The notes beneath the pieces are model-generated. The model was not told the origin of the DNA, made no database searches, and saw only the letters and a program-made list of their open reading frames with translations. From contig CALZYE010000003.1 in the NCBI GenBank assembly GCA_945830395.1, forward strand, positions 1 through 64,000: a stretch of DNA of 64,000 nucleotides, given 5' to 3'. Positions within the stretch are counted from its first letter, which is position 1. Every line of letters starts with the position of its first letter. A program made the position numbers and the translations under genes. Below are positions 1-64,000 of this stretch, piece by piece. The stretch is from an uncultured Clostridia bacterium. GTDB lineage: Bacteria; Bacillota; Clostridia; Peptostreptococcales; Anaerovoracaceae.

Positions 1-1
1 A

Positions 2-763
2 GGTGCCTTATGGACTTTTTTACTTTACATGTTCAACTTGATTTTACAATCGGCGGTAGAAAAATACTTCAAAAATGATTTAGAGGACAAGAAGCTTGGA
101 AGAACTTATTTCAACCTTGAAGAAGAGTATATATTGAACGGGAAATTAAGCGATGAAAAAAATAGAAAATCTACGAAGAGAAAGATCATTATAATAAGGA
201 GTATTATGAATTTAGTCTATCTGCAGACAGACGGAAAGAAACAGGCCGAGACTCTGGCGGCAGCGGAAATTTTGACTCCGGGACCTTGGGCCGCAGCTAC
301 GCAGAAGGCGATTCAGGCTGCCTGGTCGTTAGCAGAAGCGAGAAATGATTATATAATCCTTCTGAAAGGGGGGAAAGTGCCTTTTTGCAAAACCGATAAC
401 TCATGGGCAACAGATCTTAAATCTATTTTAAAAAGCGCAATGAAAAAGAAACCGGATGCCAAAACATCTCATTCTGCGGAGAAGAAGGCTTTAGAAAAAA
501 CAGATTTTCATACAGAATTGCCGTATGTACATGTTAATAATGACAGTGGAGAAAATTATGCGGATTATATTTCTGCTATGATATTTTTAATGAAGGATGA
601 TATAAAACTTAACAGAATGATGGATTTAATTGAGATAAATATGCAGACTATGTATTATGGAGGTTTTAGACTAAAAAATTATAGTACGGGACTACATGCA
701 AAATTCAAGGTAAATGGGGGAGAGCATTTTGTTAAAAAAGAATACACGCCGAAACGAGAATAG
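2..763 (+). CDS. DUF5702-like protein (Tad/TadE-locus associated), 5' truncated by window edge
   Basis: Frame is open to the window start (GALWTFLLYMFNLILQSAVEKYFKND...). Motif 'LAEARNDYIILLKGGKVPFCKT' resembles DUF5702 proteins found in Clostridia tad loci. Followed directly by a TadE-like gene. Confidence 0.6.
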   Translation, partial: GALWTFLLYMFNLILQSAVEKYFKNDLEDKKLGRTYFNLEEEYILNGKLSDEKNRKSTKRKIIIIRSIMNLVYLQTDGKKQAETLAAAEILTPGPWAAATQKAIQAAWSLAEARNDYIILLKGGKVPFCKTDNSWATDLKSILKSAMKKKPDAKTSHSAEKKALEKTDFHTELPYVHVNNDSGENYADYISAMIFLMKDDIKLNRMMDLIEINMQTMYYGGFRLKNYSTGLHAKFKVNGGEHFVKKEYTPKRE

Positions 764-1511
764 GGAGAAAGAGACATTGCGCGGGTGCAGATTTAATAAA
801 AGGGGAAGTTACATAGTGGAGGCGTCTGTGATATTGCCTGCTTTTATAATAACCGTATTTTTATTGATAAGTATAATTATAGCAATAAGAACTTATGAAA
901 ATATTAATTACGGTTGCGCCGAGGAGCTTCGTCTGGAAATGGCGAAAAATGCGATCAGAAAAAATATGCCGGCGCTTCCCGTTTCCGTATATACGAGAGT
1001 CAGAAGAGAAAATAGGAATTTATCGAATTTTAAAATAACTGAGTATAAATACCTGTATAAGGAAAATGGATTAAAGGATTTAATAAAAATATCCTTTAAA
1101 AGCACCATTGACAAAAAGAATCCTTTGGGGGAAATAAGCACACTGAAATATTCAGGAACCATGGTTGGCAGAGCCTTCTCAGGAACATATTATGACGGCA
1201 AAGATGGCGGAGGTAAGATTGTGTACGTGTTTCCGGATGAGGGAAAGAAATATCATAATAAATCCTGCAGATATCTTTCCGCTTATTGTCATCAAGTGTT
1301 TTTAAACGATGAAATAAAGAGGAAATACCATAGTTGTCCAAACTGCAAGTCACATACGGCAGCTATGGGAAATCCGGTATTTTGCTTTGAAAGAGCAGGT
1401 GAGGCGTATCATTTATCAAGATGTAAGTCTGTGAAGAAATATTATATAGGTATATCTAAAGATGCGGCATTAGAAAAAAACTACAGACCTTGTAGCAAAT
1501 GTGGGGGATAA
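714..1511 (+). CDS. TadE-like pseudopilin with C-terminal duplicated Cys motifs
   Basis: N-terminal 'RGSYIVEASVILPAFIITVFLLISIIIAI' is a TadE/type IV pilin-like signal-anchor. C-terminus has KYHNKSCRYL...SCPNCKS and AYHLSRCKSV...PCSKCGG. The real start may be TTG at ~729 after GGGGGAG. Confidence 0.65.
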   Translation: MGESILLKKNTRRNENREKETLRGCRFNKRGSYIVEASVILPAFIITVFLLISIIIAIRTYENINYGCAEELRLEMAKNAIRKNMPALPVSVYTRVRRENRNLSNFKITEYKYLYKENGLKDLIKISFKSTIDKKNPLGEISTLKYSGTMVGRAFSGTYYDGKDGGGKIVYVFPDEGKKYHNKSCRYLSAYCHQVFLNDEIKRKYHSCPNCKSHTAAMGNPVFCFERAGEAYHLSRCKSVKKYYIGISKDAALEKNYRPCSKCGG

Positions 1512-2046
1512 AATGAGTAATTTTATTGAAATCAAATATCCTAAAGATTCTTTTAAAGAGTATCAGAAAGAGATTCTATCCAAGAATAAATTAGAGTTGT
1601 TCTTTAAAATGGCTTTTATTAATTTGGAAAAATACACTTTCGCCATAGTGGATATTGGAAATTTTGTCTCCCTTTCAAATATAGAGAATATAAATTCTTT
1701 TTATCTGCTTAAGGTCATTGCCGATGTAGTAGTGGGGATGATTGAAACTGAAAATCGTTATCTCTTTATAGGTGAATATAAAATAGATTCAAGATACATA
1801 ATGTGTAACACAAAGGACAAGAACATTATGATGTTATATGTTCCGTATTTGTACAGTTCAAAGAGAGAAATAGTAGAGGATATAAAAAAACTTATAATAG
1901 AAAGTTTACCGAAAATATCTGCTCATGACAGAAAGTCAAAGGTACTGGAGAAAGCTTTAGACTTTATTGAAATAAGCGGAGGAGATTTGAAACTTGTCAG
2001 CTGCAAGTTTAATAGAATTTATTACGATGAGAAAATACGGAAATAG
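1501..2046 (+). CDS. Hypothetical protein, DUF6382-like (no FHA domain present)
   Basis: Intact ORF overlapping the upstream TadE gene. Pattern resembles the N-terminal domain found before FHA in Clostridia tad-associated proteins. Likely start ATG at 1513. Confidence 0.5.
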   Translation: MGDKMSNFIEIKYPKDSFKEYQKEILSKNKLELFFKMAFINLEKYTFAIVDIGNFVSLSNIENINSFYLLKVIADVVVGMIETENRYLFIGEYKIDSRYIMCNTKDKNIMMLYVPYLYSSKREIVEDIKKLIIESLPKISAHDRKSKVLEKALDFIEISGGDLKLVSCKFNRIYYDEKIRK

Positions 2047-2047
2047 A

Positions 2048-2072
2048 AAAAGGAACCGATATGGTTCCTTTT
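2048..2072. terminator. Bidirectional intrinsic terminator between convergent genes
   Basis: AAAAGGAACC-GATAT-GGTTCCTTTT: perfect 10-bp stem with A/T tracts on both sides, between convergent CDSs. Confidence 0.85.
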
Positions 2073-2098
2073 AATATGCATTCCGAAATGCAACAGGT

Positions 2099-4147
2099 TT
2101 AGCAGCCGCCAAACACATCGCAGAATCCGCCGTCTTCATCTTCAAGGACTCCAACGGGTTCTTCCAAGCCTTCCGTAGTATCTTCAGCAGGAGTTTCAGG
2201 AGCTTCTTCTCCAACTGCATCCTTAATTGACAGGCTTATTCTCTTTCTTTCCGTATCAATATCGAGAATCTTCGCGTTTACTTCCTGTCCGATGGTCAGC
2301 TCTTCACCGATATTAGCTACGCGTTTGTTTGCAACTTCTGAAATGTGAACAAGTCCGTCCAAACCGGGCTCAAGTTCGATGAATGCACCGTACTCTTTCA
2401 GCTGAACAACTTTTCCGGATACAATCTGACCGACATGATAGTTGTCTTCAATTACTGACCAAGGTTCAGGTGTGGTCTGCTTCAGACCAAGAGAAATCTT
2501 ACCCTTTTCCTTGTTCATGGACAGAATCCTCACATTTACAGTCTGACCGATCTCCAAAACTTCGCCGGGATGTTTTAATTTACCCCATGAAATTTCAGAA
2601 ATGTGCAGAAGCCCGTCTATACCGCCCAGGTCGATAAATGCACCGTAATCTGTAAATCTCATTACGGTTCCTTCTACAATATCGTTGATATTCAGTGTTT
2701 CCCAAATTTCATCGATTTGTTTCTGTCTTTCCTCAGTTAGAATTGCTTTGTGTGAGAATACTGCTCTGTTTCTTCTCTGATCAACTCGAGTAACCTTAAC
2801 GGAAAGTACCTGTCCGATAAATTCATCTGCATTCTCAACGAATTTGTTGGACAGCTGAGATAGTGGGATGAATCCGGAAACTTCCTTGTAGGCAGCAATA
2901 ACGCCGCCCTTAACAGGTCTGACAACTTTCACATCAATAGTTGTCTTATTCTCCAGAGCTTCATTGATTTCGTTCCAATGCTCGTTAACTTCCAGTCTCT
3001 TCTTTGACAGCAGGATACCGCCATCGTTGTCATCAGTTTTGATAACTTTAGCTGTGACTTCGTCGCCGACTTTGAATAAATCAGATAGAGTTTGGCCTTC
3101 TTCTAATGATACTTCATTTGTAGTGAGAATGCCGTCTTTTTTGCAGCCCATGTTTATGATGACATCGTTTTCATTTACTTGATCAACTTTACCTGTGATA
3201 ATTGCACCTGTTCTCGGTAGAGCCAATGAAGCATCGATTTCATCCATGATGTCCGCCATTGAAATGTTTTCGTTAGTGATGTTTTCACTCATTGTAGAAA
3301 TAACCTCCTTAATTACGCGTTCAGGCGTCGATGCACCTGCCGCTATTCCTATTGTATTACATTTTTCAAATTCTTTCAACGGTAAATCGTTAATATCTTC
3401 AATAAATAGGCAATTATTTTGCTTTTTTTTGCAAATTTCATACAATTTTTGTGAATTGGATGAATTTCTGCCTCCTATAACTATCATGGCATCAACTTTT
3501 TCTGCCAGGTTAGAAGCTGCTTTTTGTCTTTGATAAGTTGCATTGCATATGGTATTTTGTACTTCTAAATCCACACCTTTTTTTGTGAGTAAGGTTATTA
3601 CTTCCTGAAGAGTTTCTTCTTTCAGGGTGGTCTGACTGACTAAAAAGGCGCAGGTTTCAGAAAATGATTCGGCTTCTTTGGCAGAGCTGAATATGTAAGC
3701 TGAATTCTCACACCATCCGTTGATTCCTATCACCTCAGGATGCTCTCTGTCGCCAACGATGATTATATTTTTTCCATGGAGATATGCGTCGCTGACGAGT
3801 TCATGAATTTTGGAGACAAAAGGGCAGGTGGCATCGATAACTTTTACACCCACGTTTTCTGCAAGTTTATAAAATTCCTTGGGTTCGCCATGTGAACGCA
3901 CAATTATGGTATCCTTTTCAGTGGCGTCAGAAGGGGAATTTATAATATTCACACCTTTACGAGACAATTCGTCGGTTACGGAAGTATTGTGTATCAGCTG
4001 ACCGCAGGTAAAAATCCTTCCGGTATTATTGTCTTTATTTTCCACATTTTCTAATGTTATTTGAATTGCTTTTTTTACGCCGAAACAAAAACCGCTGTGC
4101 TTTGCTCTGATAATTTTCATGTTTGCGACATATGGGGATAATCCCAT
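2099..4147 (-). CDS. ispH: 4-hydroxy-3-methylbut-2-enyl diphosphate reductase fused to S1 RNA-binding domains (IspH-S1)
   Basis: N-terminus MKIIRAKHSGFCFGVKKAI and later IspH Cys motifs (ATCPFV, CNAT). C-terminal half has four S1/OB repeats (e.g. GTVMRFTDYGAFIDLGGIDGLLHISE). Confidence 0.95.
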   Translation of the reverse strand: MGLSPYVANMKIIRAKHSGFCFGVKKAIQITLENVENKDNNTGRIFTCGQLIHNTSVTDELSRKGVNIINSPSDATEKDTIIVRSHGEPKEFYKLAENVGVKVIDATCPFVSKIHELVSDAYLHGKNIIIVGDREHPEVIGINGWCENSAYIFSSAKEAESFSETCAFLVSQTTLKEETLQEVITLLTKKGVDLEVQNTICNATYQRQKAASNLAEKVDAMIVIGGRNSSNSQKLYEICKKKQNNCLFIEDINDLPLKEFEKCNTIGIAAGASTPERVIKEVISTMSENITNENISMADIMDEIDASLALPRTGAIITGKVDQVNENDVIINMGCKKDGILTTNEVSLEEGQTLSDLFKVGDEVTAKVIKTDDNDGGILLSKKRLEVNEHWNEINEALENKTTIDVKVVRPVKGGVIAAYKEVSGFIPLSQLSNKFVENADEFIGQVLSVKVTRVDQRRNRAVFSHKAILTEERQKQIDEIWETLNINDIVEGTVMRFTDYGAFIDLGGIDGLLHISEISWGKLKHPGEVLEIGQTVNVRILSMNKEKGKISLGLKQTTPEPWSVIEDNYHVGQIVSGKVVQLKEYGAFIELEPGLDGLVHISEVANKRVANIGEELTIGQEVNAKILDIDTERKRISLSIKDAVGEEAPETPAEDTTEGLEEPVGVLEDEDGGFCDVFGGC

Positions 4148-4195
4148 ATTCCTCCTTACAATCTTGCAGTTTTATAATCGCATGATAATTTGCGA

Positions 4196-5095
4196 CTAAA
4201 GATTTTTAACAATATCTATAGCTTTTAAAAAGTCATCAGGAAGAGGTGCTTCAAATTCCATAAATTTATCCTTTGTGGGATGGATAAAGGAAAGTTTGTA
4301 TGCGTGTAACGCCTGCCTGTCTATTATTTTTTTACATGCACCTCCATAAAGTTCATCTCCGCAGAGCGGGTGTCCCAAATAGGTAAGGTGAACTCTAATC
4401 TGATGAGTTCTTCCCGTTTCCAGTCGAACCTTCAGAAGTGAAAAACCTGAACTGAATCGTTCCAATACCTCTACATGAGTAACGGAGGGCTTGCCGCCTT
4501 CTTTCATGACGGCCCTGACAGGACTTTCGGGATCAGGTCTTCCGATTGGCAGGTTTATGGTAAATTTATTTTCAGATACTATGCCCTTCACTAAGCTCAG
4601 GTATGTTTTGCCGACATTATCTCTATGCATCTGATGAATTATTTTATCCTGAGCATTGGAATTTTTCCCTACGATTAGCAAGCCGGATGTATCCATGTCC
4701 AGTCTGTTTACAAATCTTATTTTAAAGTTTTTGTTATTCTCGCGCATGTACTTCATAAGACCGTTTGCAATTGTTCCATCTTGGTGAAGCCTTGTAGGGT
4801 GTACGGTCACCTTGGCCTGTTTGTTGATTATCAGAAGATCTTCATCTTCATATATAACGCTGATGGGGATATCCGCTTCGGGAAAATGGCTTTTTTCTTC
4901 CGGTAATACTGCTTTTATGATGTCGCCGGACTTCGGTTTCATGTATCCCTTCAGTATTTCACCGTTTAGGTACACCTGTTTATTTGCACTGAGCTTTGTC
5001 AAAAGTCTTGCTGAAAAGCCAAAACGCTTTTTCAACAGTTTGCGAAGTCCCATGCCTTCGTCTTCTTTTTCTACTGTGAATTCAAATTCTCTCAT
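4196..5095 (-). CDS. RluA-family 23S rRNA pseudouridine synthase (RluD-like, with S4 domain)
   Basis: RFVNRLDMDTSGLLIVGKN and GRTHQIRVHLTYLGHPLCGDELYGG motifs. Confidence 0.92.
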   Translation of the reverse strand: MREFEFTVEKEDEGMGLRKLLKKRFGFSARLLTKLSANKQVYLNGEILKGYMKPKSGDIIKAVLPEEKSHFPEADIPISVIYEDEDLLIINKQAKVTVHPTRLHQDGTIANGLMKYMRENNKNFKIRFVNRLDMDTSGLLIVGKNSNAQDKIIHQMHRDNVGKTYLSLVKGIVSENKFTINLPIGRPDPESPVRAVMKEGGKPSVTHVEVLERFSSGFSLLKVRLETGRTHQIRVHLTYLGHPLCGDELYGGACKKIIDRQALHAYKLSFIHPTKDKFMEFEAPLPDDFLKAIDIVKNL

Positions 5096-5101
5096 ATGTA
5101 C

Positions 5102-5902
5102 CTACAATAATTTGGAATTAACCTTTGACCAGAAATCAAAATCCTTTGAACGAATAAGGTTTATTTTCTTGTCAGAGGTTGAAATTGTTATTTCCTGAAC
5201 ATCGGTGTATTCGTTCTTGTACCCGTCTCTTATTATACATAGGCTCGTATCTCGTTCCATTGCAGGAACAAGTTTGAGAGGGGCGTAGGATGGTAAAATA
5301 ATACTGGAGGAAAGGGTTCTATATGCAGTATTATTCATAGGAGCGATGGGTGTAATCTGTATGAGATCAAGGCGCGGATCAATTATGCTTCCTCCTAAAG
5401 AATAGTTGAAAGCGGTACTTCCGGTAGGTGTAGCAAGTACCATACCGTCACAGTTGCAGCACTCAATTATTTTTTCATCTACATAGATGTCGAGATGAAT
5501 ACTTCTGAAATTATTACTTCTGATGGTCGTTTCATTCAGACAGCAGTGTACAAATTCTCCATGGGAAGTTTTAACGCTGGCTTTGATTAAGGAAAGCTGT
5601 TGTATCGTATAGTTTCCTGAGATACAGCAGTCTATGAACTCATCTATTTTGTCCGGAGAGACATCCTGAAAAAAACCGAGATGTCCCGTATTTATACCTA
5701 TAATGGGAATTGACGGATATTTGCACTTGTGAATTGCATCGAAAAATGTTCCGTCTCCACCTATACAGACCAATAGGTCCGCGTTTGGACATAGCCCTTC
5801 TGTAACTTTAAAACCCAGTTTTTCTAATTTTTCAGTTACTATTGCTTCTATTTCAGGAGAAGTTCCTTTGTTGTTAGAGTAAACGCTTATAACTTTTTCC
5901 AT
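5102..5902 (-). CDS. nadK: NAD(+) kinase
   Basis: GGDGTFFDAIH, NTGHLGFFQD, DGMVLATPTGSTAFNYSLGGSI motifs. Confidence 0.95.
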   Translation of the reverse strand: MEKVISVYSNNKGTSPEIEAIVTEKLEKLGFKVTEGLCPNADLLVCIGGDGTFFDAIHKCKYPSIPIIGINTGHLGFFQDVSPDKIDEFIDCCISGNYTIQQLSLIKASVKTSHGEFVHCCLNETTIRSNNFRSIHLDIYVDEKIIECCNCDGMVLATPTGSTAFNYSLGGSIIDPRLDLIQITPIAPMNNTAYRTLSSSIILPSYAPLKLVPAMERDTSLCIIRDGYKNEYTDVQEITISTSDKKINLIRSKDFDFWSKVNSKLL

Positions 5903-5905
5903 AGG

Positions 5906-7705
5906 TTAAAACAATCCTTTCAGTTCCTCAACCAGTTTTTTAAAGGTTTTCATTGCATTTGCCACAGGCTTCTTGCTTTCCATATCTACTCCGGCAATTT
6001 TAAGAAGCTCCACCGGATAATCATTTGTTCCGCATTTCAGAAACTCTATGTATGCATCTTTGGCTTTTTCCCCATCTTCCAGTATGAGTTTGGAAATTGC
6101 CGTAGCTGCCGAATATCCGGTTGCATACTGATATACATAGAAGCTTCTGTAGAAGTGAGGTATTCTCGACCATTCGTACTTAATGAAATCATCGTGTGTA
6201 AGTGCATGCCCGAAATACATGGTATTAAGATCATCATAAGTTTTGTTCAGCCATTCAGCCGTCAAACTTCCTCCCTCCTCAACATATTTGTGTGTCATGT
6301 GCTCAAATTCTGCAAACATAGTCTGCCGGAAAAGGGTTGTTCTGAATGCTTCGATGTACATATTGAGAATATACTTACGCATTTCTTTATCTTTACTGCC
6401 TGAGAGAAGGTGCTTCATCAAAAGCGATTCATTTACAGTTGATGCCACTTCTGCGGTGAAAATAGAGTGATCTCCGTAGACAAAGGGCTGATTCTTCCTT
6501 GTGTAGTAGGAATTCATGGAATGACCCATTTCGTGAACAAGGGTGAAAACATCTTCCAGTCTGTTGTCATAGTTCATTAAAACATAAGGATCGCTGTCAT
6601 AGGAGCCGAAGCTGTAAGCGCCGCTTGTTTTTCCCTCATTTTCGTAAATATCCACCCAGCCTTCATTTATCCCTTTTTGAAATTGTTCAAGATACTCTTT
6701 TCCAAGCGGAGCAAGACCTTCCAAGGACATTGAAACCGCTTCTTCAAAGGATATATGTTTTTCAGGAAGTTCAACGAGAGGAACATAGACATCATACATT
6801 TTAAGCTCTGCAACTCCCAGCACTTTCTTTCTCAATTCAATGTATTCATGCATAGCTGGAAGGGCTTCATGAACGGCAGAAATCAAGTTGTCATAAACAT
6901 CTTCAGATATGTTTCCGCTTGACAATGAAGCACTTCTTGAAGATGTATAATTTCTTATCCTACTTGTTATAACATCGGTTTTGACATTGTAGTTGTAACT
7001 TGCCGCCAATGTATTTATTAAGTCTTTGTATGCGCTATAGCAGCACTCGTAAGCTGCTTTACGGACTTTTCTGTCATGGCTTCTCATGAAGTTTATGTAG
7101 TTTCCGTGGGTCAGGGTAACTTCATCACCGTTTTCGTCGGTAATTTGTCCAAACTTCATATCAGCATCGTTGAGCATGGTAAAAATCGTATTCGTTGCAC
7201 CAAAAACTTCTCCGACTTGTGCCATCAAAGCTTCTTCCGGTGCAGAAAGAACATGCTCCTTACGGCGCAGTAAATTTTGGAACATATGCTTGTAAACCTT
7301 TAGCCTGTCTTCTCTTTCGGAAAATGTAAGGAGAGTATCCCCCGGCAGAGAAATAAGCTCAGGTGTTATGAAGCTAAGTGCTGCAGAAATCTTTGCTATG
7401 GACTGTTTTGACTTGTCGTGCATTGCCTGCTGTTTTGCAACTTTATTGTCCTCATCAAGCTTCATTCTCGCATAGACGAAAGCACGCTCAAGCTTAAGCT
7501 CTATTTTGTCACAGGTTTCAAGTGCATCAGCCAAAACGGCGGGACCATCTCCAAGGTGACCTTTAAATTTAGAGAAGTCTTCTGCCATTGCTTCTGCATC
7601 AGATAAATCCTTTTCCCAATCAGTATCATTTGAATACATTTTTTCTAATCGCCATTTGAATTCCGGCGCTATTTCCTCACGGGTTTTTAATTTTTTGTTT
7701 CCCAT
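5906..7705 (-). CDS. pepF: Oligoendopeptidase F (M3 family)
   Basis: HEMGHSMNSYYT zinc-binding HExxH motif and M3B family context; ~600 aa. Confidence 0.95.
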   Translation of the reverse strand: MGNKKLKTREEIAPEFKWRLEKMYSNDTDWEKDLSDAEAMAEDFSKFKGHLGDGPAVLADALETCDKIELKLERAFVYARMKLDEDNKVAKQQAMHDKSKQSIAKISAALSFITPELISLPGDTLLTFSEREDRLKVYKHMFQNLLRRKEHVLSAPEEALMAQVGEVFGATNTIFTMLNDADMKFGQITDENGDEVTLTHGNYINFMRSHDRKVRKAAYECCYSAYKDLINTLAASYNYNVKTDVITSRIRNYTSSRSASLSSGNISEDVYDNLISAVHEALPAMHEYIELRKKVLGVAELKMYDVYVPLVELPEKHISFEEAVSMSLEGLAPLGKEYLEQFQKGINEGWVDIYENEGKTSGAYSFGSYDSDPYVLMNYDNRLEDVFTLVHEMGHSMNSYYTRKNQPFVYGDHSIFTAEVASTVNESLLMKHLLSGSKDKEMRKYILNMYIEAFRTTLFRQTMFAEFEHMTHKYVEEGGSLTAEWLNKTYDDLNTMYFGHALTHDDFIKYEWSRIPHFYRSFYVYQYATGYSAATAISKLILEDGEKAKDAYIEFLKCGTNDYPVELLKIAGVDMESKKPVANAMKTFKKLVEELKGLF

Positions 7706-7762
7706 TTTTGCCTCCTGTTGTATAATAAATAGAGTATATCATAAATGTGAAAGGAAATACAG

Positions 7763-8578
7763 ATGGACAATAGACCTATCGGTTTTTTTGATTCGGGTAT
7801 TGGAGGGCTGACCAGTATTCCATACATAATGAGAAGGCTTCCTGATGAGCGTATTATTTTTTTTGGTGATACCGCAAGAACCCCTTACGGCTCTAAATCA
7901 CCTGACACCATAAGACAGTTTACTATGCAAATAGGCGAGTTTATGGTGAAAAATAATGTGAAAATGATGGTAATTGCATGCAACACTATAAGCGCAACCT
8001 GTATCGGTGAGTTGAGGGAAAAATATCCGGGCATTCCAATTATAAGCGCCATTTCTCCAACGGCAAGGGTTGTGGCGGAAAACTGCAATCCGGGAAATAA
8101 TATAGGTATTCTCGCTACAAAGGTGACTATTAAAAGCGGCGCCTATGTCGACAAAATACAGGATAAAAACAAAAACTTGAAAAATCTGTTTTCAGCGGCA
8201 TGTCCTGCCTTTGTTCCTCTTATTGAGGAAGGAATAATCGATAATGAGATAATGGACCTGACTATAAAATATTACCTTGATGATTTTATGAAAGATTATG
8301 AAATCGACACTCTGGTTTTAGGGTGTACCCATTATCCTCTTATCAGTGCGAATCTAAAGCGAATATATCCCGGCGTAAACATAATAAATTCCTCAAAGGA
8401 AGCTGCCGTTGCGGTAAATATTGAACTCGAAAAAAACAATCTGCTGGCTGACAGCCGTTCAGGAGATAATGTATTTTATGCCAGCGACCTTTCCGAAAAC
8501 TTTATGAATATGATTCAGCTCATACTGGGAAAGGAACAGGAGGAACTGAATATCAGGTTTAAGAACTTGGATTTATAA
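7763..8578 (+). CDS. murI: Glutamate racemase
   Basis: PIGFFDSGIGGLTSIPYIMRRLP, ACNTISA, LGCTHYPL motifs. Confidence 0.96.
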   Translation: MDNRPIGFFDSGIGGLTSIPYIMRRLPDERIIFFGDTARTPYGSKSPDTIRQFTMQIGEFMVKNNVKMMVIACNTISATCIGELREKYPGIPIISAISPTARVVAENCNPGNNIGILATKVTIKSGAYVDKIQDKNKNLKNLFSAACPAFVPLIEEGIIDNEIMDLTIKYYLDDFMKDYEIDTLVLGCTHYPLISANLKRIYPGVNIINSSKEAAVAVNIELEKNNLLADSRSGDNVFYASDLSENFMNMIQLILGKEQEELNIRFKNLDL

Positions 8579-8589
8579 GAGGAAGCGCT

Positions 8590-9144
8590 ATGAGAAAAGA
8601 AGAATTTTACGATATAATTGATATAAGCCATCCCGGAGATTTTCAATACTTTGACAATATGGCTGCACTTTTTGAATCATCGGAAGATATAGAAGTCGAT
8701 GACATATACGAACTGATTAAAGAAATTGATATGGAACTCTTTGGAGAGCTTATCGAAAATTATTTTGACGATATGGAGAGCTGGATGCCTGACGGGGAGA
8801 CGGACTTTGTTTTACTTATGGACAATATAGAGAGAGTCTTTTTAGGTTTGGCTCAAAATTTGTCTGTGAGAAATGAGGAGGAAAGTGAAGATTTACATTT
8901 GAGGTTCGCTGAGGAAATTTATAGATTCAGAGAGTGGTATGCGCTCAGCGAAAATGTGGAATGTATATCGGAAAGCACCATGAAAAGCAGTTTTGTGCCT
9001 GTACGAGATGCGCTGTCGTTCTACAAGGAAACTAAGATGGGCGATGCAGAGTACCGTTATGATTTTAAAAATGCAATGGAATATACCATTGGAGAGTACA
9101 TAATGAATTTTGCGGATTTGATAGAGCTTGGGCAGAGAGGATAA
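8590..9144 (+). CDS. Conserved hypothetical acidic protein
   Basis: Intact 184-aa ORF with RBS-like GAGGAAG upstream. No recognised motif. Confidence 0.75.
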   Translation: MRKEEFYDIIDISHPGDFQYFDNMAALFESSEDIEVDDIYELIKEIDMELFGELIENYFDDMESWMPDGETDFVLLMDNIERVFLGLAQNLSVRNEEESEDLHLRFAEEIYRFREWYALSENVECISESTMKSSFVPVRDALSFYKETKMGDAEYRYDFKNAMEYTIGEYIMNFADLIELGQRG

Positions 9145-9147
9145 AAT

Positions 9148-10221
9148 TTGAAAGAAAAGGAAAGTTTGAATTTTGCCGGTGTCGCCGCAATGTATGTAGG
9201 AGTTATCGTAGGCGCAGGTTTTGCTTCGGGAAGGGAGACATGGCAATTCTTCGGAATCTTCGGAGCAGAAGGCTTTAAAGGTTCTGTGCTGGCAGGATGT
9301 TGGTTTGCAGCGCTTGCGTTTATGGTGGGGTTTCTGGCAATAGAGCTTGAAACAGATGATATGGGCAAAATAATATCCATAGTTGACAATAAAAAAATAA
9401 CGGAAGCCATCGGCTATTTTATGGCGGTTTTTCTTTTCACTACGATTATTTCTATGACTGCTGCAGGCGGTTCATTTTTGTATCAACAATTCGGAATCCA
9501 CAAAGCTGCAGGGGGAGGTATAATTGCGATTCTCGTTGCAGCCACAGTATTGGGAGACTTTAAAAGAATTTCCAAGTTCTTTAAATATGTGGTGCCGGTG
9601 TTGTTTGCGGTGGTTATGGGTCTATGCTTTTATGTGATTTTATCAGATACCGAGCAAAACGGAAAAACTGCTAATTTTCAGCATTTAGGAATGATTTCTT
9701 CATGGTATGTATCTGCACCTCTTTATGTTGCATACAACACATTGGGAATGATTCCTATGGGAGCAACTACATGTCTCAATGCAAAAAATGAAAAACACGC
9801 GATGGCAGGCTCAATAATCGGAGGACTTCTCCTGGGAGCCATGACATTTACTCTTGTTGCAGCTTTGCAAAAAGATATGGCATTCAGCGCAAGTCTTGAT
9901 CTTCCCATGTTAGGCTTTGCATCCAAAATTTCAGTACCGGTTAATATCGTATACGGTATTGTCCTTTACATATCCATATACTCGGCAGCCACAAGTGTTT
10001 TCTACGGATTTACAACGAAAATTCCGGATACGGCACATAAAGATAAAATTATACTTGCAGCAATTTTTATAGGGTATCTTCTGGGGCTTGTAGGATTTAA
10101 AAATATAATAGCTTACATATATCCGGTGGAGGGATACTTTGGAATTGTGGTGATAGTTTTCATCACCGTTCATTTTTTTCAGGTCTTAGTCAAAAAAATA
10201 ATAAATAATCTAAACAGGTAG
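9148..10221 (+). CDS. YkvI-like membrane transporter (LeuT-like fold)
   Basis: TTG start. Multi-pass membrane protein beginning FAGVAAMYVGVIVGAGFASGRETWQFF, typical of YkvI-family proteins. Confidence 0.8.
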   Translation: MKEKESLNFAGVAAMYVGVIVGAGFASGRETWQFFGIFGAEGFKGSVLAGCWFAALAFMVGFLAIELETDDMGKIISIVDNKKITEAIGYFMAVFLFTTIISMTAAGGSFLYQQFGIHKAAGGGIIAILVAATVLGDFKRISKFFKYVVPVLFAVVMGLCFYVILSDTEQNGKTANFQHLGMISSWYVSAPLYVAYNTLGMIPMGATTCLNAKNEKHAMAGSIIGGLLLGAMTFTLVAALQKDMAFSASLDLPMLGFASKISVPVNIVYGIVLYISIYSAATSVFYGFTTKIPDTAHKDKIILAAIFIGYLLGLVGFKNIIAYIYPVEGYFGIVVIVFITVHFFQVLVKKIINNLNR

Positions 10222-10228
10222 GTTTCAT

Positions 10229-10423
10229 ATGAAAAAAACGGCAGTATATATAATCGTAGTGGTTTTGCTTATATTTATGCTTATCTTGTCAGGCACAAAG
10301 CTCTTAGGAGAGATATTTGGCAAGAAAGCGGAGATGTACAGCCTGACAGCCATAGGGATAATATTATTTGTATTACTTATATTAAATAATCTGGACAGAG
10401 GAAATAAAAATGATAAAAACTGA
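10229..10423 (+). CDS. Small two-helix membrane protein
   Basis: 64 aa with two hydrophobic segments; good position between ykvI-like and M16 genes. Confidence 0.55.
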   Translation: MKKTAVYIIVVVLLIFMLILSGTKLLGEIFGKKAEMYSLTAIGIILFVLLILNNLDRGNKNDKN

Positions 10424-11657
10424 ACTACTGCCAAACGGCGTAAGGATAATAATGGAAAAAATGCCCCAGGTTCAGTCAATGGCGATCGGTATAATGGTAA
10501 GAACCGGAGCTGTTGATGAAACCAAGAAAATTTCGGGCATTTCTCATTTCGTGGAACACATGATGTTCAAAGGTACCGAAAGAAGAACTGCAAGACAGAT
10601 TGCAGGGGACATAGATAAAATAGGAGGGCAGATAAATGCCTTTACGGGAAAAGAGATGACCTGCTACTATGTTAAATCGGTTGCAAAAAACTATAAAAAA
10701 GCAGCGGAAGTATTGGTAGATATGCTGGAAAACTCAATATTTGCAAAAGAGGAACTCGATCGCGAAAGAAATGTTATCTGTGAAGAAATAAAGATGACTA
10801 AAGACACGCCGGATGATTTGGCTCACGACACCTTGATAACAAATATGTTTAAAGACAGCAATCTGGGAAATTCCATTTTGGGAACGCCGTCATCATTATC
10901 GCGGATAACCCGTAATGTCATGAAAACTTATGTTGAGAATCAATATACCAAAGACAGCATTGTAATATCTGTTGCAGGAAATTTTGACTTTGATGATGTT
11001 TGCGATTATTTTCAACAGCAATTTACCAAACTTAAAGCAAAAAAGAGTGATTTGAAGTGGAAAAAACCGGAATATAAGCATTTTGCAAAATCACAGGTAA
11101 AGGATATTCAGCAGGCGCACATCTGTCTGGGTACAAAGGGGATTACACTTGATGATGAGCGTACATATGATTTTCAAGTCTTAAATAATATTTTGGGCGG
11201 AAGCATGAGCTCCAGGTTATTCCAAAATATCAGAGAGCAAAAAGGGCTTGCTTATTCGGTTTATTCTTCCAACGGGCCTTTCAGCAGAGAGGGTTATTTT
11301 GAGATTTATGCAGGTGTTGATACAGGGAAAATAGGTAAAGCTATTGAGGGAATAAAGGAAGAACTTGAATTTCTTTCTAAAGAGTCCGTGTCCTTTGAGG
11401 AACTGAATTCTTCAAAGGAGCAGCTGAAAGCCGGTTATGTTTTCAGCCGGGAGAACACCTCTGCGAGAATGATGGTAAACGGAAAAAACCTGATTCTGTT
11501 AAATAAAGTTTTTCACCCGGAGGAGGTCCTTTCAGGGTATGATGCCGTCTCGGCAGACAGTCTGGACGATGTTAAGGGCATGATTTGTGATTTTAACACA
11601 TACAGCTGCTCCTGTGTATCAAATAAGAAATTGAACTTGAAAAAATTGATGGTATAA
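10410..11657 (+). CDS. M16 family zinc peptidase (insulinase-like)
   Basis: HFVEHMMFKGTERR (HxxEH motif) and GGSMSSRLFQNIREQKGLAYSVYS motif. Confidence 0.95.
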   Translation: MIKTELLPNGVRIIMEKMPQVQSMAIGIMVRTGAVDETKKISGISHFVEHMMFKGTERRTARQIAGDIDKIGGQINAFTGKEMTCYYVKSVAKNYKKAAEVLVDMLENSIFAKEELDRERNVICEEIKMTKDTPDDLAHDTLITNMFKDSNLGNSILGTPSSLSRITRNVMKTYVENQYTKDSIVISVAGNFDFDDVCDYFQQQFTKLKAKKSDLKWKKPEYKHFAKSQVKDIQQAHICLGTKGITLDDERTYDFQVLNNILGGSMSSRLFQNIREQKGLAYSVYSSNGPFSREGYFEIYAGVDTGKIGKAIEGIKEELEFLSKESVSFEELNSSKEQLKAGYVFSRENTSARMMVNGKNLILLNKVFHPEEVLSGYDAVSADSLDDVKGMICDFNTYSCSCVSNKKLNLKKLMV

Positions 11658-11759
11658 ACCTGAGGTTTATGACAAGGTCAAAGACAAAAAACAGCAGAGA
11701 GTGCTACAGGCAGCATCAGCAGGTTGATGCTGCCGGCATAGTTAAAGAGAAGGGGGAAT

Positions 11760-12188
11760 ATGAAATTAAAGATTATAAGTAAGAGCGGAATACTTCCTGA
11801 GTATGAAACGAAGGGAGCGGCAGGATTTGATATAAGAGCATACCTAAAGAAGGATTTTGTCCTCAAAAAAGGAGAAAGAGCCCTGATTCCCACAGGACTT
11901 TTTTTCCAAATTCCTGAGGGCTATGAAGCACAAGTCAGAGCCAGAAGCGGACTTGCCATAAAAAACGGAATAGGCATGGTTAACGGCATCGGAACTGTGG
12001 ACTCAGATTACAGAGGGGAGATAAAAGTCCCACTTATCAACTGGAGTGACACGGATTTTGTAATACATGACGGTGACAGAATTGCTCAAATTGTAATAAA
12101 TAAATATGAGCAAGTTGATATTGAGACAGCAGCTGAACTTTCAGAGACCGAGAGAGGTCAGGGCGGTTTCGGACATACGGGGGTATAG
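11760..12188 (+). CDS. dut: dUTP diphosphatase
   Basis: AGFDIRAY, ARSGLAIKNGIGMVNGIGTVDSDYRGEIKV, ERGQGGFGHTG motifs. Confidence 0.96.
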   Translation: MKLKIISKSGILPEYETKGAAGFDIRAYLKKDFVLKKGERALIPTGLFFQIPEGYEAQVRARSGLAIKNGIGMVNGIGTVDSDYRGEIKVPLINWSDTDFVIHDGDRIAQIVINKYEQVDIETAAELSETERGQGGFGHTGV

Positions 12189-12190
12189 CC

Positions 12191-13198
12191 ATGCAGATGA
12201 GAATCGACCTTGAAAAACGGGAACTGAGGGAACTTTCCCCCTTTGCAACTAAAGCTGCTTACAGTAAAGGGCGTGAAAGCGAGGAGAAACAATGTGAATA
12301 TAGGACGGTTTTTCAGAGAGACAGAGACCGAATAATACACTCAAAGGCATTTAGACGATTGATGCACAAGACACAGGTGTTTCTCTCTCCTGAAGGCGAT
12401 CACTACAGAACGAGATTAACGCACACTATTGAAGTCAATCAGGTGGCTGCCAGCATCGCCAGAATCCTTAATTTGAACATAGATTTGACTGACGCCATTG
12501 CCATGGGTCACGACTTGGGACACACGCCATTTGGACACAATGGAGAGATGGTTTTAAATTCCATACATCCGGGGGGATTTCATCACAATATACAGAGTCT
12601 CAGGGTTGTGGATATTCTGGAAGAACACAGCGGCAGACGGGGTATGAATCTCAGCTATGAGGTAAGAAACGGAATACTGAACCATACGGGAAAGACCGTG
12701 CCTGATACACCGGAAGGTCAAATTGTTAAACTCAGCGACAGAATAGCATATATCAACCATGATATTGACGATGCCATTCGCAGCGGAGTTATCCTCACCG
12801 ATGATTTGCCTAAATCTTCCCTTGAACTTTTTGGCTACAATCACGGCGACAGAATTATGAATATGATAGAGAATGTGGTAAAACACAGCGACGGAAAGCC
12901 TGTTGTAGAAATGGATGCAGAGCATGCGGCAGAACTTAACCTGCTCAGAACATTTATGTTTAAAAATGTTTATAAAAGCGGTAAAGTTAAAAAAGAGGAA
13001 GATTTGGCAAAGATTGAAGTTGTAATCAGTTCGTTGTATAATCATTTTTTAAAGCATCCTAAAAAGCTTCCAAAGGACTTACAGCTCATAGCGAAGGAAG
13101 AGGGTACGAATACGGCAGTGAAAGATTATGTTGCGGGGATGACCGACAGATTCGCCTTTAAAATGTACTCGGATATATTTGTTCCTCAAAAAATTTAG
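12191..13198 (+). CDS. Deoxyguanosinetriphosphate triphosphohydrolase-like HD protein
   Basis: HSKAFRRLMHKTQVFLSPEGDHYRTRLTHTIEVNQVA...GHDLGHTPFGHNGE is an HD-domain dGTPase signature. Upstream of dnaG as in many Firmicutes. Confidence 0.93.
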   Translation: MQMRIDLEKRELRELSPFATKAAYSKGRESEEKQCEYRTVFQRDRDRIIHSKAFRRLMHKTQVFLSPEGDHYRTRLTHTIEVNQVAASIARILNLNIDLTDAIAMGHDLGHTPFGHNGEMVLNSIHPGGFHHNIQSLRVVDILEEHSGRRGMNLSYEVRNGILNHTGKTVPDTPEGQIVKLSDRIAYINHDIDDAIRSGVILTDDLPKSSLELFGYNHGDRIMNMIENVVKHSDGKPVVEMDAEHAAELNLLRTFMFKNVYKSGKVKKEEDLAKIEVVISSLYNHFLKHPKKLPKDLQLIAKEEGTNTAVKDYVAGMTDRFAFKMYSDIFVPQKI

Positions 13199-13264
13199 CG
13201 ATACAGCCTTAGTGACAGGGAAGAATGGAGAACTATTATATAAACAAGAAAGGAGACAGATAAC

Positions 13265-15016
13265 ATGGGTTTTTCTATTTCTCAAAGTTCAATAGAAAAT
13301 TTAAAAAATCAGATAGACATAGTAGATGTTATCGGTCAAGTGGTTCAGCTCAAAAGAGCAGGTTCAAATCACAAAGGAATATGTCCCTTTCATAATGAAA
13401 AGACTCCATCTTTTGTTGTGTCCGAACAGAAGCAGTATTTTACATGTTTTGGATGCGGTGCATCGGGAGATGTGATTGAATTTGTTAAGAGATACTATAA
13501 CATGGATTTTTCCGAAGCCTGCGAAAAGATTGCAGATGAATATGGCATAAAACTGGAGAAAAACGGAGGATATGACAATCGAAATGAGTACTACGAGATA
13601 AACCGGTTGGCAGCACAGTTTTTTTACGATTCTTTTACGAAGAAGGCGAATAAGGGATATTCGTATATGAAAAGCAGAGGAATATCTTCAAGCATTCTTA
13701 AAAAGTTCGGTATAGGCTATGCTGACAAGGAATGGGACAGTCTGTACAGACACTTAAAATCCAAGGGTATTGAAGAGAAAAAAATGCAGGAATTAGGTTT
13801 GATTTCCAATTCTAAGGGTAAATATTACGATAGATTTAGAAACCGCGTGATGTTTCCGATAATCAATACCTCCGGTAAGGTAATCGGTTTTGGAGGAAGA
13901 GCCATAGATGACGGTGATGAGCCTAAGTATTTAAACTCCCCGGAGAGCGGTATTTTTCAGAAAAAAAACAATTTATACGGTTTGAACATTTCAAGACAGG
14001 CTGCAGGGAAGCAGGGAAAGATTATTCTCGTTGAAGGATATATGGATGTAATCTCTCTATTTCAAAGCGGTATAGAAAATGTTGCAGCAAGCCTTGGAAC
14101 AGCTCTGACAGAAAATCAGGCAAAATTGCTTAACAGATATGTCAAGGAAGTGGTCTTAAGCTATGATTCCGATTCTGCCGGAAGGAAAGCGGCTTTGAGA
14201 GGAATAGAAATTTTAAGGAATGAAAATTCCAAGGTTAAAGTTTTACATGTTACAGATGGCAAGGATCCGGATGATTATGTAAAGAAAAACGGAAAAAAAG
14301 CATTTTTAAATTTAGTTGACGGTGCGCTGCCCTACGGAGATTATAAACTCCAGTCGGCGATGCTGGGATATGATTTGAGCAGCGACGAAGACAGGCTGGA
14401 GTATTTACAGAAGGCTGTGGCAATAATCTCCAAGATGAGCCCTCTGGAGCAGGAAATTTATACGAAAAAGATTTCTGAAGAGCTGGGAATTGCAAGATCT
14501 GCATTAGACAGAGAACTATATAGAAAGACCAAGCCGACGGAGCATAAAGTTAATAAAAGAAAAGAAAGCGAAGAAGCTGAGAAAGGCGCCATTGAGCTTT
14601 CCTCATTGGAAAGAACCTTAATAAAACTGGCTTTTTCTGAGGAAGCATACATAGATAAGATATTTTTTGAACCTGAGTTAATTCAATCAGGATTTTGCTA
14701 TAAAATTTTGTCGGCAACTCGTGAGAGCATAAGTGAGCATAACTTTTTTAAAATTGAAAATATACTTCCGCATTTCAGTGATGGGGAGCTGGAGCTTTTA
14801 AGAGAAGTTATTGATAATACTCTAATTGACAGCAATCATGAAGATGTATTCAAGGAATGTGTGAAGAAAAACAAAGCGCAGCTGTTGGCTGAGAAAGAAA
14901 AGGTTTTGCTGCTTAAACTGTCCATGGCAGACGAAGAAAGTGATGAGAATTCAATTAGAGAAATCACTGATGAATTAATGAGAGTTCAGAAAGATAAAAA
15001 GAAATTCATGAATTAA
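13265..15016 (+). CDS. dnaG: DNA primase
   Basis: CHC2 zinc finger (CPFHNEKTPSFVVSEQKQYFTCFGCG), TOPRIM (VEGYMDVISLFQSG, SYDSDSAGRKAA). Confidence 0.97.
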   Translation: MGFSISQSSIENLKNQIDIVDVIGQVVQLKRAGSNHKGICPFHNEKTPSFVVSEQKQYFTCFGCGASGDVIEFVKRYYNMDFSEACEKIADEYGIKLEKNGGYDNRNEYYEINRLAAQFFYDSFTKKANKGYSYMKSRGISSSILKKFGIGYADKEWDSLYRHLKSKGIEEKKMQELGLISNSKGKYYDRFRNRVMFPIINTSGKVIGFGGRAIDDGDEPKYLNSPESGIFQKKNNLYGLNISRQAAGKQGKIILVEGYMDVISLFQSGIENVAASLGTALTENQAKLLNRYVKEVVLSYDSDSAGRKAALRGIEILRNENSKVKVLHVTDGKDPDDYVKKNGKKAFLNLVDGALPYGDYKLQSAMLGYDLSSDEDRLEYLQKAVAIISKMSPLEQEIYTKKISEELGIARSALDRELYRKTKPTEHKVNKRKESEEAEKGAIELSSLERTLIKLAFSEEAYIDKIFFEPELIQSGFCYKILSATRESISEHNFFKIENILPHFSDGELELLREVIDNTLIDSNHEDVFKECVKKNKAQLLAEKEKVLLLKLSMADEESDENSIREITDELMRVQKDKKKFMN

Positions 15017-15033
15017 TGGTGTAAGGGGAAGTA

Positions 15034-16266
15034 ATGAGCAAAGACGCTGTGAAAAAGAATGATCAGGTTAGTAAAAAAGATGACAGTTCATCTGAGCAGA
15101 AGGATTTAACTGTTAATTTAAATCAGGAAGAGCTTAAAGAAGAACTTATAAAAAAGTTGTTGGTTGAAGCCCGCAAGAAGAACAATGTTTTAACTCTTAT
15201 AGATATGGCTCAACATTTGGATTCATACGATATAGATAAAAACACGATTGATGATATATATGATTCTCTTATGGCAAAGGATGTGGAAATAAAATCGGAA
15301 ACTTCTCCGGAAGAGTTCACATTGCTTTTAGAAAACGATGATAAGGACGAAGATGATAATAAAGAGGATGAAGCCGACGGTGTTGTTATCCAGGAAAATG
15401 GGGAAATTGATGTAGATGCTACGATTCCAAAGGGAATTACCATAGATGACCCTGTCAGGATGTACCTGAAGGAGATAGGCAAAGTTCCGCTTCTCTCCGC
15501 AGATGAGGAAATAGAACTTGCACAGAGAATGGAAGCAGGTGATGATTATGCCAAGCAAAGACTTTGCGAGGCGAATCTTCGTCTTGTGGTCAGTATTGCA
15601 AAGCGATATGTCGGCAGGGGAATGCTTTTTCTCGACCTGATTCAGGAGGGGAATTTGGGACTTATAAAGGCGGTGGATAAGTTTGACTATCGCAAGGGTT
15701 ATAAATTCTCAACTTATGCTACATGGTGGATTAGACAGGCTATTACAAGAGCGATAGCAGACCAGGCAAGGACTATTAGAATACCGGTCCATATGGTGGA
15801 AACGATAAATAAGCTTATCAGAGTTTCGAGGCAGCTTCTTCAAACCTACGGCAGAGAGCCAAGTCCTGAAGAAATTTCAAAAGAAATGGGTATAACCGTT
15901 GAAAAAGTAAGAGAAATCCAAAAAATTGCACAGGAACCGGTTTCTTTGGAAACACCTATAGGTGAAGAAGAAGACAGCCATCTGGGAGACTTTATTCCCG
16001 ATGATGATGTTCCGGCGCCGGCAGAGGCGGCAGCATTTTCCATGCTTAAGGAACAGCTTGTTGAGGTGTTGGATACTTTGACGGATAGAGAACAGAAAGT
16101 TTTGAAACTCCGTTTCGGATTGGACGATGGAAGATCCAGAACTTTGGAAGAAGTGGGAAAGGAATTTGATGTAACTCGCGAAAGAATTCGTCAGATAGAA
16201 GCTAAAGCATTGAGAAAGCTTCGTCATCCCAGCAGAAGCAAGAAACTGAAAGATTATTTGGAATAA
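15034..16266 (+). CDS. rpoD: Primary RNA polymerase sigma factor (SigA/RpoD)
   Basis: [85 protein letters not shown]. Confidence 0.97.
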
Positions 16267-16277
16267 GCATATTAAGT

Positions 16278-16308
16278 AAGAACTCCACTTTCATGTGGAG
16301 TTCTTTTG
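16278..16308 (+). terminator. Intrinsic terminator downstream of rpoD
   Basis: AAGAACTCCAC-TTTCAT-GTGGAGTTCTT: 11-bp perfect stem with short T run. Confidence 0.75.
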
Positions 16309-16340
16309 GAGGTTATAGTCTTGTATATTTTGGAGGAACT

Positions 16341-17042
16341 ATGAGGCTTAGCGACAGGCTGCAGGCTATGGCGGATGAGGTGAACAGGGGAGAGACTTTG
16401 GCAGATATCGGAACAGACCATGGTTATCTTCCTATATATTTAAAAAAAATAGGCAGGTGTCCTCATGTTATATTATCGGATATAAGCAGAGCCTCTCTCG
16501 AAAAAGCTTTAAAGGATTGCGAACTGTATGATCCGGGAGAAAAGTTCGATATTCGTGAGGGAGATGGACTCAAAGTTCTAAAATCGGCAGAAGTCGATGT
16601 GGTATCAATAGCGGGAATGGGAGGAATCTTAATCTCAGACATACTCGGATATGACATCAAACACTCAAGAAGCTTTAGAAAGTTTATTTTACAGCCGAGA
16701 AATAATCTTGGGCGATTGAGATTGTGGCTTTATGATAAGGGATTTAAAATAGAGAAAGAGATTATAGTTAAAGAGGGAAAATTTCTTCCAAGCATATTTG
16801 TGGTTACTCCTTCACACGAAGAGGAGAATCTCAAAAGAACCTCAAATGAAAGTGAGGATTTTTCCCTTTGGGAATATCCGGATAGCCTGATAAACAACAA
16901 AAATCAATATACTCAAGAATATTTGCTGAGAGAGCTTACAAAGCATATTGCCATTAAAAAAAAGATAGGCGAAGCATCAGAAAAAGCTTACGCATCTCAA
17001 AAAAACATAGATAGGATAAAGAAAATAATTGGAGAGCTATGA
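16341..17042 (+). CDS. trmK: tRNA (adenine(22)-N(1))-methyltransferase family protein
   Basis: MRLSDRLQAMADEVNRGETLADIGTDHGYLPIYL. Start placed at 16341 because the longer ORF start (16293) lies in the rpoD terminator. Confidence 0.9.
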   Translation: MRLSDRLQAMADEVNRGETLADIGTDHGYLPIYLKKIGRCPHVILSDISRASLEKALKDCELYDPGEKFDIREGDGLKVLKSAEVDVVSIAGMGGILISDILGYDIKHSRSFRKFILQPRNNLGRLRLWLYDKGFKIEKEIIVKEGKFLPSIFVVTPSHEEENLKRTSNESEDFSLWEYPDSLINNKNQYTQEYLLRELTKHIAIKKKIGEASEKAYASQKNIDRIKKIIGEL

Positions 17043-17812
17043 TGATTAAGAGTGAATTTTACAATATGATGGAGGGTTTGTGTCCCAACGACTTGGCGGA
17101 AGATTGGGATAACTGCGGAATTCAGATTAACACTGAAAAAAAGCATGTAGATAAGGTTCTCACCGCTTTGGACATTACAGATTCAGTGATAGATGAGGCC
17201 ATTTCTAAAAGCTGCGACATGATTGTGACCCATCACCCAATGACAAGGGCGGGGATGAAAAGAGTTGACTATAATAATTTTATGGGCAAATATTATATCA
17301 GGCTTATAAATGCCGGAATTTCCGTATATTCCTGCCATACATCCTTTGACAAGATAGCCGGAGGCAATAATGATTACTTAGCCACTCTCATAGGTCTTGA
17401 GAATATTTCAAACTTCGATAGAGATAACGGATTTTGCAGAAAAGGATGTTTTGAATCACCGTTACTACCGGTTGAAATCATAAAGCTTTTGGAAGAAAAA
17501 CTATGTGTCAGCTCGAAGTATTTCAGATTTATAGGAAAGGCCGACAGGAAAATTTCAAAAGTTGGATTGTGCACAGGCGGCGGCAGCGATTTTATCGAAG
17601 ATGCCTTTGAAGAAGGATGCGAACTGTTCATTACAGGAGATGTGAAATATCATTTCGCACAGGATGCAAAGGCCATGGGAATTGCGGTTATAGATGCGGG
17701 ACATTTTGGAACTGAAAAGATTTTTGCCGATAACATGGCAGAACAGATAATGAAAAAGAATTGTGTCAAGGTAGTAAATTCTACAATTGATATTAATCCT
17801 TATTTGTGGTAA
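17039..17812 (+). CDS. Nif3-like dinuclear metal center hexameric protein
   Basis: LAEDWDNCGIQI, THHPMTRAGMKR, SCHTSFD, FITGDVKYHFAQDA, DAGHFGTE motifs. Confidence 0.93.
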   Translation: MMIKSEFYNMMEGLCPNDLAEDWDNCGIQINTEKKHVDKVLTALDITDSVIDEAISKSCDMIVTHHPMTRAGMKRVDYNNFMGKYYIRLINAGISVYSCHTSFDKIAGGNNDYLATLIGLENISNFDRDNGFCRKGCFESPLLPVEIIKLLEEKLCVSSKYFRFIGKADRKISKVGLCTGGGSDFIEDAFEEGCELFITGDVKYHFAQDAKAMGIAVIDAGHFGTEKIFADNMAEQIMKKNCVKVVNSTIDINPYLW

Positions 17813-17815
17813 AAT
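17787..17815 (+). promoter_or_regulatory. Sigma-A promoter for rnpB, overlapping the 3' end of the Nif3-like CDS
   Basis: TTGATA - 17 bp - TAAAAT, ~7 nt before the predicted RNase P RNA 5' end. Confidence 0.65.
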
Positions 17816-17821
17816 TTCTAC

Positions 17822-18163
17822 TCATGGGTAGGTCAGATGGTCGCGTGCACAGGCATGAGGAAAGTCCGGGCTCCATAGGGCAAGGATGCCGTGATAACAT
17901 CCGGCGTAGGTAACTATAGGGAAAGTGCAACAGAAACATACCGCCGAAACGGGTAATGCCGTGGCAAGGTTGAAATGGTGAGGTAAGAGCTCACCGGCAG
18001 CATGGAGACATGCTGGCCGTGTAAACCCCATCCGGAGCAAGGTCGGTGGGAAAAAGGCGGCTGCCCGCTGCCTCCCAAGTGGTGGACCGCATGAGCATGC
18101 AGAGATGTATTGCCTAGATAGATGATCATCAAATACAGAACCCGGCTTATAGACCTGCCCATT
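17822..18163 (+). ncRNA. rnpB: RNase P RNA (bacterial class A-like)
   Basis: Conserved GAGGAAAGTCCGGGCTCCATAGGGCA...GGGTAATGCC...CAAATACAGAACCCGGCTTATAGACC. P1 closing stem TGGGTAGGTC/GACCTGCCCA; followed by a T-rich tract. Confidence 0.96.
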
Positions 18164-18228
18164 TTTTATTTTTTGATAATTGGATTTAAAAAGAATGATA
18201 CATAGATAGGAAGGAAAAAATTTTCAAC

Positions 18229-19602
18229 ATGACAGAGAACACAGGTGAAAATAAGGTTAAGATTCCGGCAGAAAACAAGATGGGAACGGCTCCTGTAAGG
18301 AAACTTTTGGCTTCCATGGCATGGCCTGCCGTCTTGTCTATGACTATTAGTGCGTTATACAATATTGTTGACAGTATTTTTGTTGCAATGATAAGTCAGA
18401 AAGCACTTACGGCGGTTTCGTTGATTATGCCTATTCAGATTCTCATGATTTCAATAGGAGTCGGAAGTGCAATAGGAGTTAACTCACTGATTTCAAGAAG
18501 ACTTGGTGCAAAGAGAATTGAAGAAGCAAATAAAGCGGCAAGTACCAGCGTAAGAATAGGTTTGTTTAATTATGCCATATTTGCGGTTATTGGATTCTTT
18601 TTTGCTAAACAGTTCCTATCACTTTACACAAGTGATCCTGTTATATTTTCCTACGGAAACAGCTATCTCAGGATTGTAACCATGCTTTGCATATTTCTCA
18701 TGGTGGAGATACAGCTGGAGAAAGTTTTACAGGCAACCGGAAATATGGTTGCGCCTATGATTATAAGTCTTAGCGGCGCCGTCACGAATATAATACTGGA
18801 TCCTATTTTGATCTTCGGAATGTTCGGATTTCCAAAGCTTGAAGTTCAGGGAGCCGCTATCGCTACAGTTGCAGGCCAATGCGTATCATTAGCGGTCGCT
18901 GTGTACATGGTTTTTAATAAAAAAACTATTGACATTCGCTTAAAAGGGTTTAAAATTGACTGGAAAATAGTAAAAGATATATATGCTGTAGGATTTCCCG
19001 GAATGGTTATGCAGGCTATCAGCTCGGTAATGCTGTTTGGATATAATGCAATTCTGAGTTCCTCTGCTGCAGCTATTGCAGTTCTCGGAGTTTACTTCAA
19101 GCTGCAGTCCTTTGTATTTATGCCGTTGTTCGGGTTGAATCAGGGGGCTATGCCTATAATGGGGTACAACTATGGGGCAAGGAACAGAGAAAGACTTACG
19201 GCAGTGTACAGAGAAGCGTTAATAGTTGCTACAACTATCATGGCAGTAGGGTTTGCACTATTTCAGCTTGCACCCGGCACTCTCTTATCATTTTTCAGTG
19301 CAGATAAAGAAATGCTGGAGGTGGGGATACCCGCTCTGAGAATAATAAGCATATGTTTCATTCCTGCGGCATTTGATGTGATTTCATCTGCAGTTTTTCA
19401 AAGCACAGGTCACGGCATTTACAGCTTATGTACATCTTTAATTCGTCAATTGTTTGGTATTTTACCTTTAGCATATATTTTGTATAACTATACAGGTCTT
19501 ACAGCCTCGTGGTTTTCCTTTCCGTTGGCTGAAATTATGGGACTTATATATACGGCGATTATGATTCGCCATCTCTATTTGAAGGAGATAAAGAACTTAT
19601 AG
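18229..19602 (+). CDS. MATE family efflux transporter
   Basis: 12-TM protein with ASMAWPAVLSMTISALYNIVDSIFVAMIS and PLFGLNQGAMPIMGYNYGARN motifs. Confidence 0.94.
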   Translation: MTENTGENKVKIPAENKMGTAPVRKLLASMAWPAVLSMTISALYNIVDSIFVAMISQKALTAVSLIMPIQILMISIGVGSAIGVNSLISRRLGAKRIEEANKAASTSVRIGLFNYAIFAVIGFFFAKQFLSLYTSDPVIFSYGNSYLRIVTMLCIFLMVEIQLEKVLQATGNMVAPMIISLSGAVTNIILDPILIFGMFGFPKLEVQGAAIATVAGQCVSLAVAVYMVFNKKTIDIRLKGFKIDWKIVKDIYAVGFPGMVMQAISSVMLFGYNAILSSSAAAIAVLGVYFKLQSFVFMPLFGLNQGAMPIMGYNYGARNRERLTAVYREALIVATTIMAVGFALFQLAPGTLLSFFSADKEMLEVGIPALRIISICFIPAAFDVISSAVFQSTGHGIYSLCTSLIRQLFGILPLAYILYNYTGLTASWFSFPLAEIMGLIYTAIMIRHLYLKEIKNL

Positions 19603-19635
19603 TAAAATTTATATTATTTTTTATCAGGTGTTGCA

Positions 19636-22600
19636 ATGAGGTTAGGTATTGATATCGGTTCCACAACAGTTAAGCTTGTGGTAACTGATGCAGAAGGAAA
19701 TATTAGATATTCCAGGTACGAAAGACATTTATCTAATGTCTTTGAGAAAGTAAATGAACTGATCGAAGACATGTATGATGAAATGGGAGATATTAAACTT
19801 AGGGCAGTGATTACAGGCTCCGGAGGCTTATCTCTCGCAAAACTTATAAAGATAAGATTTGAACAGGAAGTTATTGCTTGCAGTAAAGCCGTGGAAGAGT
19901 TGATTCCCGACACTGAAGTTGCAGTTGAGCTCGGTGGCGAGGATGCGAAGATTACATTCTACGGAGCTACCGTCGAACAAAGAATGAACGGAACCTGTGC
20001 AGGAGGTACGGGTGCTTTTATTGACCAGATGGCAATTCTGCTGAACACAGATGCTATGGGTCTGAACGAAGCTGCGAAACGGCACAAGATGGTATATCCG
20101 ATTGCAGCAAGGTGCGGAGTTTTTGCAAAGACCGACATTCAGCCTTTAATTAATGAGGGGGCATCTATTCCAGATTTAGCCGCATCTATATTTCAGGCGG
20201 TAGTAAACCAGACTATAAGCGGTCTGGCATGTGGCCATGTTATAAAAGGGAATGTGGCATTTTTAGGCGGACCTTTGTCATTTCTATCAGAATTGAGAAA
20301 AGCTTTTGTAAACACGCTGAATCTGAAGGAAGATGAAATCATTTTCCCGGAAGACTCAAAATATTTTGTTGCCATAGGCGCGGCAATGCTGGCAAAGACT
20401 CAGCCGGAAATAATGCTTTCAGACATAATTTACAGAATGAAAAATGCCGATATGGTTTCCATGTCTGAGACAAAACATGTAAAACCCCTTTTCAACAATG
20501 ATGAAGAATATGATGAGTTCATCCTGAGACATGAAAAAGATAAAATTAACCGTAAGGATATAAAAAAGGTCAAAGGTAATGTTTTTCTTGGAATAGATGC
20601 AGGCTCTACCACTACAAAGGCAGCACTTATCGATGAGGAAAAGAACCTTCTGTATTCCTTTTACAAGGGGAATCAGGGAAATCCCGTGGATGCGGTTAAG
20701 ACGATGCTATATGAGCTTTATGATCAGCTTCCGCAGGAGGCTGTCATTGCAAATACTGCTGTTACCGGATATGGTGAAAACCTTATCAAAGCGGCTTTTA
20801 GGGCTGATTTCGGTGAAATCGAAACTATGGCCCATTACAAGGCTGCAGAAGAGTTTCTGCCCGGTGTGGACTTTATCCTGGATATAGGCGGTCAGGATAT
20901 GAAATGCATGAAAATCAAGGACGGTGCAATTTACAACATAATGCTGAATGAGGCTTGTTCTTCCGGTTGCGGCTCGTTTTTGGAAACCTATGCAAAGTCG
21001 GTTAATCTGGATACTTATGCATTTGCAAAAGAGGCATTATTTGCCGAAAATCCGGTTGATCTTGGAACCAGATGTACCGTTTTTATGAACTCAAAGGTTA
21101 AACAGGCACAGAAAGAAGGAGCATCCATAGGTGATATTTCTGCCGGCTTGTCATACTCTGTCATAAAAAATGCCTTATATAAGGTTATAAAGCTTAGAAA
21201 CAGCGAAAATACAGGAAAGAAAATTGTTGTTCAGGGCGGAACCTTTATGAACGATGCTGTTCTCAGAAGTCTTGAGCAGATTATAGAGAAGAATGTTGTA
21301 AGACCTGACATTGCAGGTCTTATGGGAGCGTACGGCTGTGCTTTGATCGCTAAGAATCAATATGTAGAAGGCACAAGGTCAGGTATTTTAGAACGGAGCG
21401 AACTTGACTACTTTCAAATGGAGCATTCCAACGGAAGATGCAAACAGTGTGAAAATCAATGTATTTTGACCATCAATAAATTTAGTGACGGAACCAGGTT
21501 TGTAACCGGAAACCGATGTGAAAAGGGAGCAGGCGGCGCTATGCACAACAAACAGGTTCCTAATCTCTATGATTATAAACTTAGAAGATTATTTAACTAT
21601 AAACCTTTGGATGATTTTGAGGCATCGAGAGGAACTGTTGCAATTCCAAGGGTTCTAAACATGTACGAGGATTATCCTTTTTGGTTTACCTTGTTTACGG
21701 AGCTGAAATTTCAGGTTAAACTGTCGCCGCTGTCAACCAAGGCGATATATAATTTGGGAATTGACAGTATTTCTTCTGATACCGCTTGTTATCCTGCAAA
21801 GCTTGTTCACGGGCATATAAAATGGCTGGTTGACAAAGGGCATAAATTTATTTTTTATCCAAGTCTTAACTATGAGGAAAATGAGGATAAAAAATCTCCA
21901 AACCACTATAACTGCCCGATAGTTGCAACATATCCGGAAGTCATTGCAAATAATATGGATGATATTTTGGAAGAAAAGGGCGTTAATTTTCTGCATCCCT
22001 TTTTACCATTTGACAACGACACCAGACTTGTGAAAGAACTGAAGTTGGCATTTGAAAACTTCCACATCAAGAAAGATGAAATCATCAAGGCGGTTGGCAA
22101 AGCCAGGAAAGAACATCATCGCTTCAAAAGTGATATGAGAAAACAAGGGGAATACGCTATTAAATATGCCAGAGATCATGGAAAAAAAATCGTCATTTTA
22201 GCGGGGAGACCATATCATTTGGACCCTGAGATAAACCACGGCATAGACAAGATGATAAATTCCTTTGATTTAGTCGTTGTAACGGAGGACTCCGTATCCT
22301 CTATGGTGGATTTGGCAAGACCTATAAGAGTTTTGGATCAATGGATGTATCACTCAAGGCTTTATAAAGCCGCCACATTTGCGGGAAAGCACAACGATAT
22401 AGAGCTTATTCAGCTCAACTCTTTTGGCTGTGGCTTAGATGCGGTTACCACCGATCAGGTGGAAGAAATTTGTAACAGAAACAACAAACTTTACACGGTT
22501 CTTAAAATCGACGAAGTTTCCAATTTGGGAGCAGCAAAGATCAGGGTGCGGTCTCTCAAGGCGGCAATGGAAGAACGGGAAAAGAACGATATAAAGGCTA

Positions 22601-23877
22601 CGCCTTCAAATATCCCTGAAAAGAGAGTTGTTTTTACCAAAGACATGAAAAAATCTTACACCATATTAATTCCACAGATGTCGCCGATTCATTTTAAATA
22701 CATGAAGGAAGCCATAGGCTCATGTGGATATAATGTGGAATTGCTGCCTTCGGTAGATAAAAATTCTGTTGAGGAAGGCTTGAGATATATAAACAACGAT
22801 GTATGCTATCCGACTATAGTTACACTCGGGCAGATAATTTCCGCTTTAAAATCGGGGAAATATGATTTAAACAGGACCGCGGTACTCATGTCTCAGACAG
22901 GAGGCGGATGCAGGGCAAGCAACTATGTAGCGCTTCTTCGCAAAGCCCTCAAAGACCTGGATATGGGTCAGATTCCGGTGGTTTCATTCAATGCGGTGGG
23001 ACTTGAGAAAAATCCGGGATTCAGAATAACCTCGAAAATGGCGTTTATGCTTACAATTGCGTGTATTTACGGGGATTTGATTATGAGAGTTCTGTATGCC
23101 ACAAGACCTTATGAGAAAATTGCCGGAACATGTGATAAGCTGTTAGAAAAATGGTATCAGCCTGTGGTTGATAATATCCTCAACTTCAGAAGGAAACAGT
23201 ATGTTAAAAACATAACTGAAATAATTTCAGATTTTGACAATGTGGAGAGAACAGGAGAAATTAAACCCAAGGTCGGTGTAGTAGGAGAGATTCTCGTAAA
23301 ATACCACCCCAATGCCAATAACGATATTGTGGGAACTATTGAAGATGAAGGCGGAGAAGCCGTCGTTTTGGATTTAATTGACTTTTTCCTATACGGTTTT
23401 GAAAGCGAGAGGTTTAACTACGAACACCTTTCAGGAAAATGGAAGGTTATGAAAATAAACGAGATTGCCAAGAACTTAGTGGAGAAATTGAGGGAAGCCG
23501 TACGGGAACCTTTGAGAAACAGCAAACACTTCATAGCACCTGACAGAATTGAAAAAACGGCAGATGCGGCATCAGAAATCCTTTCCATAGGGAATCAGTG
23601 CGGCGAAGGCTGGCTTCTTACGGGAGAAATGGCAGAGTTAATAAAAAACGGCGTCGAAAATATCGTGTGCCTTCAGCCATTTGCTTGTCTTCCCAATCAT
23701 GTTACCGGAAAGGGAATGATGAAAGCTATTAGAAAGAGGTACCCTGAAGCCAATATAACAGCCATAGACTTTGATCCCGGTGCCAGCGATGTAAATCAGC
23801 TTAATAGAATAAAGCTTATGATGAGCACCGCACATAAAAATTTAGAAAAGAAACAAAAAAATATTTCAAATGACTAA
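19636..23877 (+). CDS. 2-hydroxyacyl-CoA dehydratase activase / dehydratase fusion protein (two BcrAD/BadFG ATPase domains + DUF2229 + HgdD-like)
   Basis: Two ASKHA activase domains (MRLGIDIGSTTVKLVV ... NGTCAGGTGAFIDQMA; VFLGIDAGSTTTKAAL ... NEACSSGCGSFLETYA) followed by CoA-substrate dehydratase-like regions in one 1413-aa ORF. Confidence 0.92.
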   Translation: MRLGIDIGSTTVKLVVTDAEGNIRYSRYERHLSNVFEKVNELIEDMYDEMGDIKLRAVITGSGGLSLAKLIKIRFEQEVIACSKAVEELIPDTEVAVELGGEDAKITFYGATVEQRMNGTCAGGTGAFIDQMAILLNTDAMGLNEAAKRHKMVYPIAARCGVFAKTDIQPLINEGASIPDLAASIFQAVVNQTISGLACGHVIKGNVAFLGGPLSFLSELRKAFVNTLNLKEDEIIFPEDSKYFVAIGAAMLAKTQPEIMLSDIIYRMKNADMVSMSETKHVKPLFNNDEEYDEFILRHEKDKINRKDIKKVKGNVFLGIDAGSTTTKAALIDEEKNLLYSFYKGNQGNPVDAVKTMLYELYDQLPQEAVIANTAVTGYGENLIKAAFRADFGEIETMAHYKAAEEFLPGVDFILDIGGQDMKCMKIKDGAIYNIMLNEACSSGCGSFLETYAKSVNLDTYAFAKEALFAENPVDLGTRCTVFMNSKVKQAQKEGASIGDISAGLSYSVIKNALYKVIKLRNSENTGKKIVVQGGTFMNDAVLRSLEQIIEKNVVRPDIAGLMGAYGCALIAKNQYVEGTRSGILERSELDYFQMEHSNGRCKQCENQCILTINKFSDGTRFVTGNRCEKGAGGAMHNKQVPNLYDYKLRRLFNYKPLDDFEASRGTVAIPRVLNMYEDYPFWFTLFTELKFQVKLSPLSTKAIYNLGIDSISSDTACYPAKLVHGHIKWLVDKGHKFIFYPSLNYEENEDKKSPNHYNCPIVATYPEVIANNMDDILEEKGVNFLHPFLPFDNDTRLVKELKLAFENFHIKKDEIIKAVGKARKEHHRFKSDMRKQGEYAIKYARDHGKKIVILAGRPYHLDPEINHGIDKMINSFDLVVVTEDSVSSMVDLARPIRVLDQWMYHSRLYKAATFAGKHNDIELIQLNSFGCGLDAVTTDQVEEICNRNNKLYTVLKIDEVSNLGAAKIRVRSLKAAMEEREKNDIKATPSNIPEKRVVFTKDMKKSYTILIPQMSPIHFKYMKEAIGSCGYNVELLPSVDKNSVEEGLRYINNDVCYPTIVTLGQIISALKSGKYDLNRTAVLMSQTGGGCRASNYVALLRKALKDLDMGQIPVVSFNAVGLEKNPGFRITSKMAFMLTIACIYGDLIMRVLYATRPYEKIAGTCDKLLEKWYQPVVDNILNFRRKQYVKNITEIISDFDNVERTGEIKPKVGVVGEILVKYHPNANNDIVGTIEDEGGEAVVLDLIDFFLYGFESERFNYEHLSGKWKVMKINEIAKNLVEKLREAVREPLRNSKHFIAPDRIEKTADAASEILSIGNQCGEGWLLTGEMAELIKNGVENIVCLQPFACLPNHVTGKGMMKAIRKRYPEANITAIDFDPGASDVNQLNRIKLMMSTAHKNLEKKQKNISND

Positions 23878-23885
23878 AATGGTTA

Positions 23886-23914
23886 TTGACTTCCCCTTAC
23901 ATGGGTGTTAGCAT
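23886..23914 (+). promoter_or_regulatory. Candidate promoter for the VaFE-gene leader RNA
   Basis: TTGACT - 17 bp - TAGCAT just after the stop of the dehydratase fusion gene. Confidence 0.4.
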
Positions 23915-23920
23915 GGAATT

Positions 23921-24121
23921 GTAAAAAAATGTCAACGGGAAATCAATTGGGACTTCTTGGACTTTGAAAACCGCTTATGCCGTATTTCAAGGTTTATGAG
24001 GTCCTATTTTCTTTAGATTTCTTATGACAGCTCATGAATGTAAAATAGGAAATCAATGTACTTAAATACTTTCATGTCATTTTTTATGAAAGGCTTTGCA
24101 CAATGCAAAGCTATTTTTTTG
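23921..24121 (+). ncRNA. Candidate structured 5' leader RNA ending in an intrinsic terminator (possible riboswitch/attenuator)
   Basis: Several helices visible by eye: ACTTTGAAA/TTTCAAGGT (23961-23993), CCTATTTT/AAAATAGG (24003-24049), CTTTCAT/ATGAAAG (24069-24092), then the terminator. GGAAATCAAT occurs twice (23938, 24048). Confidence 0.5.
24093..24121 (+). terminator. Intrinsic terminator upstream of the VaFE surface protein gene
   Basis: GCTTTGCA-CAA-TGCAAAGC followed by TATTTTTTTG; located between the putative leader and the RBS/GTG start. Confidence 0.8.
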
Positions 24122-24149
24122 TCAGAAAAATAATATTGGGGGAGAAAAA

Positions 24150-26663
24150 GTGGATATTATAAGAAAAAACAAAGGGAATTTTTTAATCGTTATTGTGATG
24201 CTTCTGTTTATTGCCAGTTTTAATTTCATATTTGATACAGCAGATGGAAAAAACGCCTATGGAATGACAAGATCAAAATATTCTTGGGACAACAATGTAA
24301 ATGACAAGACGCTGAACAGAAAAAACGGTACACCGTACGGAACAGGTTCAGGGCAACTTGTGTGCACCACATATGTTTCGTGGGCATTACATAATCTGTA
24401 CAAGGTCATTGGGTACCCGTCAGGCGGAATAGTAACCACGCATTATAACTGGTTGAGAAACAATGCAAAACGCGTGTGTACAATTTCATCTCCGTCTTTG
24501 TATAAGAAATACAAGAAAAGGATTAAACCGGGAGACATAGTAGTTTATAATACAGGCAGCAACTTTAGAGGTATATGGGTACACATAGCTATAGTAGGAG
24601 GGGATTCCAGAACACTGCATCATGCGATAAGCAGCGGAGTAAGTTACAAATATACTGTCGGAGGTTGGCTTGGAGAAGCGGCAGATGTGAGAAAACAGGC
24701 AGCTTCCTGCAAAGTCTACAGGCTTTTATCTCCAAAGGAAGGAAAACTGACCGTAACAAAGTCGGCAAGTAAAAATATAAAAATCGTGAGTAAACTAAAA
24801 AATTATAGCCTAAAGGGGGCAGTTTATAAAGTCTACAAGAAAAAATCAAAACATGAAGTTCATACATTTAAAACCGATGAAAAAGGGAAAAGCCATACAT
24901 GGACTGCAAAACCCGGGACTTATTATATTAAGGAGACGAAAGCACCCAAACATTTTAAAAAGGATAAAAAATGGTATAAGGTGATTCTTAAACCGGGAGA
25001 AAAAAGAACATTCAAAGCAAGTGATATGCCGCTGTTTACAAAATCCGGATTTTTGCTGAGAAAAATGTCCGAAAATACCAAGAAACCCCTTCAAGGGGCA
25101 ATATACGAGGTGAAATATTACGACAATGACCACAATCAGATTAAAGGAAAACCGGTAAAAAAATGGAAGATAAAAACTGACATAAACGGCTATGCGGACC
25201 TTGGCAATAATGAACATTTAGAAGAAGGCAGCCCTTTTAGAGATGAAAAGAAGGAGGTTGTCTTACCCTTCGGTACATATTCATACAGAGAGGTAAAAGC
25301 GCCTGAAGGCTATGAACTGGACAATAAAACATACACAGCTAAGCAGGTAAATGATGTTAAATACAACATAAAGAATGTGTCTGATAAAAGTATTACACCT
25401 GAGATTAAAACAAGAGCAATGGACGAAAATACCAATTCCAATATTTTATCATTCGGAAAGAATACAAAAGTTTCGGACAGAATTAAATATTATAATCTTG
25501 AAAAAGGTGAAAGCTATACGATTAAAGGAAGAATTGTAAACAAAGCAACAGAAAAAACCGAGAGCAGCAGCGGAAAACCTGTAATTTCTGAAAAAACTTT
25601 CACACCAAAGGAAAGGGACGGTGAAATTACCCTGAATTATTTATTAGATTCGAGAAAATTGTCGGGAAAAACATTGGTAATATTTGAAGAACTGTATTTT
25701 AAAGGGAAAAAAATCGCTTCACATTGCGATAAATTCGACTCAAAACAGACTCTTTATTCACCACATATAAAGACAAAGGCTCTGGACGACTGTACCAAAG
25801 ATTCCATCACTCAATTATCAAAGAAGACCACAGTGATTGACAAGGTTAAGTATAGCAATTTAAATCCCGGTGAAAATTATAAGATATACGGAACGATAGT
25901 GGATAAGAAGACAGGAAAACCTGTTTTAAACAGCAAGGGAGAGAAAATTACAGGTGAAAAAATATTTAGAGCAGAGGCATCGGATGGCGAGGCAGAAGTT
26001 CAATTCAACCTGAATACAGAATATCTGGCGGGAAAAACTACAGTAATATTTGAAAAATGTTTTTACAATAATAAATTGATTGCCGTTCACCACGACATAA
26101 AAGATAAAAACCAGACCGTTAAAATTCCAAGCTTGAGAACCAAGGCCAAAATAAATACAGGCGAAAATAATCCTGGCGATGAAAAAGGATTTGTTTCGGT
26201 TGTTGACAGGGTTAAATATTATAATTTGATTGCAGGTAAATCCTACAGTATTTCGGGAATTTTAATGGATAAGGAAAGTGGAAAGACGCTGTTAAGTGCA
26301 GAAAATAAAACTATAAAAGCCGAAAAAAACTTTATTCCTAAAGGTTCAAAGGGGGATTTAGAAATTGAATTTAAAGTTGAGAGGAAAGTTTTGCGCGGAA
26401 AGAGAGTTGTCGTTTTTGAAGATTGTTTTTTGAATAATATAAAGATTGCAAGTCACGCTGATATTAACGATAAGGATCAAACAGTGGAAATGGAGCATGT
26501 TATACCTGAGGCGAAAGATAAACAGAAGGAAAAGACAAACAGTCACAGGGTTCAAACGGGAGATAAATCTACGCTGTGGAAGTTTATTATTTTACTGATT
26601 TCCACTCAAATTTTGCTTGCCGGGATTATTTTTACCAAATTCTTGAAAACTACCATTAGGTAG
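24150..26663 (+). CDS. Secreted surface protein: cysteine-peptidase-like (NlpC/P60 or CHAP-like) head, two SpaA/Cna-B-like domains, three VaFE (T-Q ester-type) repeats, C-terminal TM anchor
   Basis: GTG start preceded by GGGGGAG. Signal peptide MDIIRKNKGNFLIVIVMLLFIASFNFIF; VCTTYVSWAL...KPGDIVVY...HIAIVGG; APEGYELDNKTY; VIFEELYF, VIFEKCFY, VVFEDCFL; C-terminus RVQTGDKSTLWKFIILLISTQILLAGIIFTKFLKTTIR. The tracked ORF start (24096, TTG) lies inside the terminator. Confidence 0.8.
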   Translation: MDIIRKNKGNFLIVIVMLLFIASFNFIFDTADGKNAYGMTRSKYSWDNNVNDKTLNRKNGTPYGTGSGQLVCTTYVSWALHNLYKVIGYPSGGIVTTHYNWLRNNAKRVCTISSPSLYKKYKKRIKPGDIVVYNTGSNFRGIWVHIAIVGGDSRTLHHAISSGVSYKYTVGGWLGEAADVRKQAASCKVYRLLSPKEGKLTVTKSASKNIKIVSKLKNYSLKGAVYKVYKKKSKHEVHTFKTDEKGKSHTWTAKPGTYYIKETKAPKHFKKDKKWYKVILKPGEKRTFKASDMPLFTKSGFLLRKMSENTKKPLQGAIYEVKYYDNDHNQIKGKPVKKWKIKTDINGYADLGNNEHLEEGSPFRDEKKEVVLPFGTYSYREVKAPEGYELDNKTYTAKQVNDVKYNIKNVSDKSITPEIKTRAMDENTNSNILSFGKNTKVSDRIKYYNLEKGESYTIKGRIVNKATEKTESSSGKPVISEKTFTPKERDGEITLNYLLDSRKLSGKTLVIFEELYFKGKKIASHCDKFDSKQTLYSPHIKTKALDDCTKDSITQLSKKTTVIDKVKYSNLNPGENYKIYGTIVDKKTGKPVLNSKGEKITGEKIFRAEASDGEAEVQFNLNTEYLAGKTTVIFEKCFYNNKLIAVHHDIKDKNQTVKIPSLRTKAKINTGENNPGDEKGFVSVVDRVKYYNLIAGKSYSISGILMDKESGKTLLSAENKTIKAEKNFIPKGSKGDLEIEFKVERKVLRGKRVVVFEDCFLNNIKIASHADINDKDQTVEMEHVIPEAKDKQKEKTNSHRVQTGDKSTLWKFIILLISTQILLAGIIFTKFLKTTIR
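25396..26492 (+). repeat. Three tandem VaFE-like protein repeats (coding repeats)
   Basis: Each unit starts [EHL][IL][KR]T[KR]A and ends D[SK][KD]QT: IKTRAMD..KQTLY, IKTKALD..NQTVK, LRTKAKI..DQTVE, with a central V[IV]FE motif. Confidence 0.75.
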
Positions 26664-26671
26664 TGTATAAT
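26643..26671 (+). promoter_or_regulatory. Sigma-A promoter for yebC overlapping the end of the VaFE CDS
   Basis: TTGAAA - 17 bp - TATAAT. Confidence 0.7.
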
Positions 26672-26719
26672 ATACGAGTTATTTTTAATAAGAAATATTA
26701 TACAGAAGGAGGTGTCTCC

Positions 26720-27439
26720 ATGGGAAGACACGGTACAATAGCAGGAAGAAAAGCGGCACAGGATTCTAAGAGATCCGCTCTTTTTACCAAATACGCAAAG
26801 ACCATAACAGTTGCGGCTAAGGACGGGGGAGACCCTGAGTATAATTCTGCCCTTCGTGTTGCTATCGAAAAGGCAAAGGGCATAGGAATGCCGAATGACA
26901 ATATAAATCGTGCAATTAAAAAAGGTACGGGAGAACTGGGTGGTGCCTCGTATGAAGAACTTAAATTTGAAGGATATGGTGCAGGCGGAGTTGCCATTAT
27001 TGTTGATTGCCTTACGGACAATACAAACAGAACTACATCGGCAGTTCGATCTTCTTTTGATAAACACGGCGGAAATTTGGGAACACCGGGATGCGTTTCA
27101 TACATGTTCTCAAGAAAAGGTGTTATTCTGATTGAAAAAAGCGATGAAATTGATGAAGATGTTCTGATGGATGCAGCGCTTGAAGCAGGAGCGGAGGATA
27201 TGGTGAATAATGAAGACAGTTTTGAAATTATCGCAGAGCCTTCCGACTATCTTGCAGTGGATGAGGCACTTAGAAAGGCGGGGTACGATTTGGTTGAATC
27301 TGAAATAAGCTATGTTCCTTCGGTGGAAAGCACTCCTGATGAGAATGATCTTAAGAAATTAAAGAAGCTGGTGGATGTGCTTGAGGATAATGATGATGTG
27401 CAGTCGGTAAATACCAACTGTGCAATAGATTTGGAATAA
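26720..27439 (+). CDS. YebC/PmpR family DNA-binding regulatory protein
   Basis: MGRHGTIAGRKAAQDSKRSALFTKYAKTITVAAKDGGDPEYNSALR. Strong RBS AGAAGGAGGTG; start trimmed to 26720. Confidence 0.95.
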   Translation: MGRHGTIAGRKAAQDSKRSALFTKYAKTITVAAKDGGDPEYNSALRVAIEKAKGIGMPNDNINRAIKKGTGELGGASYEELKFEGYGAGGVAIIVDCLTDNTNRTTSAVRSSFDKHGGNLGTPGCVSYMFSRKGVILIEKSDEIDEDVLMDAALEAGAEDMVNNEDSFEIIAEPSDYLAVDEALRKAGYDLVESEISYVPSVESTPDENDLKKLKKLVDVLEDNDDVQSVNTNCAIDLE

Positions 27440-27473
27440 AGGGTAAGCTTATTAAAATGCTTTAGAATTATTC

Positions 27474-27520
27474 AAGAAGTCATGTATGCTTTATACGGCA
27501 TTTTTGACTTCTTTTGCTTT
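27474..27520 (+). terminator. Intrinsic terminator after yebC
   Basis: AAGAAGTCA ... TGACTTCTTTT long hairpin. Confidence 0.65.
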
Positions 27521-27534
27521 GCAAGTAAATACTG

Positions 27535-27563
27535 TTGTTATTTACATGGCAAAGTAGTATAAT
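27535..27563 (+). promoter_or_regulatory. Sigma-A promoter for the 6S-like ncRNA
   Basis: TTGTTA - 17 bp - TATAAT; start of the rod-like RNA ~7 nt downstream. Confidence 0.65.
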
Positions 27564-27569
27564 TTAGTT

Positions 27570-27746
27570 GCCTGGAACATTTGTTGAGGGCTCTTAATTG
27601 AACCTACAACACTTAATAGGGAATCCGGAGTTTATTGCGGGCTGTCATGCCTCTTAGAGAGGACGGCAAAACACGATGGCAGGATACCCACCTATCTTTG
27701 CGATAGGCGTCAATTAAGTCCTGACGGTGTTTCTGGGTTATTTTTA
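27570..27746 (+). ncRNA. ssrS: Probable 6S RNA (rod-shaped ncRNA with central bubble)
   Basis: ~177 nt. Closing stem CCTGGAACA (27571-27579)/TGTTTCTGGG (27728-27737) and CTTAATTGA (27593-27601)/TCAATTAAG (27710-27718); 3' bubble hairpin CCTATC-TTTGC-GATAGG; terminal stem CTGTCAT/ATGGCAG. T-rich end; no ORF. Confidence 0.6.
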
Positions 27747-27791
27747 TAAGTTGAAACGATTGGCATTGAGAAATATATATTGGACAAAGTT

Positions 27792-30455
27792 ATGAACAGA
27801 ATTGTAATAATAGACGGAAACAGTTTAATAAACAGGGCGTACTACGCTATGCAAAGGCCTATGATAACTAAGGAAGGCATTTATACACAGGGCATATATG
27901 GATTCTTAAATATGCTTTCAAAAATTCAGGAAGATTATTCCCCTGAATACATTGCGGTGGCATGGGATAAAAAATCTCCAACCTTCAGGCACGAAGAGTA
28001 CAAGGAATACAAGGCAGGAAGAAAGAAAATGCCTCCGGAGCTTGCAATGCAGCTTCCCTTAATCAAAGAGATATTGGATGCCATGAATATTTCAAACATT
28101 GAAATAGATGGATTTGAGGCAGACGATATCATAGGAACTATTTCCAAAATTGCAGAGGAAGAAGGAATAAGTCCTCTGATTATAACGGGAGATAAGGACG
28201 CCTTGCAGCTATCAAGTCATATTACAAAAGTTTTGATTACGAGGAGAGGAATAACGGACTTTGAGATATATGATTACGATAAGATGCTGGAAAGATACGA
28301 GCTTACACCTCAACAATTCATAGACTTAAAAGGGCTGATGGGAGATTCTTCCGACAACATACCGGGAATTCCGGGAGTCGGTGAAAAAACAGGAATTAAA
28401 TTATTGAAGCAATTCGGTTCTGTTGCAAATCTGCTTGCGAATACAGATGAAATACAAAATGAGAAATTGAGAAACAAGGTGGAAGAAAATGCACAGCTGG
28501 CGGCTATGAGCAGAAGGCTTGCTGAAATTAACAGGTCTGTACCTCTGGATATTGACATGGATAGCTTCAGATGTAAAGAGCCCGACATGGACAGAGTTAT
28601 TGAGCTTTATACAAAGCTTGAATTTAATTCTTTTTTGAAGAGAATGATAAAAAGCAGTCCTCAGTCAGAGATTGTACCTGCAGTAAAAGATGAAACCGAA
28701 TATGAAAAAAACGCCATAAGAAATGAAGCGGAACTGAAAACTTTGGATAAAATTAAAAATGGCGAAACCCTTATAATCAAAACTTTCGGTGATAACAATC
28801 ATGTTTCAATTCCTACAGTCGAAGGAATTTCCCTTATTTCGGAAGATATTTATTTTTATATAGATTTTGCCGATATAAAACCTGATAGAGTAACAGAAAT
28901 ATTCAATGCCAAAGAAGTGAAGTTCATAGGCCATGAACTTGTTCAAGACTATTATATGTTGGGATTTTACGGTTTAAGAAACTATGAAACGAAATTCGAC
29001 ACATCCGTTGCCGCATATGTTTTGGAACCGTCCAAATCCAATTACGATATCAAAACCCTGTGCCTTGAAGCGCTTCACATGGAAATAGAAAGTGAAAAAG
29101 ATTTCAGAAAAGAGCAGGGACAAATCGATTTGTTGGGAGATAACGGAAACGCTTTTTTTGAATATGGATTCGACTGGTGCAGAAATGTAAAAATCATGAG
29201 CAGGCTCTTTGAGGATAAGCTTTTAAGAGAAAATGAACTTGAAGTCTGCACCGAAATTGAATTTCCACTGATAAATGTGCTGGCAGATATGCAGCGCTGC
29301 GGTATTAAGACTGACAAGGATGTTTTAGAAGAAATAGGCGGCATTTTAAAAGTTCAAATCTGTGACTTGGAAGCTGAAATACATGAACTTGCAGGTGAGA
29401 AGTTCAATGTTAATTCGCCTGCACAGCTTGGAGTAGTTTTGTTTGAAAAACTTGGACTTCCGATGGGGAAGAAGACGAAGCGAGGTTACAGCACAAGCGC
29501 AGATATCCTTGAGAAAATAAGGAATGAACATCCCATAATTCCTTTGATTTTGCAGTTTAGAACATTATCAAAATTGAACAGTACCTATGTGGAGGGACTG
29601 AAACCTCTCATAGGCTTTGACGGAAAGATCAGAGCACATTTTCAGCAGGTCGTTGCCGCAACAGGGCGACTTAGCTGTACTGAACCGAATCTTCAAAATA
29701 TACCCATTCGCTATAAGATAGGCAGAGAAATACGAAGGGCATTTGTCGCCGAAGAGGGGTTTAAATTTGTCGGAGCGGATTATTCGCAGATTGAACTTAG
29801 AATTTTGGCTCATCTTTCAGAGGATAAAGGCCTGATAGATGCTTTTAACAAAAATCAGGATATCCATAAGATAACTGCATCAAGGGTGTTTGATATACCG
29901 GAGGATGAAGTTACTCCTCTTGACAGAAGCAGAGCAAAGGCGGTTAACTTTGGAATCATTTATGGGATGAGCGGATTCGGATTGTCCGGGGAGTTGAATA
30001 TAACAGTTAAAAATGCCACAAAATACATAAATGATTATTTCAGTAAACACGAGGCTGTAAAAAAATATTTGGACAGTACCGTTAAACTGTGTAAGGAGAA
30101 GGGATATTCACAGACTTTATTCGGTAGAAAGCGCTATATTTCTGAAATCAAAGCCTCAAATTACATGACAAGGCAGTTCGGAGAGAGGCTTGCCATGAAC
30201 AGTCCTATTCAAGGAACTGCTGCCGATATTATTAAAATTGCTATGAACAAAGTTCACGCTGCACTCAAGTCGGAATATCCCGATTCAAAGCTGATTTTAC
30301 AGATTCACGACGAGCTGATAATTTCTGCAGGAAAAGAGGATGTAGAAGGAGTTAAAAAACTGTTGATTTCAAATATGGAAGAGGCGGCTGATTTGGCGGT
30401 GAAACTTGTTTGTGATATGAATTCAGGTAATTCATGGTACGATTTGAAAGGCTGA
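27792..30455 (+). CDS. polA: DNA polymerase I
   Basis: MNRIVIIDGNSLINRAYYAM (5' nuclease), GADYSQIELRILAHLSEDKGLIDAF, RSRAKAVNFGIIYGMSGFGLS, QIHDELI. Confidence 0.97.
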   Translation: MNRIVIIDGNSLINRAYYAMQRPMITKEGIYTQGIYGFLNMLSKIQEDYSPEYIAVAWDKKSPTFRHEEYKEYKAGRKKMPPELAMQLPLIKEILDAMNISNIEIDGFEADDIIGTISKIAEEEGISPLIITGDKDALQLSSHITKVLITRRGITDFEIYDYDKMLERYELTPQQFIDLKGLMGDSSDNIPGIPGVGEKTGIKLLKQFGSVANLLANTDEIQNEKLRNKVEENAQLAAMSRRLAEINRSVPLDIDMDSFRCKEPDMDRVIELYTKLEFNSFLKRMIKSSPQSEIVPAVKDETEYEKNAIRNEAELKTLDKIKNGETLIIKTFGDNNHVSIPTVEGISLISEDIYFYIDFADIKPDRVTEIFNAKEVKFIGHELVQDYYMLGFYGLRNYETKFDTSVAAYVLEPSKSNYDIKTLCLEALHMEIESEKDFRKEQGQIDLLGDNGNAFFEYGFDWCRNVKIMSRLFEDKLLRENELEVCTEIEFPLINVLADMQRCGIKTDKDVLEEIGGILKVQICDLEAEIHELAGEKFNVNSPAQLGVVLFEKLGLPMGKKTKRGYSTSADILEKIRNEHPIIPLILQFRTLSKLNSTYVEGLKPLIGFDGKIRAHFQQVVAATGRLSCTEPNLQNIPIRYKIGREIRRAFVAEEGFKFVGADYSQIELRILAHLSEDKGLIDAFNKNQDIHKITASRVFDIPEDEVTPLDRSRAKAVNFGIIYGMSGFGLSGELNITVKNATKYINDYFSKHEAVKKYLDSTVKLCKEKGYSQTLFGRKRYISEIKASNYMTRQFGERLAMNSPIQGTAADIIKIAMNKVHAALKSEYPDSKLILQIHDELIISAGKEDVEGVKKLLISNMEEAADLAVKLVCDMNSGNSWYDLKG

Positions 30456-30458
30456 AAA

Positions 30459-31049
30459 ATGACAAAGATAATCGGGATAACAGGAGGGATAGGAACAGGG
30501 AAATCCACAGTTTCAGCTTGCCTGAGAGAAAAAGGTTATATTGTTTTAGACGCAGATAAGATGGCTAAAGAAGTAAGTCTGAAAAAAGAAGTTCTTGAAG
30601 AAGTTAAACAGTGCTTTGGAACTGATTTTGTAGTTGACGGAAGCATGAATCGCAAGAAGATAGCCGATGAAATTTTTTCAAATCAGAGAAAAAAAATACT
30701 CCTTGAATCAATCATAACAGACAGGGTAAAAAGTATGGCTGAGAAGAAATTTCAGGAGCTTAAAATATCCGGTCAAAAGGAAATTATTTTCTTTGATGCG
30801 CCAACTCTCATAGAATCGGGAGCGGCTGATTTGGTGGATGAAATTTTGTTAGTAACGGCCGAAAGAGATGCCAGAATTGCCAGAGTATTGGAAAGAGACA
30901 CTTGCAGTGAGGAAGATGTTGTCAAAAAAATAGATAATCAAATGCCTGATGACGAAAAGAAAAAAATGGCACATTACATAATAGATAACTCCGGAAATTT
31001 GATTGATTTATACAAAAAAATTGAAATATTTTTGGAAAATATTATATAA
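30459..31049 (+). CDS. coaE: Dephospho-CoA kinase
   Basis: IIGITGGIGTGKSTVSACLREKGYIVLDADKMAKEV; D(A)PTLIESG motif; downstream of polA as in many Firmicutes. Confidence 0.95.
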   Translation: MTKIIGITGGIGTGKSTVSACLREKGYIVLDADKMAKEVSLKKEVLEEVKQCFGTDFVVDGSMNRKKIADEIFSNQRKKILLESIITDRVKSMAEKKFQELKISGQKEIIFFDAPTLIESGAADLVDEILLVTAERDARIARVLERDTCSEEDVVKKIDNQMPDDEKKKMAHYIIDNSGNLIDLYKKIEIFLENII

Positions 31050-31090
31050 AATTGTAACAGGAAATACTGTAAAATGTTTAAAATTTCTAT

Positions 31091-31119
31091 TTGACAAATG
31101 TGCTATAATACCGTATATT
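31091..31119 (+). promoter_or_regulatory. Sigma-A promoter for tandem tRNA-Leu genes
   Basis: TTGACA - 17 bp - TATATT, 17 nt before the first tRNA. Confidence 0.65.
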
Positions 31120-31136
31120 AATACTGCAGGCTATTT

Positions 31137-31219
31137 GCGGCTGTGGCGGAATTGGTAGACGCGCACGCTTGAGGGGCGTGTGGGCAACCGTGCTGGTTCG
31201 AGTCCAGTCAGCCGCACCA
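31137..31219 (+). tRNA. tRNA-Leu (anticodon GAG), CCA encoded
   Basis: Acceptor GCGGCTG/CAGCCGC + ACCA; anticodon loop TTGAGGG; GGTTCGAGTCC T-arm; long variable arm. Confidence 0.95.
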
Positions 31220-31236
31220 GTCTTGTTGATGTTTGT

Positions 31237-31323
31237 GCCGGCGTGATGGAATTGGCAGACGTGCAGGATTCAAAATCCTGTGGTGGCAACACCGTATGGG
31301 TTCGACCCCCATCGCCGGCACCA
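31237..31323 (+). tRNA. tRNA-Leu (anticodon CAA), CCA encoded
   Basis: Acceptor GCCGGCG/CGCCGGC + ACCA; anticodon loop TTCAAAA; GGTTCGACCCC T-arm; long variable arm. Confidence 0.95.
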
Positions 31324-31346
31324 CAATATATTTAAGGAGAAAAATT

Positions 31347-31781
31347 ATGAAATTAAATGCTGGTTTTCAGATAATTGTTCTTGTTGCTTTTATAGGTTTG
31401 ATGTATTTTCTGCTTATCAGACCACAGAAGAAGAGAGAAAAAGAAGTTAAACAGATGAGAAACACCTTGAGCGTAGGTGATGAAGTAATTACGATCGGCG
31501 GAATTTGTGGAAAAATCGTCAAGACAAAGGATCAGACCTTGGTTATTCAGGTTGGTGCAGACAAAGTAAAGTTTGAGGTTACGAGATGGGCAATTTCCTC
31601 CGTTACGAAGAAGAGTAAGACTTCTGCAAAGGAAGAAGAACGCAAAGCTCCTAAAAGATTGAAAAAGTCAAAACCTGCAGAGAAAACTGAAGTCAAGGAA
31701 GATACTGTTTCGGATGTGAAGGAAGAAACTCAGGCTCAGGCTGCAGATAAGGAAACTGAATCGGCAGAGGTTACAGAGTAG
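31347..31781 (+). CDS. yajC: Preprotein translocase subunit YajC
   Basis: FLLIRPQKKREKEVKQMRNTLSVGDEVITIGGICGKIVK; start trimmed to 31347 after AAGGAGA because the longer ORF runs through tRNA-Leu. Confidence 0.93.
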   Translation: MKLNAGFQIIVLVAFIGLMYFLLIRPQKKREKEVKQMRNTLSVGDEVITIGGICGKIVKTKDQTLVIQVGADKVKFEVTRWAISSVTKKSKTSAKEEERKAPKRLKKSKPAEKTEVKEDTVSDVKEETQAQAADKETESAEVTE

Positions 31782-31803
31782 TCATTCAAACAGAGTTTTT
31801 ATG

Positions 31804-31833
31804 AATCTCCTATTGTAAAATGGGAGATTTTTT
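31804..31833 (+). terminator. Intrinsic terminator after yajC
   Basis: AATCTCCTATT-GTAA-AATGGGAGATTTTTT. Confidence 0.75.
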
Positions 31834-31865
31834 AATGTGTTTTACTATATTTCCCATTAATTTTC

Positions 31866-31894
31866 TTGAAATAAGACCGGAAAAATAGTATCAT
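31866..31894 (+). promoter_or_regulatory. Candidate promoter upstream of secDF
   Basis: TTGAAA - 17 bp - TATCAT; a nearby TATAAT at ~31897 is an alternative -10. Confidence 0.4.
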
Positions 31895-31957
31895 GTTATA
31901 ATGAGTATAATATTTTTATTTCAACATTTATAATTTACAGAAGGTGAGAGGGACAAT

Positions 31958-34312
31958 ATGAGTTCTAAATTGAAAAAAATACTTAGTGTCATTATAGTTG
32001 CGCTGGTTGTTTTTGGTATTTATATTTCAGTGTTCGGAATAGGTTCTGTTAAGAATCTTAGACAATCATTGGACTACGGTCTTGATATTGACGGCGGCGT
32101 AAATGTAGTTATGCAGGCAGATACCGGAAATAAAAAAGGAACGGAACTGCGACAGATTATGGAGCAGACTAAAGAAGTTCTGAACAAGCGTGTAAACGCT
32201 ATGGGGGTTTCCGAGGCAACAGTCAATATTGAAGGACAGAATCGGTTAAGAATAGAAATGCCGGGTGTTAAAGACGCTAAAACCGCCATTAACAGAATCG
32301 GTGAAACTGCTAAACTCAGATTCACTTTAGCAGATGGTACAGAATATTTAACCGGTAACGATGTGAAGGATTCTTCAGCCGAAACGGATACGGAAAACGG
32401 TGGATATAAAGTAACCCTTAAGTTTACATCTGAAGGCAGAGACAAGTTTGCAAAAGCCACAGGGCTTGCTTTTTCCGGAAATATAAAACCGACAGTTAAG
32501 TATCCGGACGGAAGTTCTGTAGATTCTAAAGCTGTTGTTATATGGCTTGATGATAAAATTTTAACGGCGCCTACGGTAAAAGGTGAAATAAATCAGGGAA
32601 GCTGTGAAATTACAAGCGGAAGAGGAGGCTATGCGAAGGAAGAAGCCCAAGAAACTTCTGCATTGATCAGAGGCGGAGCTCTTCCGGTGGCGCTTAAAGA
32701 AGCTAATTCATCTGTTCAGACTGCTTCGATTGGAGCTCATGCGCTTGAAAACAGTATAGTGGCAGGTGGAGTAGGATTACTTTTGGTTTTTCTGCTGATG
32801 ATACTCATGTACAATGTATTGGGGCTGTTTGCCGACATTGCGCTTTGTCTTTATGTGCTGCTTCTCCTTTGGGGAATGTCATCTATGGGGGCGGTTTTGA
32901 CGCTTCCTGGCATTGCTGGTATCGTCCTTGGCATCGGTATGGCAGTTGATGCAAATGTTATCATTTTTTCAAGAATTAAGGAAGAAATTGCACTTGGAAG
33001 AAGCATCAGAGTTGCTGTCGACGAAGGATTCAAACACGCTCTTGTTACAGTAATCGATTCTCAGGTAACTACCCTTATTGCGGCAGTTGTGTTATATCAG
33101 CTGGGTTCTACAACTGTTAAAGGCTTTGCAGTTACCCTCATGATTGGTATCGTTATAAGCATTTTTACGGCAGTCGTAATAACGCAGATTTTTGTAGGAG
33201 CCTTGGCTGACAGCAGGTTTGCAAAAAATAGATTTTTCGGATGCAACGCAGACGGTACACCTAAAAAACTTCTTAAACGCAGCTTCAACATAATTGAAAA
33301 GAGAAAGATTTTCTATGTAATAAGCGGTACGGTTATAACTATAGGCTTGATCACTTTTGCCATCAGAGGATTCAATCTTGGAATCGACTTTACGGGCGGC
33401 ACCATAATCCAGATGGACTTGAACAAAAAGGTTGCAATAAAAGAAGTAGATAAAACTATTGAGAAATATAAACTCAATGCAGATATAGTTTATTCGGGGA
33501 AAAAGCAGCATGAAGTGATAATAAAGACAACAAAGTCCCTGAACGCCAATCAAAGAGATGAAGTTCAGAAAACAATACAGGATAAATACAAGTTGACTCA
33601 GAAATCTGTTATTTCATCTGAACAATTTGAAGCGACAATAGGTAAAGAGATAAAGCTTAATGCCTTTAAATCAATTTTGATAGCCGCTTTGTGCATGCTT
33701 CTTTACATAATATTCAGATTCAAGACATGGAGATATGGTGTTGCAGCTATTTCAGGAATTTTACACGATGTTTTGATAATGGTTTCCCTCTACGCAATAC
33801 TCAGAATTCAGGTTAATAATCCGTTTATCGCAGCCATTCTTACCGTTGTGGGTTATTCGATAAATGATACGATTGTAATCTTTGACAGGGTCAGAGAGAA
33901 TACCCATTTGATGAGAGGAAAGCCCGTTGCAGATGTGCTGAATACGAGTATAAGTCAAACCCTTGACCGTTCAATTATGACATCTCTAACGACTGTTGTT
34001 GCTACAGTTCCGCTGCTGTTTTGGGTATCCACACAGCTTGCGCAGTTTGTTCTTCCTCTAATGGTAGGTGTGCTTGTAGGAACATATTCATCTATATTCC
34101 TCTGCAGTCCTCTATACTATGAGTTTAACAGAACTGAAGAAAAATCTCGCTACCTGGCACAACAGAAGGCGAGAAAGAGAATTGAAGATAAGAAGGCATC
34201 CAAACAGAAACAGAAAAAAAATGAGAATGACGAACTTGAACCTGTTTCAGAACCTAAGGCTAAAAATGAAGTAAAAAAATCAAAGAGAAGAAAGAAGAAA
34301 AGCAAAAAATAA
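31958..34312 (+). CDS. secDF: Protein translocase subunit SecDF (natural SecD-SecF fusion)
   Basis: SLDYGLDIDGGVNVVMQAD, GIAGIVLGIGMAVDANVIIFSRIKEE (SecD), FNLGIDFTGGTIIQMDL and GYSINDTIVIFDRVREN (SecF). Confidence 0.96.
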   Translation: MSSKLKKILSVIIVALVVFGIYISVFGIGSVKNLRQSLDYGLDIDGGVNVVMQADTGNKKGTELRQIMEQTKEVLNKRVNAMGVSEATVNIEGQNRLRIEMPGVKDAKTAINRIGETAKLRFTLADGTEYLTGNDVKDSSAETDTENGGYKVTLKFTSEGRDKFAKATGLAFSGNIKPTVKYPDGSSVDSKAVVIWLDDKILTAPTVKGEINQGSCEITSGRGGYAKEEAQETSALIRGGALPVALKEANSSVQTASIGAHALENSIVAGGVGLLLVFLLMILMYNVLGLFADIALCLYVLLLLWGMSSMGAVLTLPGIAGIVLGIGMAVDANVIIFSRIKEEIALGRSIRVAVDEGFKHALVTVIDSQVTTLIAAVVLYQLGSTTVKGFAVTLMIGIVISIFTAVVITQIFVGALADSRFAKNRFFGCNADGTPKKLLKRSFNIIEKRKIFYVISGTVITIGLITFAIRGFNLGIDFTGGTIIQMDLNKKVAIKEVDKTIEKYKLNADIVYSGKKQHEVIIKTTKSLNANQRDEVQKTIQDKYKLTQKSVISSEQFEATIGKEIKLNAFKSILIAALCMLLYIIFRFKTWRYGVAAISGILHDVLIMVSLYAILRIQVNNPFIAAILTVVGYSINDTIVIFDRVRENTHLMRGKPVADVLNTSISQTLDRSIMTSLTTVVATVPLLFWVSTQLAQFVLPLMVGVLVGTYSSIFLCSPLYYEFNRTEEKSRYLAQQKARKRIEDKKASKQKQKKNENDELEPVSEPKAKNEVKKSKRRKKKSKK

Positions 34313-34339
34313 AAGTTGGCATTTTCGGAGATTCCGTAT

Positions 34340-36544
34340 ATGGAGACAAGGACTAAATTTATAAACGAAATACAGAAATACAAAGATTATGACACCGATT
34401 TAATCGGACGAGCTTATGATAAGGCGAAGCTGCTCCATGAGGGGCAGCTTCGTAAAAGCGGAGAGCCTTATCTCATTCATCCGATTGCAGTGGCTATCAT
34501 CCTTGCTCAGCTGGGAATGGATGATGAAACGCTGATCGGTGGTCTTTTGCATGATGTAGTTGAAGATACGGAATATACCAGAGAGATGCTCGTTGAAGAT
34601 TTCGGTGAAGAAGTAGCGCTTTTGGTGGACGGTGTAACTAAGCTTGGAACACTTAAGTATGACAGCAAAGAAATGGCACAGGCTGAAACCCTAAGAAAGA
34701 TGTTTTTGGCTATGTCAAAGGACATAAGAGTTCTAATCATCAAGCTTGCCGACAGACTGCACAACATGAGAACTCTCGGCTATATGCGGCCTGAAAAAAT
34801 TGTGGAAAAATCAAAGGAGACGCTGGAAATATACGCACCTCTTGCCAGCAGATTGGGTATATTTACCATTAAGTTCGAACTTGAAGATATAGCCCTTAAA
34901 TACCTGCACCCCGAAGAGTATAATTCTCTTCAAAAAGAGGTTACTGCGAAAAAAGTTCAAAGAGAAATTTTTATCAGTGATGTTATAAGTGAAATAAGAG
35001 AATCTTTAGAAGCTTTAAATATGCACTTTGATATTTCCGGAAGATCGAAACATCTTTACAGTGTATATAAAAAGATGATTTTACAGCATAAGCAGCTGGA
35101 TGAGATATTTGATTTGACTGCGGTTAGAATAATTGTTGAAAATGTCAGAGACTGCTATGCGGTATTAGGGCAAGTTCATACGATGTGGAAACCCATACCC
35201 GGGAGATTCAAGGACTATATTGCGATGCCCAAGCCTAACATGTATCAATCCCTTCATACCACGGTTTTAGGAGACAACGGAGAGCCTTTTGAAATTCAGA
35301 TAAGAACATACGAAATGCACAGAGTCGCAGAGTTTGGAATTGCCGCCCATTGGAAATACAAGGAAGGGCGTTCGGACGGAAGGCAAAACAATGAAGAACT
35401 GAAACTGGCTTGGCTCAGACAAACCTTAGAATGGCAAAAAGATTTAGAAGATCCGAGAGAATTCATGGAAACGCTGAAAATGGATTTGTTTGCTTCACAG
35501 GTTTTTGTATTCACTCCAAAGGGGGAAGTAATTGACTTGCCGGCAGAATCCACGCCTCTTGATTTTGCATTTAAAATTCATACGGATGTGGGGTGCCACT
35601 GTGTCGGAGCAAAGGTAAACGGCAAGATGGTCACCATAGATCATACATTAAACAACGGTGACATTGTAGAAATTGTCACATCCTCAAACTCTTCAGGACC
35701 AAGTGTAGACTGGCTTAAAATAGCTAAAAGTTCATCTGCAAGAAATAAAATCAGGCAATGGCTAAAGCGCCAAAATAAAGGTGATGATATAGCCAAGGGA
35801 AAAGAAGCTTTAGATAAGTACATAAGGAAAAAAGGGTATGACCCTCAGCTTGTTGCAAAATCAAAGTTTTTAACTGCAGCAATGAAAGAAGCCAAGTTCA
35901 ACAGTATGGATGAGGCCTATACACAAATCTCTCAAGGCGGAACGACTTTAAGTAAGTACGCCAATGCTCTGTTTGAACTTTATAACAATGAACAGAGAGA
36001 AGAACAGAAGAGATTGGAAAAAAAGGAAGAAGAGCTTATAAACGAATCTCCAAAGAGCATACGAGACGATAAGAAAATCAGAAATAATCCCGGAATTATG
36101 GTGGAGGGAAAGAGCAACAGCAAGTTGATGATAAGGACTGCAAGATGCTGCAATCCTGTGCCTGGAGATGAGATAGTAGGCTATATTACAAAGGGACGGG
36201 GGATTTCAGTCCATCGCAAAGACTGTTCCAACATGCTATCTCTTCCCGAACATGAAAGAGCCAGATTCATAGATGTTGAATGGGAAGATTTAACGGACGG
36301 AAAATCATATGCTGCAGATATTTGCATAATCTGCGCTGACAGAAGAGGAATTTTTTCAGATATTTCAAGAGCCTGTGAGGATCAGGATGTCAGAATAGAA
36401 GCCGTAAATGCAAAGAGTAACAAAGATGAAACACTAAATATAATACTGACTTTGATGCTGGTGAGTACGCAGCAAATGCAGAAAATTCAACGAACTCTCA
36501 GAAATGTGTCAGGGGTAATAAGCGTATACAGGGCAAAGTCGTAA
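34340..36544 (+). CDS. Bifunctional (p)ppGpp synthetase/hydrolase (RelA/SpoT family)
   Basis: HD hydrolase (GGLLHDVVEDTEY), synthetase (DYIAMPKPNMYQSLHTTV), TGS (VFVFTPKGEVIDLP) and ACT domains. ATG 34340 has an SD-like CGGAG. Confidence 0.96.
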   Translation: METRTKFINEIQKYKDYDTDLIGRAYDKAKLLHEGQLRKSGEPYLIHPIAVAIILAQLGMDDETLIGGLLHDVVEDTEYTREMLVEDFGEEVALLVDGVTKLGTLKYDSKEMAQAETLRKMFLAMSKDIRVLIIKLADRLHNMRTLGYMRPEKIVEKSKETLEIYAPLASRLGIFTIKFELEDIALKYLHPEEYNSLQKEVTAKKVQREIFISDVISEIRESLEALNMHFDISGRSKHLYSVYKKMILQHKQLDEIFDLTAVRIIVENVRDCYAVLGQVHTMWKPIPGRFKDYIAMPKPNMYQSLHTTVLGDNGEPFEIQIRTYEMHRVAEFGIAAHWKYKEGRSDGRQNNEELKLAWLRQTLEWQKDLEDPREFMETLKMDLFASQVFVFTPKGEVIDLPAESTPLDFAFKIHTDVGCHCVGAKVNGKMVTIDHTLNNGDIVEIVTSSNSSGPSVDWLKIAKSSSARNKIRQWLKRQNKGDDIAKGKEALDKYIRKKGYDPQLVAKSKFLTAAMKEAKFNSMDEAYTQISQGGTTLSKYANALFELYNNEQREEQKRLEKKEEELINESPKSIRDDKKIRNNPGIMVEGKSNSKLMIRTARCCNPVPGDEIVGYITKGRGISVHRKDCSNMLSLPEHERARFIDVEWEDLTDGKSYAADICIICADRRGIFSDISRACEDQDVRIEAVNAKSNKDETLNIILTLMLVSTQQMQKIQRTLRNVSGVISVYRAKS

Positions 36545-36568
36545 GTAGAATTGAATTTTGGAGGATAA

Positions 36569-37195
36569 ATGAAAGTAGAAATATTCCCGACAGGACCTAT
36601 AATGGTGAATACATATCTTGTTTATGATGATAACAATAATGCTTTTATAGTAGACCCGGGCGGTGCAAGCAGAAGCTTGATACAAACCATAGAGAGCAAG
36701 GGTTTAAACCCTCAATACATTGTGTTAACCCACGGGCATGGCGATCACATTGGAGGAATAGATGATTTTCTTGATATTTATCCTAATATCAAGGTAGTGG
36801 CTCCTGAAAAAGAAAAAGAACTTCTTTCAGACGGAAAGCTCAATTCTTCCCTGGAATTGTACGGAAGAGAAATTATAGTTAAACCTGATGTTTGGGTACG
36901 GGATTGTGACCATATCGAAATCGGCGATATGGAGCTGGTTTTTATAGAAACTCCGGGACATACAGAAGGAGGAGTCTGTATTAAATGCGGAAACTGTTTG
37001 TTCAGTGGAGATACATTGTTTAGAGAATCCATAGGAAGAACGGATCTTTACGGTGGAAGCTATAGAGAGATTTTAAAATCCATAAAGGAAAAAATTTATA
37101 CCCTGCCCGATGACACTGCAGTTTATCCCGGACATATGGGAACTACTACGGTAGGTCACGAGAAAAAGAGGAATCCTTTTGTTAGAGAATATTAA
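36569..37195 (+). CDS. MBL-fold metallo-hydrolase (glyoxalase II-like)
   Basis: LTHGHGDHIGGIDDF, ETPGHTEGGVC, FSGDTLF motifs. Confidence 0.94.
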   Translation: MKVEIFPTGPIMVNTYLVYDDNNNAFIVDPGGASRSLIQTIESKGLNPQYIVLTHGHGDHIGGIDDFLDIYPNIKVVAPEKEKELLSDGKLNSSLELYGREIIVKPDVWVRDCDHIEIGDMELVFIETPGHTEGGVCIKCGNCLFSGDTLFRESIGRTDLYGGSYREILKSIKEKIYTLPDDTAVYPGHMGTTTVGHEKKRNPFVREY

Positions 37196-38549
37196 AATAA
37201 AGATTCATGGTTTCAGCAATACTGCAATTTTAAAAGATCTTATAGACGAATTTATTTCCCCGGATCAATATGAAATATGGGAAGATGACGGTTTTCTATA
37301 CGACGACTGTATTCATATCAATAAAAAAATATCTAAGGACAAGGATGAGATAAAAAGAGAAATATTTACAAAGCTTGAGAGTATAACCGGTGTAAGACCG
37401 GGGTGGGGAATTTTGACAGGAGTAAGACCTGTAAAATTGGCAGGAGAGCTGCTTCAGAAGTTCGGCGACGAAAAATTGGTACGCTCCGTATTTATTGATG
37501 AATATTATTTGTCCGAAGAAAAGACGGATCTGATCATCGATACTTATAAAAGACAGAACAGCATGTGCGGTAAACCTGCTGAAAACTCCGCAGGAGTATA
37601 CATCGGAATTCCTTTTTGTCCCACCAGATGCATATATTGTTCGTTTGCATCCAATCAGGTGGGCGATGATGAAATACAAAAATATATTCCTGCCTTACTC
37701 TGTGAAATAGAATATGTGGGAAAGGGAATAAAAGAAAACGGGCTTGAAGTGGAATCTCTTTATATAGGAGGCGGCACTCCAACGACTTTGACGCCAAATC
37801 AGCTGAGAGAGATTATAAGCGCAGCAAAAAAATCCTTTAATTTTTCAAAGATTAAAGAGTTTACCGTGGAAGCGGGAAGACCGGATACCATAACAGAGGA
37901 AAAACTGGATGTTTTATTAGAAGAAGGAGTGAGAAGAATAAGTATAAACCCGCAGTCCATGAAACAGAAAACATTGGATTTAATAGGACGGGCACATAGC
38001 CCGCAGGATATTCGCAATGCTTTCGGTATGGCAAATTCAAAAGGCTTTGAAATAATAAACGCAGACCTTATTGCAGGACTTCCGGAAGAAGATATGTCAG
38101 ATTTCATAAAGACTCTTAATGAGGTTATAGAAATGGGAGCAAACAATATAACCATTCATACTTTAGCCGTAAAGAGAGCATCTAAACTAAAAAATATAGA
38201 TAATAACTATCACTACACCGTTGCGGAAACTGTTTCCGAGATGCTGGAAGCAGGCAGAAAGATTTTGCTAAGAGAAGGATTTGTCCCTTATTACCTGTAT
38301 AGACAGAAACATATGGCAGGTTCCTTTGAAAATACAGGTTACTGTAAAGGAAGAACCCAAGGACTGTATAATATAAGAATAATGGACGAGCATCAGAGCA
38401 TTATTGCTTTGGGAGCGGGAGGAATCACAAAAAGATATTATCCTGAGACCGACAAACTTGTTCGTATTCCGAATGTAACTAATTATAAAGAGTATATTAA
38501 TCGTATTGATGAAATGTGTGCTCGAAAAGAAAAGAATTTATGGAGGTAG
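37179..38549 (+). CDS. hemZ: Coproporphyrinogen dehydrogenase HemZ-like radical SAM protein
   Basis: Radical SAM motif GIPFCPTRCIYCSFAS; YIGGGTPTTLT; HemZ-like position upstream of hisS. Confidence 0.88.
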   Translation: MLENIKIKIHGFSNTAILKDLIDEFISPDQYEIWEDDGFLYDDCIHINKKISKDKDEIKREIFTKLESITGVRPGWGILTGVRPVKLAGELLQKFGDEKLVRSVFIDEYYLSEEKTDLIIDTYKRQNSMCGKPAENSAGVYIGIPFCPTRCIYCSFASNQVGDDEIQKYIPALLCEIEYVGKGIKENGLEVESLYIGGGTPTTLTPNQLREIISAAKKSFNFSKIKEFTVEAGRPDTITEEKLDVLLEEGVRRISINPQSMKQKTLDLIGRAHSPQDIRNAFGMANSKGFEIINADLIAGLPEEDMSDFIKTLNEVIEMGANNITIHTLAVKRASKLKNIDNNYHYTVAETVSEMLEAGRKILLREGFVPYYLYRQKHMAGSFENTGYCKGRTQGLYNIRIMDEHQSIIALGAGGITKRYYPETDKLVRIPNVTNYKEYINRIDEMCARKEKNLWR

Positions 38550-38552
38550 AAA

Positions 38553-39809
38553 ATGTTAACAAATGCACCAAAAGGCACAAAAGATGTATTACCTGATCAG
38601 GTCTATCGCTGGCATTATGTTGAAAAGAAGTTTGATGACATATGCAAACGCTATGGATATAAAGAAATAAGAACTCCAATATTTGAGCATACAGAGTTAA
38701 TAAATAGGGGTGTTGGAGATACAACAGATATAGTCCAGAAGGAAATGTACACCTTTAATGACCACGGCGGAAGAAGTCTTACCCTTAGACCTGAGGGAAC
38801 CTCTCCTGCAGTAAGGGCATTCGTTGAACACAGGATGTATGCAGAAGTACAGCCCACTAAACTTTACTACGATGCGGCTTGTTTCAGATATGAAAAACCC
38901 CAGTCAGGCAGACTGCGCCAGTTCCACCAGCTGGGAGTTGAAATCTTCGGAACACCCAATATGATGGCTGATGCGGATGTTATCTGTTTAGGCCATGATT
39001 TTCTTGAAGAAATGGGAATTAAAGATGTTGTCTTGGAGATAAACAGCGTGGGATGCCCGACATGCAGAGCCATATACAGAAAAGCGCTGCAGGATTTCTT
39101 GAAACCGCACTATGAAGCACTTTGCGATACTTGCAAGGGTCGATATGACAGAAATCCTATGAGAATCTTAGACTGCAAATCTCCGGAGGACCAGAAAATA
39201 GTAAAAGATGCCCCTGAGATGCTGGACTATCTTTGTGATGACTGTGCAAGCTCCTTTGAGGAGGTCAAAAATCACTTGGATGCAATGGGACTGGAATACA
39301 AGGTTAACCCGAGAATAGTCAGAGGTCTTGACTACTACACAAAGACGGCTTTTGAATTTGTCTCAAATAAGATAGGTGCCCAGGGAACCGTATGCGGAGG
39401 AGGAAGATATGATAATCTCTGTCAGGAAATAGGCGGGCCTCCGATTCCGGGAGTCGGATTCGGTCTGGGAAAGGAAAGGCTTTTGATGCTTATGGAAGCC
39501 AATGAAGTAGAAGCTCCTGAGGAAGACCCTTCCGATGTGTTTATCGTTACAATGGGGGATAACGCAAAAACAAAGGGATTGGAACTTTTAAGAGAACTTC
39601 ACAAAAAGGGAATTTCTGCCCAAATGGACACACTTTCCAGAAATGTTAAAGGACAGTTCAAATACGCAGCGAGACTTAACGCAAGAAAGACTATTGTAAT
39701 AGGCGATGAAGAGCTTGAAAAAGGTGTTGTGCAGATAAAAGACATGGATAAACATCAGCAGCAGGAAGTTGCCTTTGCGGATATCTTTGAGACGATAAAA
39801 AAAGCTTAA
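38553..39809 (+). CDS. hisS: Histidine--tRNA ligase
   Basis: APKGTKDVLPDQ, LRPEGTSPAVRAFVEH, GRYDNL, GFGLGKERL. Confidence 0.97.
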   Translation: MLTNAPKGTKDVLPDQVYRWHYVEKKFDDICKRYGYKEIRTPIFEHTELINRGVGDTTDIVQKEMYTFNDHGGRSLTLRPEGTSPAVRAFVEHRMYAEVQPTKLYYDAACFRYEKPQSGRLRQFHQLGVEIFGTPNMMADADVICLGHDFLEEMGIKDVVLEINSVGCPTCRAIYRKALQDFLKPHYEALCDTCKGRYDRNPMRILDCKSPEDQKIVKDAPEMLDYLCDDCASSFEEVKNHLDAMGLEYKVNPRIVRGLDYYTKTAFEFVSNKIGAQGTVCGGGRYDNLCQEIGGPPIPGVGFGLGKERLLMLMEANEVEAPEEDPSDVFIVTMGDNAKTKGLELLRELHKKGISAQMDTLSRNVKGQFKYAARLNARKTIVIGDEELEKGVVQIKDMDKHQQQEVAFADIFETIKKA

Positions 39810-39831
39810 TAAATTAAGGGAGTTAGATTTA

Positions 39832-41604
39832 ATGTCAGAACTATTTAAAAGAACCCACATGTGTGGTACTTTGAATTTGGAAAATATTGGAGAAAATGTT
39901 GTACTGAACGGATGGGTAGCAAAACAGAGAAGGCTTGGCGGGCTGATTTTCGTTGACTTAAGAGACAAAACGGGAATCATACAAATTGCCTTTGACGACA
40001 GTACACCGAGAGAAGTTTTCAACTTGGCACAAAACCTTCGCGGAGAATTTGTAATCGGTATAAAAGGTGAGGTGAAGGAAAGAAGCGCAAAGAACGATGA
40101 TTTAAAAACCGGAGCAATTGAAATTGCCGCAAGAGATCTCACAATCTATTCAAAGGCGGAAACACCTCCTATTTACATAAAAGACGATGATAATGTCGAA
40201 GATAATCTTAGACTGAAATACAGATACTTGGATCTTAGAAAAGTCAAAATGCAAAGGAATCTGACTTTCAGACACAAGATTACAAAGCTAACGAGAGATT
40301 ATTTTGACGAACATGGATTCACAGATGTGGAAACTCCCGTTCTGGTTAGATCTACCCCTGAGGGCGCAAGAGACTACCTTGTTCCAAGCAGAGTGGATAC
40401 GGGAAAGTTTTATGCTCTTCCCCAGTCACCGCAGCTTTTCAAACAGCTTCTGATGGTGGGTGGAACCGACAGATATATTCAAATCGCAAAATGTTTCAGA
40501 GATGAAGACCTTCGCGCAGACAGACAACCTGAATTTACTCAGATAGATATGGAAATGTCTTTCGTTGATGTAGATGATGTCTTAGAAATCCAGGAAGGAT
40601 ATCTTAAACGCTTGTTTAAGGAACTGATGAATATTGAAATTTCATTGCCTTTACCGAGACTTTCGTGGAAAGAAGCCATGGAGAGATTCGGTTCAGACAA
40701 ACCCGATACAAGGTTTGGCTTTGAGTTACATCTTTTAAACGATGTTTCTTCAGTCGCAGGCACCGATTTTATGGTGTTTAAAAATGCAATGGATAACGGT
40801 GGAGATGTAAGAGGTATATGTATAGACGGAGGCTCCAAAGAGTTTTCAAGAAAAGACATAGACAAATTTATTGAAGCCGCCAAGGATTACGGTGCGAAGG
40901 GTCTTGTTTGGATTAGAGTTGAAGAAGGAGAACTCAAATCGTCGGTAAATAAATTTTTCAGCCAAGAACAGCTGAGGGAAATTGCCTCTGAGTTCAACGC
41001 AAAGGCAGGGGATCTTATTCTAATTGCGGCAGATAAGGCGAAGGTTGTGTTTGATTCATTAGGATTTTTACGAAGACACATAGCGGGAAAACTTGGCTTG
41101 CTTGACAGTAACAAATTCAATCTCCTTTGGGTTACGGAATTTCCCATGTTTGAAAAAGATGATGAAACCGGATGCGTAAAGGCTGTACACCATCCCTTCA
41201 CACATCCTATGGAGGAAGATATTCACCTGCTTGAAACCGATCCCCTTTCAGTCAAAGCGGACGCATACGATATAATCATTAACGGTGTTGAACTTGGCGG
41301 AGGCAGTATCCGTATACACGATAGAGATCTGCAGAGCAAAATGTTTGACATTCTCGGCATTTCAAAGGAAGAAAGTGAACTGAAATTCGGATTTCTTCTT
41401 GAGGCTTTCAAATACGGAGTTCCTCCCCACGGCGGACTGGCATACGGACTTGACAGAATGGTAATGCTTCTTACAGGTGAACCCAGCATCAGAGAGGTTA
41501 TGGCATTTCCTAAAAACCAAAATGCGCAGTGCATGGTCAGCGAGGCACCTAATGTTGTTGATGAAAGCCAGTTGGAGGAACTTGAGCTTAATATCAGAAA
41601 GTAA
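39832..41604 (+). CDS. aspS: Aspartate--tRNA ligase
   Basis: TPEGARDYLVPSRV, ALPQSPQLFKQLLMVGG, GLAYGLDRMVMLLTGEPSIREVMAFPKNQ. Confidence 0.97.
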   Translation: MSELFKRTHMCGTLNLENIGENVVLNGWVAKQRRLGGLIFVDLRDKTGIIQIAFDDSTPREVFNLAQNLRGEFVIGIKGEVKERSAKNDDLKTGAIEIAARDLTIYSKAETPPIYIKDDDNVEDNLRLKYRYLDLRKVKMQRNLTFRHKITKLTRDYFDEHGFTDVETPVLVRSTPEGARDYLVPSRVDTGKFYALPQSPQLFKQLLMVGGTDRYIQIAKCFRDEDLRADRQPEFTQIDMEMSFVDVDDVLEIQEGYLKRLFKELMNIEISLPLPRLSWKEAMERFGSDKPDTRFGFELHLLNDVSSVAGTDFMVFKNAMDNGGDVRGICIDGGSKEFSRKDIDKFIEAAKDYGAKGLVWIRVEEGELKSSVNKFFSQEQLREIASEFNAKAGDLILIAADKAKVVFDSLGFLRRHIAGKLGLLDSNKFNLLWVTEFPMFEKDDETGCVKAVHHPFTHPMEEDIHLLETDPLSVKADAYDIIINGVELGGGSIRIHDRDLQSKMFDILGISKEESELKFGFLLEAFKYGVPPHGGLAYGLDRMVMLLTGEPSIREVMAFPKNQNAQCMVSEAPNVVDESQLEELELNIRK

Positions 41605-41615
41605 AAATATTTATC

Positions 41616-42218
41616 ATGGAGAACATAGGCATATTAGGTGGAACTTTTGATCCGTTTCACTTGGGACATTTATCTGTGCTTGAGGCAGCCGTTGAAGAAG
41701 CTTGCTGCGACAGAATTATCTTACTTCCGGCAAAGGTGAGTCCTTTTAAAATTGAAAGAAGAATTACAGAGGACATACACAGAGTGGCCATGTTGTCTTG
41801 CGTGGCAAAGATGTACGATAATGTGGAAGTTTCTACTATCGAAATAGACGGTCCGGAAATTTCATACACCTACAACACGATGAAAGAAATTCAGAGAAAA
41901 AAACCGCCGGATAAGCTGCACTTCATTATGGGCAGCGACTCTCTTCTCACTTTAGAATCATGGTATAAAGGCCGTGAGCTTCTCAAGGAATTTTCTTTTA
42001 TTCTGGCACCGAGACCGGGATATAATTATAGTGAGACAAAAAAAACAAAGATGTACCTTGAAAAAAAATACGGTACAGAGATAAAAGTCCTAAATAATAA
42101 ATTGAGAAACATATCATCTACAGAGATTAAAGATGCTATTAAATGCGGAAAGGAAATAAATCACTTGGTGCCCACTGAAGTGGCGGTTTATATAAATGAA
42201 CACAGATTGTATTTATAA
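41616..42218 (+). CDS. nadD: Nicotinate-nucleotide adenylyltransferase
   Basis: IGILGGTFDPFHLGHLSVLEAA; NISSTEIKDAIK. Confidence 0.94.
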   Translation: MENIGILGGTFDPFHLGHLSVLEAAVEEACCDRIILLPAKVSPFKIERRITEDIHRVAMLSCVAKMYDNVEVSTIEIDGPEISYTYNTMKEIQRKKPPDKLHFIMGSDSLLTLESWYKGRELLKEFSFILAPRPGYNYSETKKTKMYLEKKYGTEIKVLNNKLRNISSTEIKDAIKCGKEINHLVPTEVAVYINEHRLYL

Positions 42219-42774
42219 ATTTTTAAGAGAAAATTTGCCGGAAAAAAGGCTGAAACATATTGAGGGAGTAAAAAAAACCGCTGTATATTTAGCTGAAAAA
42301 TATGGTGAAGATTCGCAAAAAGCCGAATTAGCCGCTTTATTTCACGATATGTACAGAAAACTTTCAGATGAAGATATAGACTTATATATAAAAAAGTTTA
42401 ATCTGGATGAGCATAGGTATAAAAACAATACTAATCTAATCCATAGTAAGGTGGCTGCGGGAAATATGGAGGCATTATATGGAATGGAGGATGAGGATTT
42501 GATAAATTCTGTAAGCTTCCATACCACAGGGAGAGCGGGAATGTCAAATCTTGAGAAAATAATATTTATAGCAGATGCTATAGAACCTTCAAGGGAATAT
42601 CCTGCAGTAAATATTTTGAGAAAACTGGCAGATGAGGATTTAGACTGTGCATGTCTTAAAATACTTGAATCTACCATAAGATACTTAAATAAAAAAGGAA
42701 TTGAAATAGATAAAGATACTTTGGAAGCCCGAGAATATTTTAAAAAGATAACGGAGATAAAAAATGGAAAATAA
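42196..42774 (+). CDS. yqeK: YqeK-type HD phosphohydrolase (symmetrical Ap4A hydrolase)
   Basis: HIEGVKKTAVYLAEKYGEDSQKAELAALFHDMYRK; between nadD and rsfS. Confidence 0.93.
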   Translation: MNTDCIYKFLRENLPEKRLKHIEGVKKTAVYLAEKYGEDSQKAELAALFHDMYRKLSDEDIDLYIKKFNLDEHRYKNNTNLIHSKVAAGNMEALYGMEDEDLINSVSFHTTGRAGMSNLEKIIFIADAIEPSREYPAVNILRKLADEDLDCACLKILESTIRYLNKKGIEIDKDTLEAREYFKKITEIKNGK

Positions 42775-43111
42775 AGAACTTGCTTTATTGGCAGCTAAAG
42801 CCATAGACAGTAAAAAAGGTATTGATATAAAAGTCATAGATATTGCGGCAAAATCATCTTTTGCAGACTATCTGATAGTTGCCGGCGGTTCAAACGACAG
42901 ACAGGTGGGATCAATTGCAGATGCAGTTGAAGATGAATATGAAAAAATAGGAATAACTCCAAGAAGCATTGCAGGTAAAAATAATTCCGGATGGATTTTG
43001 ATGGATTACGGTGACATTGTGGTTAATATATTTAACCCTGAGCTTCGCAGCAGATATAATCTTGAAAATGTTTGGGGAGATTGCGAGATTACAGATTATA
43101 CAGGAGCATAA
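42764..43111 (+). CDS. rsfS: Ribosome silencing factor
   Basis: [47 protein letters not shown]. Confidence 0.95.
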
Positions 43112-43164
43112 AAGCCTTTAGCCGGATATATGTACAAATCGATGAGGAGAAAAAAAGGAGAAAA

Positions 43165-45636
43165 ATGGAGAAAAAATACGATTTCAAACGAATTGAAAAA
43201 AAATGGCAGAAATACTGGGAAGAAAATAACAGCTTTAAATCCACAGAGGATCCTTCAAAAGAAAAATATTATGTTCTTGAGATGTTTCCCTACCCATCCG
43301 GAAAACTCCACATGGGTCATGTGAGAAATTACTCTATAGGAGATGTAGTTGCCAGATTCAAGCATATGCAGGGTTTTAATGTCATGCATCCAATGGGATT
43401 TGACTCTTTTGGACTTCCGGCGGAAAATGCGGCTATTAAGCACGGAGCGCTTCCTGCTGAATGGACATGGAACAATATAGCCGAAATGGAGAAACAGTTT
43501 AAACAACTGGGGCTTTCATTTGATTGGGAGAGAGAAGTCCAGACCTGCAATCCTGATTACTATCGCTGGATGCAGTGGATATTTATTCAATTCTTTAACA
43601 AGGGTCTGGCATACAAGAAAGAAAATCCGGTTAACTGGTGTCCAAGCTGCCAAACTGTACTTGCAAATGAGCAGGTGGTTGACGGCGCATGTGAACGCTG
43701 CAAAACACCTGTAGGTAAGAAAAATTTGTCACAGTGGTATTTCAAAATAACAGATTACGCAGAGCAGCTTCTTGAGAATCTGGACGATCTTCCGGGATGG
43801 CCCAACAAAGTTAAGTTAATGCAGAAAAATTGGATCGGCAAATCCATCGGTGCAAATATAGATTTCAAAATTGACGAAACGGATAAGGTTCTTAAAGTAT
43901 TTACGACTCGTGCAGATACATTGTTCGGATGTACATACATGGTAATGGCGCCTGAGCATCCTTTCGTAAAAGAACTTGTGGAAGGCACTGAATTTGAAAG
44001 CAAGGTAGAAGCCTACATCGAAAAGGTTCAGCACATGAACGAAATAGAGAGAACCTCTACAGCAAATGAAAAGACTGGTGTTTTCATCGGTAAATATGCA
44101 GTCAACCCTGTAAATCAAAAAAAGGTTCCGATCTTTATCTCAGACTATGTTTTGATGGGCTACGGAACAGGAGCAATCATGGCTGTCCCTGCACATGACC
44201 AGAGAGACTTTGATTTTGCGAAAAAGTTCGGCATTGAGATTATTCCCGTGGTAGACGGAAGTTCACCGGAAATTGATGTGAATAATCTGAAGGAAGCCTT
44301 TGCGGCAGAGGGAAACATGATAAATTCAGAGCAATTTACCGGAATGAATAATCGTAAGGCTATCCCTGAAATGATAAAATGGCTTTCCGAACAAAACATA
44401 GGTGAGGAGACGGTTAACTATAAACTGAGAGATTGGCTCATTTCCCGTCAGCGTTATTGGGGTACTCCAATTCCGATGATTTACTGTGAAGACTGTGGAT
44501 GGGTTCCTGAAAAGGAAGAAAATCTCCCTGTTTTGCTGCCTACAGATGTTGAGTTTACAGGAAAGGGCGAATCGCCCCTTGCTACTTCCAAGACCTTTGC
44601 AAAATGCACATGTCCAAAGTGCGGCAAAGAAGCTAAGCGAGAACTCGATACGATGGATACATTCCTTGATTCTTCATGGTATTTCCTTCGTTACTGTGAT
44701 CCAAATAACAGCGAAAAGGCATTTGATAAAGAAAAAGCGGATTATTGGATGAGTGTTGACCAATACATCGGAGGGGTGGAACATGCAATTCTTCACCTGA
44801 TGTATGCAAGATTTTTCCAGATGGCGCTTCACGATTTGGGACTTGTAACAGGTAAAGAGCCTTTTGCAAATCTTTTGACTCAGGGAATGGTCAACAAGGA
44901 TGGAAAGAAAATGAGTAAATCCATAGGAAATGTTGTAAGTCCTGAAGAAATTATAAATAAATACGGTGCAGATACAGCCAGACTGTTTATTTTATTTGCA
45001 GCTCCTCCTGAAAAAGAATTAGACTGGTCAGATACAGGAGTGGAGGGAAGTTATAGATTCCTGAATCGCGTGTGGCGTCTTGTCCACGAATTTATTGAAA
45101 AAGACTATCATAGCGACGAGGCTATAAAAATAAAGTCAGAGGATGACAAAAAATTAAATTTAACAATTAATGCAACAATAAAGAAGATTACCGAGGATGT
45201 GAGCAACAGGTTCAACTTCAACACAGCTATCAGCTCTATTATGGAATTGGTAAACGAACTTTACAAGTACAAGGAAAAGGATGATGTTAACATTCCTTTG
45301 CTTAAGGATGCAATTACAAAGCTTGTTACAATTCTTGCACCGTTCACACCTCACATATGTGAAGAAATGTGGCAAGAACTTGGACACAAAGAATCTCTCA
45401 TCGATGTGAGCTGGCCTGATTATGATGAAAAAGCCTTGGTGGAAGACACTAAGACTATCATAGTCCAGATTAACGGAAAGTTAAAGGAAAAGCTTTCAAT
45501 ACCTGCAGGATTGAGCAGAGAAGATTTAGAAAATGCTGTCAGAGCAGATGAAAAGGTAATTGCTTTGATTTCAGATTTAAATGTGGTTAAAACCGTTGCA
45601 GTTCCTGATAAACTTGTTAATTTTGTTGCAAAGTAG
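43165..45636 (+). CDS. leuS: Leucine--tRNA ligase
   Basis: [22 protein letters not shown] (HIGH) and [17 protein letters not shown] (KMSKS). Start trimmed to the ATG after AAAGGAG. Confidence 0.97.
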
Positions 45637-45648
45637 AGAGGAACGAAA

Positions 45649-47607
45649 ATGAAAGAAAATAATGACGATAAATCAGGTATCAGACCCTCAAGAAGAAGGC
45701 CCGATATCGGTGGAAGCAGGAATAAAACCACTGCTGTAAGGAAGAAGAATGTTAAAACTAACAGTATTAATTTAATTTCAGATACGAAAGCTTTGGGAGA
45801 AGAATTGGGGCTTAAACTTAAGAAAAAGCCTGTTTCAAAATCATCTGCCCAAAGAACTCCTAAGGTTTCAACAAGGAGAACTTCAAATAAGAATACAGAA
45901 AGGAAAACCAAGCAGGAGACATCAAAGAAAAAATCAAGGACTCCCGCAAAAAAAGCGAAAAATTTAAAAGTTTTCCCGATAGGAGGATTGGATGAAATCG
46001 GGAAAAATATGACAGCCTTTGAATACGATAATCAGATTATAGTTATCGACTGCGGTATGTCATTTCCCGAAGATGACATGTTTGGAATAGATGTGGTAAT
46101 CCCTGACTTCAGCTATCTTATCGAAAATTCCAAGAAAGTAAAAGGTGTAATAATAACCCATGGACATGAGGATCATATAGGGGGAATACCATATCTTTTA
46201 AAACAGCTCAATGTCCCTATCTATGGAACTAAATTACCTTTGGGACTCATAAGAAATAAACTTGAGGAGCACAGGATAAATGCCGATTTGAGAACTATTA
46301 CACCGGGAGAGAAGTTCAAGGTAGGAAAATTTAAGATTGAAGCGCTGAGAACTACCCATTCCATTGCCGATGCAGTCGGTCTTTTCGTAGAAACTCCGCC
46401 AGCCAACTTCTTTCATACCGGAGACTTTAAAATTGACTATACGCCTATAGACGGAGAGCCTATTGACTTTTCAAGGCTGGCGGAAATCGGAAAATCCGGT
46501 GTGGACCTGCTTATGGCAGACAGCACCAATGCTTTGAGACCGGGTTTTACCCCTTCTGAGCAAGTGGTTGGTCAAACCCTCGACGGCATATTCAGAGAAG
46601 CTGAAAACAGAATTATAATAGCGACATTTTCTTCAAATGTTCACAGGGTACAAAAGATAATCGAACTTGCTGTTAAATACGGGCGTAAATTTACCGTTTC
46701 AGGCAGAAGTATGGAAAATGTGGTGAAACTGGCTGTTGAACTGGGGTATTTAAAATATCCGGCAGGTTCCTTTGTTGAAATGAAAAAAATGCAAAACATC
46801 CCTGATAGAGAACTTGTTGTAATTACCACAGGAAGTCAGGGGGAACCTATGTCTGCGTTGACGAGAATGGCAGATGATGAACATAGAAATGTCAAATTAA
46901 AGAAAGGAGACATGGTTATTTTATCGTCAACTCCCGTTCCGGGTAACGAAAAAACCGTATCAAATGTCGTAAATAAACTTTATAAAAAAGAAGTAAATGT
47001 TATCTATAACGATATTGCAGATATTCATGTTTCAGGACACGCTTTTCAGGAAGATTTGAAGCTGATTCACGCTCTAATCAAACCGAAGATTTTTATGCCG
47101 GTGCACGGAGAGCACAGACATTTGGTCAGACATTCTCAGCTTGCTGAATCTTTAGGGATGAAACCTGAAAATGTATTTCTCATGGAAAACGGAGATCAGC
47201 TTACTGTCGATAAGCAAAAAGCTATCCAATACAAGCATGTCATAAACGCTGAAGATATTTTAGTTGACGGTTTGGGCATAGGTGATGTAGGAAATGTAGT
47301 CTTGAACGAACGGAAAGTTCTGTCGGAAGCAGGGCTTATAATCGTAGCTGCCACGATTGATTTAGATAATAGGATTATAGTTTCAGGTCCGGAACTGACT
47401 TCAAGAGGATTCGTCTATGTAAAGGAAAATGAAGAGATTATGAACGAGGCAAAGGAGAGAGCCTTTGAGTCATTGGAATATCATCTTCAAAACAATAAAG
47501 GCGATTGGAACGCTCTGAGGAACGGATTGAGAAATGACATGAGAAAACACATATTCAATAAAACAAAGAGAAGTCCGATGATTTTGCCGATTCTTATGGA
47601 AGGTTAA
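45649..47607 (+). CDS. rnj: Ribonuclease J with ~105-aa basic N-terminal extension
   Basis: FPIGGLDEIGKNMTAFEYDNQIIVIDCGMSFPEDDMFGIDVVIPD; ITHGHEDHIGGIPY; STPVPGNE; preceded by a Lys/Arg/Ser-rich stretch. Confidence 0.95.
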   Translation: MKENNDDKSGIRPSRRRPDIGGSRNKTTAVRKKNVKTNSINLISDTKALGEELGLKLKKKPVSKSSAQRTPKVSTRRTSNKNTERKTKQETSKKKSRTPAKKAKNLKVFPIGGLDEIGKNMTAFEYDNQIIVIDCGMSFPEDDMFGIDVVIPDFSYLIENSKKVKGVIITHGHEDHIGGIPYLLKQLNVPIYGTKLPLGLIRNKLEEHRINADLRTITPGEKFKVGKFKIEALRTTHSIADAVGLFVETPPANFFHTGDFKIDYTPIDGEPIDFSRLAEIGKSGVDLLMADSTNALRPGFTPSEQVVGQTLDGIFREAENRIIIATFSSNVHRVQKIIELAVKYGRKFTVSGRSMENVVKLAVELGYLKYPAGSFVEMKKMQNIPDRELVVITTGSQGEPMSALTRMADDEHRNVKLKKGDMVILSSTPVPGNEKTVSNVVNKLYKKEVNVIYNDIADIHVSGHAFQEDLKLIHALIKPKIFMPVHGEHRHLVRHSQLAESLGMKPENVFLMENGDQLTVDKQKAIQYKHVINAEDILVDGLGIGDVGNVVLNERKVLSEAGLIIVAATIDLDNRIIVSGPELTSRGFVYVKENEEIMNEAKERAFESLEYHLQNNKGDWNALRNGLRNDMRKHIFNKTKRSPMILPILMEG

Positions 47608-47627
47608 CAATAGTAGGAGGTACCGAA

Positions 47628-47966
47628 ATGAATGTATACGATCAGGCTCATGGCCTTGCAAATGCAATTAAAGCTTCACAAGAATATAAAGATTATGCCA
47701 GATTGAAGGCTGGAATTGATAAAAATGCTGAAGTTTCAAATATGCTGAAAGACTTTGAATCAAAGCAGATGGAACTTCAGACAAAACAGATGCTTGGAGA
47801 AGAAGTTACAGAGGAAGCTCAGAAAACAATTCAAGAACTGTATCAAATAGTAATGAGGGATCCCTCAGCTGCTGAATACTTACAGGCACAGATGAGATTC
47901 TCAATAATGATGAGCGATGTCTACAAAATACTGGGTGATGCGATGGGACTTGGCAATCAGGCTTAA
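47628..47966 (+). CDS. YlbF/YmcA family protein
   Basis: MNVYDQAHGLANAIKASQEYKDYARLKAGIDKN; short helical protein typical of the family. Confidence 0.88.
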   Translation: MNVYDQAHGLANAIKASQEYKDYARLKAGIDKNAEVSNMLKDFESKQMELQTKQMLGEEVTEEAQKTIQELYQIVMRDPSAAEYLQAQMRFSIMMSDVYKILGDAMGLGNQA

Positions 47967-47978
47967 ATCTGTTATAAT
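47950..47978 (+). promoter_or_regulatory. Sigma-A promoter for efp overlapping the 3' end of the ylbF-like gene
   Basis: TTGGCA - 17 bp - TATAAT. Confidence 0.65.
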
Positions 47979-48035
47979 GACTGAGCATAACGAAATTGTT
48001 TAAATTATTAATATATAGAAAGTGAGACTGAACTA

Positions 48036-48596
48036 ATGATAACAGCAGGAGATTTCAGAAAAGGTGTTACCTTTGAAATTAACGGTGAACCTCATGTTGT
48101 GCTGGATTTTCAGCATGTAAAGCCCGGCAAAGGAGCCGCCTTTGTAAGAACCAAGTATAAGAATGTTCTTACCGGTGCTATAAGAGAAGAAGCCTTCAAT
48201 CCCAGTGATAAGTTCCCTAAGGCGCATATAGATACTAAGCAGATGCAGTATCTTTACAACGATGGAGAATTATATTATTTCATGGACGGAGAGACATTTG
48301 AGCAGGTGCCTATCAGCAAAGAAGATGTTGAAGATGCCATAATGTATCTCAGAGAAAATGACGAAGCAACTATCAAGTTCTACAAAGGTTCACCTTTTCA
48401 GGTAGAAGCTCCTAACTTCGTAGATTTGGAAGTCATAGACACTGAACCTGGAGTTAAAGGTGATACCGCAACGAATGTAACTAAGGCTGCCACCGTTGAA
48501 ACCGGTGCAGTGATTCAGGTTCCTATCTTCATCGAAACCGGAGAAAAAATTCAGATTGATACCAGATCGGGCGAGTATCTGGGAAGATCAAAATAA
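48036..48596 (+). CDS. efp: Elongation factor P
   Basis: [44 protein letters not shown]; ends [13 protein letters not shown]. Confidence 0.97.
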
Positions 48597-48659
48597 AGGT
48601 GACCGCTTGCATATGGTCATACCCTTGAACCATTTAAATTTAACATAAGACAAATTTTA

Positions 48660-48692
48660 CAAGGGACGTGTTATGCGTCCCTTAAATTTTTA
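48660..48692 (+). terminator. Intrinsic terminator after efp
   Basis: AAGGGACG-TGTTATG-CGTCCCTT-AAATTTTT. Confidence 0.8.
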
Positions 48693-48728
48693 ATCTGATT
48701 TTTTAAAGAGACAAGTCTGGAGGATATA

Positions 48729-49823
48729 ATGAGCAGAAGCAAAAAGGCTAAATCCAAAAGTAGAATGCCCCTAAAAATTTTCTTATTTTTTGTAACTATC
48801 GGTGTAGCAGTCATTCTCGGTTTGTTCATCTATGCAAACAGCATCGGCGGCAATATGAAGGATAAGAACGACAAAAATGAGATTCTTGTTACGGTGGAAA
48901 AAGGATCGAGTACTTCATCAATAAGTGATTTACTCAAGAAAAAAGGAATAATAGATTCTGCAGCTGCATTTAAAATTTATACAGCAATCAATAGATATGA
49001 CGGTTCTTATCAGGCAGGATCCTATGCCTTTTCGCCGTCTATGACGACGGAGCAAATTGCTGATGCGCTTAAAACCGGTAAGACCAACGATATAACCTTT
49101 ACCATACCTGAAGGATTTACGGAATATGATATAGCCGATAAGCTTGCAAAGATAGGACTTGTTAAACGGGATGAATTTGTAAATACCCTTGAGACAGCAG
49201 GCTTTGCTGCAGAGTTCCCTTTCTTAAAAAATGCACAGAAGGGAAAACACAGACTTGAAGGTTATTTGTTCCCAAGTACATATAAAATACCGGCGGCGTC
49301 AGATTACAATTTTATAATTACAACCATGCTCAAAGGTTATCAGGATAATTTCAGTCATGAAGACAGATCTCTTGCAAAGAAACTCGGTGTCGACGAAAAC
49401 AAAATAATCATCATAGCATCTATAATAGAAAAAGAAGCTGCCGTTGATAAGGACAGAGATAAAGTGGCAAGTGTTATATACAACAGACTTAAGGCCAAGA
49501 TGCCTCTTCAGATGGACTCCACCGTTCAGTATGTTCTCGGTTTAGACAATAACAGAAAAAAGGACCTGTCCATAGATGATACACAGGTCAAATCACCGTA
49601 CAACACATACACCAATAAAGGGCTTCCTCCAGGACCTATATGCTGCCCGGGAAGAGCCTCCATTCACGCAGCCTTAAATCCTGCAAATACTAAGTACATG
49701 TATTTCATATTGAGCGACAAACTTGATGATTCCATGACATTCTCTGAAAAATACAGTCAGTTCTTAAAAGATAAGGATGCCTATTACAACGCCAGAGATA
49801 AAAAAGAAGGGAAGAACAACTGA
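48729..49823 (+). CDS. mltG: Endolytic murein transglycosylase
   Basis: LEGYLFPSTYKIP, IIASIIEKEAAVDKDRDKVASVIYNRL, PYNTYTNKGLPPGPICCPGRASIHAALNP. Confidence 0.95.
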   Translation: MSRSKKAKSKSRMPLKIFLFFVTIGVAVILGLFIYANSIGGNMKDKNDKNEILVTVEKGSSTSSISDLLKKKGIIDSAAAFKIYTAINRYDGSYQAGSYAFSPSMTTEQIADALKTGKTNDITFTIPEGFTEYDIADKLAKIGLVKRDEFVNTLETAGFAAEFPFLKNAQKGKHRLEGYLFPSTYKIPAASDYNFIITTMLKGYQDNFSHEDRSLAKKLGVDENKIIIIASIIEKEAAVDKDRDKVASVIYNRLKAKMPLQMDSTVQYVLGLDNNRKKDLSIDDTQVKSPYNTYTNKGLPPGPICCPGRASIHAALNPANTKYMYFILSDKLDDSMTFSEKYSQFLKDKDAYYNARDKKEGKNN

Positions 49824-50482
49824 TGACAATTGATATTGTTAACTCAGAAGTCCGTAATTTTTTAAATCGAAGTTACACTCCGTTGGACTCTGAAATGGAA
49901 AAGCTTCGCAATATCGGTGAAAATGACAATGTGCCTATCATACTTAGAGAAACGGAAGAGCTTCTTGCAACTCTTCTAAAATTAAAAAAGCCGAAGAAAA
50001 TCTTGGAAATAGGCACTGCAATAGGCTACTCTGCGTGTTTTTTTGCTAAGTATTGCAAGGACTCGCAGGTATATACAATTGAACACGACGAATTTGCATA
50101 CACTGCTGCCATTAGAAACATAAAAAAAGCAGGTGTTGATGATAGAGTGCACACTTATTTTGGAGATGGAGAGGAGCAGATTGAAAAAATAAGAGATCAA
50201 GGCATTAACGGCTTTGATTTCGTTTTTATTGATGCATCAAAAAGCAGCTATAAACGGTTTATGGAAAGCTCTATTGAGGTATCGAGCAGCGGAGCGGTCA
50301 TAGTATCGGATAATATACTCATCCACGGTTTGACGGTTTTTGAGGATATGGATCCGAAAGGAAAACATCGTACCCATAGAAGAAAAATGAGAGAATATAT
50401 TGAATTTATAACCCATGACAAGAGACTCTCAACCACGCTTATGGCAGTAGGCGACGGTGTTGCAGTTTCAATACTAAGGTGA
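49823..50482 (+). CDS. O-methyltransferase (YrrM/TrmR-like)
   Basis: ILEIGTAIGYSACFFAKY; FDFVFIDASKSSYKRFME; VIVSDNILIHG; between mltG and a U32 peptidase as for yrrM. Confidence 0.9.
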   Translation: MTIDIVNSEVRNFLNRSYTPLDSEMEKLRNIGENDNVPIILRETEELLATLLKLKKPKKILEIGTAIGYSACFFAKYCKDSQVYTIEHDEFAYTAAIRNIKKAGVDDRVHTYFGDGEEQIEKIRDQGINGFDFVFIDASKSSYKRFMESSIEVSSSGAVIVSDNILIHGLTVFEDMDPKGKHRTHRRKMREYIEFITHDKRLSTTLMAVGDGVAVSILR

Positions 50483-50484
50483 TT

Positions 50485-51711
50485 ATGGAAAAAATAGAAT
50501 TATTAGCTCCTGCAGGAGATTTAGAAAAATTAAAGATTGCAGTTACCTACGGCGCAGATGCCGTGTATTTCGGCGGAGAAGCTTTCTCTTTGAGAGCCGG
50601 CGCAGGCAATTTTACCGTTGAAGAGATAGAGGATGGGGTAAAGTTTGCTCATCAAAGCGGATGCAAATGCTATATGACGCTGAACATATATGCGCATAAC
50701 GAGGATATTAAGCCCCTTGAGAAATATCTAAAGAAGATAAAACATATTCCTATAGATGCATTTCTTATCTCAGATCCCGGTATCTTAAGCCTTGTAAAGG
50801 AAATCCTCCCGGGCGCGGAGCTGCATCTTTCTACACAGGCAAATATGACTAACTACAGAACGGCAAAGTTCTGGTATGACATGGGAGTAAGAAGGCTGGT
50901 AGTTGCACGGGAGCTTTCCATAGAGGAAATAAGAAAGCTGTCAGGCAAAATCCCTGAAGATATGACATTGGAATCATTCGTTCACGGAGCTATGTGCATA
51001 TCCTATTCGGGAAGATGTCTTCTGAGCAATGTGATGACCCAAAGAGATGCAAACAGAGGACTCTGCGCACATCCCTGCAGATACAGGTATGCGGTTATGG
51101 AGGAAAAGAGACCCGGCGAATACTATCCTGTGGAGGAAGATGCAAGAGGAACCTACATCTTTAACTCTAAAGATTTGTGTATGATTAAACATATTCCAGA
51201 GCTTATTTCCTGCGGAATTGCAAGTGCAAAAATTGAAGGAAGAATCAAAAGTTTGTATTATGTGGCAACTGTGATACATGCATACAGGCAGGCGATAGAT
51301 GCCTACTACGAAAATCCTGATAACTATACTTTCAAAGAAGAATGGTTTGAAGAACTTCAAAAGGCAAGTCACAGAGAATTTACCACGGGGTTCTATTTCA
51401 ATAAAACCACACATGAGGATCAAAATTACGAAACCAGCGCATACATAAAGGAATATTCATTTATCGGAATCGTAAAAGAGTACGATCCCGAAAGCGGATA
51501 TGCCGTTGTACAACAGAGAAATAAAATGGTGATAGGAGATGAAATCGAAATCTTCGGTCCTGCACCCGGCTTTTCTTCTCAAAAGCTGAGTGAAATGTAT
51601 GATGCAGAAACCGGGGAAAAACTTGAATCGGCGCCTCATCCAAAGCAGCTTCTCAGGATAAAGATGGAGAAACCTGTTGCCGAAAATTATATTCTAAGAA
51701 AAAAGATCTAA
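50485..51711 (+). CDS. Peptidase U32 family protein
   Basis: ELLAPAGDLEKLKIAVTYGADAVYFGGEAFSLRA; ESFVHGAMCISYSGRCLLSN; CAHPCRYRY. Confidence 0.95.
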   Translation: MEKIELLAPAGDLEKLKIAVTYGADAVYFGGEAFSLRAGAGNFTVEEIEDGVKFAHQSGCKCYMTLNIYAHNEDIKPLEKYLKKIKHIPIDAFLISDPGILSLVKEILPGAELHLSTQANMTNYRTAKFWYDMGVRRLVVARELSIEEIRKLSGKIPEDMTLESFVHGAMCISYSGRCLLSNVMTQRDANRGLCAHPCRYRYAVMEEKRPGEYYPVEEDARGTYIFNSKDLCMIKHIPELISCGIASAKIEGRIKSLYYVATVIHAYRQAIDAYYENPDNYTFKEEWFEELQKASHREFTTGFYFNKTTHEDQNYETSAYIKEYSFIGIVKEYDPESGYAVVQQRNKMVIGDEIEIFGPAPGFSSQKLSEMYDAETGEKLESAPHPKQLLRIKMEKPVAENYILRKKI

Positions 51712-51721
51712 GGAGAAAAAA

Positions 51722-53062
51722 ATGTCTGATGACCCGATTAACTTATCAACTTTCACATATATAGTATTGGCTGCATCTATGGTCATTTTTAACGGTTTGA
51801 TTACTTTAAGCAACAGTGCAATGGAGGCAGTCAGCCGAAGCAAGATTTCACAGTGGGTGGAGGATGATAAAAATGATATCAAAGCGAAACGGCTTCTTAA
51901 GTTTGCAGAGAGACCATATCTTTACAGGTATCCTAATAAACTTTTGAATTATGTTTTTATGTCTGCAGGTTTTCTTAGTATAATTCTGATGAGGGAGAAA
52001 CTGATAATTTCTTTGATTATTTATTTTCTTTGTATAATATCTTTCAGTGAAATTTTCCCAAGAAAGCTTGCTAAACAGCATTCAGAAGGTTTGGCAAGAG
52101 GGCTGTCGGCTCTGCAAAACGCTGTCAGTATTTTGATGCTTCCTGTAATATGGATTGCTCTCAGATTTGCAAATTTGATATTATTGGTTTTCAAGTTGAA
52201 AACCGATGTCGACGAGCAGGAATATTCCGAAGATGAAATTATGTCAATTCTTGAGGTGGGACAACTGAACGGTTCTCTCAAGGAAGAGGGGAAAAAGATG
52301 ATAGGAAGCATATTTCAGTTCGATGATGAGCGCGCTTACGAAATCATGACGCCGAGAACAGATGTTTTCATGATCGATATAACCGCACCGCCTGAGGAAT
52401 ATGTAGATCAGCTCATGCAGCTTAGATATACCAGAATGCCGGTCTGCAGAAACGGTTCAGACGATATTATAGGAATTCTTCATATAAAGGATTATCTTAT
52501 CAAAGCAAGAGAAGCAGGTTTTGATAAAGTTAATATAGAAGAGATACTAAGAAAGCCCTACTTTGTTCCGGAGACAAAAAAAATAGATACTCTTTTTGTG
52601 GAACTTCAAAAAGAGCGCCAGCACATCGCTATTTTAATCGATGAATACGGCGGCTTCAGCGGTATAGTTACCGTCGAAGATATTATAGAAGAAATCGTAG
52701 GGGAGATAGATGATGAATACGATGAAGAAGAGGTTTATATTGAGAAGATAGAAGAAAATGTCTACCTTGTAGACGGCAATGTGGATTTGGACGATTTAAA
52801 CGAAGAACTGGGGACAACTCTTTTTTCTGAAACAAGCGAAACCCTTGGAGGCTTTATTATCGATATTCTCGGTGAAATTCCAAAAGAGGGATATGTAAAT
52901 CAAACTATAGAATTTGAGAACCTTTTGTTTACGATTCTATATGTTAAAGAAAGAAGAATTGAAAAAATAAAACTTAAGATTCTGAATAAGAAGGAAAAGG
53001 ACGAGTTTACGGAGTATAGAAGCGTATTAGGAAGCGGTGACGATACCAATGAGCAGAGATAA
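51722..53062 (+). CDS. Hemolysin/CorC-CNNM family protein (DUF21 + CBS + CorC_HlyC)
   Basis: YEIMTPRTDVFMID; YTRMPVCRNGSDDIIGILHIKD; IAILIDEYGGFSGIVTVEDIIEEIVGEIDDEYD. Confidence 0.94.
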   Translation: MSDDPINLSTFTYIVLAASMVIFNGLITLSNSAMEAVSRSKISQWVEDDKNDIKAKRLLKFAERPYLYRYPNKLLNYVFMSAGFLSIILMREKLIISLIIYFLCIISFSEIFPRKLAKQHSEGLARGLSALQNAVSILMLPVIWIALRFANLILLVFKLKTDVDEQEYSEDEIMSILEVGQLNGSLKEEGKKMIGSIFQFDDERAYEIMTPRTDVFMIDITAPPEEYVDQLMQLRYTRMPVCRNGSDDIIGILHIKDYLIKAREAGFDKVNIEEILRKPYFVPETKKIDTLFVELQKERQHIAILIDEYGGFSGIVTVEDIIEEIVGEIDDEYDEEEVYIEKIEENVYLVDGNVDLDDLNEELGTTLFSETSETLGGFIIDILGEIPKEGYVNQTIEFENLLFTILYVKERRIEKIKLKILNKKEKDEFTEYRSVLGSGDDTNEQR

Positions 53063-53381
53063 AAAATTAGAAAATATAAATGAATTGATGGAATTTATCG
53101 CTGCGGAAACCTTGGCTACCGAGGGGGTAAGCAATATGGCAAGCAGCTTTACCGACCCTATACCGAAATTTGGCACGGCAGTTAAAGGCGTAAAGGCAAC
53201 AGAAGAAAAAGAAGGAATATCCATAGAACTGTATGTAAAAGTTAAGTATCGTGTGAAAATCCCTCAGTTGGCGTGGGACATACAAAATAAAGTTAAGAAC
53301 ATCGTTAAAGAGAAATACAAAATGCCTGTAAAAGAGATTAATATTCATGTTCAGGGCGTTGAAATGATTGAGGAGGAGTAA
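53049..53381 (+). CDS. Asp23/Gls24 family envelope stress response protein
   Basis: AAETLATEGVSNMAS...GTAVKGVKATEEKEGISIELYVKVKYRVKIPQLAWDIQNKVKNIV...EINIHVQGV. Confidence 0.93.
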   Translation: MSRDKKLENINELMEFIAAETLATEGVSNMASSFTDPIPKFGTAVKGVKATEEKEGISIELYVKVKYRVKIPQLAWDIQNKVKNIVKEKYKMPVKEINIHVQGVEMIEEE

Positions 53382-53774
53382 ATGACCAGAAAAGAAGCCA
53401 GAGAGTTTTTGATGCAAACCATATACCAAATGGACATTTCAAAGGATTTCTCGAAAAAAAGTTCTACAAGATACATAGGCGGAAAACATTCAGGCAAACA
53501 AAAAAACTACTGTACATCTCTTTTGGACAAACTATGTATGAACATAGAAGAAATAGACAAAAAAATAGAAAGAAACAGTCATAAATGGAAGATAGAGAGA
53601 ATGCCAAAAACCGACATTTCCATATTGAGGCTGGCTGCATGTGAAATTTTATATATGGAGGATATTCCGACTGCGGTTTCTATAAACGAAGCTGTAGAAC
53701 TTGCAAAGAAATACGGTACTGAGGACTCTCCCAAATTTATTAATGCGATTTTGGGCAGTATAACAAGAGAATAG
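53382..53774 (+). CDS. nusB: Transcription antitermination factor NusB
   Basis: MTRKEAREFLMQTIYQMD; MPKTDISILRLAACEILYMEDIPTAVSINEAVELAKKYG. Confidence 0.95.
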   Translation: MTRKEAREFLMQTIYQMDISKDFSKKSSTRYIGGKHSGKQKNYCTSLLDKLCMNIEEIDKKIERNSHKWKIERMPKTDISILRLAACEILYMEDIPTAVSINEAVELAKKYGTEDSPKFINAILGSITRE

Positions 53775-53776
53775 AT

Positions 53777-54757
53777 ATGAATGAAAAAGATTTTTTTCTC
53801 GGCATAGATACGAGCAACTATAAGACCTCTGTAGCCGTAGTGGACGGTCTTGGGAGAACTATACTTGATGAAAGAAAGCTCATAGATGTAGCAAAAGGGG
53901 AAAGAGGAATCAGGCAGTCTGAAGCCGTTTTTCAACATACCAACAACTTTCCGCTTCTCATCAAGTCCATAAATAATTTTCCCGAAATAAAGGGCAATAT
54001 AAAGGCAGTATCTGTTTCAAGCAAACCGAGACCTGTGCAAGGCTCATACATGCCGGTATTTAACTGTGGATACAGCTTAGGCAGCAGCTTAAGCTCGGTA
54101 CTTGGAATACCGTTTTATGAATTTTCTCATCAAGAAGGTCATATTGAGGCTGTTAAATTTGGAAGTAAACTTGAAAACAGCCGGAGATTTATTGCTTTTC
54201 ATTTTTCGGGAGGAACAACGGAAGCCGTTCTCGCGGTTCGCACCTCAGGTTCTGATAAAAACTATCAGATTGTAGGCGGAAGCAGAGATATTTCATATGG
54301 ACAGCTTCTGGACAGGGTAGGAGTTGCCATGGGTATAAGTTTTCCGTGTGGAAGGGAAATGGATAAGACAGCGTCTTGCTTCGATGTGAACTCCGATTTT
54401 ATAAAAATACCGAGAATTAATGTAAAGGACGGATATATAAATATATCGGGACAGGAAACATTTTGCTTAAGAGCAGTTGAAAATTCGGATTCCGACGGTT
54501 TGATTCATTCTTTATTTAAAGAAATAACTTATTCTATAAAGGAAATGACTATACAGCTTGCAAAAAAATATGAAGTCAACGATTTTATTTATGCGGGAGG
54601 AGTAGCATCGAGTCGTTTCATTAGAGAAAATTTAAAACTTGATTATAATATTTGCTTTGGAAATCCTGAACTGTCAGCTGATAATGCAGTGGGGATCGCT
54701 TTATTAGGAAGGAGCCGATATGGCATTGAAACCGATAACGGTAACTCAGCTAAATGA
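53777..54757 (+). CDS. TsaD/Kae1-like paralog (M22 glycoprotease-like), between nusB and xseA
   Basis: LGIDTSNYKTSVAVV; HQEGHIEA; FSGGTTEAVLAV; YGQLLDRVGVAMG; YAGGVASSRFIRENL; ASKHA/TsaD-like motifs. Confidence 0.88.
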   Translation: MNEKDFFLGIDTSNYKTSVAVVDGLGRTILDERKLIDVAKGERGIRQSEAVFQHTNNFPLLIKSINNFPEIKGNIKAVSVSSKPRPVQGSYMPVFNCGYSLGSSLSSVLGIPFYEFSHQEGHIEAVKFGSKLENSRRFIAFHFSGGTTEAVLAVRTSGSDKNYQIVGGSRDISYGQLLDRVGVAMGISFPCGREMDKTASCFDVNSDFIKIPRINVKDGYINISGQETFCLRAVENSDSDGLIHSLFKEITYSIKEMTIQLAKKYEVNDFIYAGGVASSRFIRENLKLDYNICFGNPELSADNAVGIALLGRSRYGIETDNGNSAK

Positions 54758-55865
54758 ATATCTTGACAGAATAGTTAAAACAGATCCCATAATGTCAAAT
54801 GTAGTAATTAAAGGGGAGCTTTCGGGGGTCAAATATCATTCTTCCGGTCATGTGTATTTTTCTCTTATAGATTCCAAGTCAAAATTGAATTGTTTCTATA
54901 ACCAACGGCTTGTTTCAAATTTACAGGGGCAGCTATCCGACGGAATGGAGGTAACCTGCACCGGACGAATAGGAATATACACAGCCGGTGGAAGCTACTC
55001 TCTTTATGTTAACTCTTTGGAGATTGAGGGTTTAGGAAATTTGGCTTTGGAATTTGAGAAGTTAAAGTCAAAGCTAAACGAAGAAGGACTTTTTGACCCG
55101 AAATATAAGAAAAAACTTCCTTTTTTTCCTAAAAAAGTCGGGGTGATTACCGCAAGTACAGGCGCAGCTGTTCGAGACATTATCAAAACCGTCAAAATCA
55201 GAAACGATGTATGCGATATACTGATATTTCCAAGTGCCGTACAGGGAGCCTTTGCAGGTAAGGAGATTGCTGAAAGAATAAAGTTTGTAAACGAAAATCA
55301 CGAAGATGTGGATGTCTTAATCGTAGGCAGAGGAGGCGGGTCTTCTGAAGATCTATGGGCATTCAACGAGGAAGTTGTAGCCAGGGCAATATTTGATTCC
55401 AAAATCCCCATAGTTTCCGCAGTAGGCCATGAGATTGATTTTTCAATTTCGGACTTGGTTGCAGATAAGAGGGCTGCAACTCCTACGGCGGCAGGACAGA
55501 TGGTTGTACCGGATACCGGGGAACTTAGAGACAGGATTAACGATATAAAATATCAGCTTTTAAACCGGCTGAAAAATAACCTGAATTTCAATTCTTTGAG
55601 AACAAAAAATATAATGTCGGAAATGAAGAGCAATCTGAAATCCGATGTGGATAATAAGTTTTCCGAAATAAACAGGCTCAAAACAGTTTTAGAGGGAAAC
55701 GATCCCAGAAGGATATTAAAAAACGGATATGCCATATTAGAAAATTCTCAAGGGAATATTGTGACAGGCATTAAAGACTTTAAAAAAGATAACGATTATA
55801 AAATAACTATGTTCGACGGCGTTGGACTTGTTAAATTTATTGAGGAGGCAGATTCCCATGAATGA
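54720..55865 (+). CDS. xseA: Exodeoxyribonuclease VII large subunit
   Basis: ITVTQLNEYLDRIVKTDPIMSNVVIKGELSGVKYHSSGHVYFSLID; GRGGGSSEDLWAFNEEVVARAIFDSKIPIVSAVGHEIDF. Confidence 0.97.
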   Translation: MALKPITVTQLNEYLDRIVKTDPIMSNVVIKGELSGVKYHSSGHVYFSLIDSKSKLNCFYNQRLVSNLQGQLSDGMEVTCTGRIGIYTAGGSYSLYVNSLEIEGLGNLALEFEKLKSKLNEEGLFDPKYKKKLPFFPKKVGVITASTGAAVRDIIKTVKIRNDVCDILIFPSAVQGAFAGKEIAERIKFVNENHEDVDVLIVGRGGGSSEDLWAFNEEVVARAIFDSKIPIVSAVGHEIDFSISDLVADKRAATPTAAGQMVVPDTGELRDRINDIKYQLLNRLKNNLNFNSLRTKNIMSEMKSNLKSDVDNKFSEINRLKTVLEGNDPRRILKNGYAILENSQGNIVTGIKDFKKDNDYKITMFDGVGLVKFIEEADSHE

Positions 55866-56046
55866 AAAAATGAGTTTTGAAGAAGCTTTAAAAAAGCTAA
55901 ATAAACTTGCAGAAAAGATTAAATCCTCAAATACCAATTTGGAGGAATCCATAGCATATTACGAAGAAGGAATGAAATATTACAACATATGCAATGAAAT
56001 TTTATCTCAGGCTAATCAAAAAATAGAAACCTTTGATGCAGATTAG
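55858..56046 (+). CDS. xseB: Exodeoxyribonuclease VII small subunit
   Basis: MSFEEALKKLNKLAEKIKSSNTNLEESIAYYEEGMKYYN; start trimmed to ATG 55858. Confidence 0.95.
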   Translation: MNEKMSFEEALKKLNKLAEKIKSSNTNLEESIAYYEEGMKYYNICNEILSQANQKIETFDAD

Positions 56047-56056
56047 ATTGGAGGAT

Positions 56057-56953
56057 ATGATGAGAGAAAACTACGATGAATACAAGGCTCTTGTTGAAGA
56101 ACATCTATTGGATTTTATGCCTAATGTGGATTCTAAAAGTCAGATTTTATACGATGCGATGAAATACAGCCTTACTGCAGGAGGTAAGAGATTAAGACCT
56201 GTGCTTCTTCTTGCCGCCTGCGAATTTGCAGGGGGAAATTCGGCAAAAGCAATACCCTTTGCCTGTGCAATCGAATACATCCATACTTACTCTTTGATTC
56301 ATGACGACCTTCCATGTATGGACGATGATGAAATGAGAAGAGGCAAACCTACGAATCATATGGTTTACGGCGATGGAATTGCAACCCTTGCAGGAGACGG
56401 ACTTCTAAATTCCGCCTTTGAAATTATGAATAAAAACATGATGCTGTTTTTTGACGATATACCCGAACTAAAAAAAAGGATAAACGCATCTTATGCTATT
56501 TCAAAAGGCGCAGGCGTTCAGGGCATGATTGCAGGTCAGGTTTCGGATATTGAATCGGAAAACAAAAAATGTTCTGAGGAAATGCTTGAATATATACACT
56601 TGAACAAAACCGGAGAACTTTTGTCCGTGGCGATAATGGCAGGTCTGTTTTTAGGCGGGGCCGATCAGGAAATGATTTCGAAGATGAAAATATATGCAGA
56701 AAACATGGGACTTGCTTTTCAAATAGCCGATGATATATTGGATGTTACGGGAAATCCTGATGAAATGGGGAAAAAGCCATCTGAGGATATTAAACATAAT
56801 AAGGTTACATATGTCTCCATGTACGGTCTTGAGAAATCCGAAAAAAAACTTCATGAGTTGACGGAAAAAGCCATTGAATCCATTGCTGATTACTACGATA
56901 ATGCAGAATTTTTTAGAGATTTAGTTCTCAGATTAGAAAAAAGAACTAAATAA
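56057..56953 (+). CDS. ispA: Polyprenyl (farnesyl) diphosphate synthase
   Basis: GGKRLRPVL; HDDLPCMDDDEMRRGKPTNH; FQIADDILDVTG. Confidence 0.94.
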   Translation: MMRENYDEYKALVEEHLLDFMPNVDSKSQILYDAMKYSLTAGGKRLRPVLLLAACEFAGGNSAKAIPFACAIEYIHTYSLIHDDLPCMDDDEMRRGKPTNHMVYGDGIATLAGDGLLNSAFEIMNKNMMLFFDDIPELKKRINASYAISKGAGVQGMIAGQVSDIESENKKCSEEMLEYIHLNKTGELLSVAIMAGLFLGGADQEMISKMKIYAENMGLAFQIADDILDVTGNPDEMGKKPSEDIKHNKVTYVSMYGLEKSEKKLHELTEKAIESIADYYDNAEFFRDLVLRLEKRTK

Positions 56954-56964
56954 AGGTGTATCTT

Positions 56965-58818
56965 ATGAAAAAAGAATTGACAGATTATGATTTTCCCAAA
57001 GACTTGAAAACTATGTCCTGTGATGAACTTGAGCTTTTAGGAATTTCCATAAGGGAGTTTCTTCTTAAGTCTCTTTCTAAAACGGGAGGGCACTTGGCAT
57101 CCAATCTTGGAATAGTTGAATTATCTTTGGCAATACACAAAGTCTTTGACAGCCCGAAAGATAAGATAATATGGGATGTGGGTCACCAATCTTACATCCA
57201 CAAGATTTTAACCGGCAGAGCCTCAAAATTTGACAAATTAAGGCAAACAGGAGGAATAAGCGGATTTCCTAAAAATTGTGAAAGCATACATGATTCCTAT
57301 GACACAGGTCACTCAAGCACCTCCCTTTCCGTTGCGGCAGGAATGGCGGCGGCAAGAGATTTGAAAGGGGAGAACCATGACATAATCGCAGTAATAGGCG
57401 ACGGTGCCATGACCGGCGGAATGGCTTTTGAAGCCTTGAATAATATAGGAGCATCCAAGTCAAAGGTTTTAATTATTTTAAATGACAACGGAATGTCCAT
57501 ATCCAAAAACATAGGAGGACTGTCAAATCATTTGAACAAGCTTAGAGCCTCCAGTCAGTATATATGTGCCAAAAAGAATATCAAAAGCAAGATAAAAAAG
57601 ATACCCGTTATAGGTACAGGTTTGGCATCGGGAATTTCAGGAGCAAAGGATAAGGTAAAATATGCGCTTATTTCCGGTGGAGTAATCTTTGAAGAAATGG
57701 GATTTACATATCTTGGGCCTATAGATGGACATAATATTAGTTCTATGGTAAAAATTCTGGAAGATTCCAAAAATATAAGCGGCCCCGTAATACTTCATGT
57801 GATTACAAGCAAGGGCAAAGGATACCGAAATGCAGAAATTCATCCCAACAAATTTCACGGCATAGGTCCCTTCGATGTAGAAACAGGCGCTACGGAAAAG
57901 GAACCCGGTGTTTCATTTTCCAAGATTATGGGAGATACTGCAATCAAGTTGGCAAAAGATAACGATAAGATTGTTGCGATAACTGCAGCAATGGAGGAGG
58001 CCACCGGACTTGGCGAATTTGGGTATCTGTATCCGAAGCGAATCTTTGATGTGGGAATAGCCGAACAACATGCCGTTACATTTGCGGCAGGTCTTGCAAA
58101 AGCGGGAATGAAGCCTCTTGTAGCCATATATTCATCTTTTTTACAGAGAGCATACGATCAGATTATCGAGGATGTCTGTCTGCAGAATCTCGATGTGGTC
58201 TTTGCTGTGGACAGAGCAGGTATTGTCGGTGCAGACGGAGAAACTCATCACGGTCTGTTTGATTTATCTTATCTGTCTGCAATGCCAAATATGCAGATTT
58301 TGGCACCTTCAAACGGTATTGAGCTTGAGGCTATGATGAAGTGTGCCTTCAAAACATGCGGACCTGTTGCCGTCAGATACCCGAGGGGAAACTGCAATCT
58401 CTGTAAAGGTAACTCTGATTTTGAATTTACCGGCGGAAACAAAAGACTTTTTCCCGGAAAAGATGGAGATATTTGGGCAGTAGGAACCATGCTCAGCCAT
58501 GCTTTGGAAGCCAGAGAAATCCTGCTGCAAAGAGGTATTTTAACGGGTGTTGTTTCTGTAAAATCTGTTAAACCCATTGATTTTTCATGTGTAAATCCTG
58601 AGTGCAAAAGTATTTTTACGGTGGAGGACGGCACTGTTTGCGGCGGCTTTGGAGAAAGAATGAAGGCTGAGTTTCGAGGAAACAGCGAGATAACTAATTA
58701 CGGCTTTCCTGATAAATTCATTGAACACGGAAGTCAGAGGGACTTGTTTGATATATATAAGTTAAACGGAAACGGTCTTGCAGAAAGGATAAGTGACTAT
58801 TTTGAAAGAAAGGCTTGA
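56965..58818 (+). CDS. dxs: 1-deoxy-D-xylulose-5-phosphate synthase
   Basis: GHLASNLGIVELSLAIHKVF; DVGHQSYIHKILTGR; GDGAMTGGMAFEALNN; DVGIAEQHAVTFAAGLA. Confidence 0.97.
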   Translation: MKKELTDYDFPKDLKTMSCDELELLGISIREFLLKSLSKTGGHLASNLGIVELSLAIHKVFDSPKDKIIWDVGHQSYIHKILTGRASKFDKLRQTGGISGFPKNCESIHDSYDTGHSSTSLSVAAGMAAARDLKGENHDIIAVIGDGAMTGGMAFEALNNIGASKSKVLIILNDNGMSISKNIGGLSNHLNKLRASSQYICAKKNIKSKIKKIPVIGTGLASGISGAKDKVKYALISGGVIFEEMGFTYLGPIDGHNISSMVKILEDSKNISGPVILHVITSKGKGYRNAEIHPNKFHGIGPFDVETGATEKEPGVSFSKIMGDTAIKLAKDNDKIVAITAAMEEATGLGEFGYLYPKRIFDVGIAEQHAVTFAAGLAKAGMKPLVAIYSSFLQRAYDQIIEDVCLQNLDVVFAVDRAGIVGADGETHHGLFDLSYLSAMPNMQILAPSNGIELEAMMKCAFKTCGPVAVRYPRGNCNLCKGNSDFEFTGGNKRLFPGKDGDIWAVGTMLSHALEAREILLQRGILTGVVSVKSVKPIDFSCVNPECKSIFTVEDGTVCGGFGERMKAEFRGNSEITNYGFPDKFIEHGSQRDLFDIYKLNGNGLAERISDYFERKA

Positions 58819-59602
58819 TTTACTTCTGGTAAAAAACGGTTTCTTCACTTCAAGAGAAAAAGCTAAACGCTCGATTATGGCAGGAATTGTTTTTGTAGAC
58901 GGACAAAGAAGCGATAAGGCCGGAAACATGGTTGACACCGAGGCGGAAATACAGGTAAAAGGAAATACATGTCCTTATGTAAGCCGCGGCGGCCTGAAAC
59001 TGGAAAAATCCATCAATGAATTTAATATTGATCTTTCCGATAAATTTTGCATGGATATAGGCGCATCGACGGGAGGCTTTACAGACTGCATGCTTCAAAA
59101 AGGCGCCCGAAAAGTCTATTCCATAGATGTAGGTTACGGTCAGTTGGACTGGAAGCTCAGAAGCGATGAAAGAGTAGTCAATATAGAAAAATGCAATTTT
59201 AGATATATCGATAAAAGGTTGATAAAAGAACCTATGGACTTTATCAGCGTGGATGTTTCCTTTATCTCTTTAAAACTGATTTTCCCTGCGGCATCCGGAT
59301 TTCTTTCAGAACAGGGGGAGATGGTTTGCCTTGTAAAACCGCAGTTTGAGGCGGGGAGAGAGCAGGTAGGAAAAAGGGGCATCGTAAAGGACATTGAGAT
59401 TCACAAGGATGTAATAAAAAAAGTAATAGGATATGCTGAGTATAACGGACTTTATCCCTATAACATAACCCATTCGCCTATAACAGGAGCAAAAGGGAAT
59501 ATAGAATTCCTATTACATGTTGGCAAAAGAGCAAATTTGCGTTATAATTCAAGTAGCATTGACGATGTTGTAAAACACTCGCACGATATTTTATCACAAT
59601 GA
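58793..59602 (+). CDS. TlyA family rRNA methyltransferase (S4 + FtsJ-like)
   Basis: RLDLLLVKNGFFTSREKAKRSIMAGIVFVDG; CMDIGASTGGFTDCMLQKGARKVYSIDVGYGQLDWKLR. Confidence 0.95.
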   Translation: MTILKERLDLLLVKNGFFTSREKAKRSIMAGIVFVDGQRSDKAGNMVDTEAEIQVKGNTCPYVSRGGLKLEKSINEFNIDLSDKFCMDIGASTGGFTDCMLQKGARKVYSIDVGYGQLDWKLRSDERVVNIEKCNFRYIDKRLIKEPMDFISVDVSFISLKLIFPAASGFLSEQGEMVCLVKPQFEAGREQVGKRGIVKDIEIHKDVIKKVIGYAEYNGLYPYNITHSPITGAKGNIEFLLHVGKRANLRYNSSSIDDVVKHSHDILSQ

Positions 59603-59627
59603 TGTTATGTAAAGGAGAAATAGGGCA

Positions 59628-60827
59628 ATGAACATTTCTAACAGAGTAGAATCAATGCAGTTTTCACCGATCAGAAAATTCAATCCGGTGGCAATTAAAG
59701 CTGAAAAAGCGGGAAAGAAAATCTATCACTTAAACATTGGACAGCCTGATGTAGAAACACCAGAATGTTTCATGGATGCTATCAGAAACTTTGACGAAAA
59801 GGTTATAGCATATGCAGAGTCCGGTGGTCGTCCTGAGCTTGTTGAAGCGGTTAAGGATTATTACAACACCTATGACATCAAGCTTGATGCATCGGATATT
59901 ATGGTAACAAACGGCGGTTCAGAGGCTCTAAGCATGACTTTTATCACACTTTTGAACGAAGGTGATGAGGTACTGGTTCCTGAACCGTATTACACAAACT
60001 ATTCAACATTTGCACTTATGGCGGGCGGAATCGTTAAGCCTATTACAACCGCTGCCGAAGACGGCTATTTTTATGCCGATGCCGCAAAAATTGAGGCTTG
60101 CATCACTCCTAAGACAAGGGCAATCTGTTGCCTTGAACCGGGCAATCCTACCGGAAATGTATTAACTTTGGATGAAATGAGAGTTATATGCGAAGTTGCG
60201 GAAAAACACGACTTGATGATTATAGCTGATGAAGTTTACAGAGAATTCGTTTATGACGGAAGAACTCCGGCTTCCTTCGGACAGCTTGAAGAATATGCAG
60301 ACCGCGTAATCATAATAGATTCCGTCTCGAAGAGATTTTCTGCTTGCGGCGCAAGAATAGGTCTTTGCATTTCAAAGAACAAGGAATTCATGGCAGGAAT
60401 CATGAAGATTGCTCAGGGAAGGCTTTGCGTTTCAACCGTTGATCAGATTGCTTCCGCAGCGCTTTTCCGTCTCCCTCAGTCTTATTACGACGAAGTTAAA
60501 GCAGAATACTGCGGAAGAAGAGATGTGGTTGTGGAAGAACTTAATAAGATCCCGGGATTCAGTGCAACAGTTCCCGGAGGAGCCTTCTATATGACATGTA
60601 AACTTCCCGTTGATGACATAGAAGACTTCCTGATGTTCCTATTGGAAGAATTTGAGGATAATGGCGAGTCCGTTATGTTTGCTCCGGCAGAGGGTTTTTA
60701 TGCCACACCGGGACTTGGCAAGGATGAAATCCGAATCGCTTATGTTTTAAAACAGGAAGACATGAAGAGAGGCGTTGAGCTCATTCGTCTCGGACTTGAA
60801 GCCTACAACAAAAAATTAGGTAAATAA
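59628..60827 (+). CDS. Pyridoxal-phosphate-dependent aminotransferase (class I/II, AspC-like)
   Basis: LNIGQPDVETP; NGGSEALSMTF; LEPGNPTGNV; DSVSKRFSACGARIG. Confidence 0.94.
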   Translation: MNISNRVESMQFSPIRKFNPVAIKAEKAGKKIYHLNIGQPDVETPECFMDAIRNFDEKVIAYAESGGRPELVEAVKDYYNTYDIKLDASDIMVTNGGSEALSMTFITLLNEGDEVLVPEPYYTNYSTFALMAGGIVKPITTAAEDGYFYADAAKIEACITPKTRAICCLEPGNPTGNVLTLDEMRVICEVAEKHDLMIIADEVYREFVYDGRTPASFGQLEEYADRVIIIDSVSKRFSACGARIGLCISKNKEFMAGIMKIAQGRLCVSTVDQIASAALFRLPQSYYDEVKAEYCGRRDVVVEELNKIPGFSATVPGGAFYMTCKLPVDDIEDFLMFLLEEFEDNGESVMFAPAEGFYATPGLGKDEIRIAYVLKQEDMKRGVELIRLGLEAYNKKLGK

Positions 60828-60841
60828 TCGGAGGAAATCGG

Positions 60842-63460
60842 ATGAAATTATCACCAATGATGGAGCAGTACATGGAAGTTAAAAAGCAGTACGAAGACTG
60901 CATACTGTTCTTTCGTCTGGGTGATTTCTATGAGATGTTTTTCGATGATGCCAAGTTGGTCTCCAGACTTCTTGAGCTGACTTTAACCGGTAAAAACTGC
61001 GGCTTGGAAGAGCGGGCTCCTATGTGCGGAGTTCCTTTCCATGCCGCTGATTCATATATTGAAAAATTAGTTAAGATGGGATACAAAGTTGCCATAGGAG
61101 AGCAGCTTGAAGATCCTGCAGAAACTAAAGGCATGGTTAAAAGAGGCGTTGTGAGAGTAGTGACCCCCGGAACCGTACTTTCAGATACAATGCTTAAGGA
61201 AAAGGAGAACAACTATCTGGCATCGGCTTATATTACCGGAAACGGAATGGCAGTTGCATACTGCGATATTTCCACCGGAGAATTATATATGACTGAGAAA
61301 ATCGGCGGAAGCAATCTGTACGAGGATCTTATAAACGAACTGGTAAAAATAAATGCAAGCGAAATTCTCATAAACGAGGACTTCTTAGAAATTTATGACG
61401 AGCAGGAAATAGCGCTTTTGACAGATTCTTTCTTACATGGAATACCCGGCTCATATTATTCAAAAACAACGGCAGAAACGGCAATTAAAGCTCAGTTCGG
61501 CAATGTTTCCCTAACGACACTGGGACTTGACGGCCGTGATTTTTGCGTTTTTGCAATTGGCGCGCTTTTATCATATCTGCTGGAAACTCAAAAACAAAAT
61601 TTAAAACAAATAACACAGTGCAGTTTCTACGAAATCGGAAACCACATGTCTTTAGACAAGGCCACTATCAGAAACCTTGAAATTACAGAGACATTATATG
61701 ATAAAAACCTGAAAGGCTCACTGCTTTGGGTTCTGGATAAAACCTCCACGGCAATGGGAGGAAGAAAGTTAAAACAATGGCTCAGAGAACCTCTGAATAA
61801 CTCCAAAGAGATAAATTTGAGACTTGACGCCGTGGAAACCTTGGTAAATAATCCGCTGCTTTTAAATGAAGCAAGAGAAAATCTCAAGCATATATATGAT
61901 TTTGAGAGGCTTGCAGGCAGAATCGCATCGGGAAATGCCAACGGAAGAGATTTAATATCCCTTAGAAATTCAATAGGTCTTTTGCCCGACATCAAACACA
62001 TTCTTTCCTCATTAGGCGATAGACTTCTTGAATCACTAAATGAGGATATAGACGGTTTGGAAGATGTTTTTAACATAATAAAAAGTTCGATAGTTGAAGT
62101 TCCTCCTTACACTGTTAAAGAAGGCGGCATAATAGCAGATGGATATTCCAAAGAGCTTGACGATCTGAAATTTTCCATAAAAGATGCCAAAGAATGGATT
62201 GCCCAGCTGGAACAGAAAGAAAAGGAGCGAACGGGAATCACTCATTTACGGGTGGGGTACAACAAGGTATTCGGATACTACATCGAAATCAGCAAATCAA
62301 ATCTTGACCAGACTCCCGACGAGTATATAAGAAAGCAAACTTTAGTGGGAAAAGAGCGTTTTATCACGCCGAAACTGAAGGAAATGGAAAGCTTGGTGCT
62401 TAATGCCGAAACCAAAATCAACAAACTGGAATATGAAATATTCACAAGTTTGAGAGCGGAGATAGAAAGCTACATCAAGCTTATACAAAAAACATCTAAA
62501 AGTATTGCCATCCTCGATGTCCTTTGCTCATATGCTGTTTGCAGTATGAGACTTGGGTATGTTAAACCGAAGGTTGATGACAGCCTGATTTTAGAGATAA
62601 ATAACGGAAGGCATCCCGTAATCGAGCAGACAACAGAGCAGGGACTTTTCGTTTCAAACAATACCTACATGGATGATGACAGCTCAGCCATGCTCATAAT
62701 TACAGGTCCGAACATGGCAGGTAAATCCACATACATGAGACAAACTGCTCTTATAGTTCTGATGGCACAGACAGGGTGCTTTGTTCCTGCCGATTCAGCC
62801 CATATAGGCGTGTGCGACAGAATCTTTACAAGAATCGGCGCATCGGACAATCTCGCCCAAGGGCAATCGACTTTCTATGTGGAAATGAGCGAACTGGCAT
62901 ATATTCTCAGAAGTGCAAAGGAACGCAGTCTTATAATACTTGATGAGATAGGAAGAGGGACAAGTACATATGACGGACTTTCTATAGCCTGGGCAACGGT
63001 GGAATATCTTTGCAATGAAAAAAAGCATATAAGGACTTTATTTGCAACTCATTATCACGAATTGACCGTCCTTGAGGAACAGATTAAAGGCGTAGTGAAT
63101 TTGAATGTTGAGGTTTCAGAAGATGGCGGCAATATTGTATTTTTACATAAAATAGTCCCCGGAAATGCAAATCAAAGTTACGGCGTTCATGTGGCAAAAC
63201 TTGCAGGAGTTCCCAAGGTATTACTGGACAATGCGGAAAACAAACTTTTCAGGTTGGAAAGAAACAGCGAAAGCAATACCATAACCAAAAGTTTTACCTC
63301 TGAGAACAAAGATAACTTACATGCTGCAGAGCAGATTTCATTTTTTGCACCTGAATCAAACCCTGCAGTTGAAGAGCTTAAAAAGCTGAATCTAATGGAA
63401 ATAACACCATCACAAGCCATCAGGATTTTAGAAGATTTAAAGGAAATGATAGATGATTAA
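60842..63460 (+). CDS. mutS: DNA mismatch repair protein MutS
   Basis: DCILFFRLGDFYEMFFDDA; TGPNMAGKSTYMRQTALIVLMAQ; DEIGRGTSTYDGLSIAWA; ATHYHELT. Confidence 0.98.
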   Translation: MKLSPMMEQYMEVKKQYEDCILFFRLGDFYEMFFDDAKLVSRLLELTLTGKNCGLEERAPMCGVPFHAADSYIEKLVKMGYKVAIGEQLEDPAETKGMVKRGVVRVVTPGTVLSDTMLKEKENNYLASAYITGNGMAVAYCDISTGELYMTEKIGGSNLYEDLINELVKINASEILINEDFLEIYDEQEIALLTDSFLHGIPGSYYSKTTAETAIKAQFGNVSLTTLGLDGRDFCVFAIGALLSYLLETQKQNLKQITQCSFYEIGNHMSLDKATIRNLEITETLYDKNLKGSLLWVLDKTSTAMGGRKLKQWLREPLNNSKEINLRLDAVETLVNNPLLLNEARENLKHIYDFERLAGRIASGNANGRDLISLRNSIGLLPDIKHILSSLGDRLLESLNEDIDGLEDVFNIIKSSIVEVPPYTVKEGGIIADGYSKELDDLKFSIKDAKEWIAQLEQKEKERTGITHLRVGYNKVFGYYIEISKSNLDQTPDEYIRKQTLVGKERFITPKLKEMESLVLNAETKINKLEYEIFTSLRAEIESYIKLIQKTSKSIAILDVLCSYAVCSMRLGYVKPKVDDSLILEINNGRHPVIEQTTEQGLFVSNNTYMDDDSSAMLIITGPNMAGKSTYMRQTALIVLMAQTGCFVPADSAHIGVCDRIFTRIGASDNLAQGQSTFYVEMSELAYILRSAKERSLIILDEIGRGTSTYDGLSIAWATVEYLCNEKKHIRTLFATHYHELTVLEEQIKGVVNLNVEVSEDGGNIVFLHKIVPGNANQSYGVHVAKLAGVPKVLLDNAENKLFRLERNSESNTITKSFTSENKDNLHAAEQISFFAPESNPAVEELKKLNLMEITPSQAIRILEDLKEMIDD

Positions 63461-64000
63461 AATACTTGAGAAACATATAGCCGATAAAATTGCCGCAGGA
63501 GAGGTAATAGAACGCCCTATATCAATCATCAAGGAACTTGTTGAAAATTCAATAGATGCAGGGGCAACATCCATAACCTGTGAGATAAAAAACGGAGGAA
63601 AAACTTATATAAGAGTAACCGATAACGGCTGCGGAATTCCAAAAGATGAATGCGAGACAGCTTTCTTTCGTCATGCCACCAGCAAAATATCTACGGTTAA
63701 CGATTTAAAAGGAATAAAGAGCTTAGGTTTTAGGGGTGAAGCCCTTGCAAGCATAGCTGCGGTAACAAACACAACCCTTATAACTAAGACTGCAGAGTCC
63801 AAGATAGGATGCCGTCTCGTCATCCACGGCGGTGAAATTATTGAAAACACAGGGTTAGGATGTCCATCAGGCACAACCGTAATCGTAAACGACTTGTTTT
63901 ATAATATGCCGGCAAGGAGAGAATTTCTTAAATCGGACGGGGCTGAAAGCAGCTTGATTATTCAGTTCATATCGGAAATGGCACTTGCTTATGCAAATAT
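63453..64000 (+). CDS. mutL: DNA mismatch repair protein MutL, 3' truncated by window edge (not in the ORF track)
   Basis: MIKILEKHIADKIAAGEVIERPISIIKELVENSIDAGATSI...DNGCGIP...FRHATSKI...LGFRGEALASIAAV; overlaps the mutS stop by 8 nt. Confidence 0.97.
   Translation, partial: MIKILEKHIADKIAAGEVIERPISIIKELVENSIDAGATSITCEIKNGGKTYIRVTDNGCGIPKDECETAFFRHATSKISTVNDLKGIKSLGFRGEALASIAAVTNTTLITKTAESKIGCRLVIHGGEIIENTGLGCPSGTTVIVNDLFYNMPARREFLKSDGAESSLIIQFISEMALAYAN

What the first reader, a model, noticed from the sequence alone, without database searches (positions are those of the whole stretch)
23886..24121. Candidate structured leader RNA (riboswitch or attenuator) upstream of the VaFE surface protein
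Seen: about 200 nt of non-coding sequence between a plausible promoter (TTGACT-17-TAGCAT) and a terminator (GCTTTGCA-CAA-TGCAAAGC-TATTTTTTT). The terminator sits just before the RBS/GTG of the surface protein. At least three long-range helices are visible. TGGGAC (23948-23953) can pair with GTCCTA (24001-24006), but those bases overlap the 5' arm of CCTATTTT/AAAATAGG (24003-24049), so the two helices compete. AAACC (23968-23972) could also pair with GGTTT (23991-23995) instead of the TTGAAA/TTTCAA helix. GGAAATCAAT occurs twice, 110 nt apart, once in the 5' strand and once straddling helix B. Inference: mutually exclusive helices before a terminator suggest ligand- or protein-controlled readthrough. 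I do not recognise it as a standard c-di-GMP, c-di-AMP, T-box, SAM or cobalamin element.
Basis: partly seen in the sequence, partly recalled or inferred. Interest (0 to 1): 0.72.

Follow-up and report, generated by a model that had tools for sequence, protein, structure and literature searches.

The report
Tandem terminators before surface-protein gene
The stretch is a real promoter followed by two transcription stop signals that sit directly in front of a surface-protein gene; it is probably not a riboswitch, but the same 'stop signals before the gene' layout recurs in front of related surface-protein genes in other species far more often than chance, so these genes are probably switched on by letting RNA polymerase run through the stops.

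Summary
The riboswitch reading fails. No Rfam family matches. The two 'competing' helices are 10-14 kcal/mol off optimum, and an 8-bp inverted repeat of that kind appears in 60% of shuffles. Nothing sequesters the terminator arm. In the only ortholog (Eubacterium minutum, same gene, same site) the promoter and first 20 nt are conserved, while the rest of the leader is unrelated and unstructured. That layout recurs: a terminator ending 45 nt or less before the start codon precedes 21/96 SpaA/T-Q genes against 13/319 ordinary genes (p=5e-7); two in tandem precede 12/96 against 0/319 (p=1e-8). Four such genes in the genus share a motif at one fixed distance from the -10 box, its only matches in 17 genomes. 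Best reading: regulated promoter plus terminator-gated expression, with control at the promoter/initial transcript. How readthrough is obtained is inferred, not shown.

The parts
23886..23914 (+). Promoter, TTGACT-17-TAGCAT. TTGACTTCCCCTTACA (23886-23901) is identical in the E. minutum ortholog and at one other promoter-like site in the same genome.
   Evidence: the 16-mer occurs 3 times in 351 family genomes, 2 in this genome and 1 in E. minutum
23920..23935 (+). Initial-transcribed motif TGTAAAAAAATGTCAA, a TGTAAA-N4-TGTMAA direct repeat over the predicted start site; DNA operator or 5'-end RNA element
   Evidence: identical register from the -10 box in window, E. minutum, G001 and G008; only 4 matches in 17 genus genomes
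23948..24014 (+). Long hairpin (stem 23948-24006, -28.4 kcal/mol) followed by TTTTCTTT: read here as a first, long-stem intrinsic terminator.
   Evidence: (z -7.2); the tail is read directly from the sequence
23938..23947 (+). First GGAAATCAAT copy; can pair with GATTTC 24016-24021
24048..24057 (+). Second GGAAATCAAT copy; pairs with the same GATTTC in the MFE
24069..24092 (+). Small hairpin abutting the terminator (CTTTCAT.../ATGAAAG)
   Evidence: MFE; local z -4.7 for 24066-24095
24092..24120 (+). Intrinsic terminator 2: GGCTTTGCA-CAA-TGCAAAGCT, then ATTTTTTT, -10.6 kcal/mol
24138..24144 (+). Shine-Dalgarno sequence GGGGGAG
24150..26663 (+). CHAP - SpaA x2 - T-Q ester (VaFE) x3 surface protein, 837 aa, GTG start
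   Evidence: PF18202 4e-84, PF17802 3e-20, PF05257 3e-6

Best explanation
The region is the control region of a CHAP/VaFE surface-protein gene that lies, with its own promoter, between an activase-type gene (DUF2229/BcrAD) and yebC. A sigma-70-type promoter carrying conserved regulatory DNA (TTGACTTCCCCTTACA and a TGTAAA direct repeat over the start site) makes a transcript that meets two intrinsic terminators, the second right in front of the ribosome-binding site. Most transcripts should end there as a short RNA of up to about 200 nt; the protein is made only from polymerases that pass both stops. The leader between promoter and terminators is filler with no conserved aptamer. Control acts at the promoter/initial transcript: by a DNA-binding regulator, by factor-dependent processive antitermination, or both. 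Shown by sequence: the parts, their order, conservation of the promoter part and not of the leader, and over-representation of the layout. Inferred: that the terminators work, that readthrough is regulated, and by what.
For: Parts and lack of room for a promoter after the terminator. The E. minutum ortholog at the same site keeps promoter and first 20 nt (82% over 51 bp, E 6e-8) and has a strong terminator plus four weaker hairpin-T-tract units before the gene, but no leader similarity or excess structure. Terminator ending 0-45 nt before the start: 21/96 SpaA/T-Q genes vs 13/319 (p=4.6e-7). Two terminators: 12/96 vs 0/319 (p=1.3e-8). Clear promoter-terminator-terminator-RBS cases in G006, G008 (two genes) and G005. 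Promoter motif in the same register in four surface genes. Relatives without the gene lack the promoter 16-mer and mostly keep activase directly before yebC.
Against: No RNA data: terminators and promoter are predictions. Many of the 21 loci, above all those outside the genus, show no recognisable promoter upstream of the terminator, so they may be ordinary ends of upstream genes with unrecognised promoters. Loci are not all independent (four are one homologous group). The four-gene motif was derived from the four genes it describes. A terminator before the RBS also occurs at about 4% of ordinary genes.
Confidence: 0.55

Rival explanations
1. Riboswitch or other metabolite/protein-sensing attenuator: the leader folds into alternative structures that hide or expose the terminator.
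For: Strong overall fold; GGAAATC copies 1 and 2 compete for GATTTC within 1.7 kcal/mol.
Against: No Rfam match; no structure sequesters the terminator arm, and the best terminator-free fold is 8.2 kcal/mol worse; no conservation in the ortholog; claimed competing helices at chance level.
Confidence: 0.05
2. A free-standing small RNA gene of about 200 nt that happens to lie upstream, with the surface gene expressed by incidental readthrough.
For: Promoter, compact fold and terminator make a complete small-RNA gene.
Against: RNA sequence not conserved in the ortholog although its promoter is; the same layout sits before other surface genes with unrelated sequence between.
Confidence: 0.15
3. 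Passive insulation: terminators end activase (or neighbour) transcripts, the surface gene is simply weakly expressed by leak, nothing is regulated at this step.
For: No terminator lies between the activase stop (23877) and 23886; many loci outside the genus fit upstream gene - terminators - gene; terminators insulating mobile-element genes are documented (PMC11658703, PMC8955417).
Against: Here the gene's own conserved promoter lies upstream of the terminators, so insulation would silence it too; promoter motif and terminators occur together in 4/4 cases.
Confidence: 0.22
4. Invertible-DNA phase switch of the C. difficile cwpV type (from memory), with the terminator-bearing orientation captured here.
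For: Terminator between promoter and surface-protein gene.
Against: No flanking inverted repeats: only a 14-nt pair 31 nt apart and an unrelated 18-nt 78% pair.
Confidence: 0.02

Closest known systems
Processive antitermination in Gram-positive mobile elements: Tn916 canT with T1-T3 (PMC11658703) and pLS20 conAn (PMC8955417)
   Same: Intrinsic terminators placed before genes that are expressed only from one promoter whose polymerases are made terminator-resistant; at least two of the T-Q genes examined (L063, L211) follow a gene with an ICE ParB-type C-terminus.
   Different: The window gene is chromosomal, next to housekeeping genes; no conAn/canT homology was shown; one gene, not a long operon.
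Lambda Q / pR'-tR' antitermination (DNA site near the promoter, per PMC11658703)
   Same: Regulatory sequence at promoter and first transcribed bases, then terminator(s) within about 200 nt.
   Different: No Q-like protein identified; resemblance of layout only.
LoaP (NusG-type) antitermination (PMC12691694)
   Same: Would act from a leader to pass terminators.
   Different: A single NusG-domain hit in the genome, presumably NusG itself; no LoaP candidate.
c-di-GMP riboswitches before adhesin/pilin genes in C. difficile (PMC3649979)
   Same: Terminator before surface-protein genes.
   Different: Aptamer absent here and in 20 related loci.
WalR (YycF) box TGTWAH-N5-TGTWAH (PMC9210968)
   Same: Direct repeat of TGTAAA-like half-sites near genes of cell-wall enzymes; the window protein has a CHAP domain.
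   Different: Spacer is 4, not 5; no binding data.

Membership tests
Known riboswitch/leader families (Rfam 15) | Covariance-model match at gathering score | tested here: not met
   best chance match E 0.15, far below gathering score; no riboswitch at 20 related loci
Attenuator/riboswitch (mechanistic class) | Alternative structure that excludes the terminator | tested here: not met
   terminator forms in both near-optimal folds; best terminator-free fold 8.2 kcal/mol worse
Attenuator/riboswitch (mechanistic class) | Aptamer conserved in orthologous leaders | tested here: not met
   ortholog leader unrelated, z = 0.0
Premature-termination (terminator-gated) control | Intrinsic terminator between promoter and RBS with no promoter in between | tested here: met
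Premature-termination (terminator-gated) control | Terminated short RNA and regulated readthrough | not testable with these tools
   Needs Term-seq/Northern
Processive antitermination (conAn/canT/Q type) | Cis element near the promoter that makes polymerase pass several terminators | tested here: inconclusive
   Conserved promoter-proximal motif with tandem terminators; function untested
LoaP | Extra NusG paralog | tested here: not met
   one NusG-domain hit in the genome
WalR-type operator | TGTWAH-N5-TGTWAH | tested here: not met
   Spacer is N4 in window, E. minutum and G001
cwpV-type DNA inversion switch | Inverted repeats flanking the terminator segment | tested here: not met

The most novel reading that the evidence does not exclude
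The conserved promoter/initial-transcript element (-10, 5 nt, YGKRAAARAATGTMAA) is a loading site for an undescribed, chromosomally encoded processive antitermination system dedicated to surface adhesins in this genus, letting polymerase pass two or more terminators; surface-protein genes across the family use terminator gating as a general on/off device.
Probability: 0.15. Interest if true: 0.8.

Novelty: new variant of a known kind. Interest (0 to 1): 0.5.

Why it matters
If terminator gating is general for VaFE/SpaA surface proteins, expression of a large and little-studied class of adhesins in oral and gut anaerobes is decided after transcription has started, by passing stop signals. It would extend mobile-element-style antitermination to chromosomal adhesins, and it gives a simple test (readthrough assay) and a motif to pull out the responsible factor.

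Tried and rejected
Rfam at gathering and permissive thresholds: nothing. DNA search in 40 relatives: only the promoter piece in E. minutum. Covariation of the leader could not be tested: a single ortholog with an unrelated leader. Two scans of genome contigs with the protein found only E. minutum. Inversion switch: no repeats. LoaP: single NusG hit. Leader peptides: ORFs such as MSTGNQLGLLGL (23929) lack a good RBS and the ortholog reads ATG-TAA there; not pursued. TTGACTTCCCCTTACA as a wider regulon: only three exact sites in the family, too few. MerR-type promoter considered and dropped: spacer is 17, no clear dyad. C. difficile RCd2 considered and dropped: it is antisense.

Full report
What is there. 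The sequence at 23886-24150 contains a promoter (TTGACT-17-TAGCAT), about 200 nt of non-coding DNA, an intrinsic terminator (24092-24120), GGGGGAG and a GTG start at 24150. The gene encodes an 837-aa CHAP/SpaA/T-Q ester (VaFE) surface protein. Upstream is a 1413-aa activase-type protein (DUF2229/BcrAD); downstream are yebC, 6S RNA (27566-27743) and a DNA polymerase I-like gene. No Rfam family matches the leader.

Structure. The leader folds much better than shuffles (z -5.9), but one hairpin carries nearly all of it: 23948-24006, -28.4 kcal/mol (z -7.2 for 23946-24008). It is followed at once by TTTTCTTT, so I read it as a long-stem terminator, T1; that reading rests on sequence alone. The two GGAAATC copies do compete for GATTTC (24016-24021), first copy early and second later, within 1.7 kcal/mol, but the terminator forms in both cases; the best fold without the terminator is 8.2 kcal/mol worse. 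So no antiterminator is visible.

Comparison. The only ortholog found, among 351 family genomes and two scans of GTDB representatives, is in Eubacterium minutum ATCC 700079, at the same place between activase and yebC. Its promoter and first 20 transcribed bases are 82% identical over 51 bp. The rest of its leader is unrelated (local alignment within the shuffle range) and has no excess structure (z 0.0); it ends in a strong terminator (-17.5) and four weaker hairpin-T-tract units. Seven other genus members checked lack the gene at this site; six keep activase directly before yebC, while G008 has other surface-type genes inserted there, again after a promoter and two terminators. A metabolite-binding leader would be expected to persist at this distance (activase C-terminal region 76% identical); it does not, while the promoter does.

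A recurring layout. Looking at other surface genes I found the same order, near-consensus promoter, short leader, one or more terminators, RBS, in G006 (L157), G008 (L156 and the activase-site gene in L052) and, with a weaker promoter, G005 (L134). A systematic count with one script for both sets gave a terminator (-8 kcal/mol or better) whose T-tract ends 0-45 nt before the start codon in 9/58 SpaA genes of the genus, 12/38 T-Q genes outside it, and 13/319 background genes; p = 4.6e-7 overall, 4e-5 against background genes with a gap of at least 80 nt. Loop limits differed slightly between the two counts (12 nt; 14 nt). Two such terminators within 200 nt, same settings for both sets: 12/96 against 0/319, p = 1.3e-8. 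Caveats: loci are partly related (L181, L183, L184, L189 are one group); start codons and terminators are predicted; many loci outside the genus have no recognisable promoter ahead of the terminator, so these may be ordinary gene ends. The window itself counts as one-terminator in this script, because T1 has bulges that the scan does not allow.

A promoter-proximal motif. Aligned on the -10 box, the window, E. minutum, G001 (L122) and G008 (L156) promoters share, 5 nt after it and without gaps, YGKRAAARAATGTMAA. The pattern, with a loose -10 attached, has 12 matches in 351 family genomes (reversed control: 1); 4 are in the 17 genomes of this genus and are these four surface-gene promoters, and the 8 elsewhere are not in front of recognisable surface-protein genes. 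The pattern was built from the four, so the matches themselves prove nothing; what is informative is the identical register and the absence of other copies in the genus. All four genes have terminators downstream. The TGTAAA-N4-TGTMAA repeat resembles direct-repeat sites of OmpR-family regulators (WalR box TGTWAH-N5-TGTWAH, PMC9210968) but has a 4-nt spacer; binding is not shown. It could also act as the 5' end of the RNA.

Mechanism. Because only 29 nt separate T2 from the start codon, including the RBS, mRNA for the gene must cross T2 (inference from layout). I think most likely a regulated promoter plus terminator gating: transcripts mostly stop, protein is made from the fraction that passes. 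Whether the passing fraction is controlled (processive antitermination as in Tn916 canT, pLS20 conAn or lambda Q; PMC11658703, PMC8955417) or constant cannot be decided from sequence. LoaP is unlikely (one NusG hit). A riboswitch is unlikely. A free small RNA is possible as a by-product.

Novelty. Premature termination and antitermination are known kinds; enrichment of tandem terminators in front of VaFE/SpaA surface genes was not found in the papers searched, though that search was limited to open papers and few queries.

Noticed in passing
window 23886-23901 and G000:C2:3757-3772 (L064/L066): TTGACTTCCCCTTACA also forms the -35/spacer of a second promoter-like site in the same genome, 118 nt before a 134-aa gene (MSREWQQTRFKEF...) of unknown function; only three copies of this 16-mer exist in 351 family genomes.
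   Followed up: partly
window 23877-26720; L050, L052: The activase-yebC gap is a recurrent insertion site for surface-protein genes: VaFE in the window and E. minutum, two other surface-type genes in G008, none in six other genus members checked.
   Followed up: partly
L050 (E. minutum), about 198-330 bp downstream of the -35 box of the VaFE promoter: Four similar units of about 35 bp, each hairpin plus T-tract (GAGCAATCGCG...TTGCTTTTTT), in tandem between promoter and gene.
   Followed up: partly
L156 (G008), leader of the CHAP surface gene: An ORF ATG-GAA-AAG... (MEKNVKKTVETVRLFFL) starts near the predicted +1 and spans the first terminator, so translation of a leaderless peptide could disrupt it.
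   Followed up: no
L181, L183, L184, L189: A homologous group of T-Q genes with two terminators at about 80 and 37 nt before the start; stems differ in sequence while both hairpins are kept, and the second T-tract often runs into ATATATA, which might be a hidden -10.
   Followed up: partly
window 27566-27743 and 17825-18165: 6S RNA between yebC and the DNA polymerase I-like gene, and RNase P RNA upstream; both ordinary Rfam matches.
   Followed up: no
L104 775-832: pemK RNA motif (RF02913) in a G014 contig that also carries a SpaA gene with a terminator abutting its RBS.
   Followed up: no
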